From the NCBI GenBank assembly GCA_030673895.1, contig JAUTCR010000057.1:1-64000 (forward strand): a DNA stretch of 64,000 bases. Reading direction: 5' to 3'. The notes beneath the pieces were generated by a model, which did not search any database, was not told the DNA's origin, and saw only the letters and a program-made list of their open reading frames with translations. Positions 1 through 64,000 of the stretch are shown here, piece by piece. The position numbers and the translations under genes are program-made. The first letter of the stretch is position 1, and every line of letters starts with the position of its first letter. Source of the DNA: Verrucomicrobiota bacterium JB023. Its GTDB lineage: Bacteria; Verrucomicrobiota; Verrucomicrobiia; Verrucomicrobiales; Akkermansiaceae.

Positions 1-1209
1 GCCCCCTTCCGGGTCGCCGAGGCCACTTCCACGCATTCTCGTCCGGGTGACCCGCTCGTCCAGCACTTCAAGGAGTCTCTACCAACCGCCTTCACCCTCT
101 CCCGCATTGAGGGCGCTCTCTCACCCTCCTCCGGGAGTAGCAAAGTGACCACGAACACCGTCGGGCACCCTTATCCCTTCTCGATGCCGAAGAATTTCCC
201 CTTTCCTAATCTTCCCACCGATTACCCGATGAGCGAGGAACGAGTGGAGCTGGGAAAGAAGCTCTTCTTCGACGACACCCTCTCCGTCACCAACAACGTC
301 TCCTGCTCCTTCTGCCATCTTCCGAATGAGGCTTTCTCCGATCCCGCGCTGCAGCCTTGGGGGGTGCGGCCCGAGCGCACCACCCGCCGCCACTCCATGC
401 CCTTGGTCAATCTTGCTTGGAAACGGGGCCCCTTCCGTTGGGACGGCGAAGAGCCCACCCTCCGCGGGCAAATGCTTCGCCCTATTCACGACCCCTTCGA
501 GATGGGCGAAGACTTGGACGCCCTCCCCGATAAGCTGGCGAACAAGGAGGAGTATCCAAACCTCTTCGCGGCTGCCTTTGGCGACCCCGCTATCACAAGC
601 GAACGGCTCGCTATCGCGCTGGAGCAATACATTCTCTCACTCACCTCCTTTGACTCCAAATTCGATCGCGCGGCAAAAGGGGAGGCGACCCTCACCGAGC
701 AGGAGCAGCGGGGCTTCGAGCTCTTCATGACCGAGAACGATCCACGCCTCGGCCTGACCGGAGCCGATTGCTTCCACTGTCATGCCGGTGTCTTCTTCAC
801 CAATCATCGCTTCCATAACAACGGCCTCAAGCCAAACCGCCGCAAGGACCTCGGGCTGGAGGAAACCACCGGACGGGAGACTGACAGGTACAAGTTCTCC
901 ACCCCCTCGCTCCGGAACGTCGAAATCACCGCACCCTATATGCACGACGGCCGGTTCTCCACCTTGGAGGAAGTCGTCGAGCACTACTCAACCGGCATCC
1001 ATCGCAGCCCAACGCTTGATCCCAACATCTCCAAACATCCCGGGCCCGGTCTCGAGCTCTCGACTGAGGATAAAGCCGCGTTGGTGGCCTTCATGAAAAC
1101 CCTCACTGATCCCCAGTTTCTCCCTGAGGATGGCTTGCCAAAAGAAGACGTGGACCCTTTCTCGGAAGAAACCCTTCGCAAGATCAGGGCTTATACCGAG
1201 GACTATTGA
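1..1209 (+). CDS. Di-heme cytochrome c peroxidase (CCP/MauG family), 5' end outside window
   Basis: Exported di-heme enzyme expected to reduce hydrogen peroxide or oxidise a partner substrate. Two CxxCH heme sites are visible: CSFCH, and CFHCH about 155 residues later. Family landmarks include ELGKKLFFD before the first heme, FRWDGE, and YMHDGRFSTLEEVVEHY near the C terminus. The peroxidase domain begins about 20 codons after a GTG at 145. The frame has no stop from base 1 to 145, so about 48 extra in-frame codons precede that GTG and the true start is probably left of the window; an added N-terminal domain is possible. No signal peptide can be seen for that reason. Family assignment is firm; subfamily (true peroxidase or MbnH-like) is open. 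Confidence 0.88.
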   Translation, partial: APFRVAEATSTHSRPGDPLVQHFKESLPTAFTLSRIEGALSPSSGSSKVTTNTVGHPYPFSMPKNFPFPNLPTDYPMSEERVELGKKLFFDDTLSVTNNVSCSFCHLPNEAFSDPALQPWGVRPERTTRRHSMPLVNLAWKRGPFRWDGEEPTLRGQMLRPIHDPFEMGEDLDALPDKLANKEEYPNLFAAAFGDPAITSERLAIALEQYILSLTSFDSKFDRAAKGEATLTEQEQRGFELFMTENDPRLGLTGADCFHCHAGVFFTNHRFHNNGLKPNRRKDLGLEETTGRETDRYKFSTPSLRNVEITAPYMHDGRFSTLEEVVEHYSTGIHRSPTLDPNISKHPGPGLELSTEDKAALVAFMKTLTDPQFLPEDGLPKEDVDPFSEETLRKIRAYTEDY

Positions 1210-1441
1210 CCCGTCATTCTCTCCAGACTTGTCAAGAAGGCCGACAGGGCCGGAACTCCTCCCTTTCGTCCAGCCGAGCTCGGCCTAGACCTGCCTAACC
1301 GGCTCTAACAAGAACGAGGAACGGCTCCAGTCGAGGTTGCCCACACAATTGCCACCAATCTCATTTTCCGAAAAACACCTTTCTCGAAAAAGTTGAAAAT
1401 TGATTAAAACTCTTGCGGTTAGGACTTCGCACTCTCAAACG

Positions 1442-2782
1442 ATGCGCCTGTTAGAAATGAATCCTAGTCGAACCTTACTGACCGCCCTTGCCTTTGCCAC
1501 CCAGCTCCTTCCCGGCCGTATTATTTCTCCGGATGGCTCAGCCTACACCAACGTCACCGCCAATTCCGTTCTCCGCTCCGAGTACGATGTGGAGAATCTT
1601 TTCGACCAATATCTCACCGTCAATCAGGACCCTGGCAGTGGCAATGATTCCGGCCGGGCCTGGGCGACCAACGCCAGCGTCAGCACTCCCATCGTGAGCT
1701 TCGAACTGGACGCGGTCTACGATGTCGACGCCCTCGCCTATGCCCAACGCCAATACCTCGATTACAACGAAAACGACAAGTGCACGTCGGTTAATATTTG
1801 GGTGAGCGAGACCACCCCTTTCTCGTCGGCCTCTGCCCCCGCCACCACTCCTCAGGTCAGCAACCTCTTGCTGCAGACTGACGTCACTGATCTCTTCAAG
1901 CTCTACCGCTTCCCCTCCAGTGTGCGGGGCCGCTATTTTCTTCTCGAGTTCAATCGTGGCCCTTCTGCCGGTGGCATCGGCGGCGGCACAGAGCTGCGCC
2001 TCGTCACCAGTTTGCCCGACGAGGTTTCTGGCACCCCTGAGGTCATTTCCCCCGACGGCTCCCTCTACACCAATTTGCAAGCGAACAGCTCGCTCAACGC
2101 GCAATACGGCGTGGAGAACCTCTTTGATCAAGAACTGACCGTTGGCGACGACGCGACCTCCGGCACCAGCGACTCTGGCTCCGCCTGGGCCATCGCAGAG
2201 TCGGATGGCGAGGAAGGCTGGGTCAGCTTCGAGTTAGACCGCTCCTACCAAATCACTGCCCTTCACTACGCCCAGCGCCAATTTTCTTTCTACAACTTCG
2301 ATGATAAAGCGCGCACCCTTGAAATCTGGTCCAGCTCCAATGTCCCGATTACCGAGCAACCCTCCCGTGCTGCCGACCGGACTCTCACCCTCAACGAGAA
2401 CAGTACCGATCTTTACCTCGAGTACACGCTCGATTCCCCAATCACAGGCCGTTACTTCTTCCTACGCTTCTCGACTCCCAATCCGGATGGCCATCTGGGC
2501 GGAGCCGAGCTCCGGCTTGTGGGCTACCCGGCCGCTCTCGTAGGCGCCCCTCGTATCAGTTCCGTCCATAAGGGTGATGACGCCATCGACCTCGAACTGG
2601 ATGTCCCTTACCCGGGCCTGTATCGCGTCCAATTCACCCATGATTTGTCGAGCCCATCCTGGACTGATTTGCATGACGACGACGTGGAAGCCCAGTTTCC
2701 CATCATCAACTTGCAGGATACGCTCAGCGACAACCTCAACCCCGTCGGCGGTAAGGTGTTCTACCGAATCCAGAGCCGCTAA
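1442..2782 (+). CDS. Exported protein with two discoidin (F5/8C)-like repeats
   Basis: Probable secreted or surface carbohydrate-binding protein of about 446 residues. After a hydrophobic leader (ALAFATQLL) there are two homologous repeats of about 180 residues, each starting ISPDGSxYTN and continuing VENLFDQ, then a serine-rich stretch, SFELD and YAQRQ. This pattern resembles the F5/8 type C (discoidin) fold. A third C-terminal region of about 85 residues (PGLYRVQFTHDLSSPSW) looks like the short beta domain that closes many verrucomicrobial exported proteins. The start is uncertain: ATG at 1442 or 1457, or TTG at 1400; none has a good ribosome-binding site. A strong terminator follows, so the gene is probably monocistronic. 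Specific ligand unknown. Confidence 0.75.
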   Translation: MRLLEMNPSRTLLTALAFATQLLPGRIISPDGSAYTNVTANSVLRSEYDVENLFDQYLTVNQDPGSGNDSGRAWATNASVSTPIVSFELDAVYDVDALAYAQRQYLDYNENDKCTSVNIWVSETTPFSSASAPATTPQVSNLLLQTDVTDLFKLYRFPSSVRGRYFLLEFNRGPSAGGIGGGTELRLVTSLPDEVSGTPEVISPDGSLYTNLQANSSLNAQYGVENLFDQELTVGDDATSGTSDSGSAWAIAESDGEEGWVSFELDRSYQITALHYAQRQFSFYNFDDKARTLEIWSSSNVPITEQPSRAADRTLTLNENSTDLYLEYTLDSPITGRYFFLRFSTPNPDGHLGGAELRLVGYPAALVGAPRISSVHKGDDAIDLELDVPYPGLYRVQFTHDLSSPSWTDLHDDDVEAQFPIINLQDTLSDNLNPVGGKVFYRIQSR

Positions 2783-2840
2783 GCGCGACCCACTTAACGA
2801 CCAAGCTGGCGATTAAGTTACTAACACTCTTCTAGCTTCC

Positions 2841-2867
2841 ACGGCCCGCCCTCGCGGGCCGTTTTTT
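2841..2867 (+). terminator. Rho-independent terminator after the discoidin-like gene
   Basis: Perfect 9-bp stem ACGGCCCGC / GCGGGCCGT with a 4-base loop (CCTC), followed directly by a run of T. It lies 58 bp past the stop codon and separates this gene from larB. Confidence 0.93.
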
Positions 2868-3063
2868 GTGTCCAGCCGCCCTGCCGAGACTCGGGACGGT
2901 CTTCCGAAAGCCCCTCAATCAACGCCAAGGCGGTGGTTGCCAAAAAGGAGTCGCGGTGAACGGAGTTGGGTAGGTCCCGTATCTTGGTTCAGCGAGCGCA
3001 CCCTCCTCGCGAATCAGCTAAATTCTGCGTGCCTCCCGGCATGGCCTCATTCTTAATCGAGGC

Positions 3064-3843
3064 ATGAATCGGGCCGACCTCCAAACCCTCCTCACGCAAA
3101 TTGCCAACGGCAAGCGCTCACCAGAAGACGCCCTCGAGATTCTTGCCACCCTTCCCCTGCAAGAACTCTCCCACTCCACGCTCGATCTTCACCGCGAACT
3201 CCGCACCGGTACGCCGGAAGTCATCTTCGGAGAAAACAAAACTGCCGACCAGATTGCCGACAACCTTCTCCGCCTGAACCAGGCACACGGGAAGGCACTC
3301 GCCACCCGGGTCTCCTCCCGCAAAGCACGCCACATCCTCAACCCGAAGGATGGTCCCCCAGCGCCGGACTCCGGCCTGAGCTACCATCGCAGCGCCCGCA
3401 TCCTCGCCCGGAACCTCCCCGACAAAATTGCCCCCTCCGAAGACAAGCCCTTCGTCTCCATTGTCACCGCCGGCACCTCCGACCTCACAGTCGCCGAGGA
3501 GGCCGCTCTCACCCTGCAATATCTCGAGCATCCCTTCATTCAAATCACCGATATCGGCGTCGCCGGCCTTCATCGACTCTTCCCCCATCTGGAGACCCTG
3601 CGCCGATCCACTGCCATCATTGCCGTCGCCGGAATGGAAGGAGCTCTCCCCTCCGTCTTGGCTGGGCTCGTTCCTTGCCCCCTCATTGCCGTCCCCACCT
3701 CCGTCGGCTATGGAACCGCCCGCAATGGCGAAACCACCCTCCACGCCATGCTCACCTCCTGCGCCTCCGGCCTTGCCGTCGTCAATATCGACAACGGATT
3801 CGGTGCCGCCCTCTTCGCCCACAAGCTGTTATCCCAAATTTAG
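3064..3843 (+). CDS. larB: LarB, nicotinic acid adenine dinucleotide carboxylase/hydrolase
   Basis: LarB carries out the first step of nickel-pincer nucleotide (NPN) synthesis: carboxylation of the pyridinium ring of NaAD and hydrolysis of the phosphoanhydride. The 259-residue length and the AIR-carboxylase-like C-terminal half fit the family: VTAGTSDLTVAEEA, DIGVAGLHRL, VAGMEGALPSVLAGL, VPTSVGYG and NIDNGFGA. The N-terminal part (about 1-110) is the helical LarB-specific region, ending in SYHRSARILARN. larC follows in the same direction after 183 bp with no obvious terminator between them, so co-transcription is likely. LarE and any LarA-type racemase are not in the window. Confidence 0.93.
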   Translation: MNRADLQTLLTQIANGKRSPEDALEILATLPLQELSHSTLDLHRELRTGTPEVIFGENKTADQIADNLLRLNQAHGKALATRVSSRKARHILNPKDGPPAPDSGLSYHRSARILARNLPDKIAPSEDKPFVSIVTAGTSDLTVAEEAALTLQYLEHPFIQITDIGVAGLHRLFPHLETLRRSTAIIAVAGMEGALPSVLAGLVPCPLIAVPTSVGYGTARNGETTLHAMLTSCASGLAVVNIDNGFGAALFAHKLLSQI

Positions 3844-4026
3844 TGGAAGCCTTCCGGCTTGCGAGCCGTTCCCCACGCTTACCCTCAGTCCCAGTCATCA
3901 AGCCAAGAACCAAGCCGAATACATCCGACTCAATCTGCGTATCCAAAAACTTCTCACCCTCCTCTTCCCTCAAAGCCACTCGCCAAAGCCCTGCAAACTG
4001 AACACTCCAAACTCACAAACTCTCTC

Positions 4027-5229
4027 ATGAAAACCGCCTACTTCGATCTCATCTCCGGCGCCTCCGGCGACATGCTCCTCGGCGCCCTCATTGACGCCGG
4101 GCTCCCTGCCGCCACTCTCGAGGCCGAACTCGCCAAGCTCCACCTCGACGACTTCCACCTCCACACCAAGAAAGTCCTCAAGAACTGCTTCTCCGCCACC
4201 AAGGTCGACGTCCATGTCCACGACCACACCCCCGAGCGCCACCTCGCCGACCTCCAGAAGGTCGTCAACGACTCCCATCTCTCTGCCTTCGTCAAAGAGA
4301 AGGCCAACCGCATCTTCTACCGCATCTGTGAGGCCGAGGCCGCCATCCACAATTCCGATGTCAACAAAGTCCACCTTCACGAGGTTGGCGGAGTCGATGC
4401 CATCGTCGATGTCTGTGGTGTTTTGGCTGGTCTTGAGGCCCTTGGTATCGAGCGCATCATCGTTTCCCCCTTTCCCCTTGGACGAGGCTTCGTCTTCGGT
4501 GCCCACGGGGAGATCCCCCTTCCCGCCCCCGCAGCCCTTTCCTTGCTCAAGGGCTGCCCGATTACGGGAAGTCCCGTAGAGAAGGAACTCGTTACCCCGA
4601 CAGGAGCCGCCATTCTCTCCGAAGTCGCTGACGGCTATGGCCCCATCCCACCCATGACCCTCGGCTCCATCGGTTATGGTGCCGGCACCGCCGACTTCAA
4701 GTATCCCAATGTCCTCCGCCTCATCCTCGGCGACTCCGAACAAACCGGAGGACTCATCACCGAAACCCTCGTTCAGCTCGAGACCAATATCGATGACGAG
4801 TCCCCCGAAGTCATTGGGCACGTCTCCCGTCTCCTCATGGATCAGGGAGCCCTCGACGTCTCGGTCCTCCCCGCGCAGATGAAGAAGGATCGCCCGGGCA
4901 TCCTCCTCCAAATTCTCGCCAAACCCTCCCACGCCGACACCCTCCAAAACGTCCTTCTCGCCGAGACCACCACCCTTGGCGTCCGCCGCAGCGAGGTCCG
5001 GCGGGACTCCCTGCCCCGCCGCATCGAAACCCTCGACACCCCCCACGGCCCCATTCGCATCAAAATAGCCGAACTCCCCAATCACCCCGCCAAGGTCATC
5101 CCGGAATATGAGGACTGCCGCGTGGCTGCCGAGAAATCCGGCACTCCGCTCCGCGACATCTACCATCAGGTCCAGCACGACGCGGCCCACCACTTCCACC
5201 TCCCCCATGACCATGGCCATCATCACTAG
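4027..5229 (+). CDS. larC: LarC, nickel insertase for the nickel-pincer cofactor
   Basis: LarC inserts nickel into the pincer mononucleotide in a CTP-dependent reaction, the last step before loading on a LarA-type enzyme. The 400-residue protein shows DLISGASGDMLLGAL at the N terminus, HLHEVGGVDAIVDV, GAHGEIPLPAPA, ETNIDDESPEVIGH and the C-terminal domain RPGILLQILAKP / TTTLGVRR. It is one uninterrupted frame, unlike the frameshifted LarC1/LarC2 known from Lactobacillus. The C terminus is His-rich (HHFHLPHDHGHHH), suiting nickel binding. ATG 4027 is chosen because conserved sequence begins there; the upstream in-frame codons have low-complexity composition. It follows larB. Confidence 0.93.
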   Translation: MKTAYFDLISGASGDMLLGALIDAGLPAATLEAELAKLHLDDFHLHTKKVLKNCFSATKVDVHVHDHTPERHLADLQKVVNDSHLSAFVKEKANRIFYRICEAEAAIHNSDVNKVHLHEVGGVDAIVDVCGVLAGLEALGIERIIVSPFPLGRGFVFGAHGEIPLPAPAALSLLKGCPITGSPVEKELVTPTGAAILSEVADGYGPIPPMTLGSIGYGAGTADFKYPNVLRLILGDSEQTGGLITETLVQLETNIDDESPEVIGHVSRLLMDQGALDVSVLPAQMKKDRPGILLQILAKPSHADTLQNVLLAETTTLGVRRSEVRRDSLPRRIETLDTPHGPIRIKIAELPNHPAKVIPEYEDCRVAAEKSGTPLRDIYHQVQHDAAHHFHLPHDHGHHH

Positions 5230-5360
5230 ACCGGCCTCTTAGGGAAAGAGGAGGCTCACCATCAGCGGCGGGCAGCTCTATCAAAAGGCAGGTCACCAAA
5301 GATATCATGATCAGTAAGTTCCCTGCTGACATCGAGTGGCTTTCCCCTTTTGCTGGGGTT

Positions 5361-7934
5361 ATGACAACGCACCAACGTCATCTCCTTGTTATTCTCAGTC
5401 TCCTTTTCGGTTCCCCCGTTTTCGCCGCGACGGTGGAAGTCAATACGACGGAGGACCAGTTTGATAGCCCCTCGGGACCCGTCGTCTCTCTCCGGGAAGC
5501 CATCCGGGATATCGGGAGCGGCGTCGGAACGATCTGCTTCTCTCCCAATCTCTCCGGCGCCACCCTGACGGTGGAAGGCTCCTCCCTCTTCCTCGGCAAT
5601 AGCGGAGGCAAACTGACCTTTGATGGCTCCACGACAGCGGGTCGCCCTCCCCGCATCACTGCCGGCGACGGCATTGCCTCGTCCGGCTTCATCTCCGGTA
5701 GCAACCGTGACCTTCGCTTCGTTGACATCGTGGTCGATGGTCAGAATAAGATCGACACTGGGGTTTCCCTTGTCGGAGCGGAACTCGAACTCATCCGGGT
5801 CGAGGTCCTCAATTGCGAAAACATTGGCGTCTCGGTGCGCGACGGGGAGGCTGACTTCCTGGAGTGCCACTTCCATCATAATTTCGAGGGCTTTCGCCTG
5901 ACGAGTTCCTCCGGGGAGATCGATCGCGTCCTTTGTGCCTTCCAAGCTCAGCAAGGAGCCCAGATTCTCGCCCTCACCGAGGAATTGCCCTTCCGCGTGC
6001 GCAATTGCACCTTTGCCGAGAATCAGACCTTCGGAACCAAGGGCGCACTCTCCATCACCGGGGAAGACCCCACCGCGGCTATCATCCACTGTTCCTTCGT
6101 CGACAATGCCGGCGCAGGCTACTCAGGTCCATCCGGCATCCTCTTGCAGGGCAACCTCTTCGCCAGGAATTCAAGTGAAGGAGCTTCCGGCAATCCCATC
6201 AGCATCGTGGAGTCGGCGACCCTCGGGGCCACCTCCGCGGGTTATAATCTCTTTGATGACGTTCCTGCATCCTTCGATCATGAGACAGACATTGCGGCCT
6301 CCGCTGTCAGTGTCTCCAGGCTGGGAGACTATGGCGGCGACCTGATGTGCTGCTTCCCCTATCGGAATTCCCACGCAATTGACGGTGGAATCCCCGACCG
6401 CAACCTTCCGCTGCTGCTGGATGACATTCGCGGTTTCCAACGCAAGTCAGCGGCCAACTCCAATACCCTCACGAACATCATCGATATTGGGGCCGTCGAG
6501 ACCAATCCGGATGGCACCATTGAGGTGACCAACGATTTTGCCACGGGTCCGGGCAGCTTTCGCGATGCGGTCTTGGCCGCCAGCGATGAGACCAATCACA
6601 TCGTGCTGCGCACCCCCATCACCGACCGCTTAATTGCCCCCCTCGCGACCATCGTCTTTAGCGGAGAGAGAAATTACAATATCGATGGAACAGGCGGGAA
6701 CTATCGCTTCACGATGAACGATGCTGATGAAGACCTTTTCCAAGTTGGAGATGGCTCCAGTGGGGCGACCTCCGTCTCCTTCGACAGCGTGGAATTCTCC
6801 GGATATGAGGCAGATGGAGCAGTCCCCAGCCGTGGAGTCATCTCGGTGGACGGGCTCGGGTCGCTCTCTCTTCATCGATGCGATTTCCTTGATAACACGG
6901 CCGCAGTCCACGGGGTCATCGATACCGCAGGCCGCCTCTTCCTCAACGAAACCCTGATGGAAGGATCGACGCAGGTCTCCACCGTTGGGGAGTTTGCTTT
7001 TGGCGGCGCGGCTATCCGCGCAACTGGTGGTCAGGTAACTTGCTGGAACTCTTCCTTCATCAATAACACGGCCCCCCATACGAATATGCGCGGCGGCGCG
7101 ATCCGGATGGATGGTCTCGCCCGGGGTTCCTTCCGTCGTTGCACCTTCGCCCGGAATGAAGCCCGCTTGGGGGGCTCGGCCATTTACGCATTGGACAACG
7201 TCTTTGCCACGACCGCGCTCGTTCTCGACCATTGCACCTTCGCGCAAAATGAGGGGCTGGATGGCGCAATCGCCTTTGAGAATCGAATGAAGGCCTCCGT
7301 CTCCGCTTGCCTTTTCGTTGGTAATCGCAACGGCACTGACCTTTCCCGCTTTCCCGAGCGCCGGGACTTCCATGCTTTCGAGCCCGAAAACGTCACGCTC
7401 ACCACTGGCTTCGCCAACTGGACTGATTCGCCCGCGGTCTTCCAAGACTTCGCGGGCCCGGATGAACGTGGAGTCGAGCTTCACTTAGCGCCACCTTTTC
7501 AATCCGGAGGACAGGTTCCCGTGATGCGCCTGTTGCGCAATTCCCTGCCCCATCCTTCCGCGCTTGACCGCGCGACCGCTCCCACCACCCCGCGTGATGT
7601 CCTTAATGAAAACACCTCGGAATTGCTGTTTCTTTCCGGAGTCGGCAGTCTCCGCGTGGTCGAGCCTGGAGCAGTGCAAGGACGAGTTGATTCTGCAGAA
7701 GTTTTTAAAATCCGCAGCTTGGGCAATGCCAATGGAAATCAGATCCCGGTTTCCTTCCGCGGACGCTCTGGCATCCAATGGCGGGTTCACACCTCGACCG
7801 ACCTCACCTCGGGTTTCACGCCCACCGACCTGGTCGTGACCCCGAACTCGATAATCACCCAATCCGTGCAGGTCCCCTTGCCGGAGCCGAATCCCAGCCA
7901 ATTCTTCATCCGCTTCGTCGAGGAATGGGATTGA
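5361..7934 (+). CDS. Large exported right-handed beta-helix protein
   Basis: Predicted secreted or surface protein of about 857 residues. A signal peptide (LLVILSLLFGSPVFA, cut before ATVEV) is followed by NTTEDQFDSPSGPVVSLREAI, which matches the CSLREA-type motif placed just before parallel beta-helix domains of polymorphic outer-membrane-like proteins. Two helix regions are suggested: about 40-380, and a second opening with DFATGPGSFRDAVLAA, a repeat of the same motif, at about 395-680. Repeated turns such as RCDFLDNTA, NSSFINNTAP and RCTFARNEA are typical. The last 60 residues (IQWRVHTSTDLTSGF) form a C-terminal beta domain. ATG 5361 is preferred over 5307 because the leader starts there. 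Function could be adhesion or polysaccharide processing; no catalytic residues were identified. Confidence 0.78.
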   Translation: MTTHQRHLLVILSLLFGSPVFAATVEVNTTEDQFDSPSGPVVSLREAIRDIGSGVGTICFSPNLSGATLTVEGSSLFLGNSGGKLTFDGSTTAGRPPRITAGDGIASSGFISGSNRDLRFVDIVVDGQNKIDTGVSLVGAELELIRVEVLNCENIGVSVRDGEADFLECHFHHNFEGFRLTSSSGEIDRVLCAFQAQQGAQILALTEELPFRVRNCTFAENQTFGTKGALSITGEDPTAAIIHCSFVDNAGAGYSGPSGILLQGNLFARNSSEGASGNPISIVESATLGATSAGYNLFDDVPASFDHETDIAASAVSVSRLGDYGGDLMCCFPYRNSHAIDGGIPDRNLPLLLDDIRGFQRKSAANSNTLTNIIDIGAVETNPDGTIEVTNDFATGPGSFRDAVLAASDETNHIVLRTPITDRLIAPLATIVFSGERNYNIDGTGGNYRFTMNDADEDLFQVGDGSSGATSVSFDSVEFSGYEADGAVPSRGVISVDGLGSLSLHRCDFLDNTAAVHGVIDTAGRLFLNETLMEGSTQVSTVGEFAFGGAAIRATGGQVTCWNSSFINNTAPHTNMRGGAIRMDGLARGSFRRCTFARNEARLGGSAIYALDNVFATTALVLDHCTFAQNEGLDGAIAFENRMKASVSACLFVGNRNGTDLSRFPERRDFHAFEPENVTLTTGFANWTDSPAVFQDFAGPDERGVELHLAPPFQSGGQVPVMRLLRNSLPHPSALDRATAPTTPRDVLNENTSELLFLSGVGSLRVVEPGAVQGRVDSAEVFKIRSLGNANGNQIPVSFRGRSGIQWRVHTSTDLTSGFTPTDLVVTPNSIITQSVQVPLPEPNPSQFFIRFVEEWD

Positions 7935-7971
7935 TGGCTGGGCCTCGCAGTCTCTCGGGAGACGTGAGCCA
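7935..7971. terminator. Hairpin between convergent genes
   Basis: Two nested inverted repeats: outer TGGCT/AGCCA and inner GTCTC/GAGAC with a 4-base loop, in the 41-bp gap between two genes that end toward each other. No T-run is seen, so a terminator role is only suggested by position. Confidence 0.35.
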
Positions 7972-7975
7972 GTAG

Positions 7976-9655
7976 CTAGCCTTCTCTCCCTTCTCCCGCC
8001 TCTTCCCAACGAGCCACGAGGTCGGGGCGTTGCTGCTCGAAGACATTATAGACATGGCGGGAAAAGCTCATGGCAGCCTGCGTGTATAAGTTGAAGGCGG
8101 CATCGACCCCCGTGGCCCGCAGCTCGCGGACTTCTTCCTCATATTGCGCGCTCACGACAACGACGCCTTGGAAGTCGTGCCGCTTCAAGGTTTCGACCGC
8201 GTGGACGTTGGCTTGATGGGCAGGCATCGCTAGAACGACCAGCTCCAGAGCTTCCTTCGGGCACACCCGTTCCCAAAAGTCGGAATCTGTCGCATCGGCG
8301 AGGGTCACATTCCGCTCCGCCTCCTTGTGCAGCTGGACCTTGCCGGGATCACGATCAAATCCGATCACGTGACCGGGGAAGCGGATCTCGAGCGAGTGAT
8401 AGGCAGCAGTTCCGATCCTTCCCATTCCAAAGACGGCCACCTTCTCTCCTCTCCGCATAATGGGAAGATCGTCCCGATGCCTGCCTCGACGCTGCAACTT
8501 CTTCAGAGGATCGCTGATCGGATCATACAGTTCCTCCGCCTTGCGATTCAATGGAGCAGCGAGCAAAAAGCTGAACGAGACCGCCAAGGCCAAGGCCACC
8601 AACCATTCTTCACCCAGCCACCCCTTATTGACGCCGAGGGCCATCACGATGAGGCCGAATTCGCTATAGGTTGAGAGAGAGGACGCCGCCATCCAAGAAG
8701 TCCGCGCCCGCAGCTTGAAGCGGGTGAACAAAACGAGGAAACCAAGGCTTTTGAGCGGGAGCAGCAGCGTCAGGAGCAAGGCCCAGCCCAGGCCGCCCCA
8801 CGAGAGAGGGGCTTGCAGTCCAATCTGGAGAAAAAAGCCAACCAACAAGAGATCGGTGATCCCGCCCAGAGCCTTCTTCAATTCCTTGGCCCGGGGATGG
8901 CTTCCGACGAGAACGCCAACGAAGAGAGCGCCCAGATCCGCCTTCATCCCCACCGAAGCGAAGCCCTTGGCTCCGACCACGAGAGCGAGAAAAAAACCAC
9001 ACAGCGCAACCAACTCGCCGTGGCCAGCCGCCTTCAAGAGCCACCCCAGCAAAGGCTTGGCGAGAAGAAGGGCCGGGACGAGAAGCAGGACCCAAGGCGA
9101 AGGCATTTCCCCCTTGGAAAGAGTCAGGAAGAGAACCGCCACAATATCTTGCATGACCAACACCCCGATGGCGAGGCGACCATGCAGAGACCCGAAGTCT
9201 CCATTCTCGGTCAGGGATTTGACCGCGAAGACGGTGCTCGAGAAACTCAGCGCGAAGGCAATTAGAAAGGCCGTCTGCCAATCCATTCCCATGGCTGGTG
9301 CCAGTAAGATGGCCGCTCCGTAAACAAGGGGAGCGAAAAGGAAGAGGACGAGAGTCGCGTGCGTCAACGTCCCGGCCCAAATTTCGGCACTCGCCAGATT
9401 CTTGACCCTCAGCTTGAGGCCGATGCTGAAGAGCATCAAGGTCACCCCCAAGTCGGCGATCAGGGACAAGGTTTCGCCCCCTTCTTTCCCTAACCCTTGG
9501 AGAACGAAGCCAGCGACGAGGAAGCCAACCATGGGCGGGAGCCGCACCATCTGAGCTAGCAGGCCGAAGACAAAGGCAATGGCGAGGAGAAGGGCATCCA
9601 TCCGCGGCTCTTCTAGCAAACCTCCTTGGAAGCACCAGAGCGCGTTCCCGGTCAT
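7976..9655 (-). CDS. CPA2-family cation:proton antiporter with RCK (TrkA-N) domain
   Basis: Inner-membrane monovalent cation/proton antiporter of the Kef/CPA2 type. The N-terminal ~370 residues contain about 12 hydrophobic segments with family motifs (PPMVGFLVAGFVLQ, ADLGVTLMLFSIGLKL, ALSFSSTVFAVK). A cytosolic regulatory domain follows, with the Rossmann nucleotide-binding signature FGMGRIGTAAYHSLE and an acidic residue at the end of strand two (GFDRDPGK). The first ATG (9655) overlaps the stop of the upstream methyltransferase gene as ATGA, suggesting translational coupling; ATG 9601, starting MDALLLAIAF, is an equally plausible start right at the first membrane segment. Transported ion (K+ or Na+) cannot be told. 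Confidence 0.88.
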   Translation of the reverse strand: MTGNALWCFQGGLLEEPRMDALLLAIAFVFGLLAQMVRLPPMVGFLVAGFVLQGLGKEGGETLSLIADLGVTLMLFSIGLKLRVKNLASAEIWAGTLTHATLVLFLFAPLVYGAAILLAPAMGMDWQTAFLIAFALSFSSTVFAVKSLTENGDFGSLHGRLAIGVLVMQDIVAVLFLTLSKGEMPSPWVLLLVPALLLAKPLLGWLLKAAGHGELVALCGFFLALVVGAKGFASVGMKADLGALFVGVLVGSHPRAKELKKALGGITDLLLVGFFLQIGLQAPLSWGGLGWALLLTLLLPLKSLGFLVLFTRFKLRARTSWMAASSLSTYSEFGLIVMALGVNKGWLGEEWLVALALAVSFSFLLAAPLNRKAEELYDPISDPLKKLQRRGRHRDDLPIMRRGEKVAVFGMGRIGTAAYHSLEIRFPGHVIGFDRDPGKVQLHKEAERNVTLADATDSDFWERVCPKEALELVVLAMPAHQANVHAVETLKRHDFQGVVVVSAQYEEEVRELRATGVDAAFNLYTQAAMSFSRHVYNVFEQQRPDLVARWEEAGEGREG

Positions 9656-10785
9656 GCGGTGTCCGACACGCCGTCCAATCCCTTCCGGAAGCGCTGAACC
9701 TGAAACTTGGTGCCCAGCTGGGCCGGATGGGTCAACGTCATGAATTGACGGACAAATCCCGGGTCGACTTGACCATCGCGGGCCCGCAACAGCTCCTCAC
9801 CGGCCAAGGTCAGGAAACGACCTTGCGTCAAGAGGGGCTCCGGGGTGAGCCCCACCGCGGCGCCCTCTTCCGCGAGGCGCGTCCAATCCACATGCGCGGT
9901 GATATCCAGCGCGCCGGGCGCGACCAAGGGATCCTCGCCACGGCGATGCTTCCCATAGGTTTGCAAGGTCCCGGTCCGGCGCTCGGGATGGTAGTAATCA
10001 GCCTGCTCGAAGCCGTAGTCTGGCAGGACCACCTCTCCCCGGCGCAGCACACCGGCCATTCCTGCGAGAAGCTCCTGCAGAGGCACCCTGACTTCACTCT
10101 CGTAACCATCGGGCAAACCAGCGGGCAAGGAGGAAAGAAGCTTGGCCAACTCGCCCGCAGGCTCGGCCAATTCAAAGGCGAAATCGCCTTCGCGGATGGC
10201 CACCCGCTTTTCGAGCCACCGGCCCTCCTCACGTCGGACAAGCCAGAAAGGGATGGCATCGATCAGCTCATTGGCCAGCACCATGCCGTCGACGGCATCG
10301 AGCTCTGCCGGCTCCGCAACGACCTGCACCCCCGGCAGAGCGGCTGCCAAGGCCTCCCGCTTGCCGGCCAAGGGCTCAATCACAGCATAAGTGAGGGCCT
10401 GGCCGAAGTCATCCTCATCACCCACCGCGCTCAAGACATCGCGGGCCAGTTGCCCATCCTCGCTCCCCCACTCCACGATCCGGAAACGGGCCGGCGAGCC
10501 CAACTCGAGCCACAACTTCCGCGCATGCTCCGCCATCAGGGTGCCGAAGAGGTCGCCCACCGAGACCGCCGTGAAGAAATCACCCTCGCGGCCTGTGCGG
10601 CGCTGGTGAGGCCGCGCGTAATAGCCGTCCCGCTCGTCATAAAGAACCACCGAGAGGTATTCAGGAAAAGAAATCGACCCTTGGGTGTCGATCCTCCTCA
10701 TGACCTCCTCCTGCAAACGAGCGATTGCCCCGGCGTCCTCGGGCAGGTAAGACGGGTTGTCGGAGCGCAGCGGGTCGGAAGTCAC
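9652..10785 (-). CDS. SAM-dependent methyltransferase, MidA/NDUFAF7 family
   Basis: Relative of the mitochondrial complex I assembly methyltransferase NDUFAF7 (MidA), which methylates an arginine of a complex I subunit; the bacterial substrate is not established. Motifs: ISFPEYLSVVLYDERDGYY, GREGDFFTAVSVGDLFG, the SAM-binding strand FRIVEWGSEDGQLARDVL, and VLANELIDAIPFWLV. Its length of 377 residues is normal. It starts with GTG at 10785, which keeps the conserved N-terminal helix (IARLQEEVMRRI). The start is only 9 bp from that of the divergent penicillin-binding protein, so the two promoters must lie inside each other's coding region or upstream sequence. The antiporter gene follows with a 4-bp overlap. 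Confidence 0.87.
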   Translation of the reverse strand: MTSDPLRSDNPSYLPEDAGAIARLQEEVMRRIDTQGSISFPEYLSVVLYDERDGYYARPHQRRTGREGDFFTAVSVGDLFGTLMAEHARKLWLELGSPARFRIVEWGSEDGQLARDVLSAVGDEDDFGQALTYAVIEPLAGKREALAAALPGVQVVAEPAELDAVDGMVLANELIDAIPFWLVRREEGRWLEKRVAIREGDFAFELAEPAGELAKLLSSLPAGLPDGYESEVRVPLQELLAGMAGVLRRGEVVLPDYGFEQADYYHPERRTGTLQTYGKHRRGEDPLVAPGALDITAHVDWTRLAEEGAAVGLTPEPLLTQGRFLTLAGEELLRARDGQVDPGFVRQFMTLTHPAQLGTKFQVQRFRKGLDGVSDTA

Positions 10786-10794
10786 TTGGCCGAG

Positions 10795-13338
10795 ATGAAG
10801 AAAAAAGAAAACAGACTCAAGAAGAAGCGTTTTTATCAGCGCAAAGGGCTATGGATCTTCCTGTTCAGCTGTCTGCTGCTCGCGGGTCTCTCTCTCGCTC
10901 TCTTTGACCACCTCTACTTAAAGAAATTCCGTGAACGGGCGACCACCTACGACATGGAACGAGTCGATGACCTTGAAATTCCGAGTGTCATCTTTGACCG
11001 CAACAAGGTTCTCATCGGGCGAAGCTACGACCAAAACCGTTCCATCGTCACCATCGACAAGGTGCCGCCCGCCTTCATCAATGCTCTTCTCGCGCAAGAG
11101 GATCAGCGCTTTTTCGACCACAAGGGCGTGGACTGGGTCGGGGTCGCACGCGCGTTTTACCTGAATTTCAAGGCAGGAGAAACCACCCAGGGTGCGTCCA
11201 CCATCACGATGCAGCTCGCGCGGAACGCTTTCGATCTCCAGAAGGAAGCTGACGAGCGGGGCGAACGAGGCTTCGAGCGCAAGATTGTCGAGTCCTTCGT
11301 CGCTCTGCGAATTGAAGAGCATTACGTGGGTGAGGCAAAGGGCGAGGAGCGAGTCGAACGCAAGAAGCAGCTCCTCGAGATGTATGTGAACCGGGTTCAC
11401 TTCGGCAAAGGCTACTACGGCATCCGGGCTGCCGCCTTGGGCTTTTTTGGCAAGGAGCCCCAGGATTTGACCCTCTCGGAATGTGCCTCGCTGGTCTGCT
11501 GCATCAAAAACCCGTTCTATATCAATCCGATCCGTAATCCGGAGCGGAATATGAAGGAGCGCAACCACGTCTTCAACCGCATGAAGGCGGAGGGCTCCAT
11601 CACCAATGCGGAGTGGGAAACGCTGACCGCCGAGCCAGTGGTCACCAATCCCAAACCTCTCCGACGGGGCACCTCCCACCTTTATGAAAAGGTCGTCAAC
11701 CTCACCCGGGACATCGTGGGTGACGACGCCATGTCGCGCGGAGGATTCAAGATCTACACCACCGTCGACCGCGATATCCAGCAGACCGCGCGGGAACAAC
11801 TTCGCAATCAGCTCCTCGAGATTGAGAAGCACGAGGGCTACCGCCACCCGCTCTTTTCAGCCTTCAACAAGGGCCCCGGCAATACCCCGGAGTATCTCCA
11901 GGGTGCCGTTCTGGTGACCGATAGCGAGACGGGAGCCGTTCTCGCCCACGTGGGAGGCCGGGACTTCTTCCACTCTCAATACGATTTCATCGAATCAGGC
12001 CGCCGTCCGCTTGGGACGACCTTTCTTCCCGTTGTCTACACAGCAGCCTTCGAGCGGGGCCTGAGCCCGGCCACTCTCGTGGATGATCTGCCCATGGACG
12101 CCCGCGAGGTCGCGCTAGGTGGCACCGAGGGGATTCTCGGCGAGTGGGGCGCGGAGCGGCTCGACCCCGTCTATGAGAGCTTGAATACCCTTGATGGAGG
12201 CAGCAGCCGCCCCATCACCGCTCGCAAGGCTCTCCGAGATTCCAAGGTCGCGGCGACAGTGCGGCTGGGTAACGAGATCGGCATTGCTGCCGTGGCCGCT
12301 CAAGCCAAGAAGATGGACCTCCCGCTGGGTTCCGGTGAGATGCTCGCCCGTCTCCTCTTGGGTTGGGAACAAGCTTCTCTCTGGGAAATCTGCCGGGCCT
12401 ACTCCGCCTACTCGCAAGGAGGGCTTGCTCCGCAAAACACCTACTATGTCGAGCGCATCCTCGATGCCGAGAACAAGGAAGTCTACCGGGCTCCGGAGAG
12501 CGTCCGCCTGAAGAAGCAGTACTTTAGCGATGCGACAGCCTATCAGGTTCATTCCATCCTCTCGGACGTGACCAGCCATGGCAACTTGGCCGACTTGCGG
12601 GGAGAGCTCGCAGATCCCGACCTCACCGTAGTGAAGACCGGGACGAACCATAATTTCTCCGATGCTTGGGCTGTCGGGTATAATGGAAAACTCACCTGCG
12701 GCGTCTGGGTTGGCTTCTGGGATGGGCGGCGCGCCATCCATGACATGGCCTTTGGACGGGATTTGGCCTTTCCGATCTGGTCGAGGGTCATGAATACCGC
12801 TGCCCGTAGTAATCCCGGAGCGGAAGTGCCCCGCCCCGCAACTTTGACCACTGTGCAGCTTTGCGAGGTCTCTGGCAGGAAGGCGACCCGCTATTGCTAC
12901 GAAAGCGTCTTCGATCCCGAGTTCGGGGTCAGTCTCGCCTCCACCGCTTATCCCGAGTATTTGCGGGTGGGACAGGACGAGGTCGGTCTCTGCCCAGTCC
13001 ACGGGACTGGCGGCGTCGCGCCCTCCCAAGATTTTGCCCCTGATACCGAAGAATCCCGCCAGCGCCGCCTCTCCGTTCCTCCGATCATTGTGAGCGAATC
13101 GTCCCTGCTCGGGGACGATCCTTATCAATCGCGCGTCGTCGAGGCTCCCGAGGAGGTCGCCCCCCCGCAGACTGTCGAGAACGAGGAGGAAGAGGGTGAA
13201 GAGGATTCCAAACAGGTCGTTCAGCAGCCACCCTCTCCGGCGGCAACCTTCCGCCTGACCGAGAGCCCGCGTGGTGAGCGGGAAGCGACCATCCGCCTCC
13301 GCACCCCGCCGCGTATCGAGATGCCTGAACAGCAATGA
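10795..13338 (+). CDS. Class A penicillin-binding protein with degenerate transpeptidase site
   Basis: Bifunctional-type peptidoglycan synthase of about 847 residues. A basic N terminus leads into one membrane segment (GLWIFLFSCLLLAGLSLALF). The glycosyltransferase domain (GT51) looks intact: EDQRFFDHKGVDW and TTQGASTITMQLARN. The transpeptidase domain keeps KTGT (K614) but lacks the other catalytic motifs. The SxxK site reads GTTFLP, placing Thr408 and Leu411 where Ser and Lys are required, and the SxN site reads SKV (483-485). It is therefore probably a glycan polymerase without penicillin-sensitive crosslinking activity. The C-terminal ~150 residues are Pro/Glu-rich. ATG 10795 is chosen because the basic leader begins there; in-frame codons upstream are antisense to the methyltransferase. 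Two genes follow with a 4-bp gap and then an overlap. Confidence 0.88.
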   Translation: MKKKENRLKKKRFYQRKGLWIFLFSCLLLAGLSLALFDHLYLKKFRERATTYDMERVDDLEIPSVIFDRNKVLIGRSYDQNRSIVTIDKVPPAFINALLAQEDQRFFDHKGVDWVGVARAFYLNFKAGETTQGASTITMQLARNAFDLQKEADERGERGFERKIVESFVALRIEEHYVGEAKGEERVERKKQLLEMYVNRVHFGKGYYGIRAAALGFFGKEPQDLTLSECASLVCCIKNPFYINPIRNPERNMKERNHVFNRMKAEGSITNAEWETLTAEPVVTNPKPLRRGTSHLYEKVVNLTRDIVGDDAMSRGGFKIYTTVDRDIQQTAREQLRNQLLEIEKHEGYRHPLFSAFNKGPGNTPEYLQGAVLVTDSETGAVLAHVGGRDFFHSQYDFIESGRRPLGTTFLPVVYTAAFERGLSPATLVDDLPMDAREVALGGTEGILGEWGAERLDPVYESLNTLDGGSSRPITARKALRDSKVAATVRLGNEIGIAAVAAQAKKMDLPLGSGEMLARLLLGWEQASLWEICRAYSAYSQGGLAPQNTYYVERILDAENKEVYRAPESVRLKKQYFSDATAYQVHSILSDVTSHGNLADLRGELADPDLTVVKTGTNHNFSDAWAVGYNGKLTCGVWVGFWDGRRAIHDMAFGRDLAFPIWSRVMNTAARSNPGAEVPRPATLTTVQLCEVSGRKATRYCYESVFDPEFGVSLASTAYPEYLRVGQDEVGLCPVHGTGGVAPSQDFAPDTEESRQRRLSVPPIIVSESSLLGDDPYQSRVVEAPEEVAPPQTVENEEEEGEEDSKQVVQQPPSPAATFRLTESPRGEREATIRLRTPPRIEMPEQQ

Positions 13339-13342
13339 TTCC

Positions 13343-14563
13343 ATGAGCCAAGCTTCCCCTCCCTCACCCGTGTGGCAGGCCTACATGTGCCCTACCTGCC
13401 GGGGACTCTTCCGCGTCCGGGACTCCAGTGTCCCCCAGGTGCGGTGCCCCCTCTGCACCGCCGTCTCCCCTCTCCCTGCCGAGGCTCCGCAATCAGCTCC
13501 GCCACAATCTTCGCCGCAATCTCCGCAAGATGATCCAGCAACCACGGCGGCAGAGGCACCCCGTCCAGTCGAGCCCGCCAGCGTTCCGGCCCCCGAGCGA
13601 ACCCTGCGCCGCCGGAAGCGAACTAACAAAAAGAAAAACAGCAGCAAGAAAAGTAGCCTCGGCTGGGAGGACCTGGCCAGCCTGAACCAGGATCGCCAGA
13701 CCCGTCTGGAGCGCTTTTTCTGGGTCGCGTCTCTCATCGTGCTAACCGGTGCCGGCGCTATCTTCGGCTTTCTCCTCCTGAGAGAGAATCACAACAACCG
13801 CGGCAACAACGCCGCTCCCCAAGTTCCCGTCGTTCTCACTGAGGAGACGGAGAGCATAGAGATGCAAACCTTCCGCAACTTCTCTGACTACGATGTCGAT
13901 GAGGCGCGGGAGAATGTGCGACGCTTTCTGACTGCGGAATCGTTCGAGGACTACGCGGACCTCATCCGCTTCCCCGATCAAGTGATGCCCCTCGTGCGGG
14001 AATACTACCGCAGCCATCGCTACGAGCCCATTGCTCCGAGAAGCGTGGAAAGCGATGGCCGCAGCCAGATCGCCAACGATCTCATCAGCATCACAGTCAC
14101 GATGCCCGACTTTTCCAAGAAGCCTATCGCGCTGCAAGTCACCGAGGAGGGGCGCTCACTCATCGACTGGGAAAGCTGGGTCTCCTACTGCGAGCGCCCT
14201 TGGGACGACTTTCTCGCAAATCGGATCACTGAGGAAACCCTCGTCCGCGTGCGCGTCAGTGGCTCTGCCTACTTCAACTACGGCTTTCAGGATGACAAAT
14301 GGCGCTGCTATCGGCTGGAGCGGCCCGATGATGAAGCGGTCGCCTTCGGCTACCTGCCCCTCGACTCACCGATGCACACCCAGCTCCCCAGCCATTTTCG
14401 CTCGGAGGGCAGTTACATTCTCAAGGTCCGCTTCCCCGAGGAGGCCACGAGCCCTGATCAGGTGATCATCACCGACTTCCTCACCGAGGGCTGGGTATTC
14501 CCCACTGGCTACTACGAGGAGGCCTCGGCAGAATCCAGAGAAGAAACAACGACCCCGGAATGA
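13343..14563 (+). CDS. Zinc-ribbon single-pass membrane protein, unknown function
   Basis: Protein of 406 residues. Near the N terminus two CxxC knuckles (CPTC and CPLC, about 20 residues apart) form a probable zinc ribbon. A Pro/Ala/Gln-rich linker and a strongly basic stretch (RRKRTNKKKNSSKKSS) follow, then one membrane helix around residue 130-155 (WVASLIVLTGAGAIFGFLLL). The remaining ~250 residues form a soluble domain I do not recognise (YADLIRFPDQVMPLVREYY, LIDWESWVSYCERPWDDFL). The basic stretch before the helix predicts the ribbon in the cytosol and the large domain outside. It begins 4 bp after the PBP stop and overlaps the next gene by 4 bp (ATGA), so the three are surely one operon; a role in envelope growth is an inference. 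Confidence 0.75.
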   Translation: MSQASPPSPVWQAYMCPTCRGLFRVRDSSVPQVRCPLCTAVSPLPAEAPQSAPPQSSPQSPQDDPATTAAEAPRPVEPASVPAPERTLRRRKRTNKKKNSSKKSSLGWEDLASLNQDRQTRLERFFWVASLIVLTGAGAIFGFLLLRENHNNRGNNAAPQVPVVLTEETESIEMQTFRNFSDYDVDEARENVRRFLTAESFEDYADLIRFPDQVMPLVREYYRSHRYEPIAPRSVESDGRSQIANDLISITVTMPDFSKKPIALQVTEEGRSLIDWESWVSYCERPWDDFLANRITEETLVRVRVSGSAYFNYGFQDDKWRCYRLERPDDEAVAFGYLPLDSPMHTQLPSHFRSEGSYILKVRFPEEATSPDQVIITDFLTEGWVFPTGYYEEASAESREETTTPE

Positions 14564-15909
14564 CGTCACTAGAGAAAGCCCTGCAACTGAATCTCAATCC
14601 CTCCGTTTACGGAGTCTTCGCAGAAATTGGAGCAGGTCAAGAGGTGGCCAATTGGTTCTTCCGAGCCTCGGCATCCGCCGGCACCGTCGCAAAGACCATC
14701 TCGGCCTACGACATGACGATGTCCGACGCCATCTACGGGAAGGCTCGTCGCTACGTCTCGCGTGAGCGGGTGAAGTCCATGCTCAATCACGAATGGGATA
14801 TCCTGACGGAGAGACTCGGGCCCAAGCGAGGTGAGGACACTTGCTTCTTCGCCTACTGCAATACCGTGAGAGCACGCGGCTATCGCGATTCGGCGGAATG
14901 CCATGGCTGGATGGGACTTCGCCTCCAGACCAGACCGGGAGGCCCCCCCGGCGACATTATCCTGCACGTCCGCCTTCTCGATGATGAGAACGTCGACCAG
15001 ATGGAAGCCCTCGGCACTGTCGGCCTCAACTTCATCCACGCAGCCATTCACCATCGCGATAACCTGGAGGGATTCGTGACCCATCTGCTGGATAACGTGG
15101 GCAATGAACGCGTCGAGATCGACATGCTCAAGTTCATCGGTGAACCCTTCCAATTCATCGACAACCGCATCTGCGCCCTCCAGCTGGTCACCAATGGCCT
15201 CACCCAGACGGCGATGTTCCTCCCCGATGGCGAAGTGGTGCAACCTTCCGAGATTCTCTACAAGAAGCCGGTCCTCCTCCTCCGCGGCTCCTTCAACCCC
15301 GTGACCAAGCTCCATCTCGATATGCTCAAGCAAGCCCGCGAGCTTCCCGGCACCGGGGGCGAGTCCGCGATCGAGATTTGTGAGATCTCAATGAACAATC
15401 TCCTCCGGGGCGAGGAGATTGACTACATCGACTTCATCGACCGCGCCGATACCCTCCAGGCTCTCGGCAAAACGGTGATCGTCTCCAGCTGTGCGGAATT
15501 CTATCGCATCGTAGAGGTTCTCCGACGCTACACGAATGCGCCGGTCGGCGTGATTCTCTCCATTGGCTTGCTCAACGAGCTCTTCAAGGAGAAGTGGTCC
15601 CAACATCTCGATGGCGGCATCCTCGAATCCTTTGGCCGCCTCTTCAAGGAAGGCGTCCGGCTCCTCGTCTCGCCTTGGAAGAATCGCCAAACAGGAGAAT
15701 TGGTCACCGCGACCAATTTCCTTCCTCCTCGCAAGTTTTCTTCCTTCTACGATTTCCTTCGTAGCAATGGGCATGTCCTCGATTTGCCCTGCTCGGACGA
15801 AGCACTCCTGGAGTTCACCCCACGTGACATCCAGCACATGAAGGAGGCTGGGGATCCGAGATGGGAAAGTTTCGTGCCCGATGTCGAGAAAGCAGCGCTC
15901 AACCGCTGA
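14560..15909 (+). CDS. Conserved protein with C-terminal nucleotidyltransferase-like motif
   Basis: Soluble protein of 449 residues without signal peptide or membrane helix. The first ~235 residues are a conserved domain of unknown role (FAEIGAGQEVANWFFRAS, AYDMTMSDAIYG, ECHGWMGLRLQT, PSEILYKKPVLL). At residues 243-252 the sequence GSFNPVTKLH resembles the GxFNPxHxGH phosphate-binding loop of adenylyltransferases such as NadD, with Thr249 and His252 in the (H/T)xGH positions and Leu in place of Gly. An alpha/beta region follows (VIVSSCAEFYRIVEVLRRY, VGVILSIGLLNELF). I do not see the second NadD motif (SxTxxR), so nucleotide transfer is unproven. It is translationally coupled to the zinc-ribbon gene through ATGA. 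Confidence 0.7.
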   Translation: MTSLEKALQLNLNPSVYGVFAEIGAGQEVANWFFRASASAGTVAKTISAYDMTMSDAIYGKARRYVSRERVKSMLNHEWDILTERLGPKRGEDTCFFAYCNTVRARGYRDSAECHGWMGLRLQTRPGGPPGDIILHVRLLDDENVDQMEALGTVGLNFIHAAIHHRDNLEGFVTHLLDNVGNERVEIDMLKFIGEPFQFIDNRICALQLVTNGLTQTAMFLPDGEVVQPSEILYKKPVLLLRGSFNPVTKLHLDMLKQARELPGTGGESAIEICEISMNNLLRGEEIDYIDFIDRADTLQALGKTVIVSSCAEFYRIVEVLRRYTNAPVGVILSIGLLNELFKEKWSQHLDGGILESFGRLFKEGVRLLVSPWKNRQTGELVTATNFLPPRKFSSFYDFLRSNGHVLDLPCSDEALLEFTPRDIQHMKEAGDPRWESFVPDVEKAALNR

Positions 15910-15957
15910 GCGCCGCACCGCGGTCCCCATCACGTCGATGGAGCGAGGCAACCGGTG

Positions 15958-17199
15958 CTAGCCAAACCGCTCGCTCCGGAGCTGGTGAAGATCGAATTCC
16001 GGGTCTTCTCCCGATACGAGCCGGCTAACAATCTGGCCGGTCACGGGTCCCAGGCTGAGCCCCACCATTGAGTGTCCTGCCGCCACAACGACATTCGGCT
16101 CCTTCTCCAGTTTTCCGAGGTAGGGCAATCCATCGGGCGTGCAAGGGCGAAGGCCCGACCATGGCTCCACCCCCTCGAAGTCCTCCTTGGAAAACTCCGG
16201 GTAAAATTGAACGAATGATTCGAGGATGCCAGCGATGCGGCGCTTGTTGAGGGACAAATCCTCTCCACAAATCTCCATCGTGCCAGCAACGCGAAGCTGA
16301 TCGCCCATCGGCGTGACCGCCACCCGGCCCTCCTTGAGCAACGAGCAAAGCTGGAGTGCTTTTCGAGGCTCCTTGAGCGTAAGGGAATACCCTTTCCCAC
16401 CCTGCATGGGCAACTTCAGGCCGAATTCCTTCATCAAGGCCGGGGCCTCGACGCCGCCGGCAAGGACCAATTTGTCGCCCTTCACCTTGACGCCGTCCCT
16501 CAGCTGCACACCGGAGATCGTTCCTTTGTCGCGCAAATAATGGCTGACCCGGCCTTCGATGAATTCCCCGCCCTCCCTCACGACAGCCTCGCGCAATTTG
16601 GCAAGAAAGATGGAGGGATTGAGATGGCAATCCTGGCCGAACCAGACGCCGCCCTTGACGGCGAGCTCGACTCCGGGTTCCAGCTCCTTGAGCCGATCCA
16701 GATCACAGACCTCCGCCTCAATGCCCAAACGATTCGCATGCTCGGCCACCTCGGCCTCTTCCTCGAGGCCAGCTTCGCTCGCGCAAAGCATGAGCAGTCC
16801 CTTTTGCACCAATTCGAAGTCCTCTTCCTTGGCGAGGTCGACAAAGAGCCGGCGACTTTCCAAACTCAAGTCCCGCAATAGATGCTCGCAAGACTTGACG
16901 TGAGCTTCGTTGGAGTGGCGCATGAACAACCAGCACCACTTCATCAAATTGAGGTCCGGCCGGGGCCTCAGATAGAAAGGGCTCTTAGGATTTAGCATCC
17001 ACTTGAGCCCTTGGGAGATCACTCCCGGTGCGGCCAGCGGGACAAAATGGCTGGGCACCACCATGCCGGCATTGCCATCGGAGCAACTCGCCTGCCGGGC
17101 GGGGTCGCCATCAATGACCACGACTTCCGCTCCGCTACGAGATAAATAGTAAGCCGAGCAAAGCCCAACCACTCCTCCTCCGACAATGACCGTCTTCAT
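15958..17199 (-). CDS. FAD-dependent D-amino-acid dehydrogenase, probably D-hydroxyproline dehydrogenase
   Basis: Oxidoreductase of the DadA type, 413 residues. It starts with the dinucleotide-binding motif VIVGGGVVGLCSAYYLSRSGAEVVVID and has the DadA landmarks CSDGNAGMVVPSHFVPLAAPG, a substrate-domain region and the C-terminal FAD motif VVVAAGHSMVGLSLGPVTGQ. As last gene of the hydroxyproline operon it should oxidise cis-4-hydroxy-D-proline, formed by the epimerase, to 1-pyrroline-4-hydroxy-2-carboxylate, passing electrons to the respiratory chain. It starts 11 bp after the upstream dehydrogenase gene ends. Sequence alone cannot tell it from a general D-amino-acid dehydrogenase; the assignment rests on context. 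Confidence 0.88.
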   Translation of the reverse strand: MKTVIVGGGVVGLCSAYYLSRSGAEVVVIDGDPARQASCSDGNAGMVVPSHFVPLAAPGVISQGLKWMLNPKSPFYLRPRPDLNLMKWCWLFMRHSNEAHVKSCEHLLRDLSLESRRLFVDLAKEEDFELVQKGLLMLCASEAGLEEEAEVAEHANRLGIEAEVCDLDRLKELEPGVELAVKGGVWFGQDCHLNPSIFLAKLREAVVREGGEFIEGRVSHYLRDKGTISGVQLRDGVKVKGDKLVLAGGVEAPALMKEFGLKLPMQGGKGYSLTLKEPRKALQLCSLLKEGRVAVTPMGDQLRVAGTMEICGEDLSLNKRRIAGILESFVQFYPEFSKEDFEGVEPWSGLRPCTPDGLPYLGKLEKEPNVVVAAGHSMVGLSLGPVTGQIVSRLVSGEDPEFDLHQLRSERFG

Positions 17200-17210
17200 G
17201 ATCCCTCTCG

Positions 17211-18797
17211 TCAGGCGATGGTGCCCTGCACGCGCTCGCCGTTCACCATGCGCCAGATGCCAAGTGGGTTGGCATTCTTCAATTCGTCAGGAAGACTCGC
17301 ATCCGGGAAGCTCTGCCAGCTGACCGGGCGGGCGAAGCGACCAATCGCCATGGAGCCCACCGATGTGGTGCGACCATCCGATGTCGCGGGGTATGGACCA
17401 CCATGAACCATGGAATGGCAGACCTCCACGCCGGTCGGGAAGCCATTGACGATGAGCCGTCCGGCCTTCCGTTCGAGGATACTGAACAAGTCGGCGGACG
17501 CGGCGATTTCTTCGTCTGTTCCATGGACGGTCGCAGTCAGCTGACCCTCCAATGCTTGCGCGGCATCGCGAAGCTCCTTCACCGTACTGCCCGCGACGAT
17601 GAGCGTCGTAGGACCAAAGACCTCTTCCCACATCAGGGGATTTTCGAGGTAGTCTTCCACGCTGGTCACGTAGACACCGGCTCCTTCATTGCAGCTCCCT
17701 TCCGGTCCTTCGACTTTCAAGACCTTGGAGACGCCGGGCAAGGACTCCAGCCGCTCCCGGTTTTCGCGATAATTCTGGCAAATGCGGGAGTTCAGCATGG
17801 TCGCCGGCTCAACCGCCGCAGCCGCCTTGGAAACTGCTTGGGCAAAATCCTCGACCTGATCCTTCAGACAAAAAACGAGACCGGGATTGGTGCAAAATTG
17901 ACCGACTCCAAGGGTGAGTGAGCCCGCAAAGGCTTCGGCAAGCGCCTCGCCCTTGGACTTCATGATCTCAGGCAGGAAAAAGACGGGGTTGATAGCACTC
18001 ATCTCCGCGTAAACGGGGATGGGCTCCTTGCGCGCGGCGGCAATATCCATCAGCGCGCGGCCACCCTGGCGGGAACCTGTGAAGCCGACTGCCTTAACCT
18101 CGCGGTGCGCGACCAGGGCCGAACCAACCTCGATGCCTTCCTCGTAAACCAGCGCGAAGGTGCCGTCAGGAAGTCCACACTCGGTCACTGCCGCTTGGAC
18201 GGCTTGGCCGACTAGCTCAGCCGTTCCGGGGTGGCCGAGGTGAGCCTTCACGATCACCGGGCAGCCTGCCGCAAGGGCACTGGCCACATCTCCGCCTGCG
18301 ACCGAAAAAGCCAAGGGGAAATTACTCGCGCAGAACACGACGACTGGTCCGAGAGGACGTGCCATCGAGCGCAGGTCCGGCTTGGGAAGGGGCGCGCGAT
18401 CCGGCATGGCCGTCTCGATGCGGGCATCCACCCAGCTTCCTTCTTCCACCAGCTCCGCGAACATGCGGAGCTGACCGACGGTGCGGCCTTTTTCCCCACG
18501 GCAGCGACCTTCCGGCAAACCAGATTCAGCCTGCATGCGGGCGACGATCTCTTCTTCCGCCGCATCGATATTGTCGGCGATCTTGCGAAGCAATGCCGCT
18601 TTGTCAGCGCCACTTGTCTGGCGATAGATTTCGAACGCGTCGGCAGCCAGTCGCGCAATGGACTCCACCGAATCAATCGTCTCACAGCGGTAGCCGGGTT
18701 CGAGTTGCTCGCCGGTGGCTGGATTCTCGGCGTGAACCACGGGACCCTCGCCCTGACCTTGACCACCACCAATTAGAGATATTCCGTTTAATTTCAT
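17211..18797 (-). CDS. Alpha-ketoglutarate semialdehyde (2,5-dioxovalerate) dehydrogenase
   Basis: NAD(P)-dependent aldehyde dehydrogenase of 528 residues that converts 2,5-dioxopentanoate to 2-oxoglutarate, the last step of hydroxyproline breakdown. Catalytic Cys302 sits in LGVGQFCTNPGLV, characteristic of the hydroxyproline-inducible class, and Glu265 in VYAEMSAINP. The N-terminal pattern ENPATGEQL and the cofactor region VVVFCASNFPLAFSVAGGD are in place. ATG 18797 is chosen because the sequence upstream of it overlaps the end of the epimerase gene and is not ALDH-like; this leaves a 19-bp gap. Third gene of the operon. Confidence 0.93.
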   Translation of the reverse strand: MKLNGISLIGGGQGQGEGPVVHAENPATGEQLEPGYRCETIDSVESIARLAADAFEIYRQTSGADKAALLRKIADNIDAAEEEIVARMQAESGLPEGRCRGEKGRTVGQLRMFAELVEEGSWVDARIETAMPDRAPLPKPDLRSMARPLGPVVVFCASNFPLAFSVAGGDVASALAAGCPVIVKAHLGHPGTAELVGQAVQAAVTECGLPDGTFALVYEEGIEVGSALVAHREVKAVGFTGSRQGGRALMDIAAARKEPIPVYAEMSAINPVFFLPEIMKSKGEALAEAFAGSLTLGVGQFCTNPGLVFCLKDQVEDFAQAVSKAAAAVEPATMLNSRICQNYRENRERLESLPGVSKVLKVEGPEGSCNEGAGVYVTSVEDYLENPLMWEEVFGPTTLIVAGSTVKELRDAAQALEGQLTATVHGTDEEIAASADLFSILERKAGRLIVNGFPTGVEVCHSMVHGGPYPATSDGRTTSVGSMAIGRFARPVSWQSFPDASLPDELKNANPLGIWRMVNGERVQGTIA

Positions 18798-18816
18798 ATT
18801 CACAAAGTTGCTTGAG

Positions 18817-19824
18817 TCAGACCTTCGGACCTGCAGCCAAAGTCTCAACCTCTGATCGTTCTTTTTCCTCGCTGGCCCCGGCTGCATTCGCGCCAATGCC
18901 GAAGCGGAAAGGATCCTCTTCGTCGAGAATCCACTCGCACAGTCCGGTAACATGGGCTTGCCCGGTCACCTCGGGACGGACCCGGCCGTCACCCAGTGCC
19001 CGATACGTTCCCTCGAAGACAGTGCCCAGGATACCCGCCTGACGCCAGACCTCGCCTTCCGCCACCTTGCCGGAAGCCGCGAGACAGGCAATCTTGGCAC
19101 TCGTTCCGGTCCCGCAGGGAGAGCGATCATAGGCCTTGCCCGGACACATCACAAAGTTCTGGCTATCCGCCTCCACCCCGGCGACCGGTGGACCGAACAC
19201 TTCGACGTGGTCGATCAAGCCACCATCCTCCCCTCGGTAGCCCTGCTTCTCGAGAGCCTGCATCACCGCCCAGGTGAAATCGGTCAGTTCTTCCCGATTA
19301 TCCAAACAAACCGTTGGTCCCAAATTGTCTATCAGGTAAAACCAGTTACCACCCCACGCTATATCGCCCACCACCTTGCCATGGCCGGGGACGTCGATTG
19401 CGACCCCGGTCCGCCAGCGATAGGAGGGGACGTTGCCAACGGTCACTTGACCGTTCCCCTTGAGTTCGGCCTCGATGACGCCGACCGGGGTCTCCAGCTT
19501 ATGGACTCCTTCCCCAATTTTGCCCAAGTGAGCCAATGTCACCATCACCCCCATCGTCCCATGGAGGCAGCCGTTCAAATAGCTAGTGTTGTTGAAGAAA
19601 ACGACACCCGCCACGCAACTCTCGTCCTCCGGCTCACAGAGGCAGGCTCCCACCATCGCCTCATGGCCACGAGGCTCGAGGATGAGGGAACGGCGCATCC
19701 AGTCCTCCTTCTGGAGAAGCTCCCGCACGGCGCGGGCTCCCTTGACGGTGAGCTTCGGGCCGCCCTCAACAACGACCCGGGTGGGTTCTCCCGCCGTATG
19801 GGAGTCGATGACCTTGATTCTCAT
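18817..19824 (-). CDS. 4-hydroxyproline 2-epimerase (proline racemase family)
   Basis: Cofactor-independent epimerase of 335 residues interconverting trans-4-hydroxy-L-proline and cis-4-hydroxy-D-proline. Both catalytic cysteines are present: Cys86 in GCLHGTMG and Cys237 in DRSPCGTGTSA. This separates it from trans-3-hydroxyproline dehydratases, where the first Cys is Ser or Thr. The first motif is slightly unusual, CLHG in place of the common CGHG. The N terminus MRIKVIDSHTAGEPTRVV is typical. It lies between the deaminase gene (14 bp upstream) and the semialdehyde dehydrogenase (19 bp downstream). Confidence 0.94.
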   Translation of the reverse strand: MRIKVIDSHTAGEPTRVVVEGGPKLTVKGARAVRELLQKEDWMRRSLILEPRGHEAMVGACLCEPEDESCVAGVVFFNNTSYLNGCLHGTMGVMVTLAHLGKIGEGVHKLETPVGVIEAELKGNGQVTVGNVPSYRWRTGVAIDVPGHGKVVGDIAWGGNWFYLIDNLGPTVCLDNREELTDFTWAVMQALEKQGYRGEDGGLIDHVEVFGPPVAGVEADSQNFVMCPGKAYDRSPCGTGTSAKIACLAASGKVAEGEVWRQAGILGTVFEGTYRALGDGRVRPEVTGQAHVTGLCEWILDEEDPFRFGIGANAAGASEEKERSEVETLAAGPKV

Positions 19825-19838
19825 TCAAGCAAAGTTTC

Positions 19839-20774
19839 TCACTTGCCTTCCCACTTCTCCCACCACTGGCGGAAGAGCTTCCACTGCGCATGGAGAAACT
19901 CACGCTGGCTAGCGCTGAGCTGGTCGTCGGCATAGAGCTGGTGCTTGTAGGCTTCGTGACCTTCCAAAACCATGAGCTCCTTGTAGTGAAGGACGAGGTC
20001 GGGACCTTCGTCGAAGACGGAGAGGACACCGAGAGCATCGCGCAGCTCGGCCGCGTAACGGCGCGCCTGGGGATCGCCTGCCACCGCCTGCTCACAAAGC
20101 TCCACGTAACGAAGAATCTCCCGGGGCAGGGCGTTGCCAACTCCAGTGATGGCCCCCTTGGCCCCGCAGTTAATGAAACCGTGGAAAACCTGGGTATCGA
20201 CGCCCGCCATCAGGGTCAGATTCTCGTCACCGCTGGTGATGAACTCAGCCGCGTAGCTAAGGGACTCAGCGCCGCCGAACTCCTTGAAACCGACCAAGCT
20301 TGGGTATTGCTCGCGCAGAGCGAAGAAAAGGTCCGCCTTGGTCTCGAAGCCGTAGTAGGGGCTGTTGTAGATGACGGCGGGGAGATCGCCACCCGCTTCC
20401 AAAATCGCGGAGAAGTGGTTGCGCTGGGCTGCAGGGGACTTGCCCCGGGACAGCACGCGGGGAATCACCATCAGACCCGCTGCGCCGACTTCCTTGGCGT
20501 GAGCCGCATGGGCCACTGCGCACTTCGTATTCTGGGCACCAGTGCCAACAACGACGGGGATGCCCGCCTTGACCAGCTGGGCCACACCTTCCATCCGCTG
20601 CTCATCGGTCAAGAGAGGCCAGTCCCCCATCGAGCCACAATAAACGACGGCCCGCATGCCGACCTCAATCAGCTCCTTGCCCGTCTCAACCAATGCGGCG
20701 TAATCCACCTCACCCTCAGCATTGCACGGAGTCATCAGAGCCGGCATGCAACCTTGAAAAATCGAATCGCTCAT
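19839..20774 (-). CDS. DapA-family deaminase, probably 1-pyrroline-4-hydroxy-2-carboxylate deaminase
   Basis: TIM-barrel lyase of the dihydrodipicolinate synthase family, 311 residues. The Schiff-base lysine is Lys164 in VGFKEFGG and the barrel tyrosine is Tyr136 in VIYNSPYYG. Other landmarks are GCMPALMTP and VVYCGSMGDWPLLTDEQR. In the context of the epimerase, DadA-type dehydrogenase and semialdehyde dehydrogenase it should remove the amino group of 1-pyrroline-4-hydroxy-2-carboxylate to give alpha-ketoglutarate semialdehyde. First gene of the operon; its promoter lies in the 100-bp gap shared with the divergent PAS-AraC regulator. Confidence 0.92.
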   Translation of the reverse strand: MSDSIFQGCMPALMTPCNAEGEVDYAALVETGKELIEVGMRAVVYCGSMGDWPLLTDEQRMEGVAQLVKAGIPVVVGTGAQNTKCAVAHAAHAKEVGAAGLMVIPRVLSRGKSPAAQRNHFSAILEAGGDLPAVIYNSPYYGFETKADLFFALREQYPSLVGFKEFGGAESLSYAAEFITSGDENLTLMAGVDTQVFHGFINCGAKGAITGVGNALPREILRYVELCEQAVAGDPQARRYAAELRDALGVLSVFDEGPDLVLHYKELMVLEGHEAYKHQLYADDQLSASQREFLHAQWKLFRQWWEKWEGK

Positions 20775-20810
20775 TCGCAGAAACCCTAGGCGGATGAACA
20801 GCTTTCGGTC

Positions 20811-20851
20811 TTGCCAAAAAGCGCATCCCCGGCTTTCGCTTTAGCCAAATT
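20811..20851. promoter_or_regulatory. Candidate AraC-type operator for the hydroxyproline operon
   Basis: In the 100-bp gap between the divergent deaminase and regulator genes, GCCAAA occurs at 20813 and again at 20844, 31 bp apart (three helical turns), same orientation. Overlapping this is an inverted repeat AAAGCG/CGCTTT (20818-20842). Direct half-sites in helical phase are the usual target of AraC-type proteins. Read from the sequence; binding is inferred. Confidence 0.4.
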
Positions 20852-20874
20852 TTTGTTCTCATCCCACCCCCACC

Positions 20875-21615
20875 ATGAATCCCACGGAGTTCCAGCAGCG
20901 CTTCTTCGATGACCTCGGCCGCCCCTTCGGTGGCGAAGAGATTTTCGACGCCGTTCCCGACACCCTCTTCTTCATTAAGGACCGGGAAGGCCGCTATGTC
21001 AGCGTCAATGAAACGGTGGTCGAACGCTGTGGCAAAGCCTCCAAGGATGAAATCATCGGAAAGACCACCTCCGAGGTCTTTCCCGCCCCCCTCGGCGAGG
21101 ACTACCTCGCGCAGGATCTCGAGATCGTCCAAGGAAGCCCGGCCATCAATCGCAAGCTGGAGCTCCACCTGCATCCCAATGGCCAGACCGGTTGGTGCCT
21201 CACCTGGAAGCAAGCCATCCGCGACGCCCGGGGGGACATCGTCGGCCTCTCCGGGATTTCCCGCGACGTGGGACCGACGACCGAGATCCCCCGCGACCTC
21301 CCCGATGTCGCCCGAGCGCTTGACCACTTGCGCGACCACCTCGATCAGCCGCTTCACCTCGCCGACTTGGCCAAAGTAGCCGGCCTCTCCTCTTACCAGC
21401 TCGATCAGCGGATCCGGGCCCTCTTCGGCATCTCCGCAGCCCAGCACCTTGCCCGCTGCCGCATTGAGGCGGCCTGTCACCTCCTGACCACGAGCGATCA
21501 AGCGCTCGTTGACATCGCTCTCTCCACCGGATTCTCCGACCAAAGCTCCTTCACCCGTCACTTCAAGAAATCAGTCGGCATCACCCCGAAAGCCTACCGG
21601 GTCATGAAATCCTGA
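20875..21615 (+). CDS. PAS-domain AraC-family transcription regulator
   Basis: Regulator of 246 residues. Residues about 20-130 are a PAS domain (IFDAVPDTLFFIKDREGRYVSVNE, GKTTSEVFP, GLSGISRDVG). Residues about 150-246 carry the two helix-turn-helix units of AraC proteins (LHLADLAKVAGLSSYQLDQ; DIALSTGFSDQSSFTRHFKK, then GITPKAYR). It is divergent from the hydroxyproline operon and is the obvious candidate regulator, presumably sensing a pathway intermediate or a redox/flavin signal through PAS rather than through the cupin usual in AraC. No phosphorelay partner is adjacent. Confidence 0.9.
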   Translation: MNPTEFQQRFFDDLGRPFGGEEIFDAVPDTLFFIKDREGRYVSVNETVVERCGKASKDEIIGKTTSEVFPAPLGEDYLAQDLEIVQGSPAINRKLELHLHPNGQTGWCLTWKQAIRDARGDIVGLSGISRDVGPTTEIPRDLPDVARALDHLRDHLDQPLHLADLAKVAGLSSYQLDQRIRALFGISAAQHLARCRIEAACHLLTTSDQALVDIALSTGFSDQSSFTRHFKKSVGITPKAYRVMKS

Positions 21616-21671
21616 GCATCCGATAGTGATTTTCAGCTGCCCTCCAGTCCGTCCTGACCTAAAATTTTGCC

Positions 21672-22847
21672 ATGATCTATCTCGATAACAATGCCACGAC
21701 GGCTGTCCACCCGGAGGTCCTTGAGGCCATGCTCCCCTTTCTCAAGGACAACTTCCTCAATCCGTCTTCCGGCTACCGGGCAGCCAAGCCCGTGAAGGCC
21801 GCGCTCCAGAAAGCCCGCGAACAAGTGGCCGCCCTCATCAATGCGGAGCCAGACGAAATCATCTTCACCTCCTGCGGTACGGAGTCGAATAATACCGCCC
21901 TGAAGTCCCTCGCCCGGCTGGTCGGAAGAAAAAATTCCCTCGTCGTGACCTCCGCCATCGAGCACTCAGCCGTCCTGCGTCCCATCGAGGCCATGGCTGC
22001 GGTTGGCTTCGAGACCCTGACCCTTGGCGTGAGCGAGGACGGAAGGTTCGATCTGGAAGAGGCGGAGCGGCAGCTCGACACGCAAGCTGGCGGGAAGGCC
22101 CTTTTCGCCTCCCTGATGTGGTCCAATAACGAGACTGGCGTCAATCAACCCATTGAGGAAGCGGTCACCTTGCTCAAGCAGCATGGCGCGGCCGTGCACA
22201 GTGATGCCATCCAGGCAGTGGGTAAAATCCCCGTCGATGTGCGGGCGGTGCCGGTGGACATGCTGTCTCTATCCGGCCACAAGTTGCATGCGCCCAAGGG
22301 AGTCGGCGCTCTCTTTTTGAGAAAGGGATTCCGTCTCGAGCCGCTATTGCGCGGTGGAGGACAAGAATTCGGGCACCGCTCCGGCACGGAAAACGTCCCT
22401 TATATCGTCGGCCTGGGTCAGGCCTGTGAATTGGCGATGACTGACCATTCGACTGGAATCGCCGTCCTTCGTGACCATTTGGAGCAACGCCTTGTTAGCG
22501 AAATCGACGGAGTCCACCTCAATGGCTCGCGAACTCATCGGGCCCCGAACATCTGCCATGTTTCCTTCGATCATTGCGAAGGGGCCGGGCTCCTCATTTT
22601 GTTAGACGAAGCCGGCGTCCAAGTCTCAACCGGCTCGGCCTGCATGACGGGCAAGCAGCAGCCATCACACGTTCAGAAAGCGATGGGCTTCACCGATGAG
22701 CGGGCTAAAAGCAGCCTGCGGATCTCGCTTTCCCGCTTCACGACGCGGGAAGAAATTGACCGGGCTGCGGAGGCCATCGCGAAAGCAGTCAAAAAGCTGC
22801 GCGCGATTCAATCGCCTCTCACTGGCCCGGTCCAAATTTACAGTTAG
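21672..22847 (+). CDS. Cysteine desulfurase (NifS/IscS-like)
   Basis: PLP enzyme of 391 residues releasing sulfur from cysteine for Fe-S cluster or thio-cofactor synthesis. The PLP lysine is Lys204 in SLSGHKLHAPKG, with His100 in SAIEHSA. The persulfide cysteine is Cys324 in STGSACMTGK. The N terminus MIYLDNNATTAVHPEVLEAM is classic. No IscR, IscU or other Fe-S genes adjoin it, so the acceptor is unknown. Its last 4 bp overlap the tail of the convergent DUF1206 gene. Confidence 0.94.
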   Translation: MIYLDNNATTAVHPEVLEAMLPFLKDNFLNPSSGYRAAKPVKAALQKAREQVAALINAEPDEIIFTSCGTESNNTALKSLARLVGRKNSLVVTSAIEHSAVLRPIEAMAAVGFETLTLGVSEDGRFDLEEAERQLDTQAGGKALFASLMWSNNETGVNQPIEEAVTLLKQHGAAVHSDAIQAVGKIPVDVRAVPVDMLSLSGHKLHAPKGVGALFLRKGFRLEPLLRGGGQEFGHRSGTENVPYIVGLGQACELAMTDHSTGIAVLRDHLEQRLVSEIDGVHLNGSRTHRAPNICHVSFDHCEGAGLLILLDEAGVQVSTGSACMTGKQQPSHVQKAMGFTDERAKSSLRISLSRFTTREEIDRAAEAIAKAVKKLRAIQSPLTGPVQIYS

Positions 22848-23671
22848 GCTGCCACTTCGGCAGAACGGAAGCGTCCGCAATAGGCAATCACGCCCGCATA
22901 GATGGCGTAGGCAACGAAACCGAGCCCCACGAGACCATAGAGGTAAGGCTTGGAGCCAGACATCCATTGGAAGGCCTCTTGAGTGCCTCCGGCCTTCGAA
23001 GGATCAACGGTGAAGAGAGCCCAAGCAAGCAGGCCTCCAATGATGGTAAAGACAACGGCACGGGCCGTGAGACCGGATTTGGCAGATAAGCGCACGAAGC
23101 GCTCCGTTCCATTGGGCAGTTCGCCCATCGAGAATTTCTGGCGATAGCCACCGGTCCAAGCCTTTTTCAACTGGGAAATAGCGGCGCCGAACAAGCCGAG
23201 AGCAACCAACGCAAGAGCGACCTTGCCAACGGGACTCTGCATCAAGGTCGCAACGAGGGCGTCCTTGGACCCACCCGATGAGCTGCCACTATCAGCAATT
23301 ACCTGACCGGCGAAGAAGGCAAGACCGGCATACACGATCCCGCTCCCTGCGAAACCAATTCGCTTGGCAATACCCTTCCCATCGGAGCCCGCTTGCTCCA
23401 AATCGAACGCGGCACAAGCCAAGCGGTAGAGAGCGTAGCAGGCAAGGCCCACGACTAGAATCCCTAACAAGACCTCGCCGTAGGACTGGCTACCAATCCA
23501 TTGGAGAACATCCTTGAAGCCCATGGTACCGCCACCGCCTCCAAAGGCGGAACTTGCTGCAAAGCCGCCTAACAGCCCGTAAAGTATGGCCTTGGCTCCG
23601 TAACCGGCTCGCGCCACTTTTTCCGTTTTGGAAACCTGCAATCCTGAGAAATCTGGTGTTTTCGTATTCAT
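22844..23671 (-). CDS. DUF1206 integral membrane protein
   Basis: Protein of 275 residues made of three tandem units, each with two hydrophobic helices and a small loop. The units begin VARAGYGAKAILYGLLGG, AKRIGFAGSGIVYAGLAFF and SAKSGLTARAVVFTIIGG, the internal triplication of the DUF1206 family. A Gly/Ser-rich loop (SSAFGGGGGTMG; SGSSSGGSKDA) follows the first helix of units one and two. Biochemical role unknown. ATG 23671 is taken because the family N terminus (KTEKVARAGYG) follows; further upstream codons are not family-like. It ends by a 4-bp overlap with the convergent cysteine desulfurase gene. Confidence 0.85.
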   Translation of the reverse strand: MNTKTPDFSGLQVSKTEKVARAGYGAKAILYGLLGGFAASSAFGGGGGTMGFKDVLQWIGSQSYGEVLLGILVVGLACYALYRLACAAFDLEQAGSDGKGIAKRIGFAGSGIVYAGLAFFAGQVIADSGSSSGGSKDALVATLMQSPVGKVALALVALGLFGAAISQLKKAWTGGYRQKFSMGELPNGTERFVRLSAKSGLTARAVVFTIIGGLLAWALFTVDPSKAGGTQEAFQWMSGSKPYLYGLVGLGFVAYAIYAGVIAYCGRFRSAEVAA

Positions 23672-23893
23672 CGCACGATGGCTTTCGCTACGAACGTACC
23701 AGTCCGTTTTAAGGGAGTTACGGATGCGAGGCATGCAGGAACGAGGTTCGATGAAGGACACGACCATGCATTTCCCAATGTGACCCCCATGAGCAGAATT
23801 GCCATCTTTCCGGCAAAATAACAAAAATCGCGGGCGAAATTGCCACAGAGAAAATCTCGGATCGATTGGTCTAGCGGTTAAACGGACCCTCCA

Positions 23894-25879
23894 ATGAGAC
23901 GCCTTCCGCTCTTCGTCGCGATGGTGCTTCCCGTGTTTGCACAGGATACCATCCCAGACTCTAACAACCTCGTGCATCATCGTCACGAGCATCCACGTAA
24001 TGAAAAACATGCGACCGTCGCGCCCACCGAGGACCGCTTCTTCACCAGCCGCGACGGGGCTGAACTCGAACTGACCAACGAAGACCCGATGTTCACCTTC
24101 GCCGTCTTCGGCGACCGCACAGGCGGTCCCGCTGATGGAGTCAATATCCTCGCCGATGCCGTCCGTGACGTGAACCTCTTCGAACCCGATATGGTGATGA
24201 CCGTGGGTGACCTGATCAATGGTTACAACGAGCGCCCCGAGTGGTTGAAAGAGATGAAGGAGTACAAAGGCATCATGGATAACCTGATCTGCCCTTGGTA
24301 TCCGGTCGCTGGTAACCACGATATTTACTGGCGCGGCTCCGACCGTCCTCCGCAAGAGCACGAGGATGCGTATGAAAAGCACTTCGGCCCCCTGTGGTAT
24401 GCCTTCGAGCACAAGGATAGCTTCTTCATCGTCCTCTACTCTGATGAGCCAAACCCTGAGACCGGTGAACGCAATTTTAGCAAGCCGGAGAGCCAGAAAA
24501 TGTCTCCTGAGCAATTTAGTTGGCTCAAAGAGACTCTGGCCAAAGCGAAGGATGCCCAGCACGTCTTCCTCTTCCTTCACCACCCCCGCTGGATTGGCGG
24601 GAACTACGGCAACGATTGGGACAAGGTGCACGAAGAGCTTGTCCGGGCTGGAAACGTCTCGGCAGTCTTCGCCGGACACGTCCACTACATGCGCTACGAT
24701 CCGCGCGATGGCATCAACTACGTCACCCTGGCAACAACCGGCGGCCATCAATCCGGAGCCGTACCGGCAGCTGGCTACCTTCACCACTATCACTACGTGA
24801 CGGTTCGGGAGAATCAGCTGGGCATCACGGCTTATCCCGTAGGATCCGCCCTCGATGTCCGGGACATCACCCCCGAGCTCTTGGCTGAACTGCGCGGACT
24901 CGCTGGAGCACCCGTCAAGATTTCACCCACTCTGGAGCTCTCCGGCTCAGGCGCCTTGGACCAGGAACTCGAAGTGACCGTCTCCAACCCTGCGTCCCGT
25001 CCAATCGATTTGGATCTGTTCTTCGATATCAGCGACCCCCGCTGGCGCTTTAGCCCGGACCACGACCACGTGCACCTCGGTGCCGGGGAAGAAAAGTCCA
25101 TCAAGTTCCGCGTTAGCAGAAGCGAAGCCAAGGTCGACGAATCCTTTGGCGTCCCGACCCTGCAGGTCGCGGGAGAATTTCTCTCTGACACCTCCCGCTA
25201 CCCTCTCCCCGTCCGTGAAGTGACCCTTCCCTTCAGCTTCAGCGAAATGCCGGAATCAGCAGACCTCGCCCTCGATTTCAACGGCAAGGACCAGTATCTC
25301 AGCGTGGCTTCCGACCGCATTCCGGTCGAGAACGAGTTGACTCTTGAGGCTTGGTTCAATGCCCGCGCCTTCGGTCCCCGCACCGGTCTGGTCACAAAAG
25401 CCGAAGGCTCGGACTACGGCATCTTCGTCAATGACGGTCGCCCCAACTTCATTGTCCATATCGACGGCTCTTATCTGGAGATGGAAGCTCCCCAGCCTAT
25501 GCTGACCACCGGTGAGTGGCACCACATTGCCGGCGTCTATGACGGCTCGGAGGGTCGCCTCTATGTCGATGGCAAGTTGGTCGTCAGCAAGCAGCGCACC
25601 GGAAAACGGCGCACCAATAACCACCCCCTCATCATCGCGGGTGACACCGGCCGCCGGGGGGCAAACTCTCTCTTCACTGGCCGCATCGATAGCGTTCGCC
25701 TCTCCAACGTGGCCCGCTATAGCGGAGAAGAAGTTGAGATCACCAAGAGCTTTGATTCCGATGAGGAGACGCTCTTCCTCTACGATATGGATCTCTTCTT
25801 CGACAAGCTGGTTTACGATAAGTCCAGTAATTCGAACCACGCCACGGTCCACGGCTCACCCAACCGCACCCAGCGCTAG
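23894..25879 (+). CDS. Secreted metallophosphoesterase with C-terminal LamG domain
   Basis: Exported protein of 661 residues. A short leader (LPLFVAMVLPVFA) precedes a calcineurin-like phosphoesterase domain (about 65-310) with the metal motifs FGDRTGG, VGDLINGYNE, AGNHDIYW, LHHPRW and AGHVHYMRYD. A linker of Ig-like character follows (about 340-450), then a LamG/concanavalin-type domain (about 455-660: LDFNGKDQYLSV, LTLEAWFNAR, GEWHHIAGVYDGSEGRLYVDG). The likely role is hydrolysis of a phosphomonoester or diester at the cell surface with carbohydrate-binding help; substrate unknown. The following terminator suggests a monocistronic unit. Confidence 0.9.
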   Translation: MRRLPLFVAMVLPVFAQDTIPDSNNLVHHRHEHPRNEKHATVAPTEDRFFTSRDGAELELTNEDPMFTFAVFGDRTGGPADGVNILADAVRDVNLFEPDMVMTVGDLINGYNERPEWLKEMKEYKGIMDNLICPWYPVAGNHDIYWRGSDRPPQEHEDAYEKHFGPLWYAFEHKDSFFIVLYSDEPNPETGERNFSKPESQKMSPEQFSWLKETLAKAKDAQHVFLFLHHPRWIGGNYGNDWDKVHEELVRAGNVSAVFAGHVHYMRYDPRDGINYVTLATTGGHQSGAVPAAGYLHHYHYVTVRENQLGITAYPVGSALDVRDITPELLAELRGLAGAPVKISPTLELSGSGALDQELEVTVSNPASRPIDLDLFFDISDPRWRFSPDHDHVHLGAGEEKSIKFRVSRSEAKVDESFGVPTLQVAGEFLSDTSRYPLPVREVTLPFSFSEMPESADLALDFNGKDQYLSVASDRIPVENELTLEAWFNARAFGPRTGLVTKAEGSDYGIFVNDGRPNFIVHIDGSYLEMEAPQPMLTTGEWHHIAGVYDGSEGRLYVDGKLVVSKQRTGKRRTNNHPLIIAGDTGRRGANSLFTGRIDSVRLSNVARYSGEEVEITKSFDSDEETLFLYDMDLFFDKLVYDKSSNSNHATVHGSPNRTQR

Positions 25880-25905
25880 AGAACTCCGACTTCGATAATT
25901 TCCGA

Positions 25906-25937
25906 AAGCTTCTTCGCTCCGGCGGAGAAGCTTTTTT
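25906..25937 (+). terminator. Rho-independent terminator after the metallophosphoesterase gene
   Basis: Stem AAGCTTCTtCGC pairs with GCGgAGAAGCTT around a short loop, followed by TTTTTT. It starts 27 bp after the stop codon. Confidence 0.9.
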
Positions 25938-26084
25938 GTTATGGGGCCGATAGCTCTCCGAGCGGAGCGGTGGCTTCTCCCCCATCCTGCAGGAAAGGCC
26001 TGCCGCACTTCCCAGACCTCCCCTCTTCCTCGCTCGTCTCGTTGCGACTGTCCCGCATCCTGTCAGATACAGGCTCGAAAAGAT

Positions 26085-27020
26085 TCAGGAGCGCTGTCGG
26101 CGCAGAAGTGCGGACCCGGCAGCTAGCAGAAGCAAACCGAAAGACGAAGGCTCGGGTATGAAGGGTGAGGAGACCTGCCTGTCCTCCGGCGCAAGAATCC
26201 CTTGGAAGGTCATGTCGGCTCCGGTTCCGTTCGTCGAAGTCACACTGAGACCATAGATGGCTTGCCCGGCGGCAATCCCGAAATCCGAAGCATCGACCGC
26301 ATAGGCAGCCAACTGCTGCGCGCTTCCGATCTCGTTACTATTCACATAGAGCCCCGTCCCCGTCTGATCCGAGGTGGAGACAGAAATCACCGAGGAATAA
26401 ATGGGCGCATCTTTTGTCCCCCCGATGATCGCGCGCAATTCGTAGGAAGAATTAAACCCCCGCTCCAAGAACATGAACTCGGGGACCCCGTCCGACCCGG
26501 CATCGTTATCGATCACACCTCTGCGGAAGAACACATCGTAGGTGTATGCCGGCCCCTCACCATCCACCCCTTCATTAAGAGAATACGAACTGAAAGCCGC
26601 CGTTATGGCCGCGTTCTGGATGGCAGGATCGGTGGATTCCGTAACCGAGCTTGGAATCGGCGGATTCGGATAGCCGACGCCGACTTCGGCAAAGGGGTTC
26701 GGATGACCATCCTCGTCCGTATCCTGATCGCCGAATTCCGCGTTCACCGAATTCGCTCCTGAGCGAACAATTGCCTCGAAAGCGAGCACGATGTCTCCGT
26801 CCGCTACCGAATAGCTGGTGGAGACTCCCGCATCCGAGACTGTATCAACGCTCGTTAGGAAAAAATCATCAATGAAAGCTTGAGATGAGGAAGTCCCCGT
26901 CCGCGTGCCATTGTTTCCGGTAGAAGGCACAGTGAAGCCGATACCAGTGACCGATATCGCTCCCGAAGCGGAAGACAGACCGCAGAGCATCAAGAGGGTA
27001 AGGGGGCGCAGAGACTTCAT
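26085..27020 (-). CDS. PEP-CTERM anchored exported protein
   Basis: Protein of 311 residues with a signal peptide (LRPLTLLMLCGLSSASGA) and the C-terminal sorting tail IPEPSSFGLLLLAAGSALLRRQRS. Exosortase is expected to cut at the PEP motif and place the protein on the surface or in the matrix. The middle is acidic and Ser/Thr-rich with no recognised enzyme motif (DDFFLTSVDTVSDAGVSTSY, FGDQDTDEDGHPNPFAEVGVG). The start ATG has CAGGAAA just upstream. The AT-rich promoter region carries a near-palindrome also found upstream of another PEP-CTERM gene. Function unknown. Confidence 0.82.
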   Translation of the reverse strand: MKSLRPLTLLMLCGLSSASGAISVTGIGFTVPSTGNNGTRTGTSSSQAFIDDFFLTSVDTVSDAGVSTSYSVADGDIVLAFEAIVRSGANSVNAEFGDQDTDEDGHPNPFAEVGVGYPNPPIPSSVTESTDPAIQNAAITAAFSSYSLNEGVDGEGPAYTYDVFFRRGVIDNDAGSDGVPEFMFLERGFNSSYELRAIIGGTKDAPIYSSVISVSTSDQTGTGLYVNSNEIGSAQQLAAYAVDASDFGIAAGQAIYGLSVTSTNGTGADMTFQGILAPEDRQVSSPFIPEPSSFGLLLLAAGSALLRRQRS

Positions 27021-27096
27021 TTTCCTGGGGGTGACAAAGAAATCGGAGCAGCTTTTTAATAAATTTTACCATCTATTCAACATTTTTTAATATTTT

Positions 27097-27112
27097 TTAC
27101 CGATATAGGTTT
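27097..27112. promoter_or_regulatory. Near-palindrome upstream of a PEP-CTERM gene
   Basis: TTACCGATATAGGTTT lies 77-92 bp upstream of the PEP-CTERM start at 27020, within AT-rich sequence. It differs by one base from the perfect palindrome ACCGATATCGGT. The sequence at 39018-39029, upstream of another PEP-CTERM gene, matches the same palindrome with one mismatch. Proposed operator; no binding evidence. Confidence 0.4.
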
Positions 27113-27122
27113 AAAGTTTATA

Positions 27123-27293
27123 CTAAAAAGCGATGATTCTCACCCCTGTTTCGCTAGCCCAAAATTTCAGAAATTCACCTACATCAGTCTCGCCACCTAC
27201 CTGCTCGATCTCTTCCAACGAACGAGCGCCGGACACCGCGAGGGAGCTACTGAAGCCCTTTCGGCGGAGGTCCCGCAGTGAAGCGACAGAGGA
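27123..27293 (-). other. Short open frame, possible gene remnant, in a 397-bp intergenic gap
   Basis: The gap 27021-27417 has an AT-rich promoter part next to the PEP-CTERM gene and a GC-rich remainder. On the minus strand 27123-27293 is open for 56 codons between stops, with GC-rich third positions in its first half and protein-like content (RDLRRKGFSSSLAVSGARSL, EFLKFWASETG), but no ATG. It may be a decayed gene end or chance. The plus strand holds a 68-codon frame of random composition. I do not recognise either. Confidence 0.25.
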
Positions 27294-27417
27294 TCAACTG
27301 GCATTTTCGCAAGGTCACAGCCTCAAACTTGTCACCTGATGTGCGTCGTCATTCCCACCGTAAGCTGAAAGGATTACCGTCTTTTATCACCGCCTTCCTG
27401 ACGTTCATCATCAGCCC

Positions 27418-28473
27418 ATGAAACACACCCTGCTTTCGCTCGCCCTTCTTTCAGCACCGCTCGTCGCCGATCCTGGCTCCCAGCCTCTGAGCCACTTCCA
27501 AGTCATTGGCACACACAATTCCTATCACCTCGAGCCGGGGGCGGCGGAAAAGGAGTTCATCGCTCTCAAGAGCAAGAAACAGGTGATGGCGCTGGAATAC
27601 AGCCACCCTCCTCTCAAAGAACAATTCGACCAAGGCATCCGGCAGATTGAGCTCGACCTCTTCGCCGATCCGGAAGGAGGCCGCTTCGCCGAGCCGGCTG
27701 TCTTCAAATTGGCCGCAGCCAAGGGTGGCACTCAGCCGGAAGCTATCAATGACTCGGAAGGAAAATTGAAAAAGCCCGGGACCAAAGTGCTTCATTTCCC
27801 CGAGTTCGACTTTCGCAGCAACTATCTCACCCTAACCGATGCCTTGGCGGAGGTCCGTCAATGGTCGCTCAAGAATCCGAAGCACTTCCCCATTCTCGTG
27901 CTTTTGGAACTCAAGGGCTCAGCTCGTAATTGGGAGGCAGACGCTCTCCTCGAGTTTGAGCAGGAAATCCTAACAGCCATCCCCAAGGGTCATTTGCTGA
28001 CCCCCGACGACGTCCGGGGCAGGCATGCCAATCTACGCTCTGCAATCGAGGCGGATGGTTGGCCGAGCTTGGACGAATCGCGCGGACGAATCATTCTCGC
28101 TTTGGACAACACGAACGAGGTTCTGGCTCATTACCTTGAGCCCGACCCCCTGGTGAAGGGTCGCCTGATGTTTCCTTCCTGCCCGAGCGAGGACCATCCC
28201 TCGGCGGCATGGTTCAAGATGAATGATCCGGTCAAGGAGTTCGAGCTGATCAAATCGCGAACCGAGGCCGGCTTCCTGGTTCGCACTCGGGCTGACTCCG
28301 GCACGTGGCAAGCTCGCCGCAACGATGTCTCCCGGCGCGATACCGCCTTCGCCTCGGGAGCCCAATTCATCTCCACCGATTTCCCCAAGCCAAATCCTGA
28401 CTTTTCCACCTACGCAGTCACCCTTCCCAACGAAGACCTCGCGTATCACTTGAAAGACTCCGCGGCAAAGTAA
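27418..28473 (+). CDS. Secreted Ca2+-dependent phosphoinositide phospholipase C-like protein
   Basis: Exported protein of 351 residues with a signal peptide (LLSLALLSAPLVADP). The catalytic start motif QVIGTHNSYHLEPG and the metal-binding RQIELDLFADPEGG match the PI-PLC (calcium-dependent, TIM-barrel) family. Supporting family features are KVLHFPEFDFRSNYLTL, PILVLLELKG, GRIILALDNTNEVL and ISTDFPKPNP near the end. It should hydrolyse a glycerophosphodiester or inositol phospholipid outside the cytoplasm, possibly for phosphate or inositol scavenging. The next gene starts 24 bp later and is probably co-transcribed. Confidence 0.87.
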   Translation: MKHTLLSLALLSAPLVADPGSQPLSHFQVIGTHNSYHLEPGAAEKEFIALKSKKQVMALEYSHPPLKEQFDQGIRQIELDLFADPEGGRFAEPAVFKLAAAKGGTQPEAINDSEGKLKKPGTKVLHFPEFDFRSNYLTLTDALAEVRQWSLKNPKHFPILVLLELKGSARNWEADALLEFEQEILTAIPKGHLLTPDDVRGRHANLRSAIEADGWPSLDESRGRIILALDNTNEVLAHYLEPDPLVKGRLMFPSCPSEDHPSAAWFKMNDPVKEFELIKSRTEAGFLVRTRADSGTWQARRNDVSRRDTAFASGAQFISTDFPKPNPDFSTYAVTLPNEDLAYHLKDSAAK

Positions 28474-28497
28474 GGCCCCTTCAAGCCCATCAAACCG

Positions 28498-29877
28498 ATG
28501 ACCACTGTCGACGTCCGCTATCCTTGGGACAACTCACTGACCGGAACCGTACTTCTATCCTCTCGCAGCGAGATGGATGAGGCCATTGCACGCGCGCTCA
28601 ACGCACCTGTCCTGCCCCGCTTCCGGCGAGCCGAAATTCTGCGTAAGGCCGCAAGCATCCTGGCGAGCCGCAGAGAAGAATTTGCCAACCTGATCACCCG
28701 GGAATCCGGGCTCTGCCGCTTCGAAGCCAACTACGAAACTCGTCGTAGTTCAGACGTTCTTGAGTTTGCGGCCATCGAGGCGCTGAAGGACGACGGGCGC
28801 GTTTGGTCCTGTGATGTGACGGGCAATGGAAAAGCCCGCAAGATCTTCACCACTCGCTACCCTGTCCGTGTCGCGCTAGCCATCACTCCCTTCAATCATC
28901 CCTTGAACCAGGTCATCCACAAGGTCGCTCCCGCAATCGCGGCGGGTGCTCCCCTGCTTCTCAAGCCATCGGACAAAACACCGCTCACCGCCTTCAAGCT
29001 CGCTGAAGTTTTTGCCGAGGCGGGCTTACCGGATGAGCTACTCCACGTTTTTCTCTGTGATGTTGACGACGTCTTGCAACCCTTGATCCAGGATGAACGA
29101 GTGGAGACCGTCTCCTTCACCGGCTCGGTCGCCATCGGCAAGCACATCGCCCGCACCGCTGGCTACAAGCGCACCTGTCTCGAGCTGGGAGGCAATGCGC
29201 CCCTCATCGTCTTGGAAGACGCGGATCTCGAACTAGCGGCACGTCTCGCCGCGGAAGGCTCCTTCCGCAATTCCGGACAACGATGCACGGCGGTGAAGCG
29301 TATCCTCGTGGAACGCAGCATCATGGATAACTTCTGCGAACAGCTCGTCGCAGTGACGAAAGAGAAGTTCATCCCCGGCGATCCCGAAGCTGATGAGACC
29401 CGGGTGGGCACCGTCATCGACGAGTCCGCAGCCATTGAATTAGAAAGCCGCATCCGGCAAGCGGTGCAGATGGGGGCGACTCTTCTCCACGGCGGGCAAC
29501 GAAAGGGAGCCCTGCTAGATCCTGCGGTCCTCCGCGACGTGCCCCGGGATGCCGACCTTGTCCACCTGGAGTCCTTCGGACCGATTGCTCCGGTCCTTCC
29601 TATCGAGGACCTGGACGACGCCATCACTTACTACAATTCTGGTAAATTCGCCCTCTCCAGCTCGATCTGCACCCGCGATCTCAATCTCGCGATGAGAGCC
29701 TGCGCAGAGCTCAAGACAGGGACAACCAATGTCAACGAAGTGCCCGGCTTCCGGCTCGAGACCACCCCCTTCGGTGGGACGCGGGATTCTGGACTCGGGG
29801 TGAAGGAAGGAGTCGAAGAGGCGGTGAAGTTCTTCACCAATCAGAAGACCTTCAGCCTACCTTGGCCGGGTGCGTAG
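28498..29877 (+). CDS. Aldehyde dehydrogenase, phosphonoacetaldehyde dehydrogenase (PhnY)-like
   Basis: Aldehyde dehydrogenase of 459 residues with catalytic Cys263 in NSGQRCTAVKR and Glu229 in LELGGNAPL. Diagnostic stretches (ESGLCRFEANYETRR, DDGRVWSCDVTGNGKARKIF, ITPFNHPLNQVIHKVAPAI, TTNVNEVPGFRLE) match what I remember of the phosphonoacetaldehyde dehydrogenase group, which oxidises phosphonoacetaldehyde to phosphonoacetate. No transaminase PhnW or hydrolase PhnA is adjacent, so the physiological aldehyde is not proven. It follows the PI-PLC-like gene by 24 bp, hinting at organophosphorus use. Confidence 0.85.
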   Translation: MTTVDVRYPWDNSLTGTVLLSSRSEMDEAIARALNAPVLPRFRRAEILRKAASILASRREEFANLITRESGLCRFEANYETRRSSDVLEFAAIEALKDDGRVWSCDVTGNGKARKIFTTRYPVRVALAITPFNHPLNQVIHKVAPAIAAGAPLLLKPSDKTPLTAFKLAEVFAEAGLPDELLHVFLCDVDDVLQPLIQDERVETVSFTGSVAIGKHIARTAGYKRTCLELGGNAPLIVLEDADLELAARLAAEGSFRNSGQRCTAVKRILVERSIMDNFCEQLVAVTKEKFIPGDPEADETRVGTVIDESAAIELESRIRQAVQMGATLLHGGQRKGALLDPAVLRDVPRDADLVHLESFGPIAPVLPIEDLDDAITYYNSGKFALSSSICTRDLNLAMRACAELKTGTTNVNEVPGFRLETTPFGGTRDSGLGVKEGVEEAVKFFTNQKTFSLPWPGA

Positions 29878-29923
29878 GAGGAATCAGCCTTTCTTCCTTT
29901 CTGAGAAGCGGAGCTCGCGGCGC

Positions 29924-30478
29924 TCACTTCCAATCGACTTCGACCTCCACGGGCTGGGCACTGCCATCGTCGATCTTAACCATTCCGTTGGCGACGCCGT
30001 ACTCATAGACGCATTTGGTCACCTTCACATCGATAGCGCAGTATTCCGCGATATCGATTAGAGGCTGCTGGTTGCCCGTCTTGAGATATTCCTGCCACCA
30101 CTTGAGGGCATCGACTCCACTGGCGCTCTTCCCGAGGCCAAGGGAAGCGGAAGCGACGGCATCCAGCTTCCATCGGCGTCCCGTCCGCACCTGCAGGTCG
30201 AGCATGGTGTCTAGGTTGACAGTCTGCTCGACGAGCTCGAGGACGGTGTATTTCTGGAGCACGGGGTAATCGAACTCGACATGATTATGCCCGACGACGA
30301 GGTCCGCGCGACGGAGCTGTTCCACCAGCGCATCCATCTCATCTTCTCCGTAGATGAAGTATTTCTCCTGCTTGGACGAATAGGTCACGGCGACGGAGAC
30401 GCCCATCTTTGACTTATCGCCCCGGACGTCATTAAAGCTTCGCTGGGTTTCGAGGTCGAAATAAACGATGTCGCGCAT
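29924..30478 (-). CDS. DEDDy-type 3'-5' exonuclease (RNase H-like fold)
   Basis: Small single-domain nuclease of 184 residues. All acidic metal ligands of the DEDD family are visible: Asp8 and Glu10 in VYFDLETQ, Asp70 in GHNHVEFDYPVL, and Asp150 in EYCAIDVKVT with Tyr146, which places it in the DEDDy branch. The typical RNase_H_2/YprB-like spacing is kept. Its substrate (DNA or RNA) is not known. It stands alone: convergent to the aldehyde dehydrogenase gene, with 112 bp to the next gene upstream. Confidence 0.85.
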   Translation of the reverse strand: MRDIVYFDLETQRSFNDVRGDKSKMGVSVAVTYSSKQEKYFIYGEDEMDALVEQLRRADLVVGHNHVEFDYPVLQKYTVLELVEQTVNLDTMLDLQVRTGRRWKLDAVASASLGLGKSASGVDALKWWQEYLKTGNQQPLIDIAEYCAIDVKVTKCVYEYGVANGMVKIDDGSAQPVEVEVDWK

Positions 30479-30590
30479 GACTCTCCCAGCTTGGGACTTC
30501 GAGCCCGGGGTTCAAGAACCAAGAGTGACGTAGCATGAGCCGCAACGGGACGGAAACAGCTGGGTCATCCTGAGCGATGAAGGCCTTTGG

Positions 30591-32312
30591 CTAGAAATCC
30601 TGCTCGATGGCCCGGAGCTCAAGGAAGTGGTCATTCCACTGGTCCAGCTGAGGCTTCAGCTTCATTTTGAGCTTGGCGACGTGACGGCGGATGTCCTCGA
30701 AGAGCGTGGCATATTCCACGAAAAAGCCGCGGACCCCGTCCTCATAATCCTCGGCCAATGCCTCGGAGAATGGAACGCGACAGGAAGACGCTTTTTCCTC
30801 AAACCAGTCCACCAGCTCTCGCGCAGAGCGCTTGGCTTGCACCAGCGCCACAATCAGGACCACCAACCCCACCACCAGCATGAAGACGGCGGGCCAGTGG
30901 AGATGGAACGCACCCAGTCCCCCGGAGAGCGAAATGACCACAAGGCAGAAGCAGATGGCACGCCGCAGCTTCTCTCTCCGTGCCTCCATCTGCACATCAA
31001 GCATTCCGCGAAACTTTTGCGCCACCACGGCGGAACGAGCGGCCCGGCCCAGTCCACTGGAGAATCGCTCCCGACTCTCCGAAAAGCCTGCCGTCCCCCG
31101 GTCAAAATCAGGTGCGGGCATCTCCAAGCGCTCTTCCACCCGGGGAATCACAGTCAGCCAATGTGCGCGGCAGGTCTCCACCAACTCCTCGCTATCGTCG
31201 CGCGACTGGGCCTCCACCGCTCGCTTCACCGCCTCCACCAAGCCCTTCTCAATCTCGGCCGGCGTTTCATCCTTGCTGAAAAGCGACCCCACGGAGCGGA
31301 CCAGCGTGGTCCTCGCCCGCAAGAGCTGCGCGGCCCGCTGGGCCTGCTCGCTAAAGACCTCACGCAGGCCGGAAAACTTCTCTGCGAATTTCCGTGCATG
31401 GCGCTCCCGCTCACGGTCGACCTCCAACTCAATCTCACGCAAGAAGCCCTGATCCGCGTCCAGCATCCGGCGGCGGGATTCCATCCGATCCTCAATATCC
31501 CGCAAGAGCTGGGAGGCCGCATCCCAGACATTGCGCAGGGACTGGCGACGTGCGAAAGACCAGTTGATCTTGGAACTGACGAAGTTCTCCAAGGTCTCAT
31601 AGCCGCTTTCCTTCCAGATTCGTGTCCGGCGCTCCTCTCCCCTTCCAGCCTCCAAGGCGAGCTTGGCCGATACCGGAAAAACATCGGGAGCCTCTCCGAT
31701 CTTGTGGATAGCGAGGTCCTTCATGTGCCCTACCATGACCTCGAGGTCCTTTTCGCTCCGTTCATCCTTCTGCTGCAGCACGAGGATGAGCTTGTCCTTA
31801 AACTGGGGGGGCAGGTTCGCGATGAAATCCCACGTGGCAGCCCCCCAGGGATTGGAGACGGGAAAGATAAAGAACACCAAATCCAGGTCCGGCAACCAGT
31901 CTCGCAAAACCGTCAGCTGCTCCCGCTGACTGGAGGTGGTGCCGGGAGTATCGAGACAATTGAATCGAAGCAGCGTCCGCGAGCGCCGCACGCAGCGCGT
32001 CAGCTCGGGCGAATCGACCACATCCCTCTCCCGCCCACCGGCGAGATACCAGTGGTTTGTTTTCGTCTCCGGCAGGACGTTGACGGGGCAAAGTTCCTCC
32101 CCGAAGAGGGCATTGAGGAAGCTCGACTTCCCCGCATTCACCTCGCCACAGACGGCAAGGAAAACCGGATGGCGCAAGGCATCAAGGAGGCCGCCCTCGG
32201 CATCTTCCGCCAGCGCGCCGAGTTCTGTCCCTGTCTCTCCGGCCAGTTTCCTGACCCCCTCAACCACTGCGGAGAGCCGCGCGCGGGTGGCAAAGTATCG
32301 CTCTCCAATCAT
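30591..32312 (-). CDS. Dynamin-like GTPase with two C-terminal membrane helices
   Basis: Protein of 573 residues. GTPase motifs: P-loop GEVNAGKSSFLNAL (about 55-70), switch region LPETKTNHWYL, DTPGTTSS, and QQKDE at the fourth motif instead of the usual TKxD. Long charged helical segments follow (SRRRMLDADQGFLREIELEVDRERERHARKF), as in bacterial dynamin-like proteins. A pair of hydrophobic helices (ICFCLVVISLSGGLGAF; PAVFMLVVGLVVLIVALVQ) lies about 120 residues from the end. Such proteins remodel or repair the inner membrane. ATG 32312 is preferred to an upstream TTG. It starts 9 bp after the polysaccharide deacetylase gene ends, so the two are likely co-transcribed. Confidence 0.83.
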   Translation of the reverse strand: MIGERYFATRARLSAVVEGVRKLAGETGTELGALAEDAEGGLLDALRHPVFLAVCGEVNAGKSSFLNALFGEELCPVNVLPETKTNHWYLAGGRERDVVDSPELTRCVRRSRTLLRFNCLDTPGTTSSQREQLTVLRDWLPDLDLVFFIFPVSNPWGAATWDFIANLPPQFKDKLILVLQQKDERSEKDLEVMVGHMKDLAIHKIGEAPDVFPVSAKLALEAGRGEERRTRIWKESGYETLENFVSSKINWSFARRQSLRNVWDAASQLLRDIEDRMESRRRMLDADQGFLREIELEVDRERERHARKFAEKFSGLREVFSEQAQRAAQLLRARTTLVRSVGSLFSKDETPAEIEKGLVEAVKRAVEAQSRDDSEELVETCRAHWLTVIPRVEERLEMPAPDFDRGTAGFSESRERFSSGLGRAARSAVVAQKFRGMLDVQMEARREKLRRAICFCLVVISLSGGLGAFHLHWPAVFMLVVGLVVLIVALVQAKRSARELVDWFEEKASSCRVPFSEALAEDYEDGVRGFFVEYATLFEDIRRHVAKLKMKLKPQLDQWNDHFLELRAIEQDF

Positions 32313-32321
32313 GCGACGCAA

Positions 32322-33170
32322 TCAAGGCTGCGCGACCTGCTTCATGGTCAGAAGCTGGGATACTGTCACGAACTGGAAACCCTTCGCGAGCAGACCGTCC
32401 AAGGTCGATGGCATGGCATCAATGGTGGTGGAGTGAAGGTCGTGCGCTAAAACGATGGAGCCTCCCTTCGTGCCATTAAGAATGCGTGAGCGCACCACTG
32501 CTGTGCCGGGACGCTTCCAGTCGAGGGGATCGACATCCCAGAGAATGGTGGGGTAGCCGAATTCCCGATGGATGGTATTCCGCTGGGACGTGAGCAAGGC
32601 GCCATAGGGTGGCCGCATGGTGCGCGGCTGCACACCGGTCGTGCGAATGATCACGTCGCGAGTGGTGGTCAGCTCGTCCCGGACCTTGCTCGGACTCAGC
32701 TTGGTCAGGTTCGGGTGGTTCCAAGTATGATTGCCGATCTCATGCCCTTCGGCGACGATGCGGCGGGTGATCTCGGGGTAAGTCTTCACGTTCTTCCCAA
32801 TCACATAGAAGGTCGCCTTGATATTGCGCTGGCGAAGGATATCGAGCAGGCGGGGCGTGTTCTGCGGGTGAGGACCGTCATCGAAGGTCATGGCGATGTA
32901 ACGGTCGACACCATTGACCCGCGAGAAGGTGACTCCGGCCTTGGGCGAGAAGTTCGACGGCAGGCTAAGCGCTGGATTCTGCAAGCTGGGGCGCGCGTAA
33001 GGAGGAGTCTGATACGCGCTGTTCGGCTGCATGGCGACCTTGGGAGGAGCCACTACCTTTTGGTCGGCTTGCGCAGATTTCTCAGCGGAACAGGCCACGA
33101 GGGTGAGGAAAGCGCCAAGAAAGAGCGATAAGCGTTTCACAGTTCTAAATAGTTCAGTTTTGCCAACCAT
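32322..33170 (-). CDS. Polysaccharide deacetylase (NodB domain) lipoprotein
   Basis: Predicted lipoprotein of 282 residues: basic start, hydrophobic segment and lipobox LVAC followed by Ser. The NodB deacetylase domain spans about 90-280 with TFDDGPH, the His metal pair in HTWNHPNL, RPPYG, LWDVDPLDW and LAHDLH. It should remove N-acetyl groups from peptidoglycan or another polymer in the periplasm. A GTG start at 33182 is possible; ATG 33170 leaves a standard signal sequence. It lies 90 bp after the histidine kinase gene and just before the dynamin-like GTPase gene. Confidence 0.92.
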   Translation of the reverse strand: MVGKTELFRTVKRLSLFLGAFLTLVACSAEKSAQADQKVVAPPKVAMQPNSAYQTPPYARPSLQNPALSLPSNFSPKAGVTFSRVNGVDRYIAMTFDDGPHPQNTPRLLDILRQRNIKATFYVIGKNVKTYPEITRRIVAEGHEIGNHTWNHPNLTKLSPSKVRDELTTTRDVIIRTTGVQPRTMRPPYGALLTSQRNTIHREFGYPTILWDVDPLDWKRPGTAVVRSRILNGTKGGSIVLAHDLHSTTIDAMPSTLDGLLAKGFQFVTVSQLLTMKQVAQP

Positions 33171-33260
33171 AGTCGTCGGCACGAGGTTTTACACATCGAC
33201 CTGTTTCCTGTCACGCTTGCAATCTTCTCGCCTGACAAACAGATAGCCGAAGTCACAGCC

Positions 33261-34898
33261 TTACTCCAAACTGAGTCTGAAGCAAGCACCCTCCCCCGAG
33301 CGCTCCAGCGAGAGGTCCCCGCCCAAAGCTCTCGCCAAGCGGCGGCAGAGCGAGAGCCCCAGGCCAACTCCCGGCTTGCTGCCCGCAGCGGCTTCCGCCG
33401 ACTTATGGAAGGGACGGAAAAGCCTGCGTCTCTCGGCGAACCTCACACCCGGCCCCCGGTCGCAGACCAGGAATTCCCCGCGCCCTTCCCTCACTCTCGT
33501 CTCCAGCCGGATCACCCTCTCTCCCGTCTCACCGAGCCCGTACTTGCAGGCATTGTCGACGAGATTGAATAGGATTTGCTCCACCCCGGTGACATCGGTC
33601 TCGGTCTCAAAGTCCCCGTTCTCCAGCGTCAGGATCAGGGAAGCATCCTCGCGCTCCACCCGCTCGCGGAGCCGGTCCTCACAGCGGGAGACCATTTCCG
33701 CCAAGGTGGTCCTCTCCTTTCGGATGGAGGCCCCTCCCCGCTCGATGCGGGAGTAGGCGAGAACGTTCTCGACCAGATGATGCAGTCGATCTGCCTCTTG
33801 CTGCATGGTGAAGAGGTAATCTCGCCGAGCCGATTCATCGGTGACCATCCCGTCGGCCAGCATCCCGGAGTAGAGGCGAAAGGAAGTGAGCGGGGTACGA
33901 AGCTCATGCGTCACGGAAGCGACGAAGTCCGCGCGGCGCTCGCTGATCGCCATGACCCCCCGGATGAGACCGGCAAGGGCAAGCACTGCGACGAGGACTG
34001 CAATCCAGCCGACCAGCAAGGAGACGCGCAGGGGCGTCATCCCCACCCCGACGACGGCGGAAGGAGGCAGGTCCAGCCGCCAGGGCAAAGACACGAGGGT
34101 ATACTGACCAATTGCTCCTGCCTCGCTCGGCCTCAGCTTCGCCTCGGCAACGAATGCACGAGCCTCCGCAAGGAGGCTCTCGGACAACGCCCGGGAATCC
34201 AACCAGACCCCTTGATACCGCTGGGAAGAGCCCTCCCCGACGGTCCGGATCAAGAACAGATCATCCTCAAGCCATTTGCTTTCGAACTTGCCCCGCGCCT
34301 GCACCCCTGCGGGTCCTTCGCCTCGTTCGACAACTTGATTGAGCGTATTCTCGACCGTTACCGCCCGCTTGACCTGAGAAAAGCTATTGAATGAATTCTG
34401 GTAGACATCTTCGTTTCGCCTGTTTTCTCTCCGGTCTCCATTCGCATCCCAGCTTGCCTTTGCCTTTTGCAGCTCTTCGCCCACGTCAGGTGACCGCACG
34501 GGCGCGCACAAGAGTTCGAAGCCTTTGAGTCCGGAATACTCCTCACCTAGTAGTTGGCCTAGCCGAAGGCTATCTTCCGCAGAGGCAGGACAGGTCATTG
34601 CCTGGCCACCTCCGAACTCGAAGCGGACTCTGACCCATTGATGATCCTCGCGAACAAGGATGCGGGTGCGGAACTCCTCACCGCTTCGCTGATTTTCTTC
34701 GATCAAGAACGGGGTCGCCAAGCCATCCATCTGAACGAGAGCCTGGCGCACCTTCTCCTCCCGGTCGGCCCGGGCCTCCCCCCGCAGCCGCTCATTCTCC
34801 ATTCGCAAGAGCGACTGCGTTAGAAACCCCAAGGCGCCAAGAATCAGAGCCGCGCAGACCACCAAGGTCATCCATGTTCCGATACCTCTCCTCATCAT
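33261..34898 (-). CDS. Membrane sensor histidine kinase
   Basis: Kinase of 545 residues. Helix 1 is near residues 8-30 and helix 2 near 290-315 (VSLLVGWIAVLVAVLALAGLI), enclosing a periplasmic sensor region of about 260 residues that I do not recognise. The dimerisation/phosphoacceptor box is FVASVTHELRTPLTSFRLYS (His about residue 330). The ATPase domain follows with N box VDNACKYG, G1 DRGPGV, F box LFRPFHKS and G2 GVGLGLSLCRRLA. It is 4 bp downstream of the OmpR-type regulator gene, making a cognate pair. Confidence 0.93.
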   Translation of the reverse strand: MMRRGIGTWMTLVVCAALILGALGFLTQSLLRMENERLRGEARADREEKVRQALVQMDGLATPFLIEENQRSGEEFRTRILVREDHQWVRVRFEFGGGQAMTCPASAEDSLRLGQLLGEEYSGLKGFELLCAPVRSPDVGEELQKAKASWDANGDRRENRRNEDVYQNSFNSFSQVKRAVTVENTLNQVVERGEGPAGVQARGKFESKWLEDDLFLIRTVGEGSSQRYQGVWLDSRALSESLLAEARAFVAEAKLRPSEAGAIGQYTLVSLPWRLDLPPSAVVGVGMTPLRVSLLVGWIAVLVAVLALAGLIRGVMAISERRADFVASVTHELRTPLTSFRLYSGMLADGMVTDESARRDYLFTMQQEADRLHHLVENVLAYSRIERGGASIRKERTTLAEMVSRCEDRLRERVEREDASLILTLENGDFETETDVTGVEQILFNLVDNACKYGLGETGERVIRLETRVREGRGEFLVCDRGPGVRFAERRRLFRPFHKSAEAAAGSKPGVGLGLSLCRRLARALGGDLSLERSGEGACFRLSLE

Positions 34899-34902
34899 CT
34901 AC

Positions 34903-35625
34903 CTATCCTCTTGCCAACATGTATCCCTTGCCCCGGACGGTGGTCACCACTTCAGGCGCCCGCAACTTCTTCCGGAGAGAGACGACATGCATATCAATCG
35001 TGCGAGTTACCACCCCCGAGGGCCGTAGCCCCCAGACCTGCCGGAGTAGCTCCTCCCGAGCCACGACGCGCCCGCCATTACTCACCAGATAACGCAAGAT
35101 GGCGGCCTCTTTCTCGGAGAACTCTTCGCGGTCACCACCGTGATACCGCACCTCCCGCCGGGCGAAATCAACCTCGCCTTGCTCATACTCCCATCGCCCA
35201 GCAATGGAAGTTCGCTCCGTGCTGCGGCGGAGCACCGCGTTGACCCGCGCGAGGAGTTCGCGCACACTGAAGGGCTTCACCACATAATCATCCGCTCCCA
35301 GGCCCAGCCCGCGGACCCGGTCATCCTCCTCCCCCTTGGCCGATAGGATGATGACCGCCTGTCCGGGTCGCTCCTCCTGCAGAGCTTGCAAAATCTCGAA
35401 ACCACTCCGCTTGGGCATCACCAAATCCAGCAGGAGAAGATCAAAGCGGGCCTGCAAGGCCAGAGACAAGCCTTCCTCTCCATCCTTTGCCGCCATCACC
35501 TCGTAACCGGAGAAGCGCAGGGCATCGACCACCCCACGACGGACAGCATCGTCATCTTCTACCACGGCTATCGTTGGCTTCTCCCTCACTTTGCTCTCTA
35601 TATCACGCCGGACCGACCCTGACAC
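34903..35625 (-). CDS. OmpR-family response regulator
   Basis: Regulator of 240 residues. The receiver domain (about 18-130) has the acidic pair in VVEDDDAV, phosphoacceptor Asp67 in LLLLDLVMP, and Lys117 in VVKPFS. A winged-helix DNA-binding domain follows (EFSEKEAAILRYLVSNGGRVVAREEL; RTIDMHVVSLRKKLR; TVRGKGYML). It lies 61 bp after the von Willebrand A gene and 4 bp before the kinase gene. No target site was identified. Confidence 0.94.
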   Translation of the reverse strand: MSGSVRRDIESKVREKPTIAVVEDDDAVRRGVVDALRFSGYEVMAAKDGEEGLSLALQARFDLLLLDLVMPKRSGFEILQALQEERPGQAVIILSAKGEEDDRVRGLGLGADDYVVKPFSVRELLARVNAVLRRSTERTSIAGRWEYEQGEVDFARREVRYHGGDREEFSEKEAAILRYLVSNGGRVVAREELLRQVWGLRPSGVVTRTIDMHVVSLRKKLRAPEVVTTVRGKGYMLARG

Positions 35626-35686
35626 CGATATTCTGATACCGGCTGGCTCGGTCCAGCGACGTTGTTATTCTCCAGAGAACACTCCC

Positions 35687-36832
35687 TTACCGGGCATCAG
35701 AGCGAAGGGAAAACCCCGCGCGCTCCGCCTGCTTCCGCAGGGCTTCACTGGCTTCCTCGCCCAAGGTGCCGCTATTGCTCATCCCTCTCCGCTGCATCTC
35801 TTCCTTCAGCCAAGCACTGCGCTCGGCATTGAGCTCGCGGATCCGCTTCTGGATCGTCAAGCGCTCCTTCTTCAAGGCAGCAACATGAGCTTCCTTCTCC
35901 TCTGTCGATTTGCCTCTAAGCGCCTCAGGCAGTTCCTCTTCCTTGTGGTCATCCCAATTGAATCCTTCGCTGTCACAGGCATCCACCAGGTCCCAATGAC
36001 CATTCCAGTAGTTCGCCGAGGCCTTCGTCGCAACCCGGGACAAGCAGGCGGCATTGCCCATCGCGATGGAATTCGCATCCTGCGCCAGTTGGTTCTGCGC
36101 CCGCTCCCGGCCTTTGGACCCGAAGTAGAGATAGGTGTGATTTAGTTTCGTATTGAGCTCGATGATGAGTTTGTCTTGCGGGCATTCGATTGACACCACC
36201 GACTTGTTCTGGTCGATGAAGGCGTAGGAACCACCTGTGACCAAAGCTCCCGACTTCCAGCCCGAGTTCTCCCCCTCCCGCTCACTGCCGCAGTGGACCG
36301 TATTCACGATTATGGACTTGGCCATCGCCTCGCGACAAGCGCTTCCGGGGTCGATGCTTCCCTGATGGAAAGGCTCATTGCCAGCAATGAAGACGGCCTT
36401 GAAGCTATCACCCTCCTCATCCCAATCCAGTTGCTCCACGGCGCGACGAATCACCGCCCCACAGTATTCGTCGCCTCCGTTGGTGCGCAGCTCGAAGAGC
36501 TGGCGGCTGACCTCATCCAAGTCCCGCGTGAAAGGGAGCACCTGTCGAATCCAATAACTCTCCGCCGAGAGCGCGTTGTTCCCGTATTCATAGAGAGCAA
36601 CCTCTACAAAGGCCACCTCGTCATCCTTCTTCGCTCCATTGAAGTTATTGACGATGGACCAGAGCTGACTCTTTGCCTGCTGGATCAAGCCATCCATGCT
36701 GTTGCTGGTATCCAGCAGGAGCGCCAGCTGGATCTTCGCCCCAGCCTCGCTATCAACTTCGTGCCCCCGGAGGGTTCCAACCGTCATTGCCATCGCGAGC
36801 GTCAGGCCCGCCATCCATTTTGTTCTCATCAT
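35687..36832 (-). CDS. Exported von Willebrand factor A domain protein
   Basis: Protein of 381 residues with a signal sequence (AGLTLAMAMTVGTLRG). The vWA domain begins QLALLLDTSNSMDGLI, with the metal-ion-dependent adhesion site at Asp41, Ser43 and Ser45; it continues FVEVALYEYGN and TNGGDEYCGAVI. The C-terminal ~90 residues are charged and helical, probably coiled coil (KEERLTIQKRIRELNAERSAW). First gene of a leftward unit with the OmpR regulator and sensor kinase, so it may be part of the signal input or its target. Partner protein unknown. Confidence 0.87.
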   Translation of the reverse strand: MMRTKWMAGLTLAMAMTVGTLRGHEVDSEAGAKIQLALLLDTSNSMDGLIQQAKSQLWSIVNNFNGAKKDDEVAFVEVALYEYGNNALSAESYWIRQVLPFTRDLDEVSRQLFELRTNGGDEYCGAVIRRAVEQLDWDEEGDSFKAVFIAGNEPFHQGSIDPGSACREAMAKSIIVNTVHCGSEREGENSGWKSGALVTGGSYAFIDQNKSVVSIECPQDKLIIELNTKLNHTYLYFGSKGRERAQNQLAQDANSIAMGNAACLSRVATKASANYWNGHWDLVDACDSEGFNWDDHKEEELPEALRGKSTEEKEAHVAALKKERLTIQKRIRELNAERSAWLKEEMQRRGMSNSGTLGEEASEALRKQAERAGFSLRSDAR

Positions 36833-36977
36833 TTGATTCTCTACTTGGCGGACCCCACCGCAGGGCCCGCATAGAGAGAACGACCTAACGAGCTCCGCGT
36901 GGGTAAGGGCTTTGTAAAAACGGCATGTCCCAAGTCAGTTGATGTCCCCCTTTTCCGAGCTAGATTGTGGCCGCCTC

Positions 36978-37820
36978 ATGCAGCCGACCCACGAACAACG
37001 TCTTGCCGTCCGTTCCCGCCCGCCCCACGCGCTGGTGATGCGCCAACGCTGGTCGCGCCTCCTCTTCCTTCATTGGGAGTTTCCCAAGGACCTGCTCGCA
37101 AGCACCTTACCCAAGGGACTGCATCTCGATACTTATGAAGGCAGAGCCTACCTCGGCGTCGTGCCGTTTTTCATGGAGCGCGTGCGTCCCGTCGGCTTTC
37201 CCTCGCTGCCTTGGCTATCGAATTTCCTGGAGCTCAATCTGCGCACCTACGTCCATGACGACAGTGGTCGTCCCGGCGTGTGGTTCTACACGCTCGACTG
37301 CAATCAACCGCTCGCGGTCGAGATCGCTCGCAAGCTCTTTCATCTCCCCTATCAGCATGCCAGCATGTCAGCGGCTTACGACGGGAAGACGACCTACTAT
37401 CTTTCCAGTCGCTCTCGCTTCACTAGGCAAAACAACCCTGCTCTTCTCCGCAGGAACGGGGTGATCCCGGCCAAGCCCTGGAAGACTGACGCTTCGCACT
37501 CATCCTTCCTCTACCGCCCCTCCGGCCCGGAGAAAGTCGCGTCTCCGGGTCAGTTCGAGTTTTTCCTCCTTGAGCGTTATCTTCTCTTCTCAGTCAATCG
37601 ACGTGGCCGCCTCTTCACAGGGCAGGTTCATCACCGTCCCTACCCCTATCACGAGGCAGAGGTCGACCTCTCCTCCACCCGTATCTTCGTTGAGAATGGA
37701 TTCGATTCTCCGGCCGACCCACCCGTTTCCGCGCTCTACTCGCCTGGCGTTGAGGTGGAGATCTTCCCCCTGCGAGGGAGAGGCGGCAAACGCCTCAGGC
37801 GAAAGGTGGATGAGCTTTGA
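36978..37820 (+). CDS. DUF2071 (YqjF-like) protein
   Basis: Protein of about 280 residues, no signal peptide. The family pattern is clear: MRQRWSRLLFLHWEFPKDLLASTLPKGL, AYLGVVPFFMERVRPVGFPSLPWLSNFLELNLRTYV, PGVWFYTLDCNQPLAVEIAR, and the C-terminal FLLERYLLFSVNRRGRLFTGQVHHRPYP. Biochemical role unknown; the fold is related to acetoacetate decarboxylase. ATG 36942 is an alternative start. Its last 26 bp overlap the tail of the convergent LOG-family gene. Confidence 0.87.
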   Translation: MQPTHEQRLAVRSRPPHALVMRQRWSRLLFLHWEFPKDLLASTLPKGLHLDTYEGRAYLGVVPFFMERVRPVGFPSLPWLSNFLELNLRTYVHDDSGRPGVWFYTLDCNQPLAVEIARKLFHLPYQHASMSAAYDGKTTYYLSSRSRFTRQNNPALLRRNGVIPAKPWKTDASHSSFLYRPSGPEKVASPGQFEFFLLERYLLFSVNRRGRLFTGQVHHRPYPYHEAEVDLSSTRIFVENGFDSPADPPVSALYSPGVEVEIFPLRGRGGKRLRRKVDEL

Positions 37821-38907
37821 TGAAGTTCACACACTCATCGACGCCATCGGTCAGGGTGATGGCCTTGGCATACGGCTTATCGCCAGCCTGCTTCTTGACC
37901 GTCTCATAAATCCCGGTCTGTTCACCGAACCAGTCCCGTCCAAGGAAAACCATGGGACTGATCACCTCGAAGGTCTGATAGTGGTTCTGACAAGCATCCA
38001 TGAAGACCTCTTGGGTCGTCCCGGCGCTGCCCCGGGCGTAGATGACCCCGTGGGTAGCAATTGCTAGAAGGCCATCCTCGCGGAGGCTGTTGGAGAAGTA
38101 CTTGGCCACGTGGATGGAGAACCAGTTGGTGGGCTCGTGTCCGTAGAACCACGTCGGCACCGCCAGTGATGAGTGACCGTGGGGAATTCGCTCAATAACG
38201 TCCAACGCAATGCGCTGATAGCCCTCATCGCGATAGCCCGGAGCCTTTTCCAAGTGAAGGAGAGCCCACTCGAGGGTCTCTTCCGGCTCATGAGCCAGGT
38301 AGGCACCGAGGTTTCCAGCTTCCATCACGCCCGGCCCTCCTCCTGTCGCAATGAAGTAGCCTTCGCGAGCCAAACGCCAAGCGACCCGGGCAACCCTTTT
38401 GTAGTCAGCTTCATCGCGCCCCATCGAATGCCCCCCCATGATGCCCACCACTTTCTTTCGCCCATCGCCCTCCACCCGGCCCTCAAGCAGATCACCCAAG
38501 GCATCATCAATCGCGTGGTCATGCAGCCGCATCGCAAGGGCCTCCAAGACGTGTGGATGCTTGCGCCCCTTTTCAGCGAAACGTTCATAAATCCGCAGAT
38601 CGAGGCTGAAGTCGGCTTCCTCGGTCCAGCCCTCCATCAGCTCCTCGCGGCGATACAGGTGAGGTCGGTAAGGGTCGTAGGGCAGGTGGCTGAATTTTGA
38701 AAAAACCACCGCACCCTTCGTAATCAAATCGCCAAGATGAACTCCTTCGGGAAAGGAGCAGCCAAGAAAGACGGCCCCCTCGCATTCCACATTTTCCCAA
38801 GAGACTTTTAATAAATTGAGGTCCAAACCCTGGATGACGGCTCCCCTCAACTGCCCTCTCTGGCGGAGCAATCCTGCCAGCGAGTCAATTTCTCTGACCA
38901 CTTTCAC
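37795..38907 (-). CDS. LOG-family Rossmann protein with N-terminal extension
   Basis: Protein of 370 residues. The C-terminal ~240 residues are the LOG/TIGR00730-type nucleotide-binding domain: VVGIMGGHSMGR, REGYFIATGGGPGVMEAGNLGAY, and YARGSAGTTQEVFMDACQNHY. The last takes the place of the PGGxGTxxE motif of cytokinin-activating phosphoribohydrolases, with RGSAGTxxE instead. The first ~130 residues are specific to a longer subgroup, so AMP or other nucleoside monophosphate hydrolysis is plausible but not certain. It starts with GTG at 38907; there is no ATG nearby. Convergent overlap of 26 bp with the DUF2071 gene. Confidence 0.85.
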   Translation of the reverse strand: MKVVREIDSLAGLLRQRGQLRGAVIQGLDLNLLKVSWENVECEGAVFLGCSFPEGVHLGDLITKGAVVFSKFSHLPYDPYRPHLYRREELMEGWTEEADFSLDLRIYERFAEKGRKHPHVLEALAMRLHDHAIDDALGDLLEGRVEGDGRKKVVGIMGGHSMGRDEADYKRVARVAWRLAREGYFIATGGGPGVMEAGNLGAYLAHEPEETLEWALLHLEKAPGYRDEGYQRIALDVIERIPHGHSSLAVPTWFYGHEPTNWFSIHVAKYFSNSLREDGLLAIATHGVIYARGSAGTTQEVFMDACQNHYQTFEVISPMVFLGRDWFGEQTGIYETVKKQAGDKPYAKAITLTDGVDECVNFIKAHPPFA

Positions 38908-39017
38908 GCCGAACTCTCTCTCTTTGAAAGCGTTTCCGCGAGCTAAAAATCAACCGGCCATTTCATGAATATTTTGCTCAAGAAAACTGAAATAACCAAT
39001 CGGGGCAGAAATTAAAA

Positions 39018-39029
39018 ACCGATATCGCT
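39018..39029. promoter_or_regulatory. Near-palindrome upstream of a PEP-CTERM gene
   Basis: ACCGATATCGCT, one mismatch from the palindrome ACCGATATCGGT, lies 93-104 bp before the PEP-CTERM start at 39122 in a very AT-rich stretch (38960-39100). Extended comparison with the site at 27097-27112 gives AAACC-ATATCG-TAA in common. Proposed shared operator. Confidence 0.4.
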
Positions 39030-39121
39030 AATTATTTTTTACAACTTGTTTTCCTATTTTTTATATTGATTTAAATGTTGATTATAGCTGTCTAAAATTG
39101 AATCATCCTTCGACACCCATT

Positions 39122-39946
39122 ATGAAACCAACTTACACATGTTTCTACCTCTCCCTCATTGGGTTGGGGAGCACAACGACCACCGCACTTTCCCAGACTG
39201 TCCCTGCGGATTTCTTCGGGCCAAACTATCTAGTAAGCACCGATGCGACAGGACTGATCGCCCTAAATACGGACACAGTTCCCGGCAACGCGACGAACAA
39301 TAGCAGCACCGTTGATTGGGTTCATGGAGTCAGCGGCGCCACTGGGATTGACCTTTCCGTAACGATAGTGGACGTCGCAAGAGTCGAGTATACTAGTTAC
39401 ATACAGACAACCGGGTCTGAGCTCATTTTCGGTCGAGGCCAGGAGGTCTCTATTCTAAATACTGAACTTCTCGGCAATCTTCTGACAGGGGTAACAGGAT
39501 TGAGTATTCTCTCAACATGGGAGTCCGTGGCAACGCTCGATATGCCGATGACGGCGGGACAAGAATACACGCTAACCTTCACGACCACCCCCGGCGCATC
39601 TGTTCTAGGGATCAACAACCTTCTCGGCCTATCGAATGTCGAAATCGGCAACACTTCGGTGGGGACTTTCGAAACAATTGACCTATTGAGTCTCGTTGAT
39701 ATCGACCTCTTGGCCAGCACCCATCAGATTTCTATCCCCTTCACGCCAACAAGTGACGTCGAGAGTGTCGATATCACATTCAGTGCAGAGACTTTGGCCG
39801 ACGTCCAACTCCTCAATGACAACTCGGGAGATCAGGATATCCTTTCTTTCTCCAGCATGGAAATCACTCCCATCCCCGAGCCTAGTGCAGCAGCTCTGTT
39901 CGGACTTGGCGCTCTCTGTACCCTTCGTCGCACCCGAAAGGCGTAA
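39122..39946 (+). CDS. PEP-CTERM exported protein, tandem paralogue 1
   Basis: Protein of 274 residues with a signal peptide (CFYLSLIGLGSTTTTALSQ) and the C-terminal tail IPEPSAAALFGLGALCTLRRTRKA. The body is Ser/Thr-rich, predicted beta. It aligns with the next gene throughout: DFFGPNYLVS versus EFFDPDFSVS, VDWVHG versus LDWTHT, LIFGRGQE versus LVFGRRQT, MTAGQEYTL versus LTAGQEYSL, and DQDILSFSSMEITPIPEPS versus QQDVLTFSNFSITPIPEPS. Function unknown. A strong terminator follows, so the two copies are transcribed separately. Base composition is lower in GC than the neighbours. Confidence 0.85.
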   Translation: MKPTYTCFYLSLIGLGSTTTTALSQTVPADFFGPNYLVSTDATGLIALNTDTVPGNATNNSSTVDWVHGVSGATGIDLSVTIVDVARVEYTSYIQTTGSELIFGRGQEVSILNTELLGNLLTGVTGLSILSTWESVATLDMPMTAGQEYTLTFTTTPGASVLGINNLLGLSNVEIGNTSVGTFETIDLLSLVDIDLLASTHQISIPFTPTSDVESVDITFSAETLADVQLLNDNSGDQDILSFSSMEITPIPEPSAAALFGLGALCTLRRTRKA

Positions 39947-39971
39947 GTAGCTTACTCAATTAGTTCATCTC

Positions 39972-39999
39972 AAGGCGACCCATCCGGGTCGCCTTTTTT
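39972..39999 (+). terminator. Rho-independent terminator after PEP-CTERM paralogue 1
   Basis: Perfect 10-bp stem AAGGCGACCC / GGGTCGCCTT with a 4-base loop (ATCC), followed by a run of T. Confidence 0.95.
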
Positions 40000-40265
40000 G
40001 TTGCCTGACCCCCAGCCGACGATGAAAGCCATCCCCTATCAAGAACCGACCTCTTCCGTGTTTCTATTTATGCGTTCGCTTAAACCAGTCTTAGACCCAG
40101 ATTCAAAAAATGAAAATTCATCACTCGGATTAACATATTTTACACACGACAATCAAAACCGAAAAACGCCGGCAAAATTACCAATTATGATAAATTATTG
40201 AAACTCACATTTTACTATTGATTAAAATAATCAAATATGAATTTAATAGACCACTCTCTCTAGTT
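40000..40265 (+). promoter_or_regulatory. AT-rich leader of PEP-CTERM paralogue 2
   Basis: The gap of 319 bp between the two PEP-CTERM genes holds the terminator above and then AT-rich DNA (40085-40265) quite unlike the GC-rich surroundings. AAACCGAAAAACG at 40156-40168 lies 110 bp before the start and recalls the left half of the near-palindrome seen before the other PEP-CTERM genes. No coding sequence is supported. Confidence 0.45.
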
Positions 40266-41093
40266 ATGAAAAACAACGTTTTCACCTTACTCTCAGTCTA
40301 TTCTCTCGTTGGAGGAGTCTCAACTTCTCACGGTCAGGTCACTTCCGCTGAATTCTTCGATCCGGACTTTTCTGTGTCTCCGACTGCACCAGTTATCGGA
40401 ATTGGCGCGTCAAGTATCGATTCCGATAGCGATAATCTAGGTTCAGGAAATCTTGACTGGACCCACACTGCACAAGGGCATACGTGGGCTAATCTCGGTG
40501 CCTCAAACATCCATCTAGCTGCGTTCACGGAAACGATTGGCGACAGCCTCGTCTTTGGGCGCCGGCAGACAGCAGCCGTTGTCGGAATTAGCTTTGGCGA
40601 CCTCGTGAGTGAGTTGACCACGGCTGGTCTTGTCAATGCGTGGGCGTCGACGGCGACAGTCACTCAGACCTTAACCGCTGGACAGGAATACAGTCTCGAA
40701 TTCTTGGTCACCTCACCGGCTTTGGTGAGTGCCGACCTTCTCGGAAGCGCCTCTCTGGGTATTTCCGGCGGCACCTTTACCGAACCCGGCGGAGCGGCCT
40801 TGCTACCCATTGATCTCTTGGGGCTAGCCGATGTCGATGTTCTCTCCAGTTCGGCAACGGCCTCAGTTTCTTTCGTCCCCGCTTCAACGATATCGGAATT
40901 CTCGGTCAATTTTGCAGCGACCAGCTTGGTCGGTCTGGACGTTTTGGGCGGAGCTGCCAGCCAGCAGGATGTGCTGACCTTCTCGAACTTTTCGATCACT
41001 CCCATCCCCGAGCCCAGTGCAGGAGTCCTTTTGAGCCTCGGCGCACTGTCTCTACTTCGTCGTAGGCGGAGAGACTCGGCCTTTTCTTCTTGA
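40266..41093 (+). CDS. PEP-CTERM exported protein, tandem paralogue 2
   Basis: Protein of 275 residues with leader VFTLLSVYSLVGGVSTSHGQ and sorting tail IPEPSAGVLLSLGALSLLRRRRRDSAFSS; the tail is longer after the Arg cluster than in paralogue 1. The body aligns with paralogue 1 over its whole length (see that entry), clear evidence of tandem duplication followed by strong divergence. ATG 40266 is chosen because the leader starts there; in-frame codons from 40218 add a non-leader sequence. Ends 64 bp before the convergent hypoxanthine phosphoribosyltransferase gene. Role unknown. Confidence 0.85.
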   Translation: MKNNVFTLLSVYSLVGGVSTSHGQVTSAEFFDPDFSVSPTAPVIGIGASSIDSDSDNLGSGNLDWTHTAQGHTWANLGASNIHLAAFTETIGDSLVFGRRQTAAVVGISFGDLVSELTTAGLVNAWASTATVTQTLTAGQEYSLEFLVTSPALVSADLLGSASLGISGGTFTEPGGAALLPIDLLGLADVDVLSSSATASVSFVPASTISEFSVNFAATSLVGLDVLGGAASQQDVLTFSNFSITPIPEPSAGVLLSLGALSLLRRRRRDSAFSS

Positions 41094-41157
41094 AAGCCGA
41101 GCTTCGCAGGGCGCTCGTCCACGAGCACCGCTTGAGTCACTTGAGGACTCCCCTCTC

Positions 41158-41727
41158 TCAGCGGCTGTAAACCTCTTCCTTGAGCACTCCCACATAGGGG
41201 AGATTCCGGTAGCGGCCTTGGTAATCGAGCCCATAGCCCACCACAAATTCATCGCCCATGCCGAAGGCGTAGTAATCGGCCTCCACGTCCTCAGCGCGAT
41301 CTTTGTCTTTTGATAAAAGAACCGCAGTCTTCACGCGCGCCGCGCCCATCTCCATCAACTTCGTCCTCACCGCCTTGAGCGTACGACCGGTATCGAGGAT
41401 GTCGTCACAAAGAAGGATGTTCCGGCCCTCCACTTCAGGAAGCTTCGCATCGAGGAACTTGACCACACCACTGCTCTCTGTCCCGCCATGATAGCTGGCG
41501 ACACTGAGCGTTTCGATTTGGAGAGGCACGGGCAAACGCCGAAGCAAATCCGCCATGAAGACAAGGGCTCCGGTCAGAATACCTACAACGAGGATCTCCT
41601 CGTTGCCCAGTTCTTCCAGGATGCGCTCCGCCATCACGTCCAGGCGACGAAGAATCACTTCCTCATCGATCAACACTTTCTCGATATCCGCGTCCACAGG
41701 GCCGATTGAACGCAGAAGCTCCCCCAC
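41158..41727 (-). CDS. hpt: Hypoxanthine phosphoribosyltransferase
   Basis: Purine salvage enzyme that converts hypoxanthine or guanine with PRPP to IMP or GMP. Motifs: VVGILTGALVFMADLLRRL, the PRPP loop ILLCDDILDTGRTL, VKTAVLLSKDK and the C-terminal DEFVVGYGLDYQGRYRNLPYVGVL. GTG 41727 gives 189 residues, near the usual length; a TTG at 41775 would add 16 residues. No ATG is available near the N terminus. The LysR-type gene lies upstream in the same direction at 59 bp. Confidence 0.93.
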   Translation of the reverse strand: MGELLRSIGPVDADIEKVLIDEEVILRRLDVMAERILEELGNEEILVVGILTGALVFMADLLRRLPVPLQIETLSVASYHGGTESSGVVKFLDAKLPEVEGRNILLCDDILDTGRTLKAVRTKLMEMGAARVKTAVLLSKDKDRAEDVEADYYAFGMGDEFVVGYGLDYQGRYRNLPYVGVLKEEVYSR

Positions 41728-41786
41728 ACGCAATGTCGCTTCCTGTCTCAACGAGACAATCCGGCTGCTCGACAACCCTGAGCGGC

Positions 41787-42686
41787 TCAGGAGACGAGTT
41801 TCGCCGCTCTGCCCAGTTCACTCACGAAGCTCTCTTCCCAAGCGTCCAGCTTCCTGCGCGAGAGCCAGCCAACTCCGACTCTTACCGGCTCCGGATCGGG
41901 CTTGATTCTGAGGACCTTGACCGAATCACCCAGACGGGAGCCTTCCGCAACCAAAGCGATTCCGAGCCCGGCCTCAATGCCCATCCTGAGGCTCTCGATA
42001 CCATCGAACTCTCCCGCCACCTTGGCATTGATTTCAGCATTTGCGAAGAACTCGCTGACTCCGCTCCAATACCCTGGATACTCAGCTCGGGAGAACAGCA
42101 AAAGCCGCTCACCATCGAGCTCGCTCGCAGGCACGACTCGCCTCCGCGCCAAAGGATGGCCAAGCGGAACGGCCAGCCTGAAGCCTCGCTCCAGAAGAAT
42201 TTCCCACTGAATATCCCGCTCATTAGTCACCACCTCAATGACCAGCTCAAGCTCCTCCCCCCGAAGGCGCCCCATCATCTCGTCAGTGGACGAGTCCAGC
42301 AGTCTCACTCGGACATCGGGATGACGCTGGGTAACGATCGCCATCGCCTGCTCCACAAGCCCTCCCGCAAGACTCGGGGCGTAGCCAATCCGAAGCTCCG
42401 TGCCCCTCACATCGCGGAGGATGCGCTCATGGGCCATCCGAACACTCCGCAAGACGCGCTTCCCTTCCCGCTGGACGACGTGACCCGCCTTGGTCAAGCG
42501 GACCGCCTTCCCACCCCGTTCGAGGAGAGGAAAGCCAAAGTCATCTTCCAAGGCTCGCACCTGGCGGCTGAGCGCCGGTTGGGTCATGCCCAGTTTGCGA
42601 GCAGCTTGAGAGATATTCTCCTCCTCCGCAACTTCGAGGAAGTATTGCAAACGCCGCAGGTCCATTGCCCCTTTTAGCAGGAACAT
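41787..42686 (-). CDS. LysR-family transcription regulator
   Basis: Regulator of 299 residues. The N-terminal winged helix is MDLRRLQYFLEVAEEENISQAARKLGMTQPALSRQVRALE; the substrate-binding part starts ELRIGYAPSLAGGLVEQAM. ATG 42686 is supported by GAGGTGA located 3 bases before it, although ATG 42665 is the usual family start point. It is divergent from the pirin gene (90-bp gap) and likely controls it; inducer unknown. Confidence 0.92.
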   Translation of the reverse strand: MFLLKGAMDLRRLQYFLEVAEEENISQAARKLGMTQPALSRQVRALEDDFGFPLLERGGKAVRLTKAGHVVQREGKRVLRSVRMAHERILRDVRGTELRIGYAPSLAGGLVEQAMAIVTQRHPDVRVRLLDSSTDEMMGRLRGEELELVIEVVTNERDIQWEILLERGFRLAVPLGHPLARRRVVPASELDGERLLLFSRAEYPGYWSGVSEFFANAEINAKVAGEFDGIESLRMGIEAGLGIALVAEGSRLGDSVKVLRIKPDPEPVRVGVGWLSRRKLDAWEESFVSELGRAAKLVS

Positions 42687-42776
42687 TACTCACCTCAAGC
42701 CAACCTTTTGGGCATGGCGAGACAGCCTGATAAGCATTAGCCAAATCCGGCAATCCAGCGGATAAGTTGAGCCGTA

Positions 42777-43481
42777 ATGACCACTGCACATTCACTAAAG
42801 GTCTTCCGCGCCGGAGACCGCTTCCACACCGCTATCGACTGGCTCGATTCTTGGCACAGCTTTTCCTTCGGAGAACACTATCATCCCGACCGGGTCGGCT
42901 ACCGTAGCCTCCGGGTGATCAATGATGACGTGGTGGCCCCGGGGCGCGGCTTTGCCACTCATCCCCATGCCTCGATGGAGATCTTCACCTATGTTATCTC
43001 CGGGCAGCTGGAGCATCGCGACTCCATGGGCAATGGCCGCATCATCAGTGCGGGTGAGTTCCAATACATGTCCGCCGGGACTGGCGTGGAGCATTCGGAG
43101 TCCAATCCTTCCCCTGAGGAAAAGGTCCACCTTCTGCAAATCTGGATCACCCCGAGCTCGCCGGGCGGTGAGCCCCGTTATGCCGACCGTGATACCAAGC
43201 CCCTGCGTCAGAAAGACGCCCTCACCCTGCTGGCCTCGCCCACTGGGCGAGAGGGATCCTTTGCTATCCGCCAACATGCGGAGATCCACTTTGGCAGCTT
43301 GAGTGCGGGATCCTCGCTGCAGCCCGGAGCAGAATATCGCCACCACTATTTGCATCTTATCAAAGGAGGCTTATCCCTTTGCGGCGAAGGACTTTCCCCC
43401 GGTGATGGTGCGGCCGTTGATGGCGAATTCTCTATCAAGGCCGACGAAGACAGCGAGTTCCTCCTCTTCTCCCTCAATTAA
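42777..43481 (+). CDS. Pirin-family (YhhW-like) cupin protein
   Basis: Bicupin of 234 residues. Metal ligands are in the canonical places: His62 and His64 in THPHASMEIFTYVISG, His106 and Glu108 in GTGVEHSES. Other pirin landmarks are LEHRDSMGN and LLQIWITPS. Relatives have quercetin 2,3-dioxygenase activity or act as redox-responsive regulators. It is divergent from a LysR gene and 22 bp upstream of a YceI-type lipoprotein gene, probably as one transcript. Confidence 0.93.
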   Translation: MTTAHSLKVFRAGDRFHTAIDWLDSWHSFSFGEHYHPDRVGYRSLRVINDDVVAPGRGFATHPHASMEIFTYVISGQLEHRDSMGNGRIISAGEFQYMSAGTGVEHSESNPSPEEKVHLLQIWITPSSPGGEPRYADRDTKPLRQKDALTLLASPTGREGSFAIRQHAEIHFGSLSAGSSLQPGAEYRHHYLHLIKGGLSLCGEGLSPGDGAAVDGEFSIKADEDSEFLLFSLN

Positions 43482-43503
43482 CCAACCAGACAAAATAGAA
43501 ATA

Positions 43504-44121
43504 ATGAAAACCACAATCATGACCATGACCGTGGGAGCAGCCCTTCTCTCGCTGACCTCCTGCAAGAATCCTGCGGATGAGACCACTGATGCCAAGGTGG
43601 GCGAAGTCGCACCCGAGGCCACCTCCGCCGGCGGAACGACCTATGTCTTCACCGATGCTTCCACCATCGAGTTCACCGGCTCGAAGGTCACCGGGTCCCA
43701 CGACGGAGGCTTCAAGACCTTTGCCGGTTCCTTCACCGTCGAGGACGACGAACCAATCGCGGGAACGGTCACCATTGACATGAATTCCACCTATTCGGAC
43801 TCCGATAAGTTGACCGAGCACCTCAAGAGTGACGACTTCTTCGATGTCGCCACTTACCCGGAGACCACCTTCAAGGTGACCTCATTCGAGAAGAAGTCGG
43901 ATACGACCTACGATGTTTCCGGTAACTTCACCCTGCATGGAGTCACCAAGAATATCACCTTCCCCGCCGTCGCGGAAGTGAGTGACGAGACCATCAGCGT
44001 GAAGGCTGACTTCGATATCAATCGCAAGGACTTCGAGATTGCCTATGCCGGCAAGCCGGACGATCTCATCCGCGATGAGGTCGTGATTCGCTTGAACCTC
44101 GAGGCTGAGCCTGAATCCTAG
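43504..44121 (+). CDS. YceI-domain lipoprotein
   Basis: Predicted lipoprotein of 205 residues: short leader and lipobox LTSC followed by Lys. The YceI lipocalin-like beta barrel covers about 45-205: STIEFTGSKVTGSHDGGFKTFAG, TVTIDMNSTYSD, LTEHLKSDDFFDVATYPETTFK, NFTLHGVTKNITFPA, and DFDINRKDFEI. YceI proteins bind isoprenoid-type lipids in the periplasm. Start ATG 43504 follows the pirin stop by 22 bp. A large hairpin follows 17 bp after the stop. A second YceI domain is encoded 1.2 kb further on. Confidence 0.92.
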   Translation: MKTTIMTMTVGAALLSLTSCKNPADETTDAKVGEVAPEATSAGGTTYVFTDASTIEFTGSKVTGSHDGGFKTFAGSFTVEDDEPIAGTVTIDMNSTYSDSDKLTEHLKSDDFFDVATYPETTFKVTSFEKKSDTTYDVSGNFTLHGVTKNITFPAVAEVSDETISVKADFDINRKDFEIAYAGKPDDLIRDEVVIRLNLEAEPES

Positions 44122-44137
44122 ACCGCAACTTCAATGA

Positions 44138-44165
44138 ACCCGCGGCCAACAAAGTGGTCGCGGGT
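44138..44165 (+). terminator. Strong hairpin without T-run after YceI lipoprotein
   Basis: An 11-bp stem, ACCCGCGGCCA / TGGTCGCGGGT (one G-T pair), with a 6-base loop. No T-run follows, so it may be an attenuator or an mRNA-stabilising end rather than a classic terminator. Confidence 0.5.
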
Positions 44166-44194
44166 GCTCCAAAGAGTGCTAACTTCGAGTACCT

Positions 44195-44641
44195 ATGAAC
44201 ACGACTACCCCCAATCCAGCACGCGAAGTAGCCAACGAACTCGAACTCTCTCTGGAGACGCTCTCCAGCCGACTCTCCAAAGTGGAACGGGAGCTTGATC
44301 TGGAATGCTCAAATCTGCGCTCGTTGGTCAACACAAGTGATCCAGATATCGGACGCCAGCTTGACGCCATGAGCCAAAGCATCAATGAGCTGCACGAGAG
44401 CCTCAATGATGTGCGCGGCCACCTGAATAAGGCCCGCGACGAGAATGCGCTCCTCAGTGGAGATGACGACTCTGACGAGCCGGAGGCAGATGGCACCGAG
44501 ACCCCATCCGGCGAGAAATTGCCAGAGGCGGAAAAACTCTCCAGCATGCGCCACGATGAGCCTGTCACCCTGAGCGGAATCATGCGCGCGCTCCTGATGG
44601 CCGACGAACCTGAACAGCGCCTCACTTCTGAGAAGAAATGA
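44195..44641 (+). CDS. Small coiled-coil protein, unknown function
   Basis: Soluble protein of 148 residues with no signal peptide. Residues about 10-85 are a predicted coiled coil (VANELELSLETLSSRLSKVERELDLE; INELHESLNDVRGHLNKARDE). An acidic linker (GDDDSDEPEADG) and a short conserved-looking end (LSGIMRALLMADEPEQRL) follow. The stop overlaps the start of the rhodanese-YceI gene as ATGA, so the two are translated together and probably act together. Not recognised otherwise. Confidence 0.72.
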   Translation: MNTTTPNPAREVANELELSLETLSSRLSKVERELDLECSNLRSLVNTSDPDIGRQLDAMSQSINELHESLNDVRGHLNKARDENALLSGDDDSDEPEADGTETPSGEKLPEAEKLSSMRHDEPVTLSGIMRALLMADEPEQRLTSEKK

Positions 44642-45486
44642 GAACCCAGCTCGATGTCCGGCTGGCAGACGATTACGAGGCCGCCCACATCCCGAATGCA
44701 CTCAATATCCCTGTCTTCGAAGTCGGCTTCCTCGAGCGTGTGACCGAGGCTCTGCCCGATAAGGCAGCTCCAATCGAGCTCTACGGGGCGTCGCCGGAAT
44801 CGCATGAGGCCGCCATGGCCCTCGAAAAGCTCGAGCGCGCCGGTTACAAGGATGTCACCATCTTACCCGATGGCTTCGCCGGGTGGCTCTCCGACGGCTA
44901 TGGGGTCGCCCGGGGTGAGGGTCTCCCCGCGCCGCCCGCGCCATTGGAAGGTCGGAAGGAGCTTGATCTGGAAAAATCTGTCCTCCGTTGGACGGGCCGT
45001 AATCTCCTTAATCACCATACCGGGACCGTTGCCATTGAGCGCGGTCACCTTGCGTTTGAGAACGGCCAACTGGCCTCCGGACAGATCGTCATCGACCTGG
45101 AGAGGATCGACTGCGACGACCTTAAGGGAAGCGACCTCCACGATGTGCTCATCAAGCACCTTCAGGATCACGATTTCTTCGATACCTCACAGCATCCCAA
45201 GGCCACTCTCGACATCCACTCATCGGAACGGACCCAACCCGAGCCCGGCACTGAAAATCTCTCTCTCAAGACCGAGCTCACCCTGCGGGGGCAGACTCAT
45301 GCTCTGGATATCCTCGCCACGGCCGGAGTGACGGAAGACGGCCGCGCCGCAGCGCAGTCCGCCTTCACCATCGACCGCACCAAGTGGGGCGTCATCTACG
45401 GCTCCGGTCGATTTTTCGACCGCTTGGCGGGGCACTTGGTCAACGACCTCATTGAGCTGCAGGTGACCATCGTCACCCGCCCTTAG
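44638..45486 (+). CDS. Degenerate rhodanese fused to a YceI domain
   Basis: Fusion of 282 residues without a signal peptide. Residues 1-95 are rhodanese-like (LDVRLADDYEAAHIPNALNIP; YKDVTILPDGFAGWLSDGY), but the active-site loop reads IELYGASPESHEA, with Gly where the persulfide cysteine should stand, so sulfur transfer is not expected. Residues about 110-280 form a YceI barrel (VLRWTGRNLLNHHTGTVAI, LHDVLIKHLQDHDFFDTSQHPKATL, FTIDRTKWGVIYGSGRF). A cytosolic YceI domain is unusual. It overlaps the coiled-coil gene by 4 bp; with the YceI lipoprotein gene upstream this forms a YceI-rich cluster. Confidence 0.85.
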   Translation: MRTQLDVRLADDYEAAHIPNALNIPVFEVGFLERVTEALPDKAAPIELYGASPESHEAAMALEKLERAGYKDVTILPDGFAGWLSDGYGVARGEGLPAPPAPLEGRKELDLEKSVLRWTGRNLLNHHTGTVAIERGHLAFENGQLASGQIVIDLERIDCDDLKGSDLHDVLIKHLQDHDFFDTSQHPKATLDIHSSERTQPEPGTENLSLKTELTLRGQTHALDILATAGVTEDGRAAAQSAFTIDRTKWGVIYGSGRFFDRLAGHLVNDLIELQVTIVTRP

Positions 45487-45516
45487 CCGGAACGTCGCCG
45501 GCCGAAGGTCTTAAGC

Positions 45517-45543
45517 ATTCGCCCGGCCGTAGCCCGGGCGAAT
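45517..45543. terminator. Perfect hairpin between convergent genes
   Basis: A 10-bp perfect stem ATTCGCCCGG / CCGGGCGAAT with a 7-base loop, 30 bp after the fusion gene and 26 bp from the end of the convergent pterin dehydratase gene. No T-run on either side. Confidence 0.5.
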
Positions 45544-45569
45544 CAATGACCGTGCCGGGCGGACGCGGC

Positions 45570-45860
45570 TCAATCGACAAGGTTATCGATGTGATTGGCC
45601 AGCTCGATATCCGCCTCGGTAATGCCGCCCTCATCGTGGGTGGTCACCCGAAGAATGACCTTCGAGTAACGGATGTCGATATCTGGGTGATGAGCCACTT
45701 CCTCAGCGATTTCGGCCAAATCATTTACGAAGTCGATCGCCTCGGTAAACTCCTCGAATTCAAGCACTCGCACCAATTCCTTCTCATCCTCGGACACATC
45801 CCATTCGGGGCATTTCTTAATTGCCGCGGCCAGCTCCTCTCCTTTTAAAACGTCAGACAT
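45570..45860 (-). CDS. phhB: 4a-hydroxytetrahydrobiopterin dehydratase (pterin carbinolamine dehydratase)
   Basis: Small enzyme of 96 residues that regenerates the pterin cofactor of aromatic amino acid hydroxylases. Landmarks: catalytic His57-His58 in EEVAHHPDIDIRYSKVILRVTTHDEGGIT and His75, plus the N-terminal LKGEELAAAI and CPEWDV. ATG 45860 is the usual family start; 23 extra in-frame codons upstream are not family-like. No phenylalanine hydroxylase is in the window. Confidence 0.93.
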   Translation of the reverse strand: MSDVLKGEELAAAIKKCPEWDVSEDEKELVRVLEFEEFTEAIDFVNDLAEIAEEVAHHPDIDIRYSKVILRVTTHDEGGITEADIELANHIDNLVD

Positions 45861-45983
45861 AATTGCAGTTGCTACTGGGCGCCAATAGCAGTCGGGAAGC
45901 GCGACTTGGCAAGTCAGATTCGTCACCAAATCTTAAAACTTTTCTGACTTTTCCCGCAATCAATCGGGTCTAACTTTGCAGAC

Positions 45984-46424
45984 ATGAAACAAGTTCTTCT
46001 CCTTACCAGCTCCCTGTTCGCTTTTCTCTTTGTCAGCTGCGCGCCCACCACTCCCCTCACCAGGATCGAAAAGAATCAGGCAATCTATAATGATCTCTCG
46101 ACCAAGGAGCAGGAACTTGTCTCCCGGGGCCAAATCGCGGAAGGGATGTCACCCGGAGCCGTCTATCTCGCTTGGGGCCATCCCGAGCGTCGCCTTGAGG
46201 GACAGAAGGGCACCTTGAGAACGATGCGCTGGGACTACACCAGCATGCAGCCCATCTACACCACCGACATCTTCGGCCACTACGGCTATGGCCACTACGG
46301 ACGCCACGGTCGCCGCTACAGCCGTGCATGGGGCTTCGCTCCCTCGGTGGAATACATCCCTGCCCGCTCCGCGACGGTCTGGTTCGAGAACGACGAAGTG
46401 CATTCCTGGGAACGTCTCCGCTAG
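45984..46424 (+). CDS. Small lipoprotein, SmpA/BamE-like
   Basis: Predicted lipoprotein of 146 residues (lipobox FVSC followed by Ala). The segment RGQIAEGMSPGAVYLAWGHPERR resembles the start of SmpA/OmlA (BamE) domains, where a helix is followed by a glycine turn and GxP. A Tyr/His/Gly-rich stretch (FGHYGYGHYGRHGRRYSRAWG) sits in the middle, and an edge strand (ATVWFENDEVHSW) closes the protein. Envelope location is likely; a function in outer membrane assembly is only a suggestion. Single gene followed by a terminator. Confidence 0.78.
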   Translation: MKQVLLLTSSLFAFLFVSCAPTTPLTRIEKNQAIYNDLSTKEQELVSRGQIAEGMSPGAVYLAWGHPERRLEGQKGTLRTMRWDYTSMQPIYTTDIFGHYGYGHYGRHGRRYSRAWGFAPSVEYIPARSATVWFENDEVHSWERLR

Positions 46425-46456
46425 AGGCGACCGCTACCGAACCGATGACAAAAAAC

Positions 46457-46490
46457 AAGCCGGGGCCTCCTAAACCCCGGCTTTCTTATT
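46457..46490 (+). terminator. Rho-independent terminator
   Basis: Perfect 9-bp stem AAGCCGGGG / CCCCGGCTT with a 9-base loop, then a T-rich stretch (TCTTATTTT). It lies between the lipoprotein gene and the convergent GYF/AIM24 gene and may serve both. Confidence 0.85.
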
Positions 46491-46533
46491 TTCAAGATTG
46501 GCAGCTTCAGACTGCCATCACGCAGCAGCTGGC

Positions 46534-47559
46534 TTAGTTGTCGCCATCCAGCAAACCACCCAGGGCACCCAGCACTGAGCCTTCGCCCTGTCGGCTGCCA
46601 CCGGCGGAAGGAGCGCTCTTGATGATGCGATCCGCCATCCGGCTGAAGGGCAGGCTCTGCAGCCACACGGTGCCGTGTCCCTGCAACGTGGCTAGGAACA
46701 TGCCTTCCCCGCCGAAGAACATGCTCTTCAGATTACCAGCCCGCTCGATGCCGTAATCGATTCCCGGACTCAGCGCCACCAGGCAGCCCGTGTCCACGCG
46801 AAGCGTCTCCCCCTTCAGCTCCCTGCGAATCACCGTTCCTCCCGCATGCATGAAGGCCATGCCATCACCTTCCAGCTTTTGCATGATGAAGCCTTCTCCA
46901 CCGAAGAAGCCCGTGCCGAGCTTGCGATTGAACGCGATGGAGACCTTCGTGCCATAGGCCGCACAGAGGAAGGCGTCCTTCTGGCACGTGATCTGTCCGC
47001 CCACTTCCGCGAGGTCCAAGGGGATGATCTTACCGGGATAAGGGGCCGCGAACGAGACGCGACGCTTGCCCGATCCTCCTCTGTGGGTGAAGTGGGTCAT
47101 GAAGATGGACTCGCCGGTCAAAGCGCGCTTGCCCACCGCCATCAGCTTACCCATCAGGCCTTCATTGGCCTCCGAGCCATCGCCCATCTTGGCCTCAAAA
47201 GTGATGTCCTGCTCCACGTAATTCATTGCGCCGGCCTCCGCGATGACGGTCTCACCCGGATCGAGCTCGACCTCGACGATCTGCATATCGTCGCCAAAGA
47301 GTTCATAATCGACCTCGTGACACTTCTGGCCAGGGTTCGGCCCGACGGTCACCCCCGAGGGAAGCGGAGGAGGAGCAGCTGCGCCCACGTCCTCAAAAAG
47401 CTCGCTCAAGGTCTCCGAGGCTGGCTTCCATTCCGCCATTCCCTTCTTCCAAGTGAGTGTTTTTGGCGAGATTTCACCTGAATTAGCCAGTGCTCCCAAT
47501 TCATCCTCCCGTGCCTCTTTGCGTTGATTCTGTTTGTCCAAGTAAAACCAAGTTTCCAT
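46534..47559 (-). CDS. AIM24/TIGR00266 family protein with N-terminal GYF_2 domain
   Basis: Protein of 341 residues. Residues about 3-57 form a GYF_2 peptide-binding domain ([44 protein letters not shown]). After a Pro-rich linker the AIM24 beta fold fills about 85-330 with Gly-rich strands ([63 protein letters not shown]). Bacterial members are of unknown function; mitochondrial AIM24 affects inner membrane architecture. It is separated from the LysE gene by 66 bp. Confidence 0.9.
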
Positions 47560-47625
47560 GACGAGACAGAGGTAACAAAACGACTTTGACGCAGGAAGCC
47601 TTTTGAACCCTCCGGGCTCGCCTAG

Positions 47626-48252
47626 TCACTTCAACCAAAGGACAAGGACCATGCCCATCAAACCCAACGCGAAACCGAGATTCAGCCACAGGGAATAGCG
47701 CTCATAGAGCTGCCGCACCCTTTTTTCCTGTAAGAGGACAACCCAAAGCCCCCAGAGCAGGAACCCCTCCAGAACAATGGTCAGCCACAACACCACCGGC
47801 CACCATGGAGCCCGCTCGCCGCTCAAGAACACCGCCACGATGCCTGCAAAGAAGACCACCGCTTTCGGGTTCAGGACATTGCAAAACAGACCCTGCAGAT
47901 ACCAGGAACGCCCCCCTTTCACCTTTGCCGTCTCCTCCTGTAATGCCGCGCCATACCAACGAACGAACCACTCCTGCACCAAGCCGTAGGCGAGCCAGAG
48001 CAGGTAGGCGGATGCCAGAACCTTCATCGTCGTCTCCACCCATCCCCCTTGGGAAAAGAGCGCCGCCATGCCTCCGATGGCCAATGCGGCGTGCAGGCAG
48101 AGACCGGTCACGATGCCCGTCACCACCAGGAAGCCCGCCCGCTTGCCTTCTCCCAGTGAGACCCGGGTGAGTAAAAGCATATCCGGCCCGGGACTAAACT
48201 GCCCGAGAGCCATCACACCAGCGAAGGCCAGCCACTCAGCCAAAGGATCCAT
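47626..48252 (-). CDS. LysE/RhtB-family amino acid exporter
   Basis: Inner membrane exporter of 208 residues with about six hydrophobic segments. The N-terminal signature FAGVMALGQFSPGPDMLLLTRVSLGEGKRAG, the second helix GIVTGLCLHAALAIGG, and FFCNVLNPKAVVFF in the third quarter (here LFCNVLNPKAVVFF) identify the LysE/RhtB family. Amino acid specificity cannot be told. ATG 48252 shares one base with the stop of the preceding cytochrome gene (TGATG), so translation is coupled. Confidence 0.9.
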   Translation of the reverse strand: MDPLAEWLAFAGVMALGQFSPGPDMLLLTRVSLGEGKRAGFLVVTGIVTGLCLHAALAIGGMAALFSQGGWVETTMKVLASAYLLWLAYGLVQEWFVRWYGAALQEETAKVKGGRSWYLQGLFCNVLNPKAVVFFAGIVAVFLSGERAPWWPVVLWLTIVLEGFLLWGLWVVLLQEKRVRQLYERYSLWLNLGFALGLMGMVLVLWLK

Positions 48253-48563
48253 CAGAGCGTCGCCGCTTTCAGGTAATTCACCACCGCAGCCTCTTCCTCT
48301 GCGGAGAGGCCGGCATTCCCAGCCATCCCTTCCACAATGGGATGCCACTGGGCCTGTGACATGTCATCCGGGACCATGGCCTGATGGCATTCCAAGCATT
48401 TGCGTTGAAAGACCCAATATCCCTCACCCACCTCGGCAAGGCTCAAGCCGGCCCGATTGGCCAGCTTCTCGCTTGGTTCAGGCACTCCGCCTCCGGGCTG
48501 ACTACAGGAAATCATCGCTACAGCCCATGCCATCGATACCGCTATCACCCTGACTGCTCTCAC
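48252..48563 (-). CDS. Small monoheme cytochrome c lipoprotein
   Basis: Protein of 103 residues with a leader ending in the lipobox MISC followed by Ser, so probably membrane-anchored by lipid. One heme site CLECH, with the later MAGNAGLSAEEEAAVVNYLKAA segment typical of small c-type cytochromes. Likely a periplasmic electron carrier. Coupled by TGATG to the exporter gene, an odd pairing functionally. Confidence 0.87.
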   Translation of the reverse strand: MRAVRVIAVSMAWAVAMISCSQPGGGVPEPSEKLANRAGLSLAEVGEGYWVFQRKCLECHQAMVPDDMSQAQWHPIVEGMAGNAGLSAEEEAAVVNYLKAATL

Positions 48564-48717
48564 GCCCTCCCGTCTATCAATCCCGGGCTTGGCAAGCGAA
48601 CCTCAATTGTCTCATACCATTTCCTTACTGGATCAGAGTAGCTCCGGCATCCGGGCTCCGACGGAGTGGGCTCACCTGACATTCCGGCCGGGTGAATCGC
48701 TTTACCCAGAGCCGTCT

Positions 48718-51700
48718 TCAGGGAAGTCCCGGCGTTTTCGTGCAGGCTCCGGTATCGGCAGCGCCGCCTCCCTCCGCCGCGCTCTGCAGAGACTTGGCAA
48801 TGTTCGTGAAGCATTCCGAAATCTGCTGCCCTACCTTCTTCCCGTATTTGATGGTGCGCTTGGCAATCTTCTCGGTGAAGGTCGAATAATTAACCGCTGC
48901 GACGAGTCCCGAGGGATCTCGGTAGTTGTAAGGATCGTTCGTGCTATAGCGGTAGATATTGCTATCCCCTCCGTCGAAACCGAGAGGGTCCTCGTTGAGA
49001 AAGCGGCCCAGCTGGGGGTCGTAGAAGCGAGCCCGATTGTCCGACAAGCCCGTAACCGGATCGGTCCAACGTCCGGCATACCGAATCTCTCCCGCGTCAC
49101 CCGGTGACACCTCCGTCAGCGACCGTATGCCCCCGAACGCATCGTAATCCAGCGTCGCAATCACGGCCCCAGTCTCATCCAGAACCTGCCGCACCGAACC
49201 GCTCTGGTCCGTATGGAACCACCGCAATCCTTCATCCTTCCGCCACACACCAAGAAAACGGTCCACGGAATCCGGCTCGAAAAAGTAAAGCGTCTCAGGA
49301 AGCTCCTCCTCATCCCGATACTCTAACAATGGCATCTCGTGACGATCATAAACTGTCCAGACCGTGCTGCCATTTTCCGTCCTTCCGATTCGAAGATCCC
49401 GATAGTCATATTGGTACTCCACGACCTCGTCCGGAGCGCCGCCCGCGCTTGGCAAGAGTTCAACCTTGACCAGTCGATTACGATAATCCCAGTAGAAGCG
49501 CCGCACTTCACCGGAGACCGTGTCGCGCCGTTCCACCAGATTCCCTTCCGCATCCCAGTCGAATTCGAAGTTGCCGCGAACTTCCACTCGATTGCCTGCG
49601 CTCAATACGTCACCGCCCGCGTTTCCATTCGCATCCCAAGTGAAGACTTCATCAGCCCCCGCAGGATGGTCCACGCCGACAAGTTGCCCCCGCGGCCCAT
49701 AGGATAGGCCCGTGACCTCGCTCGCGTTCTCTGTAATCGAACTAATCTGACCTCCAGCGTTCCTTGCGAAGTCCAAATCCAGCCCCGCCTGACTCATCGA
49801 CGCCAAGCGAGCGTTGCCATCGTAGGTGAAGGTCGTCGTATCGATGGGTGGATTCGTGCTGGTGAAAACGGGGCTATCATAGCGATTGATTGTCTCGGGG
49901 AGACGCCCCGCATTACGGAGAATCTCCGCTCGGCCCGACTCTGCACTCACCGGGCTCCGCACCGTCAGGAGAGTGACCTCGCCCGTATTGTTCCGTCCGT
50001 AGCTGATCGAAGCGCCGTGGGGAAGACTCGTATTTGTGAGCCGATCACGATCCTCAAAGGTATACCGCACGGTTAGTGAATCCCGCCCGGGAAGGGTGAC
50101 GTTCATGCTAGTCGCCACGTCGCTTAAAATTGATGTGTAGTCATAGATAAGGTCCCCATCGGTAACAACGTCGAGATTCTGTCCGTAATCGTAGGTGAAG
50201 GTGATCTCACGAAGGACGGAGTCGTCCACTGGGTCGTGCCACCGTTCAGCGGTCATCTGACCATTCGCGTCGTAGTCGAAGGTGCGCTTGCGGCCTAGCC
50301 GGTCGATCGTCTGAATTCGATTCCCTGCCAGGTCGTAGGCATGGCTCGTTATCGCACCAGCGGGATCAGTCACCGTCAGCACATTTCCCCGATGATCGAA
50401 GGTGAAGCTCGTGAGGTTGCCCAGCGGGTCGGTGACCGAGGTTCGATTGCCGTCCGCATCATAAGTGTAGGTCGTGGTCGCGCCAGCTGTGGTCTCACTC
50501 AGCAAGCGTCCGTCGAAGTCGTAATCAAAGCTCGTCACGATCCCGTTCTCGTCCGTAATGGTCGCCACCGCCTCGCCCTCATAGGTGACGCTGGCGACCG
50601 CACCGTAGGCATCGGTCGAGGTGAGCAAGCGTCCAGAATCATCATAAGTGTAGCTCTCTGTCCCGAAGGGAGTGGTTGCCACCAGCGGAAGCCCGTTGCC
50701 GGTGAAGGTCGTCATCGCACACGCTCCAGATTGATTCTCGATCATGTCCAATTCGCCGAACGGGCCACCATAGCCGTAGCTGCGGTGGTTTCCGACGGCA
50801 TCAACCTCGGTCGCAATACGCCCGTCGGCCGTATAGGTGTATTCCCGGTAGTTCTTGATGGCGGCCACTTTGCCCAGCTCGTTGTAGGTGAACTCGTCAC
50901 GGAGATAGGTCGGGTAAGCCCGGGTGGTGACGCGATTGTTCTCGTCAAACTCCTGGTCCAGGCTATTCCCTGCGGGAGGCCGCAGCCGGGTCATGTTGCC
51001 GTTGTCGTCATACTGGTAAGTCGTGGCATTGCCCAAGGCATCTGTGAACCGGGTCTCGAGATCAGGGTTATCCGCATCAGCATACTCGTATTCCTCCACG
51101 CCGCCGTCCGGATTCTCCTGCCGGGTCACGTTACCACGGTCATTATAGTAGATGGTGGTCACATTCCCCCGGAAGTCGCTCTGGGTGCCGGAGAATCCTT
51201 CCAAGTCCCAAGTCTGCTCACTACGGTTCCCATCTTGGTCGATGACCGCGGCGAGTCGCCCATCTTCATCGTATTCATAACGAACCCCGACCCTACCGAG
51301 AGGGTCGGTGACGCTTTCCAAATAGTGCGAGGGCTCGTTCAAATAGGCAAAGCTCGTCACCAGCCCAGCGGGATCGGTCACCGTCTCGAGCTCACCCAAG
51401 GCATTGTAGCCATAGCTCCAGACCGTCCCGTCGGGCGCGGTGATCGAAGTGATGCGATTCTCGCCGTCGCGAGCCAGCAGCACCTGAGCTCCCGAGGAAT
51501 GGAAAATCCGATCCTCGTCGAAGACCAGGCTGTTCCCAACCTCGTCCCTCACATCTAACAAGCCATCTGTTTCGTGATATGTGTAGCTAACCTGATCCTT
51601 GGTCGTGAGCACGAAGACATCCGGATTGTAGGGCAAGCCAATGAAGAACAGGCGCACCGAACCATCAGAACTCTGCGACAAGAATGAGGCATCACCCTCC

Positions 51701-54700
51701 GGCACGGAGAGCGTCTCATAAACTCCCGGATCGGGTGTGAAGACGGCCCGCAAACTTGTCCCGAGAAAGCCCGACTCGCCCACCTCGAGCCCGAAGGTGA
51801 AGCCCACGCGCTTGCCGTCTGGCGTATTGAGGTAGACCCGCGTCCCCACCTTCCAGGCATTGGTGCCCAGCGCGGCCCCACTGTCCGGGTCGGTTTCACT
51901 GATCTCAGGATCGGCTATCCCGAAACGCCAACCGTGGCCAAAATCACCCGCTTCATCGGTATCGAAGCTATCGTAGTTCCGCGTAATCGTCAGCGGTATC
52001 CCCGCGAGATCCACTTCCAAGTCCGTGAACTCCAGACGCAACCGGCCTGGCTTGAACTCTCCGCAGACATTGACGGTGACCGCTTCGGTCCAACCCAGCC
52101 CCAGATCATTCCATGCCGTCACCTTGATCGCGTAGCTATCATTGGGTAGCAGGCTGGGATCGAACAGGGCAAGAACCTCTTCGACCTCCACCGCTCCTGT
52201 CCCCTCACCAATTCTCTCAAATACGATACCCGTCGTATTCGCGAGGTCGCTCTGATTGATGGAACCCAGCGGTGCGTATTCCACATACCATTCACGGATC
52301 TCAGACTCTGAGGTGATCGTTCCCCGCACCTCCGTCAGGGCCGCCGCTTCCGCCCCTTCCTCCGGAGCGGTGATGGCAATATGAGGATAAAGCTCTTCCG
52401 GGTCCACATTCTTCCCCACCACGAAGGCCTGATAAGCTGTATGTCCCGGGTCGCTCGCCGCGATGCGCAAGAGATGAACTCCATCCGGCAGGCTCGATAC
52501 CGGAAAAGTTGCCAGCAGCGAGTTGTTCGCTTCCCCAGTCCCGCTTGCGAGGAGAACGTAGTCTTCGTCCGGCTCCGCAAGCTGATAGGGATCGACCAGC
52601 TCGATCGGCGCATGCGTGATCTCCCAGCTCACGATTCCATCCGCATCGGTGATGCTTCCCACGATTGGCGTATCCTCGCTCAGCACCGCTCCCGGTCCCG
52701 GACTGGTGATGACGATTCGCGGAGCTCCCTCCACAGATTCCTCGCGGCTCGGCACCGCCGGATTTTCGGGCAGACTCCCATCCGAATTGAGGACGGCGCG
52801 AACCAATTGACGAGTCGCCGTTTGGCCAATGCTATCCTCCGCAGTCGCCTCAAGCAGAAGCTCACCCGGATAGGTCGCCGCCACCCTGGCCTTACCTTCA
52901 CCATCGAGAGGAATAGCGACACCGTTTGCGGTTAGACTGAGAGTCGGAATATCAAAATCATCCGCACCAGCAACTTCAACAATCAGCTCTTCCCCCGGCA
53001 AGGGCGTGCTCGGCTCGCTGGCTGCCAAGAAAACGCGCGGCGGCAAGTCCCGGGCAAAGCGACCAAAGTCAACATCCTCTAACATCCCACCACTCGGCAG
53101 AACAACCTCATGCACCCCAGCAGGCAGGGCTTGGTAATGAACCGCCTCAAAGCCCACCAGCTCATAGCCCGGGTAGGAGCCTCCATTGCTAAGACTCTTC
53201 ACCGAGAGATAACGCACCGGAAAGTTGATAGACGTTCTCGCAAAGTCGAACCCGATGTAGCCCACGCCCTCCGGAACCACGCCAAGAAAGTGCAAATCAT
53301 CGGGTGACGCTCCCGCGTACACCTCCGCTAGTTCCCCGGCATTGGCTCCATCAGGCGAGACCACCGAAAAATCGAAGCCCGGTCCGTCCACGATCAGCTC
53401 ATCCTCGAACTCCACTGTGACCTGACTATCCTTCGTCAACGAGACCATCTCGGTCGTATTGTAAAGTCCGAGAGGAAAGGTCCGCAGTCGCTCTCCAATC
53501 GGCTTCAGCAGTAGCTCCACGTCCACGGGAACCGAGGCTGGTGTGGGAAATATTGGCAGCAAGACCCCATGGTCCTCGGTCGCCGACTTACCATAAGGAA
53601 CGTCGTAAATATCGTGTGGCACATGGTCGAAGGAGACAATTCGATCAGGCAGCCCGTCCGGCGACCCGGGAGGCGAGCCCGGGTACGTTCCTACACTCCC
53701 GCTGGCCAATACCTGCACTAGACGGTAATTGCCAGCCGCCAGATTACTAAAAGTATAGTTACCGTCTCCGTCGGTGACGCGGGAAGACTCTCCCTCATCA
53801 AGCTCGCCGTTAAAGTTTTCATCAATGAAAACCGTCGCACCAGCAATCGGCGTCCCGTCAACCAGGTCCCCGTCACCGTTCTCGTCCCGCAGGACTTGAC
53901 CGGAGATGCTTCCACCCGTCGTATTTGGAACGAGAGGATCAGTATTGAGATAGAGAACCTCTTCCCCGTCTTCGAAACCATCGCCATCCGTATCCTTCCG
54001 ATCCACGCGACTGCCGATGAGAACTCCTTCCTCCACATCACTGAGCCCATCGAAATCGCTATCGACGGGAGCCTCGGCCCGGAAGCGGAAGAAGAGCTTT
54101 TCCGGAGCCTCCTCGTCCAGGATGGTCTCGGCATAGAAGACATCACCATCGCCGACCACCGTCGGATACTGGACCCAATTTTCGAGGTCCGGGCTCTCGA
54201 GCACCGTGTAGCGCGCGCCGGGAAAGGTCAGGAAGTCGAAGAACGCGGTTTGACCCTCCACCACCATCGCATAGTCGGGCCGAGATGCAGGGTCCACTGG
54301 ATTGCTCCCGTAGGCATATTCCTCCCGCGTGGTCCATCCATCATCATCGAGATCGAGATCCCATGCCGAGCTGGTGAGCCCAAAGTTCGCGAGCCAAAGC
54401 GGATTGGCCGAAGCCGCCGCCGAGGTATCCAAGTCCTCAGTCGCCGGAAATAGGGCTGCCAGCAGATCAGGAAAGCGAGCCCGTTGGTCCTCCGGGTTGT
54501 TATCATTGGTTGGAATGAATTGATAGAACAGGTCGCCCTCGTAGATGAAGCGATTGCCAATCCCCCCCAGAACTCCTCCTAACAGACCGGTTCGGAAGTC
54601 CCGCACTTGAGAGAATCCTGAAATCCGGCTATCAAGATACAGGCGGATCTCGCTCTTCGTTCCCCGCAAGATGATGTCGAAGTATTGCGGGTAATTTTGC

Positions 54701-55893
54701 GCGGAAATCAGCCCAACCTTGCCGAACAACTCAGGGTATTCCCAAGCCATGTACAGCGCGGTCCCTGCCCGCTCATCCATTCCCACCACTGCCGTATTCT
54801 CTGCCCCTCCCAAGACCCGATAGCGCTCTTCGATGAGAGGCTTGAGTTCGTATCGGAGAAACCGGGCCCAATCCTCGACATTCCCCGGCGTGCCATCCGC
54901 GTTGGTGAAAGGAGCATACAAGGTCAGCCGCTCCAGTGCATCGGTGTGGTCAATCCCCACCACGATCACCTCATGCGCCAGGCCCTCCGCAATGGTCGCG
55001 GAGAGAGTCTCGCCATCGGGATCGAACGCTTCCCGGGGATTGCTCGGTGTCCCTCTTACGGTAGTGTCCTCATCGACCACATTCTGACCATCGAAAACGT
55101 AGAGCACCGGATAATATTTATCCTCCTGCTCCGCATAGCCCCGGGGCAGGAAGACCCGATAGGGGCGACTCTCTTCGAGAAACTCTGACTCCAACGTCGG
55201 CGGAGAGCTGGGATCATAGTCCCGCTGCGGCGGGGATAGTGTGGGGGCCGGTCGATACGCAAAAACTTCTCCATCCTGAACATGAATGACATCCAACTCT
55301 GTCGCATAGGTCGGGTCATCGTCGGGGTCTCCCCCTAACGACGCAGGCTCTCGCTGAGTTCCCGTGCCGGCATCCGTGAAGAAGAACTCCACTTCGCGAT
55401 TGGCCTCCCCAAACACTGCCCCCGTCGAAAAACCATCCTCCAAGGCGGTCAGACTCACTGTGGCAAAAGCCCCCTCCTCATCTTGACGCCAATGAAGAAC
55501 CGGATCGGCAATCGCCCCGCGATAGAAAATTTCCTTCTCGGCCGGATCGAGGACCACCGTGCTTGTCGAGAGCGTTTCCCGCTCCCCCAGCGTGGTCCCA
55601 TGTTCCGGGTCCGGCACCTGCGTTTGGCCCGTGCCCCTGGAGTAGAACTGATACTCGATCTCCCGATTCACCGGAAGCGAGACCTCGATTTCCCAGACAT
55701 CCTCCTCAACCATGGGCATCTGCAAGGAGCGCGATAGATCGAACTCGCCCAACTCCGGCAAGGATCCCGACAAAAACACCGCATACCCCAGCCGCGGGGC
55801 CCCCTCGTAGCGAAAAGTGACCGTCTCCCGGGTCTGAGCCCCAACGAACGACATCAGCCAAAAGACAAGCTGCAGAGAAAGAAATCGAGCCAT
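48718..55893 (-). CDS. Giant chimeric RHS-repeat protein with starch-binding, pseudo-esterase and Ca-binding modules
   Basis: Exported protein of about 2391 residues (leader SLQLVFWLMSFVGAQ). Order of modules: CBM20-like (GAPRLGYAVFLSGSLPELGEF, about 25-110); esterase of the enterochelin-esterase type (SRPYRVFLPRGYAEQEDKYYPVLYVFDGQ, about 240-480), with GMDERAG in place of the GxSxG nucleophile; thrombospondin-3-like calcium repeats (DSDFDGLSDVEEG, DTDGDGFEDGEE); SdrD-B-like domain (SGQVLRDENGDGDLVDG); Ig-like domains; then RHS repeats (ITRNYDSFDTDEAGDFGHGW onward; many YxYD units). The RHS core ends IRYAGRWTDPVTGLSDNRARFYDPQLGRFLNEDPLGF. The tail of about 62 residues after DPSGL is short and carries no toxin I recognise, and no immunity-like gene follows. 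GTG 55896 is an alternative start. Confidence 0.9.
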   Translation of the reverse strand: MARFLSLQLVFWLMSFVGAQTRETVTFRYEGAPRLGYAVFLSGSLPELGEFDLSRSLQMPMVEEDVWEIEVSLPVNREIEYQFYSRGTGQTQVPDPEHGTTLGERETLSTSTVVLDPAEKEIFYRGAIADPVLHWRQDEEGAFATVSLTALEDGFSTGAVFGEANREVEFFFTDAGTGTQREPASLGGDPDDDPTYATELDVIHVQDGEVFAYRPAPTLSPPQRDYDPSSPPTLESEFLEESRPYRVFLPRGYAEQEDKYYPVLYVFDGQNVVDEDTTVRGTPSNPREAFDPDGETLSATIAEGLAHEVIVVGIDHTDALERLTLYAPFTNADGTPGNVEDWARFLRYELKPLIEERYRVLGGAENTAVVGMDERAGTALYMAWEYPELFGKVGLISAQNYPQYFDIILRGTKSEIRLYLDSRISGFSQVRDFRTGLLGGVLGGIGNRFIYEGDLFYQFIPTNDNNPEDQRARFPDLLAALFPATEDLDTSAAASANPLWLANFGLTSSAWDLDLDDDGWTTREEYAYGSNPVDPASRPDYAMVVEGQTAFFDFLTFPGARYTVLESPDLENWVQYPTVVGDGDVFYAETILDEEAPEKLFFRFRAEAPVDSDFDGLSDVEEGVLIGSRVDRKDTDGDGFEDGEEVLYLNTDPLVPNTTGGSISGQVLRDENGDGDLVDGTPIAGATVFIDENFNGELDEGESSRVTDGDGNYTFSNLAAGNYRLVQVLASGSVGTYPGSPPGSPDGLPDRIVSFDHVPHDIYDVPYGKSATEDHGVLLPIFPTPASVPVDVELLLKPIGERLRTFPLGLYNTTEMVSLTKDSQVTVEFEDELIVDGPGFDFSVVSPDGANAGELAEVYAGASPDDLHFLGVVPEGVGYIGFDFARTSINFPVRYLSVKSLSNGGSYPGYELVGFEAVHYQALPAGVHEVVLPSGGMLEDVDFGRFARDLPPRVFLAASEPSTPLPGEELIVEVAGADDFDIPTLSLTANGVAIPLDGEGKARVAATYPGELLLEATAEDSIGQTATRQLVRAVLNSDGSLPENPAVPSREESVEGAPRIVITSPGPGAVLSEDTPIVGSITDADGIVSWEITHAPIELVDPYQLAEPDEDYVLLASGTGEANNSLLATFPVSSLPDGVHLLRIAASDPGHTAYQAFVVGKNVDPEELYPHIAITAPEEGAEAAALTEVRGTITSESEIREWYVEYAPLGSINQSDLANTTGIVFERIGEGTGAVEVEEVLALFDPSLLPNDSYAIKVTAWNDLGLGWTEAVTVNVCGEFKPGRLRLEFTDLEVDLAGIPLTITRNYDSFDTDEAGDFGHGWRFGIADPEISETDPDSGAALGTNAWKVGTRVYLNTPDGKRVGFTFGLEVGESGFLGTSLRAVFTPDPGVYETLSVPEGDASFLSQSSDGSVRLFFIGLPYNPDVFVLTTKDQVSYTYHETDGLLDVRDEVGNSLVFDEDRIFHSSGAQVLLARDGENRITSITAPDGTVWSYGYNALGELETVTDPAGLVTSFAYLNEPSHYLESVTDPLGRVGVRYEYDEDGRLAAVIDQDGNRSEQTWDLEGFSGTQSDFRGNVTTIYYNDRGNVTRQENPDGGVEEYEYADADNPDLETRFTDALGNATTYQYDDNGNMTRLRPPAGNSLDQEFDENNRVTTRAYPTYLRDEFTYNELGKVAAIKNYREYTYTADGRIATEVDAVGNHRSYGYGGPFGELDMIENQSGACAMTTFTGNGLPLVATTPFGTESYTYDDSGRLLTSTDAYGAVASVTYEGEAVATITDENGIVTSFDYDFDGRLLSETTAGATTTYTYDADGNRTSVTDPLGNLTSFTFDHRGNVLTVTDPAGAITSHAYDLAGNRIQTIDRLGRKRTFDYDANGQMTAERWHDPVDDSVLREITFTYDYGQNLDVVTDGDLIYDYTSILSDVATSMNVTLPGRDSLTVRYTFEDRDRLTNTSLPHGASISYGRNNTGEVTLLTVRSPVSAESGRAEILRNAGRLPETINRYDSPVFTSTNPPIDTTTFTYDGNARLASMSQAGLDLDFARNAGGQISSITENASEVTGLSYGPRGQLVGVDHPAGADEVFTWDANGNAGGDVLSAGNRVEVRGNFEFDWDAEGNLVERRDTVSGEVRRFYWDYRNRLVKVELLPSAGGAPDEVVEYQYDYRDLRIGRTENGSTVWTVYDRHEMPLLEYRDEEELPETLYFFEPDSVDRFLGVWRKDEGLRWFHTDQSGSVRQVLDETGAVIATLDYDAFGGIRSLTEVSPGDAGEIRYAGRWTDPVTGLSDNRARFYDPQLGRFLNEDPLGFDGGDSNIYRYSTNDPYNYRDPSGLVAAVNYSTFTEKIAKRTIKYGKKVGQQISECFTNIAKSLQSAAEGGGAADTGACTKTPGLP

Positions 55894-56192
55894 CACGCAG
55901 CAAAAGACGCAAGAACTCTCCTCGCGTTTCGCCTAAACTTCTCGCTCCTCGCCACACCCGGGCCGGCTGGCCATTTTCTCCGCGCCGGTTCCTCTCTCCA
56001 CCTCTTCATCCTCCTGCCCCCATAAAAATATTGGCCTTCCGCGTGCTCCCGCATAGCCTCCCGCCGCGAAAGATGGACGGCCCCAATTCCCTTACCACCA
56101 GTTTCCTCTCCCGAGGGAATTAACCCCGATTTTTACAAGCTGCCCACAACTATTCTTCTTTGCTTAGTTAATCGAAAAACACCACCACGACC
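55894..56192. other. Divergent intergenic region between RHS and acnB genes
   Basis: 299 bp with the promoters of both genes. It is GC-rich over most of its length and T-rich near acnB (56120-56180). I found no convincing hairpin, repeat or small gene. Confidence 0.5.
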
Positions 56193-58973
<2,781 letters not shown>

Positions 58974-59027
58974 GAGCACAAAACCGCGGAGAGCCTAACG
59001 GCAGGGTCGCAGCGGTAAGGTAACAAC

Positions 59028-59161
59028 GGTAGGGAGGTCTCGCCGAGGCCTCCGCAATCCGTTTCAGTTACCCCGCAGCGATCAGTCGTAGTCTTCCCAA
59101 AAACAACCTCAACCTTCCCGCCCCCCCCCTCTTACGGATGCCTCGGCGAGGCATCCCTACC
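59028..59161. repeat. REPIN-like inverted repeat with palindromic arms
   Basis: Left arm 59028-59054 and right arm 59135-59161 are inverted copies, 24 of 27 bases matching (GGTAGGGA-G-TCTCGCCGAGGC... versus its complement). Each arm is itself palindromic: the right arm holds ATGCCTCG-G-CGAGGCAT, a perfect 8-bp pair around one base. An 80-bp spacer contains nine consecutive C (59121-59129). This is the layout of REP doublets mobilised by RAYT transposases. It lies after acnB in the 271-bp gap. Confidence 0.65.
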
Positions 59162-59244
59162 GATTGCTCTATATTCGTCTCTCCCAGCCAAAAAATTCGA
59201 AGATTCTCTTGGCGAAAGTGACCCGCTGTCCTAGTCCACCCGCA

Positions 59245-59643
59245 ATGCAGCTTTTCGAGCCCATCCGCTGGCCGGACGATATCGAACTACTTATCGACCG
59301 CCTCGAAACCGAATCCACCGAACGCGCACTGACCCGCGAGGAGCGCGCCCTGCTTGACGTCTACGAAACCGTCCCCATCCTCGAAAGCGAGGACTGCCTC
59401 CACGAATTTTGGCAAAGCGACGTCGACCATCAACGCGTCATCAAATCCTTTGACCTCGTCGGCGCCACTTCGATCGTCGATCCTCTCAATGCCAGCAAAT
59501 GGTGCGGGACACGCAGTCAGGAGAGAGGCGACTACAGCGCGACTGAAACCGACTATCTTTCCTCCATCGAAGAAGAACTCCCTGCGGCCATGGAAGAACT
59601 CGTCGAACTCGTTGAGGAATTCGTCGAAGAAGAACTGAGCTAA
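59245..59643 (+). CDS. Small acidic protein, unknown function
   Basis: Soluble protein of 132 residues with no leader. It starts MQLFEPIRWPDDIELLIDRLE; the middle (DVYETVPILESEDCLHEFWQS, HQRVIKSFDLVGATSIVDPL, ASKWC) loosely recalls DMP19/DUF4375-type proteins, where a helix bundle counts acidic side chains, but I am not sure. The last 30 residues are very acidic (EEELPAAMEELVELVEEFVEEEL). ATG 59245 is preferred over 59164 because the upstream part overlaps the end of the repeat and is basic and unstructured. A bidirectional terminator follows. Confidence 0.7.
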   Translation: MQLFEPIRWPDDIELLIDRLETESTERALTREERALLDVYETVPILESEDCLHEFWQSDVDHQRVIKSFDLVGATSIVDPLNASKWCGTRSQERGDYSATETDYLSSIEEELPAAMEELVELVEEFVEEELS

Positions 59644-59712
59644 CCCTGTCAGCCAGTTCGCAAACCAACACCCTCAAGGAGATCGGACCCACCTTTTCCG
59701 GTCTCCCCCTGA

Positions 59713-59751
59713 ACGCAAAAAAGCCGGACAGTAGGTCCGGCTCTTTTGCGT
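59713..59751. terminator. Bidirectional rho-independent terminator
   Basis: Core stem AGCCGGAC / GTCCGGCT with a 5-base loop, extended by AAAA / TTTT and ACGC / GCGT on the flanks, so a T-run follows the stem in both directions. It lies between the small acidic protein gene and the convergent OB-fold protein gene. Confidence 0.9.
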
Positions 59752-59772
59752 CTAGTTCCCTTTCGGGGCAAA

Positions 59773-60390
59773 TTAGGTCTCCTTCAAGGTCACAATTGAA
59801 TCAGCTCGAATCTCGTTTTTTGATAGGAGCTGTTTTTCCTCTTCTCCGATGACGCTGACGAAATCACCCGGGGTGATCTTCTGATAGCCATGGTTATCCG
59901 TCGGGTCGTAGCTCATCCCGGCAGTGTTCACTACGACTTTCCCCGTAGGTTGCTCGAGGACAAATTCGCGACCATCGACAGCGAGGACTTTTCCTCTCAG
60001 TTCCATTTGAGGATACACGACGGGGACGGGCGGAACGTAGTTGATGGTAACATCTTCTTCATCATCGGGGCTGGCGTAAAAGTAGGTGTTCATTCCTTTC
60101 ACGAAAACGCTCCCCGCTTCGATGCTCCGAATTTCACCCTCGTCATGGTCGATGAAACCTCGGACGACAACGTCATCGCCGACGAGCATATTCATGTGCT
60201 CAGGATACCAATCGTAATCGTCCATCTCGACGGTGATCGCCCCTTCGCCATAGTCGAGAATGAAGGCATTGCCTTCAACGCGAGTCACTTTGCCAGCAAC
60301 CTTGATGGGGGAATTATTGTCCAGAGTATACGGTGTCGCAGCCATGGCCACAGGAGCCAGCGCGGTCAGAATTCCAATTATCGGTTTCAT
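59773..60390 (-). CDS. Periplasmic double OB-fold protein
   Basis: Exported protein of 205 residues with leader IIGILTALAPVAMAATPYTL. Two OB-fold-like halves: PIKVAGKVTRVEGNAFILDYGEGAITVEMDDYDWYPEHMNMLVGDDVVVRGFID (about 25-105) and MELRGKVLAVDGREFVLEQPTGKVVVNTAGMSYDP...DFVSVIG (about 130-195). The pattern resembles the bacterial OB-fold (BOF, YgiW/YdeI) proteins connected with stress tolerance. Ligand unknown. ATG 60390 gives a clean signal peptide; 21 in-frame codons upstream do not. Confidence 0.8.
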   Translation of the reverse strand: MKPIIGILTALAPVAMAATPYTLDNNSPIKVAGKVTRVEGNAFILDYGEGAITVEMDDYDWYPEHMNMLVGDDVVVRGFIDHDEGEIRSIEAGSVFVKGMNTYFYASPDDEEDVTINYVPPVPVVYPQMELRGKVLAVDGREFVLEQPTGKVVVNTAGMSYDPTDNHGYQKITPGDFVSVIGEEEKQLLSKNEIRADSIVTLKET

Positions 60391-61100
60391 ATTCTTAGTT
60401 GTGTAGGTTTCGTTTTTGAACACCTCACTCATCGCACACCGAGTTCCATTCACGACAAAACACAGATTACGAGCGCGTTACAAAGAACACAGCCATTTCC
60501 AACCGCGCTCGAAACTTGCACTTCGCAGTTAGAATTCAGGCACAACTGTTCACTTCTGCAATGGAACCACCGTGGGATTTCGATCCCAGCGTCGGTCCGC
60601 CCAGCGCATCAAATTTCTAGGGAAAGGACTCGGCTCCCTACAATTAATGCGGAGAGGCTCTCAGCCCTTCTCTACTGAAAGCAGCCTCCCCAACGGACCT
60701 TAAATGAAGTCCAGCAAGGAAAACGATGCTGCGCATCCAACCCGACCGATCTCCCCAGCGAGGAATGGTGCGCTTGCGAATTGTGCGAGAGAATAATCAA
60801 GCTGCCGACTGCCTACTACGGAGACGGCTAGCTTTGGCTCTGGGTTGCTGGGCGGTTGCAGGGTGCAACTTGCCCGACGGCAAACTTTGCAGCTTGCGAG
60901 AAAGAGGACGCCTAACGGCGGACACTCGGCAGACCTTTCACAACTTATCAAACTCATTATCAACCATTTACAGACATTAATCAAGATTGGAACGGTTTCA
61001 GCATAGAAGCTTCCAACATCGGATGGGTCAGAAGCCAAGAGCTTCGATCCGAACACAAGCAACCACGAACAAACCAGCCTACCCAAAATAGAGCCATCGT
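60391..61100. other. 710-bp gene-free region with hairpins
   Basis: No gene convincing on either strand. A TTCG-loop hairpin TGGGAT/ATCCCA lies at 60573-60588. A larger dyad lies at 60850-60875: GGGC-g-GTTGCA-ggg-TGCAAC-tt-GCCC. Other short dyads occur nearby. The end of the region is AT-rich (60940-61000) and presumably carries the promoter of the two small lipoprotein genes. A non-coding RNA or operator is possible but not shown. Confidence 0.4.
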
Positions 61101-61268
61101 ATGAAAACCATGATTTTCCTTTCCATTGTCCTTTCCTCGCTCTTCTTCGCGACAGTCTCTTGCGAGCGCAAGACCGAGAGAGAAGAGGCTGCCGAAGAGA
61201 CCTCGGAGGCAATCGAAGAACTCGGTGAAGACACTGGGGAAGCAATCGAAGAAGCTGCCGAACAATAA
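61101..61268 (+). CDS. 55-residue lipoprotein, entericidin-like in size
   Basis: Tiny gene: basic-hydrophobic leader (MKTMIFLSIVLSSLFFATVSC) with lipobox TVSC, then a strongly acidic mature part of about 35 residues (ERKTEREEAAEETSEAIEELG...), likely one amphipathic helix. A short frame on the opposite strand over this region lacks protein character. The size and layout recall entericidin-type and other small envelope lipoproteins, but sequence similarity is not claimed. The next lipoprotein gene begins 24 bp later, suggesting one transcript. Confidence 0.75.
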   Translation: MKTMIFLSIVLSSLFFATVSCERKTEREEAAEETSEAIEELGEDTGEAIEEAAEQ

Positions 61269-61292
61269 GAAGCATCAAACCGAAACGAATCT

Positions 61293-61499
61293 ATGAAAAC
61301 AACAGTAACAGTACTACTCGCAGGAATGGTCTTTGGCCTCTCTAGCTGCTCGAACTACAACACCCGCGCTAAAAACAACGCGGCTTCCGGAGCCCTGATT
61401 GGCGGTGCCGCTGGCGCCCTGATGGGAGATGACAAAGTCGAAAGCGCCGCTGCCGGTGCAGCTATCGGCGGAGCCGCTGGCTACGCTCTCGGCCGCTAA
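61293..61499 (+). CDS. Glycine-zipper lipoprotein
   Basis: Protein of 68 residues: leader with lipobox LSSC followed by Ser, then two glycine-zipper units, GALIGGAAGALMGDD and GAAIGGAAGYALGR, as in SlyB/OsmB/YMGG-type small outer membrane proteins. Such proteins often respond to osmotic or envelope stress. It follows the 55-residue lipoprotein gene and ends in a strong terminator. Confidence 0.88.
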   Translation: MKTTVTVLLAGMVFGLSSCSNYNTRAKNNAASGALIGGAAGALMGDDKVESAAAGAAIGGAAGYALGR

Positions 61500-61526
61500 G
61501 GAAGCGCTTAACTCTTCCCCCTGATG

Positions 61527-61565
61527 GGCCATCCGACCTCCCCCGGTCGGGTGGCCTTTTTGTTT
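61527..61565 (+). terminator. Rho-independent terminator after the glycine-zipper gene
   Basis: Stem GGCCATCCGACC / GGTCGGGTGGCC (one G-T pair) around a 6-base loop, followed by TTTTTGTTTT. Starts 27 bp after the stop codon. Confidence 0.93.
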
Positions 61566-61648
61566 TGCCGCCGGTCCGGCATGGCCTTCACCCATTCCGC
61601 CCGGCGGCTTCAATCTGCCTCTCCCTCACCGGGAGCCCATCGAGCTCG

Positions 61649-63028
61649 TCAAGCCGACTCAAAGTAGGTCCAGGCTTCGCTCATCGTCGGATGATAATGG
61701 GGAACGGAGAGAAACTGCTCCAAGGTCATCTCCGCGCGAATCGCCAGAACGACCGCTTGGGAGTAGTCGATGACGCCTCGCCCGACTCCAGTCGCTGCCT
61801 TGATCGTCTTCGACCCGGGTTCCAGAAAGAGCTCAAGCTGCCCATTCTGCTTGCCTTGGATGATGGCTTTCCCTGAGTCGGCAAGATCGAAGGTCTTTTT
61901 CAACCATGAGGAATCGATCGAGGAAGGACCGATGTGGATGAGCTCGGGTTCGCTGAAAACAGCAGTGATGCTCGGATCCAAATCGACCTCAACATGTGAG
62001 TCCGAGTGCCCGCGAAGTTTTGCGTGGATATTACGGGCCGCTTGCTCCCCAGCGAGCACTGCTCGGTGAACGATGGAAGGACCTTTGACACAGTCTCCTG
62101 CCGCGTAGATTCGGTCGTTTGAGGTACGCCCCGTGCCATCAGCTAGAATCCTGCCGTCCTCGGTCAGGACATTGCCTTGGTCGAGCTCCAAGGAATCCGT
62201 GTTTGGATTTCTACCCGTCGCGAGCAGGAGATGGCTCGCGGAGAGCTGTTCTTCATGTCCTTCCGCATCTTCTACCGTGACCTTGAACTGGCCATCCCGA
62301 TAGTGGACTGACTTCGACTCGGTTTCGTAGCGGAAGTCGATCCCTCGCTTGGCAGCCTCCTCACCAAAACGTCTGCTGGCAGATTCGGGAAGGTTGCTCA
62401 ACAAGGTCCGAGAACGATTCAGCACCGTGACCTTCGCTCCCAAACCTTCGAAGCAGCATGCCATCTCACAGCCTATGGCTCCGCCTCCAATGACGATTAG
62501 GTGCTCCGGCAGCTGCTTGGCCTCCAGAGCATTCTCACTGACCCAATAAGGTGTCCCCTCGAGGCCCGGGATGTCGGGAACATTCGGATGCGAGCCAGTG
62601 GCGATGAGGGCGTAGCCGAATTGGAGAACCCGGCTGCTGCCAGAGTCTCTTTCCGTGAACTTGAGACGACCTTCATCCGTGAAGCAAGCCTGGCCCCGAA
62701 GCAGGTCAAAGTCCCCATCCTTGAGGCCGTCGACCCGATCTTCCCGGAATTCTTCGACAAGGGTTGCCCGCCGTTCCTGAAGTGCCGCCATATCAACAGA
62801 GGCCCGGCCATCCAACGCGATGGCATAATCCCCGCATCGTCGAATATCCCGCAGCCGGTTGGCTGTCTCAATGAGGGTCTTGCTAGGCATGCAGCCCCTC
62901 AGGATGCAGAGCCCTCCCAAGCGGTCGGAATTGTCGATAAGCGCTGTCTTCACTCCCCGACCTGTAGCCGTCGATGCCGCAGCGTAACCCGCACTTCCTC
63001 CGCCGAGGACAATCAGTTCATAATCCAT
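61649..63028 (-). CDS. Class I pyridine nucleotide-disulfide oxidoreductase
   Basis: FAD enzyme of 459 residues related to dihydrolipoamide dehydrogenase and mercuric reductase. FAD-binding VLGGGSAGYAAASTATGRGVKTALID; redox disulfide Cys41 and Cys46 in GGLCILRGCMPSK; NAD(P) site VIGGGAIGCEMACCFEGLGAKVTVL; FAD phosphate motif IYAAGDCVKG; dimer-interface motif HYHPTMSEAW. The redox motif has Leu and Ile where the family usually has Thr and Val/Leu-Asn. The substrate cannot be named: no lipoyl domain, MerR or MerT is near. An S-alkyl or low-molecular-weight disulfide is possible. Confidence 0.87.
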   Translation of the reverse strand: MDYELIVLGGGSAGYAAASTATGRGVKTALIDNSDRLGGLCILRGCMPSKTLIETANRLRDIRRCGDYAIALDGRASVDMAALQERRATLVEEFREDRVDGLKDGDFDLLRGQACFTDEGRLKFTERDSGSSRVLQFGYALIATGSHPNVPDIPGLEGTPYWVSENALEAKQLPEHLIVIGGGAIGCEMACCFEGLGAKVTVLNRSRTLLSNLPESASRRFGEEAAKRGIDFRYETESKSVHYRDGQFKVTVEDAEGHEEQLSASHLLLATGRNPNTDSLELDQGNVLTEDGRILADGTGRTSNDRIYAAGDCVKGPSIVHRAVLAGEQAARNIHAKLRGHSDSHVEVDLDPSITAVFSEPELIHIGPSSIDSSWLKKTFDLADSGKAIIQGKQNGQLELFLEPGSKTIKAATGVGRGVIDYSQAVVLAIRAEMTLEQFLSVPHYHPTMSEAWTYFESA

Positions 63029-63242
63029 TGTTGCCCCAAACTTCGCAGGGGCCGAGCCATTCTACGAGGCTCGAAATCTTAAGCAGCCCGTCCCGCAATG
63101 AGCGGTTCCCCACGGGTTTTTGCATGATTTCATCATTCATTCTGCAATTGCAGGCAACCATTCGACGCGTTTTTTCCGGTGAAATCATCCTATTTCCAAG
63201 CCATTGCGACGTTGGCATCGCTCAGGCTCAAGGAAGAGCACG

Positions 63243-63464
63243 ATGAAAGTAACTGCTTATCTTCTAGGAGCCATGCTCATCATTGCCGGTATTCTCTTCG
63301 GTGCGATGCTGCTCGGAGTCCCCCAATCCTGGCTAATCGTGATCGGTTTAATTGCAGCGGGAATCACTTTGACCAGCGCCGCCACCCACTTTGTCCGCCG
63401 CCAGCGAGTCGAAAAAGGCTCTCCCGACGGAAACCGGGCTCATACGGAAACGGTTGTCAATTAG
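63243..63464 (+). CDS. Small two-helix membrane protein
   Basis: Protein of 73 residues with two hydrophobic segments (TAYLLGAMLIIAGILFGAMLLGV; WLIVIGLIAAGITLTSAATHFV) and a polar, basic C terminus. Not recognised. It lies just upstream of the AlgB-like regulator gene but is separated from it by a repeat-rich regulatory region. ATG 63243 is used since the first helix starts there. Confidence 0.6.
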   Translation: MKVTAYLLGAMLIIAGILFGAMLLGVPQSWLIVIGLIAAGITLTSAATHFVRRQRVEKGSPDGNRAHTETVVN

Positions 63465-63500
63465 GCCCCTCAGGCCACCCTTCTCCTCCGCAGCAGGCAT

Positions 63501-63556
63501 CGCGAAATTGCGTTTTGCAATGACGCGGTGCATTAATCGTTTGCGCATTGCATTAA
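63501..63556. promoter_or_regulatory. Dyad plus 20-bp-spaced direct repeats upstream of the AlgB-like regulator
   Basis: 63501-63527 is a dyad CGCG-AA-ATTGC-GTTTT-GCAAT-GA-CGCG. It is followed by TGCATTAA at 63529 and again at 63549, exactly 20 bp apart (two helical turns). The group lies about 90-150 bp before the regulator start. Suggested operator array; factor unknown. Confidence 0.45.
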
Positions 63557-63647
63557 ACAACGACCGAAAATCGCGTAAGCCATTGAAAATTAGCTAGGAA
63601 CAAAATCAGCTAATTCTTTCTGCAATCTTCCCCTCATATCACACAAC

Positions 63648-64000
63648 ATGGACGTTCTAATTGTAGATGACGAAAAATCGATTCGGACCGCTACCTCGGT
63701 GGCCATCGAATCCGAAGGCCACTATGTCGAAACCGCGGATAGTGCCCATATCGCCGAAATGAAGCTGAAGGAGGAGGATTATCAACTCGTCTTCCTCGAC
63801 TTGCGTCTCGGCGAGGACAGCGGAATGGATGTGCTGAGAAACATCGTCAAATACAAGCCTCACATCCCGGTCGTCATCTTCACCGCCCATGCTTCCATCG
63901 AGACCGCCATCGAGGCCACCCGGGAAGGAGCCTTCGATTACCTCGAAAAGCCCTTCACCCCGGACCAGCTCCGCGCCATTCTTCTGAAAGCCGAGAAGGC
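63648..64000 (+). CDS. NtrC/AlgB-like response regulator, 3' end outside window
   Basis: Only the first 118 residues are in the window. Receiver domain: acidic pair in LIVDDEKS, phosphoacceptor Asp51 in VFLDLRLGEDSGMDVL, Thr79 in IFTAHAS and Lys101 in YLEKPFTPDQLRA. The stretch around Asp51 and the PFTPDQLR end resemble AlgB of the KinB/AlgB system, so an AAA+ sigma-54 activator domain and a Fis-type HTH are expected beyond the window. A cognate kinase is expected further right. Upstream lie a small membrane protein gene and a repeat-rich regulatory stretch. Confidence 0.82.
   Translation, partial: MDVLIVDDEKSIRTATSVAIESEGHYVETADSAHIAEMKLKEEDYQLVFLDLRLGEDSGMDVLRNIVKYKPHIPVVIFTAHASIETAIEATREGAFDYLEKPFTPDQLRAILLKAEK

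Follow-up and report, generated by a model that had tools for sequence, protein, structure and literature searches.

Class A penicillin-binding proteins (PBPs) are treated in genome counts as bifunctional, beta-lactam-sensitive enzymes. In Escherichia coli, PBP1b rendered inactive in its transpeptidase (TP) domain by the S510A substitution still polymerises lipid II, and with the L,D-transpeptidase YcbB as crosslinker, no PBP1b activity beyond that of the glycosyltransferase (GT) is needed (PMC5089857). In a genome-based count, Akkermansia has been credited with a class A PBP (PMC8406291).

Here, we describe a class A PBP, P0001, encoded within a window of 64,000 nucleotides from Verrucomicrobiota bacterium JB023. 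Like E. coli PBP1a and PBP1b and A. baumannii PBP1a, P0001 has an anchor, a GT51 domain, a linker, a PF00905-type domain, the overall fold and the KTGT motif. Unlike them, it is without SxxK and SxN, carries a GGxxGILGEWGxE loop in place of WxPxN, and scores below the cut-off of TIGR02074. Judged by its sequence and its modelled structure, P0001 is, with good confidence, a membrane-anchored GT51 glycan polymerase with a retained pseudo-transpeptidase domain, the strands of which would be crosslinked by other enzymes. As with the engineered PBP1b S510A (PMC5089857), we would thus expect a polymerase without DD-transpeptidase activity; however, whereas S510A is a single point mutation, P0001 is natural and fixed class-wide, with three catalytic positions and a loop changed. 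The expected activity, glycan polymerisation only, is also that of the monofunctional GT51 proteins of the MtgA/SgtB type (TIGR02070), but, in contrast to these, P0001 keeps a full-length, folded and selected TP domain and a C-terminal region.

Architecture of P0001

The P0001 reading frame is full-length upon translation, with an ATG start and a TGA stop at position 13336 (Table 1). Its architecture is that of a class A PBP, i.e. an anchor and a GT51 domain with catalytic motifs, and a C-terminal PBP/serine transpeptidase fold. The GT51 motifs are intact (E102-D103, G133-A-S-T, R162-K163-x-x-E166, K190 and N199), and residues R82, E102, D103, R119, G133, T138, Q140, K163, E166, K190 and N199 are invariant in 51 orthologues. 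The Pfam match to PF00905 (residues 370-630) is weak yet above the cut-off (32.5 versus 22.1 bits). In an NCBIfam search, no family reached its cut-off with P0001: TIGR02074 (PBP_1a_fam) scored 377.8 bits, below its cut-off of 508.75, and TIGR02070, the monofunctional GT51 type, scored 102 bits, below 182.65. P0001 does not conform to the monofunctional type, the full TP domain and the C-terminal region being retained.

An AlphaFold2 model built with 51 orthologues has a mean pLDDT of 86.4 and a pTM of 0.78. Residues 56-734 of the model match PBP1a/PBP1b structurally, and comparison with A. baumannii PBP1a (3ue1_A) using VIA-align gives a Z of 46.6 and an rmsd of 6.5 Å over 496 residues. C-terminal of the TP domain, C690, C701, C733 and H736 are invariant in a 20-member alignment; on this pattern they are possibly a metal or disulfide site.

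Table 1 Features of the P0001 locus, in window coordinates.
Feature	Coordinates	Strand	Residues	Basis or remark
Divergent upstream gene, PF02636 SAM-dependent methyltransferase	9652..10785	-		Pfam
Class A PBP gene with degenerate transpeptidase domain (P0001)	10795..13338	+	847 aa	Translation, Pfam
N-terminal membrane anchor helix	10843..10917	+	17-41	Hydrophobic stretch; AlphaFold2 helix 17-41
GT51 glycosyltransferase domain	11020..11586	+	76-264	PF00912, 182 bits (Pfam)
Transpeptidase (PF00905) domain core, degenerate	11902..12684	+		PF00905, 32.5 bits
SxxK position, reads T408-T409-F410-L411	12016..12027	+	408-411	Translation, alignment, phmmer against 4oon
Clade-specific loop GGTEGILGEWGAE	12118..12156	+	442-454	Stands where the WxPxN segment precedes SxN
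Fortuitous SLN (S462-L-N464), not the SxN motif	12178..12186	+	462-464	Private insertion without counterpart in orthologues (alignment A2)
SxN position, reads S483-K484-V485	12241..12249	+	483-485	Translation, alignment, phmmer against 4oon
KTGT motif, intact	12634..12645	+	614-617	Translation, alignment
C690, C701, C733 and H736, possible metal or disulfide site	12862..13002		690-736	Invariant, 20-member alignment
Downstream gene, zinc-ribbon-like, probably membrane-spanning	13343..14563	+		Sub-threshold Pfam Zn-ribbon match
Third co-directional gene	14560..15909	+	449 aa	4-bp overlap with the preceding gene; sub-threshold PF01467 match

Two of the three transpeptidase motifs are lost

The initial annotation had read the SxxK site as Thr408-x-x-Leu411 (GTTFLP) and SxN as SKV at 483-485, with KTGT at 614 and the glycosyltransferase motifs complete. 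Translation and alignments bear out this reading throughout. When P0001 is aligned by phmmer to the PBP1a chain 4oon, GTTFLP pairs with GSSFKP, DSKV with KSRN, and KTGT with KTGT. The model places the two altered sites in the same way: the SxxK site opens helix 407-420, residues 483-485 form the loop preceding helix 485-495, and strand 612-617 carries KTGT; all three are within high-confidence blocks and positioned as in active PBPs. The description of the protein as having three damaged motifs stands only in so far as three residues are substituted; the damaged motifs number two, KTGT being intact. Thus, measured against an active serine DD-transpeptidase, P0001 has KTG(T) but neither SxxK nor SxN.

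Intact motifs at shifted positions were also sought. No relocated SxxK was found within the TP domain, the sole SxxK of P0001 being located at residue 693, beyond that domain. An SLN at 462-464 was rejected as a shifted SxN since it lies, unaligned, inside an insertion of about 10 residues that is missing from orthologues. Because both the Ser and the Lys are missing, no serine acyl enzyme is possible.

The substitutions are conserved among relatives

A search for relatives returned a match to P0001 in 58 of 58 genomes, and the orthologues were then aligned. In a quick IQ-TREE tree with motif columns excluded (a short search, without bootstrap, in which support is given as SH-aLRT alone), the 79 orthologue rows group together with a support of 92. 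A second degenerate lineage of 3 rows adjoins this group (82 rows jointly, support 95), and the intact paralogues are separate from these 82 rows with a support of 100. The taxonomic family of the window is a single group as well (43 rows, support 100). Named records in the clade, L088 (Akkermansia sp.), L092 (Akkermansiaceae bacterium) and L090 (Spartobacteria bacterium), point to Verrucomicrobiota. L088 pairs in the tree with L245 of genus g3; g3 is therefore probably Akkermansia, and the family of the window probably Akkermansiaceae. L093, which bears an Akkermansia muciniphila label, reads TxxT/GxN, and its motifs and tree position are at odds with L088 and genus g3; this label was accordingly given no weight.

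Within the window's family, 34 of 36 genomes have an orthologue; for the other two, G017 and G030, only an intact class A PBP was seen. All 34 aligned family members (P0001 included) have Thr for Ser and a residue other than Lys at position 411, Asn is replaced by I, V or L, and K614 is kept in every member whose alignment covers that region. The catalytic residues are likewise absent from 13 further orthologues of the probable Akkermansia genus. Outside this family, members of the order and class mostly carry an orthologue that reads TxxT or TxxL/F and has SxN or GxN. Position 411 varies across orthologues (L, F, T, I, K, H, V, Q), and some lineages have degraded versions of KTGT (KTST, QTST, KGGS); the K614 position is Lys in 77 of 78 clade rows, and S483 is invariant in a 20-member alignment. 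As controls, all 74 class A PBPs from other phyla and all 23 intact Verrucomicrobiota paralogues have S, K, S and N at the corresponding positions. The substitutions are thus conserved: the Ser-to-Thr change is found almost throughout the class, the losses of Lys and Asn are fixed family-wide, and the TP-dead form has been retained across a whole Verrucomicrobiota class, apparently with Akkermansia among its carriers.

Thr occupies the nucleophile site in every orthologue read across the class except one, L061 (206-2686, + strand, genome G050). L061 is the sole clade member with SxxK/SxN/KTGT and is nested among Thr-type members; its state is either a retention or a reversion.

Six orthologues (L058, L059, L064, L090, L253 and L254) combine TxxK with KTGT, five of them with SxN and L058 with GxN; by their motifs these are possible threonine-nucleophile transpeptidases. 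Might Thr408 of P0001 itself then be a working nucleophile, the lineage having exchanged its serine acyl enzyme for one based on threonine, with weak activity left? That Thr is fixed, and that TxxK, SxN and KTGT together would make a plausible threonine enzyme, would fit such a scheme. However, the general-base Lys (L411) and the Asn of SxN (V485) are gone in P0001 and in all family members, no other conserved Lys is evidently placed for the role of Lys411, and K484 is the middle residue of SxN. We thus hold a threonine acyl enzyme in P0001 to be very unlikely. A historical version of the idea has the clade passing via a functional threonine-nucleophile transpeptidase, a state that the TxxK/SxN/KTGT members (L059, L064, L090, L253 and L254) would still represent, and later losing first Lys and then Asn on its way to a regulatory pseudo-transpeptidase in which the GEWG loop is conserved, with P0001 as the end point; read from sequence comparison, this history seems to us unlikely. 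A correlated loss of Lys411 and Asn485 was considered and dropped, the 2-4 independent pairs for it (0 against) being too few (median p 0.25).

A signature loop beside the degenerate site

Intact class A PBPs have a W-x-P-x-N-type segment ahead of SxN, where the clade instead has GGxxGILGEWGxE. A simple pattern of this loop matches 79 of the 83 Thr-type rows and none of the 35 Ser-type rows. Since the Ser-keeping L061 (GGADGLLGEWAVE) and L175 (VGGVLGEWSTE) bear modified versions, the loop may be older than the Ser loss.

The TP domain might also be a binding module: its pocket would still bind the stem peptide or some other ligand non-catalytically and control the GT domain or its partners, and the GEWG loop would be a new element of the site. 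The fixed Thr408, the near-universal K614, the invariant S483, the conservation of the loop beside the site, and a TP dN well below dS (see below) are all consistent with a preserved pocket. On the other hand, position 411 is variable, KTGT is eroded in some lineages, and K411 and N485 have both given way to hydrophobic residues in the family, suggesting packing over ligand contact. Such a module is possible but, on balance, doubtful; it is a variant of our preferred explanation, a polymerase with a retained pseudo-transpeptidase domain, and the confidence given to each overlaps with that given to the other.

The transpeptidase domain is under purifying selection

In orthologue pairs with measurable dS, dN/dS is about 0.04-0.16 for the TP domain and 0.02-0.14 for the GT domain, values that are approximate as synonymous sites are saturated in many pairs. 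Because dN is far below dS and the PBP fold is confidently modelled, the TP domain is maintained, i.e. it is under purifying selection and not neutral. Mean column entropy in the TP domain is 1.90 bits for the dead clade versus 1.47 for the intact paralogues, and in the GT domain 1.47 versus 1.26 (78 versus 23 rows in each case); since the samples are unequal and GT entropy is raised too, at most a mild relaxation can be claimed.

Decay of a pseudogene, a sequencing error or a chimeric assembly would also yield a loss of catalytic residues. However, the reading frame is full-length, three congener orthologues (65-68% identity to P0001) and dozens of genomes bear the identical losses, dN is well below dS, and synteny is conserved. 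The losses shared by congeners led us to reject a pseudogene or sequencing error, and the dN/dS values, the invariant GT residues and the conserved neighbours argue strongly against a pseudogene; explanations of this kind are extremely improbable.

Upstream, the PF02636 gene adjoins orthologues in the window's family as well as in others of the class, a conserved neighbour that supports orthology. Downstream, the zinc-ribbon-like gene starts 4 bp past the PBP stop, is co-directional and is a conserved neighbour in the family, and the next gene is kept at the same place beside orthologues. The PBP gene and the first of these likely belong to the same operon, which apparently includes both. A Pfam search assigned no confident family to either product; the two are candidate partners of the PBP.

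Other wall enzymes in the genome and its relatives

The genome of the window encodes four GT51 proteins. The separate intact PBP that the initial annotation had suggested looking for is present on contig C8 (L044): it shares the domain order of P0001 and 37% identity with it but, unlike P0001, has GSTFKP/SRN/KTGT complete. Contig C4 (L042:545-4644, - strand) carries an intact class B PBP of 663 aa (GSVFKP/SCN/KTGT) together with a second TP-dead class A PBP of 703 aa (GTAFLP/SKL/FSGS), the start of which overlaps the stop of the class B gene by 4 nt. This gene pair recurs in G038 (L173) and in G036 (L175, where the partner reads SxxL/SxN/KSGT). It is possibly a split polymerase/crosslinker operon, and its resemblance to such a division of labour is in line with the polymerase reading of P0001. 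The GT51 protein of contig C33 (L043) is 566 aa long, and of its TP domain a truncated remnant (GPVFEP) is left. L043, L076 and L077 all hold a GT51 protein of about 550-570 aa with this remnant, and in G009 and G018 a gene similar to the C33 type is in tandem with an intact class A PBP.

Further wall enzymes encoded in the window's genome are two SEDS proteins, 12 YkuD-type proteins and four class B PBPs in which the SxxK serine is present. Crosslinkers are therefore available there, namely the class B PBPs, the intact class A PBP and the YkuD proteins. The one-contig genome G029 of genus g3 yielded a single SEDS protein.

G007 and G019, two genomes of one genus with a completeness of about 90% each, yielded three class B PBPs and no GT51 protein other than the TP-dead orthologue. 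This bears on whether P0001 might be a purely structural protein in which neither half is enzymatic, the scaffold option raised in the initial annotation, with which the degenerate TP half would agree. A sole GT51 protein argues against it, as does the invariance of the GT51 catalytic motifs in 51 orthologues whereas the TP motifs vary, and we rate a purely structural role as quite unlikely.

Discussion

By analogy with PBP1b S510A, and because its GT motifs are intact, P0001 most likely makes glycan strands for others to crosslink. The initial proposal, a glycan polymerase leaving crosslinking to others, or a scaffold, gains sequence-based support from the conserved losses and the separate intact PBP. 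Mechanistically, the GT51 domain would polymerise lipid II; without an acyl-enzyme, P0001 would neither crosslink nor be acylated by beta-lactams, and crosslinking of its strands would fall to enzymes acting in trans, whether class B PBPs, the intact class A PBP or L,D-transpeptidases. As for the dead TP domain, it would be kept as a structural or regulatory module, serving the active arrangement of the GT domain, the docking of partners or the guidance of the nascent strand. The simplest reading is that it lends structural support or serves in docking, the main rival being a non-catalytic ligand pocket; some pocket function may remain, as KTGT, the family-wide S483 and the fixed Thr exceed the needs of plain decay.

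The architecture of P0001 is known. What is new here is the class-wide conservation, the diagnostic GGxxGILGEWG loop and the second TP-dead class A PBP, with a gene that overlaps the one for an intact class B PBP. Our searches of the open-licence literature on naturally TP-dead class A PBPs and on Verrucomicrobiota PBPs, which are weak evidence for novelty, returned no description of this form; within their reach, a TP-dead class A PBP that is selected, occurs class-wide and bears a diagnostic loop is undescribed.

Because the class-wide class A PBP orthologue appears to be polymerase-only, genome-based counts are silent on crosslinking. As a natural counterpart of PBP1b S510A, P0001 would offer a direct test of why a TP domain outlives its chemistry, and the graded states SxxK, TxxK, TxxT and TxxL/F make the order of loss testable. 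It would likewise serve to test whether the bacteria that carry it, apparently also the gut genus Akkermansia, keep making glycan under beta-lactams.
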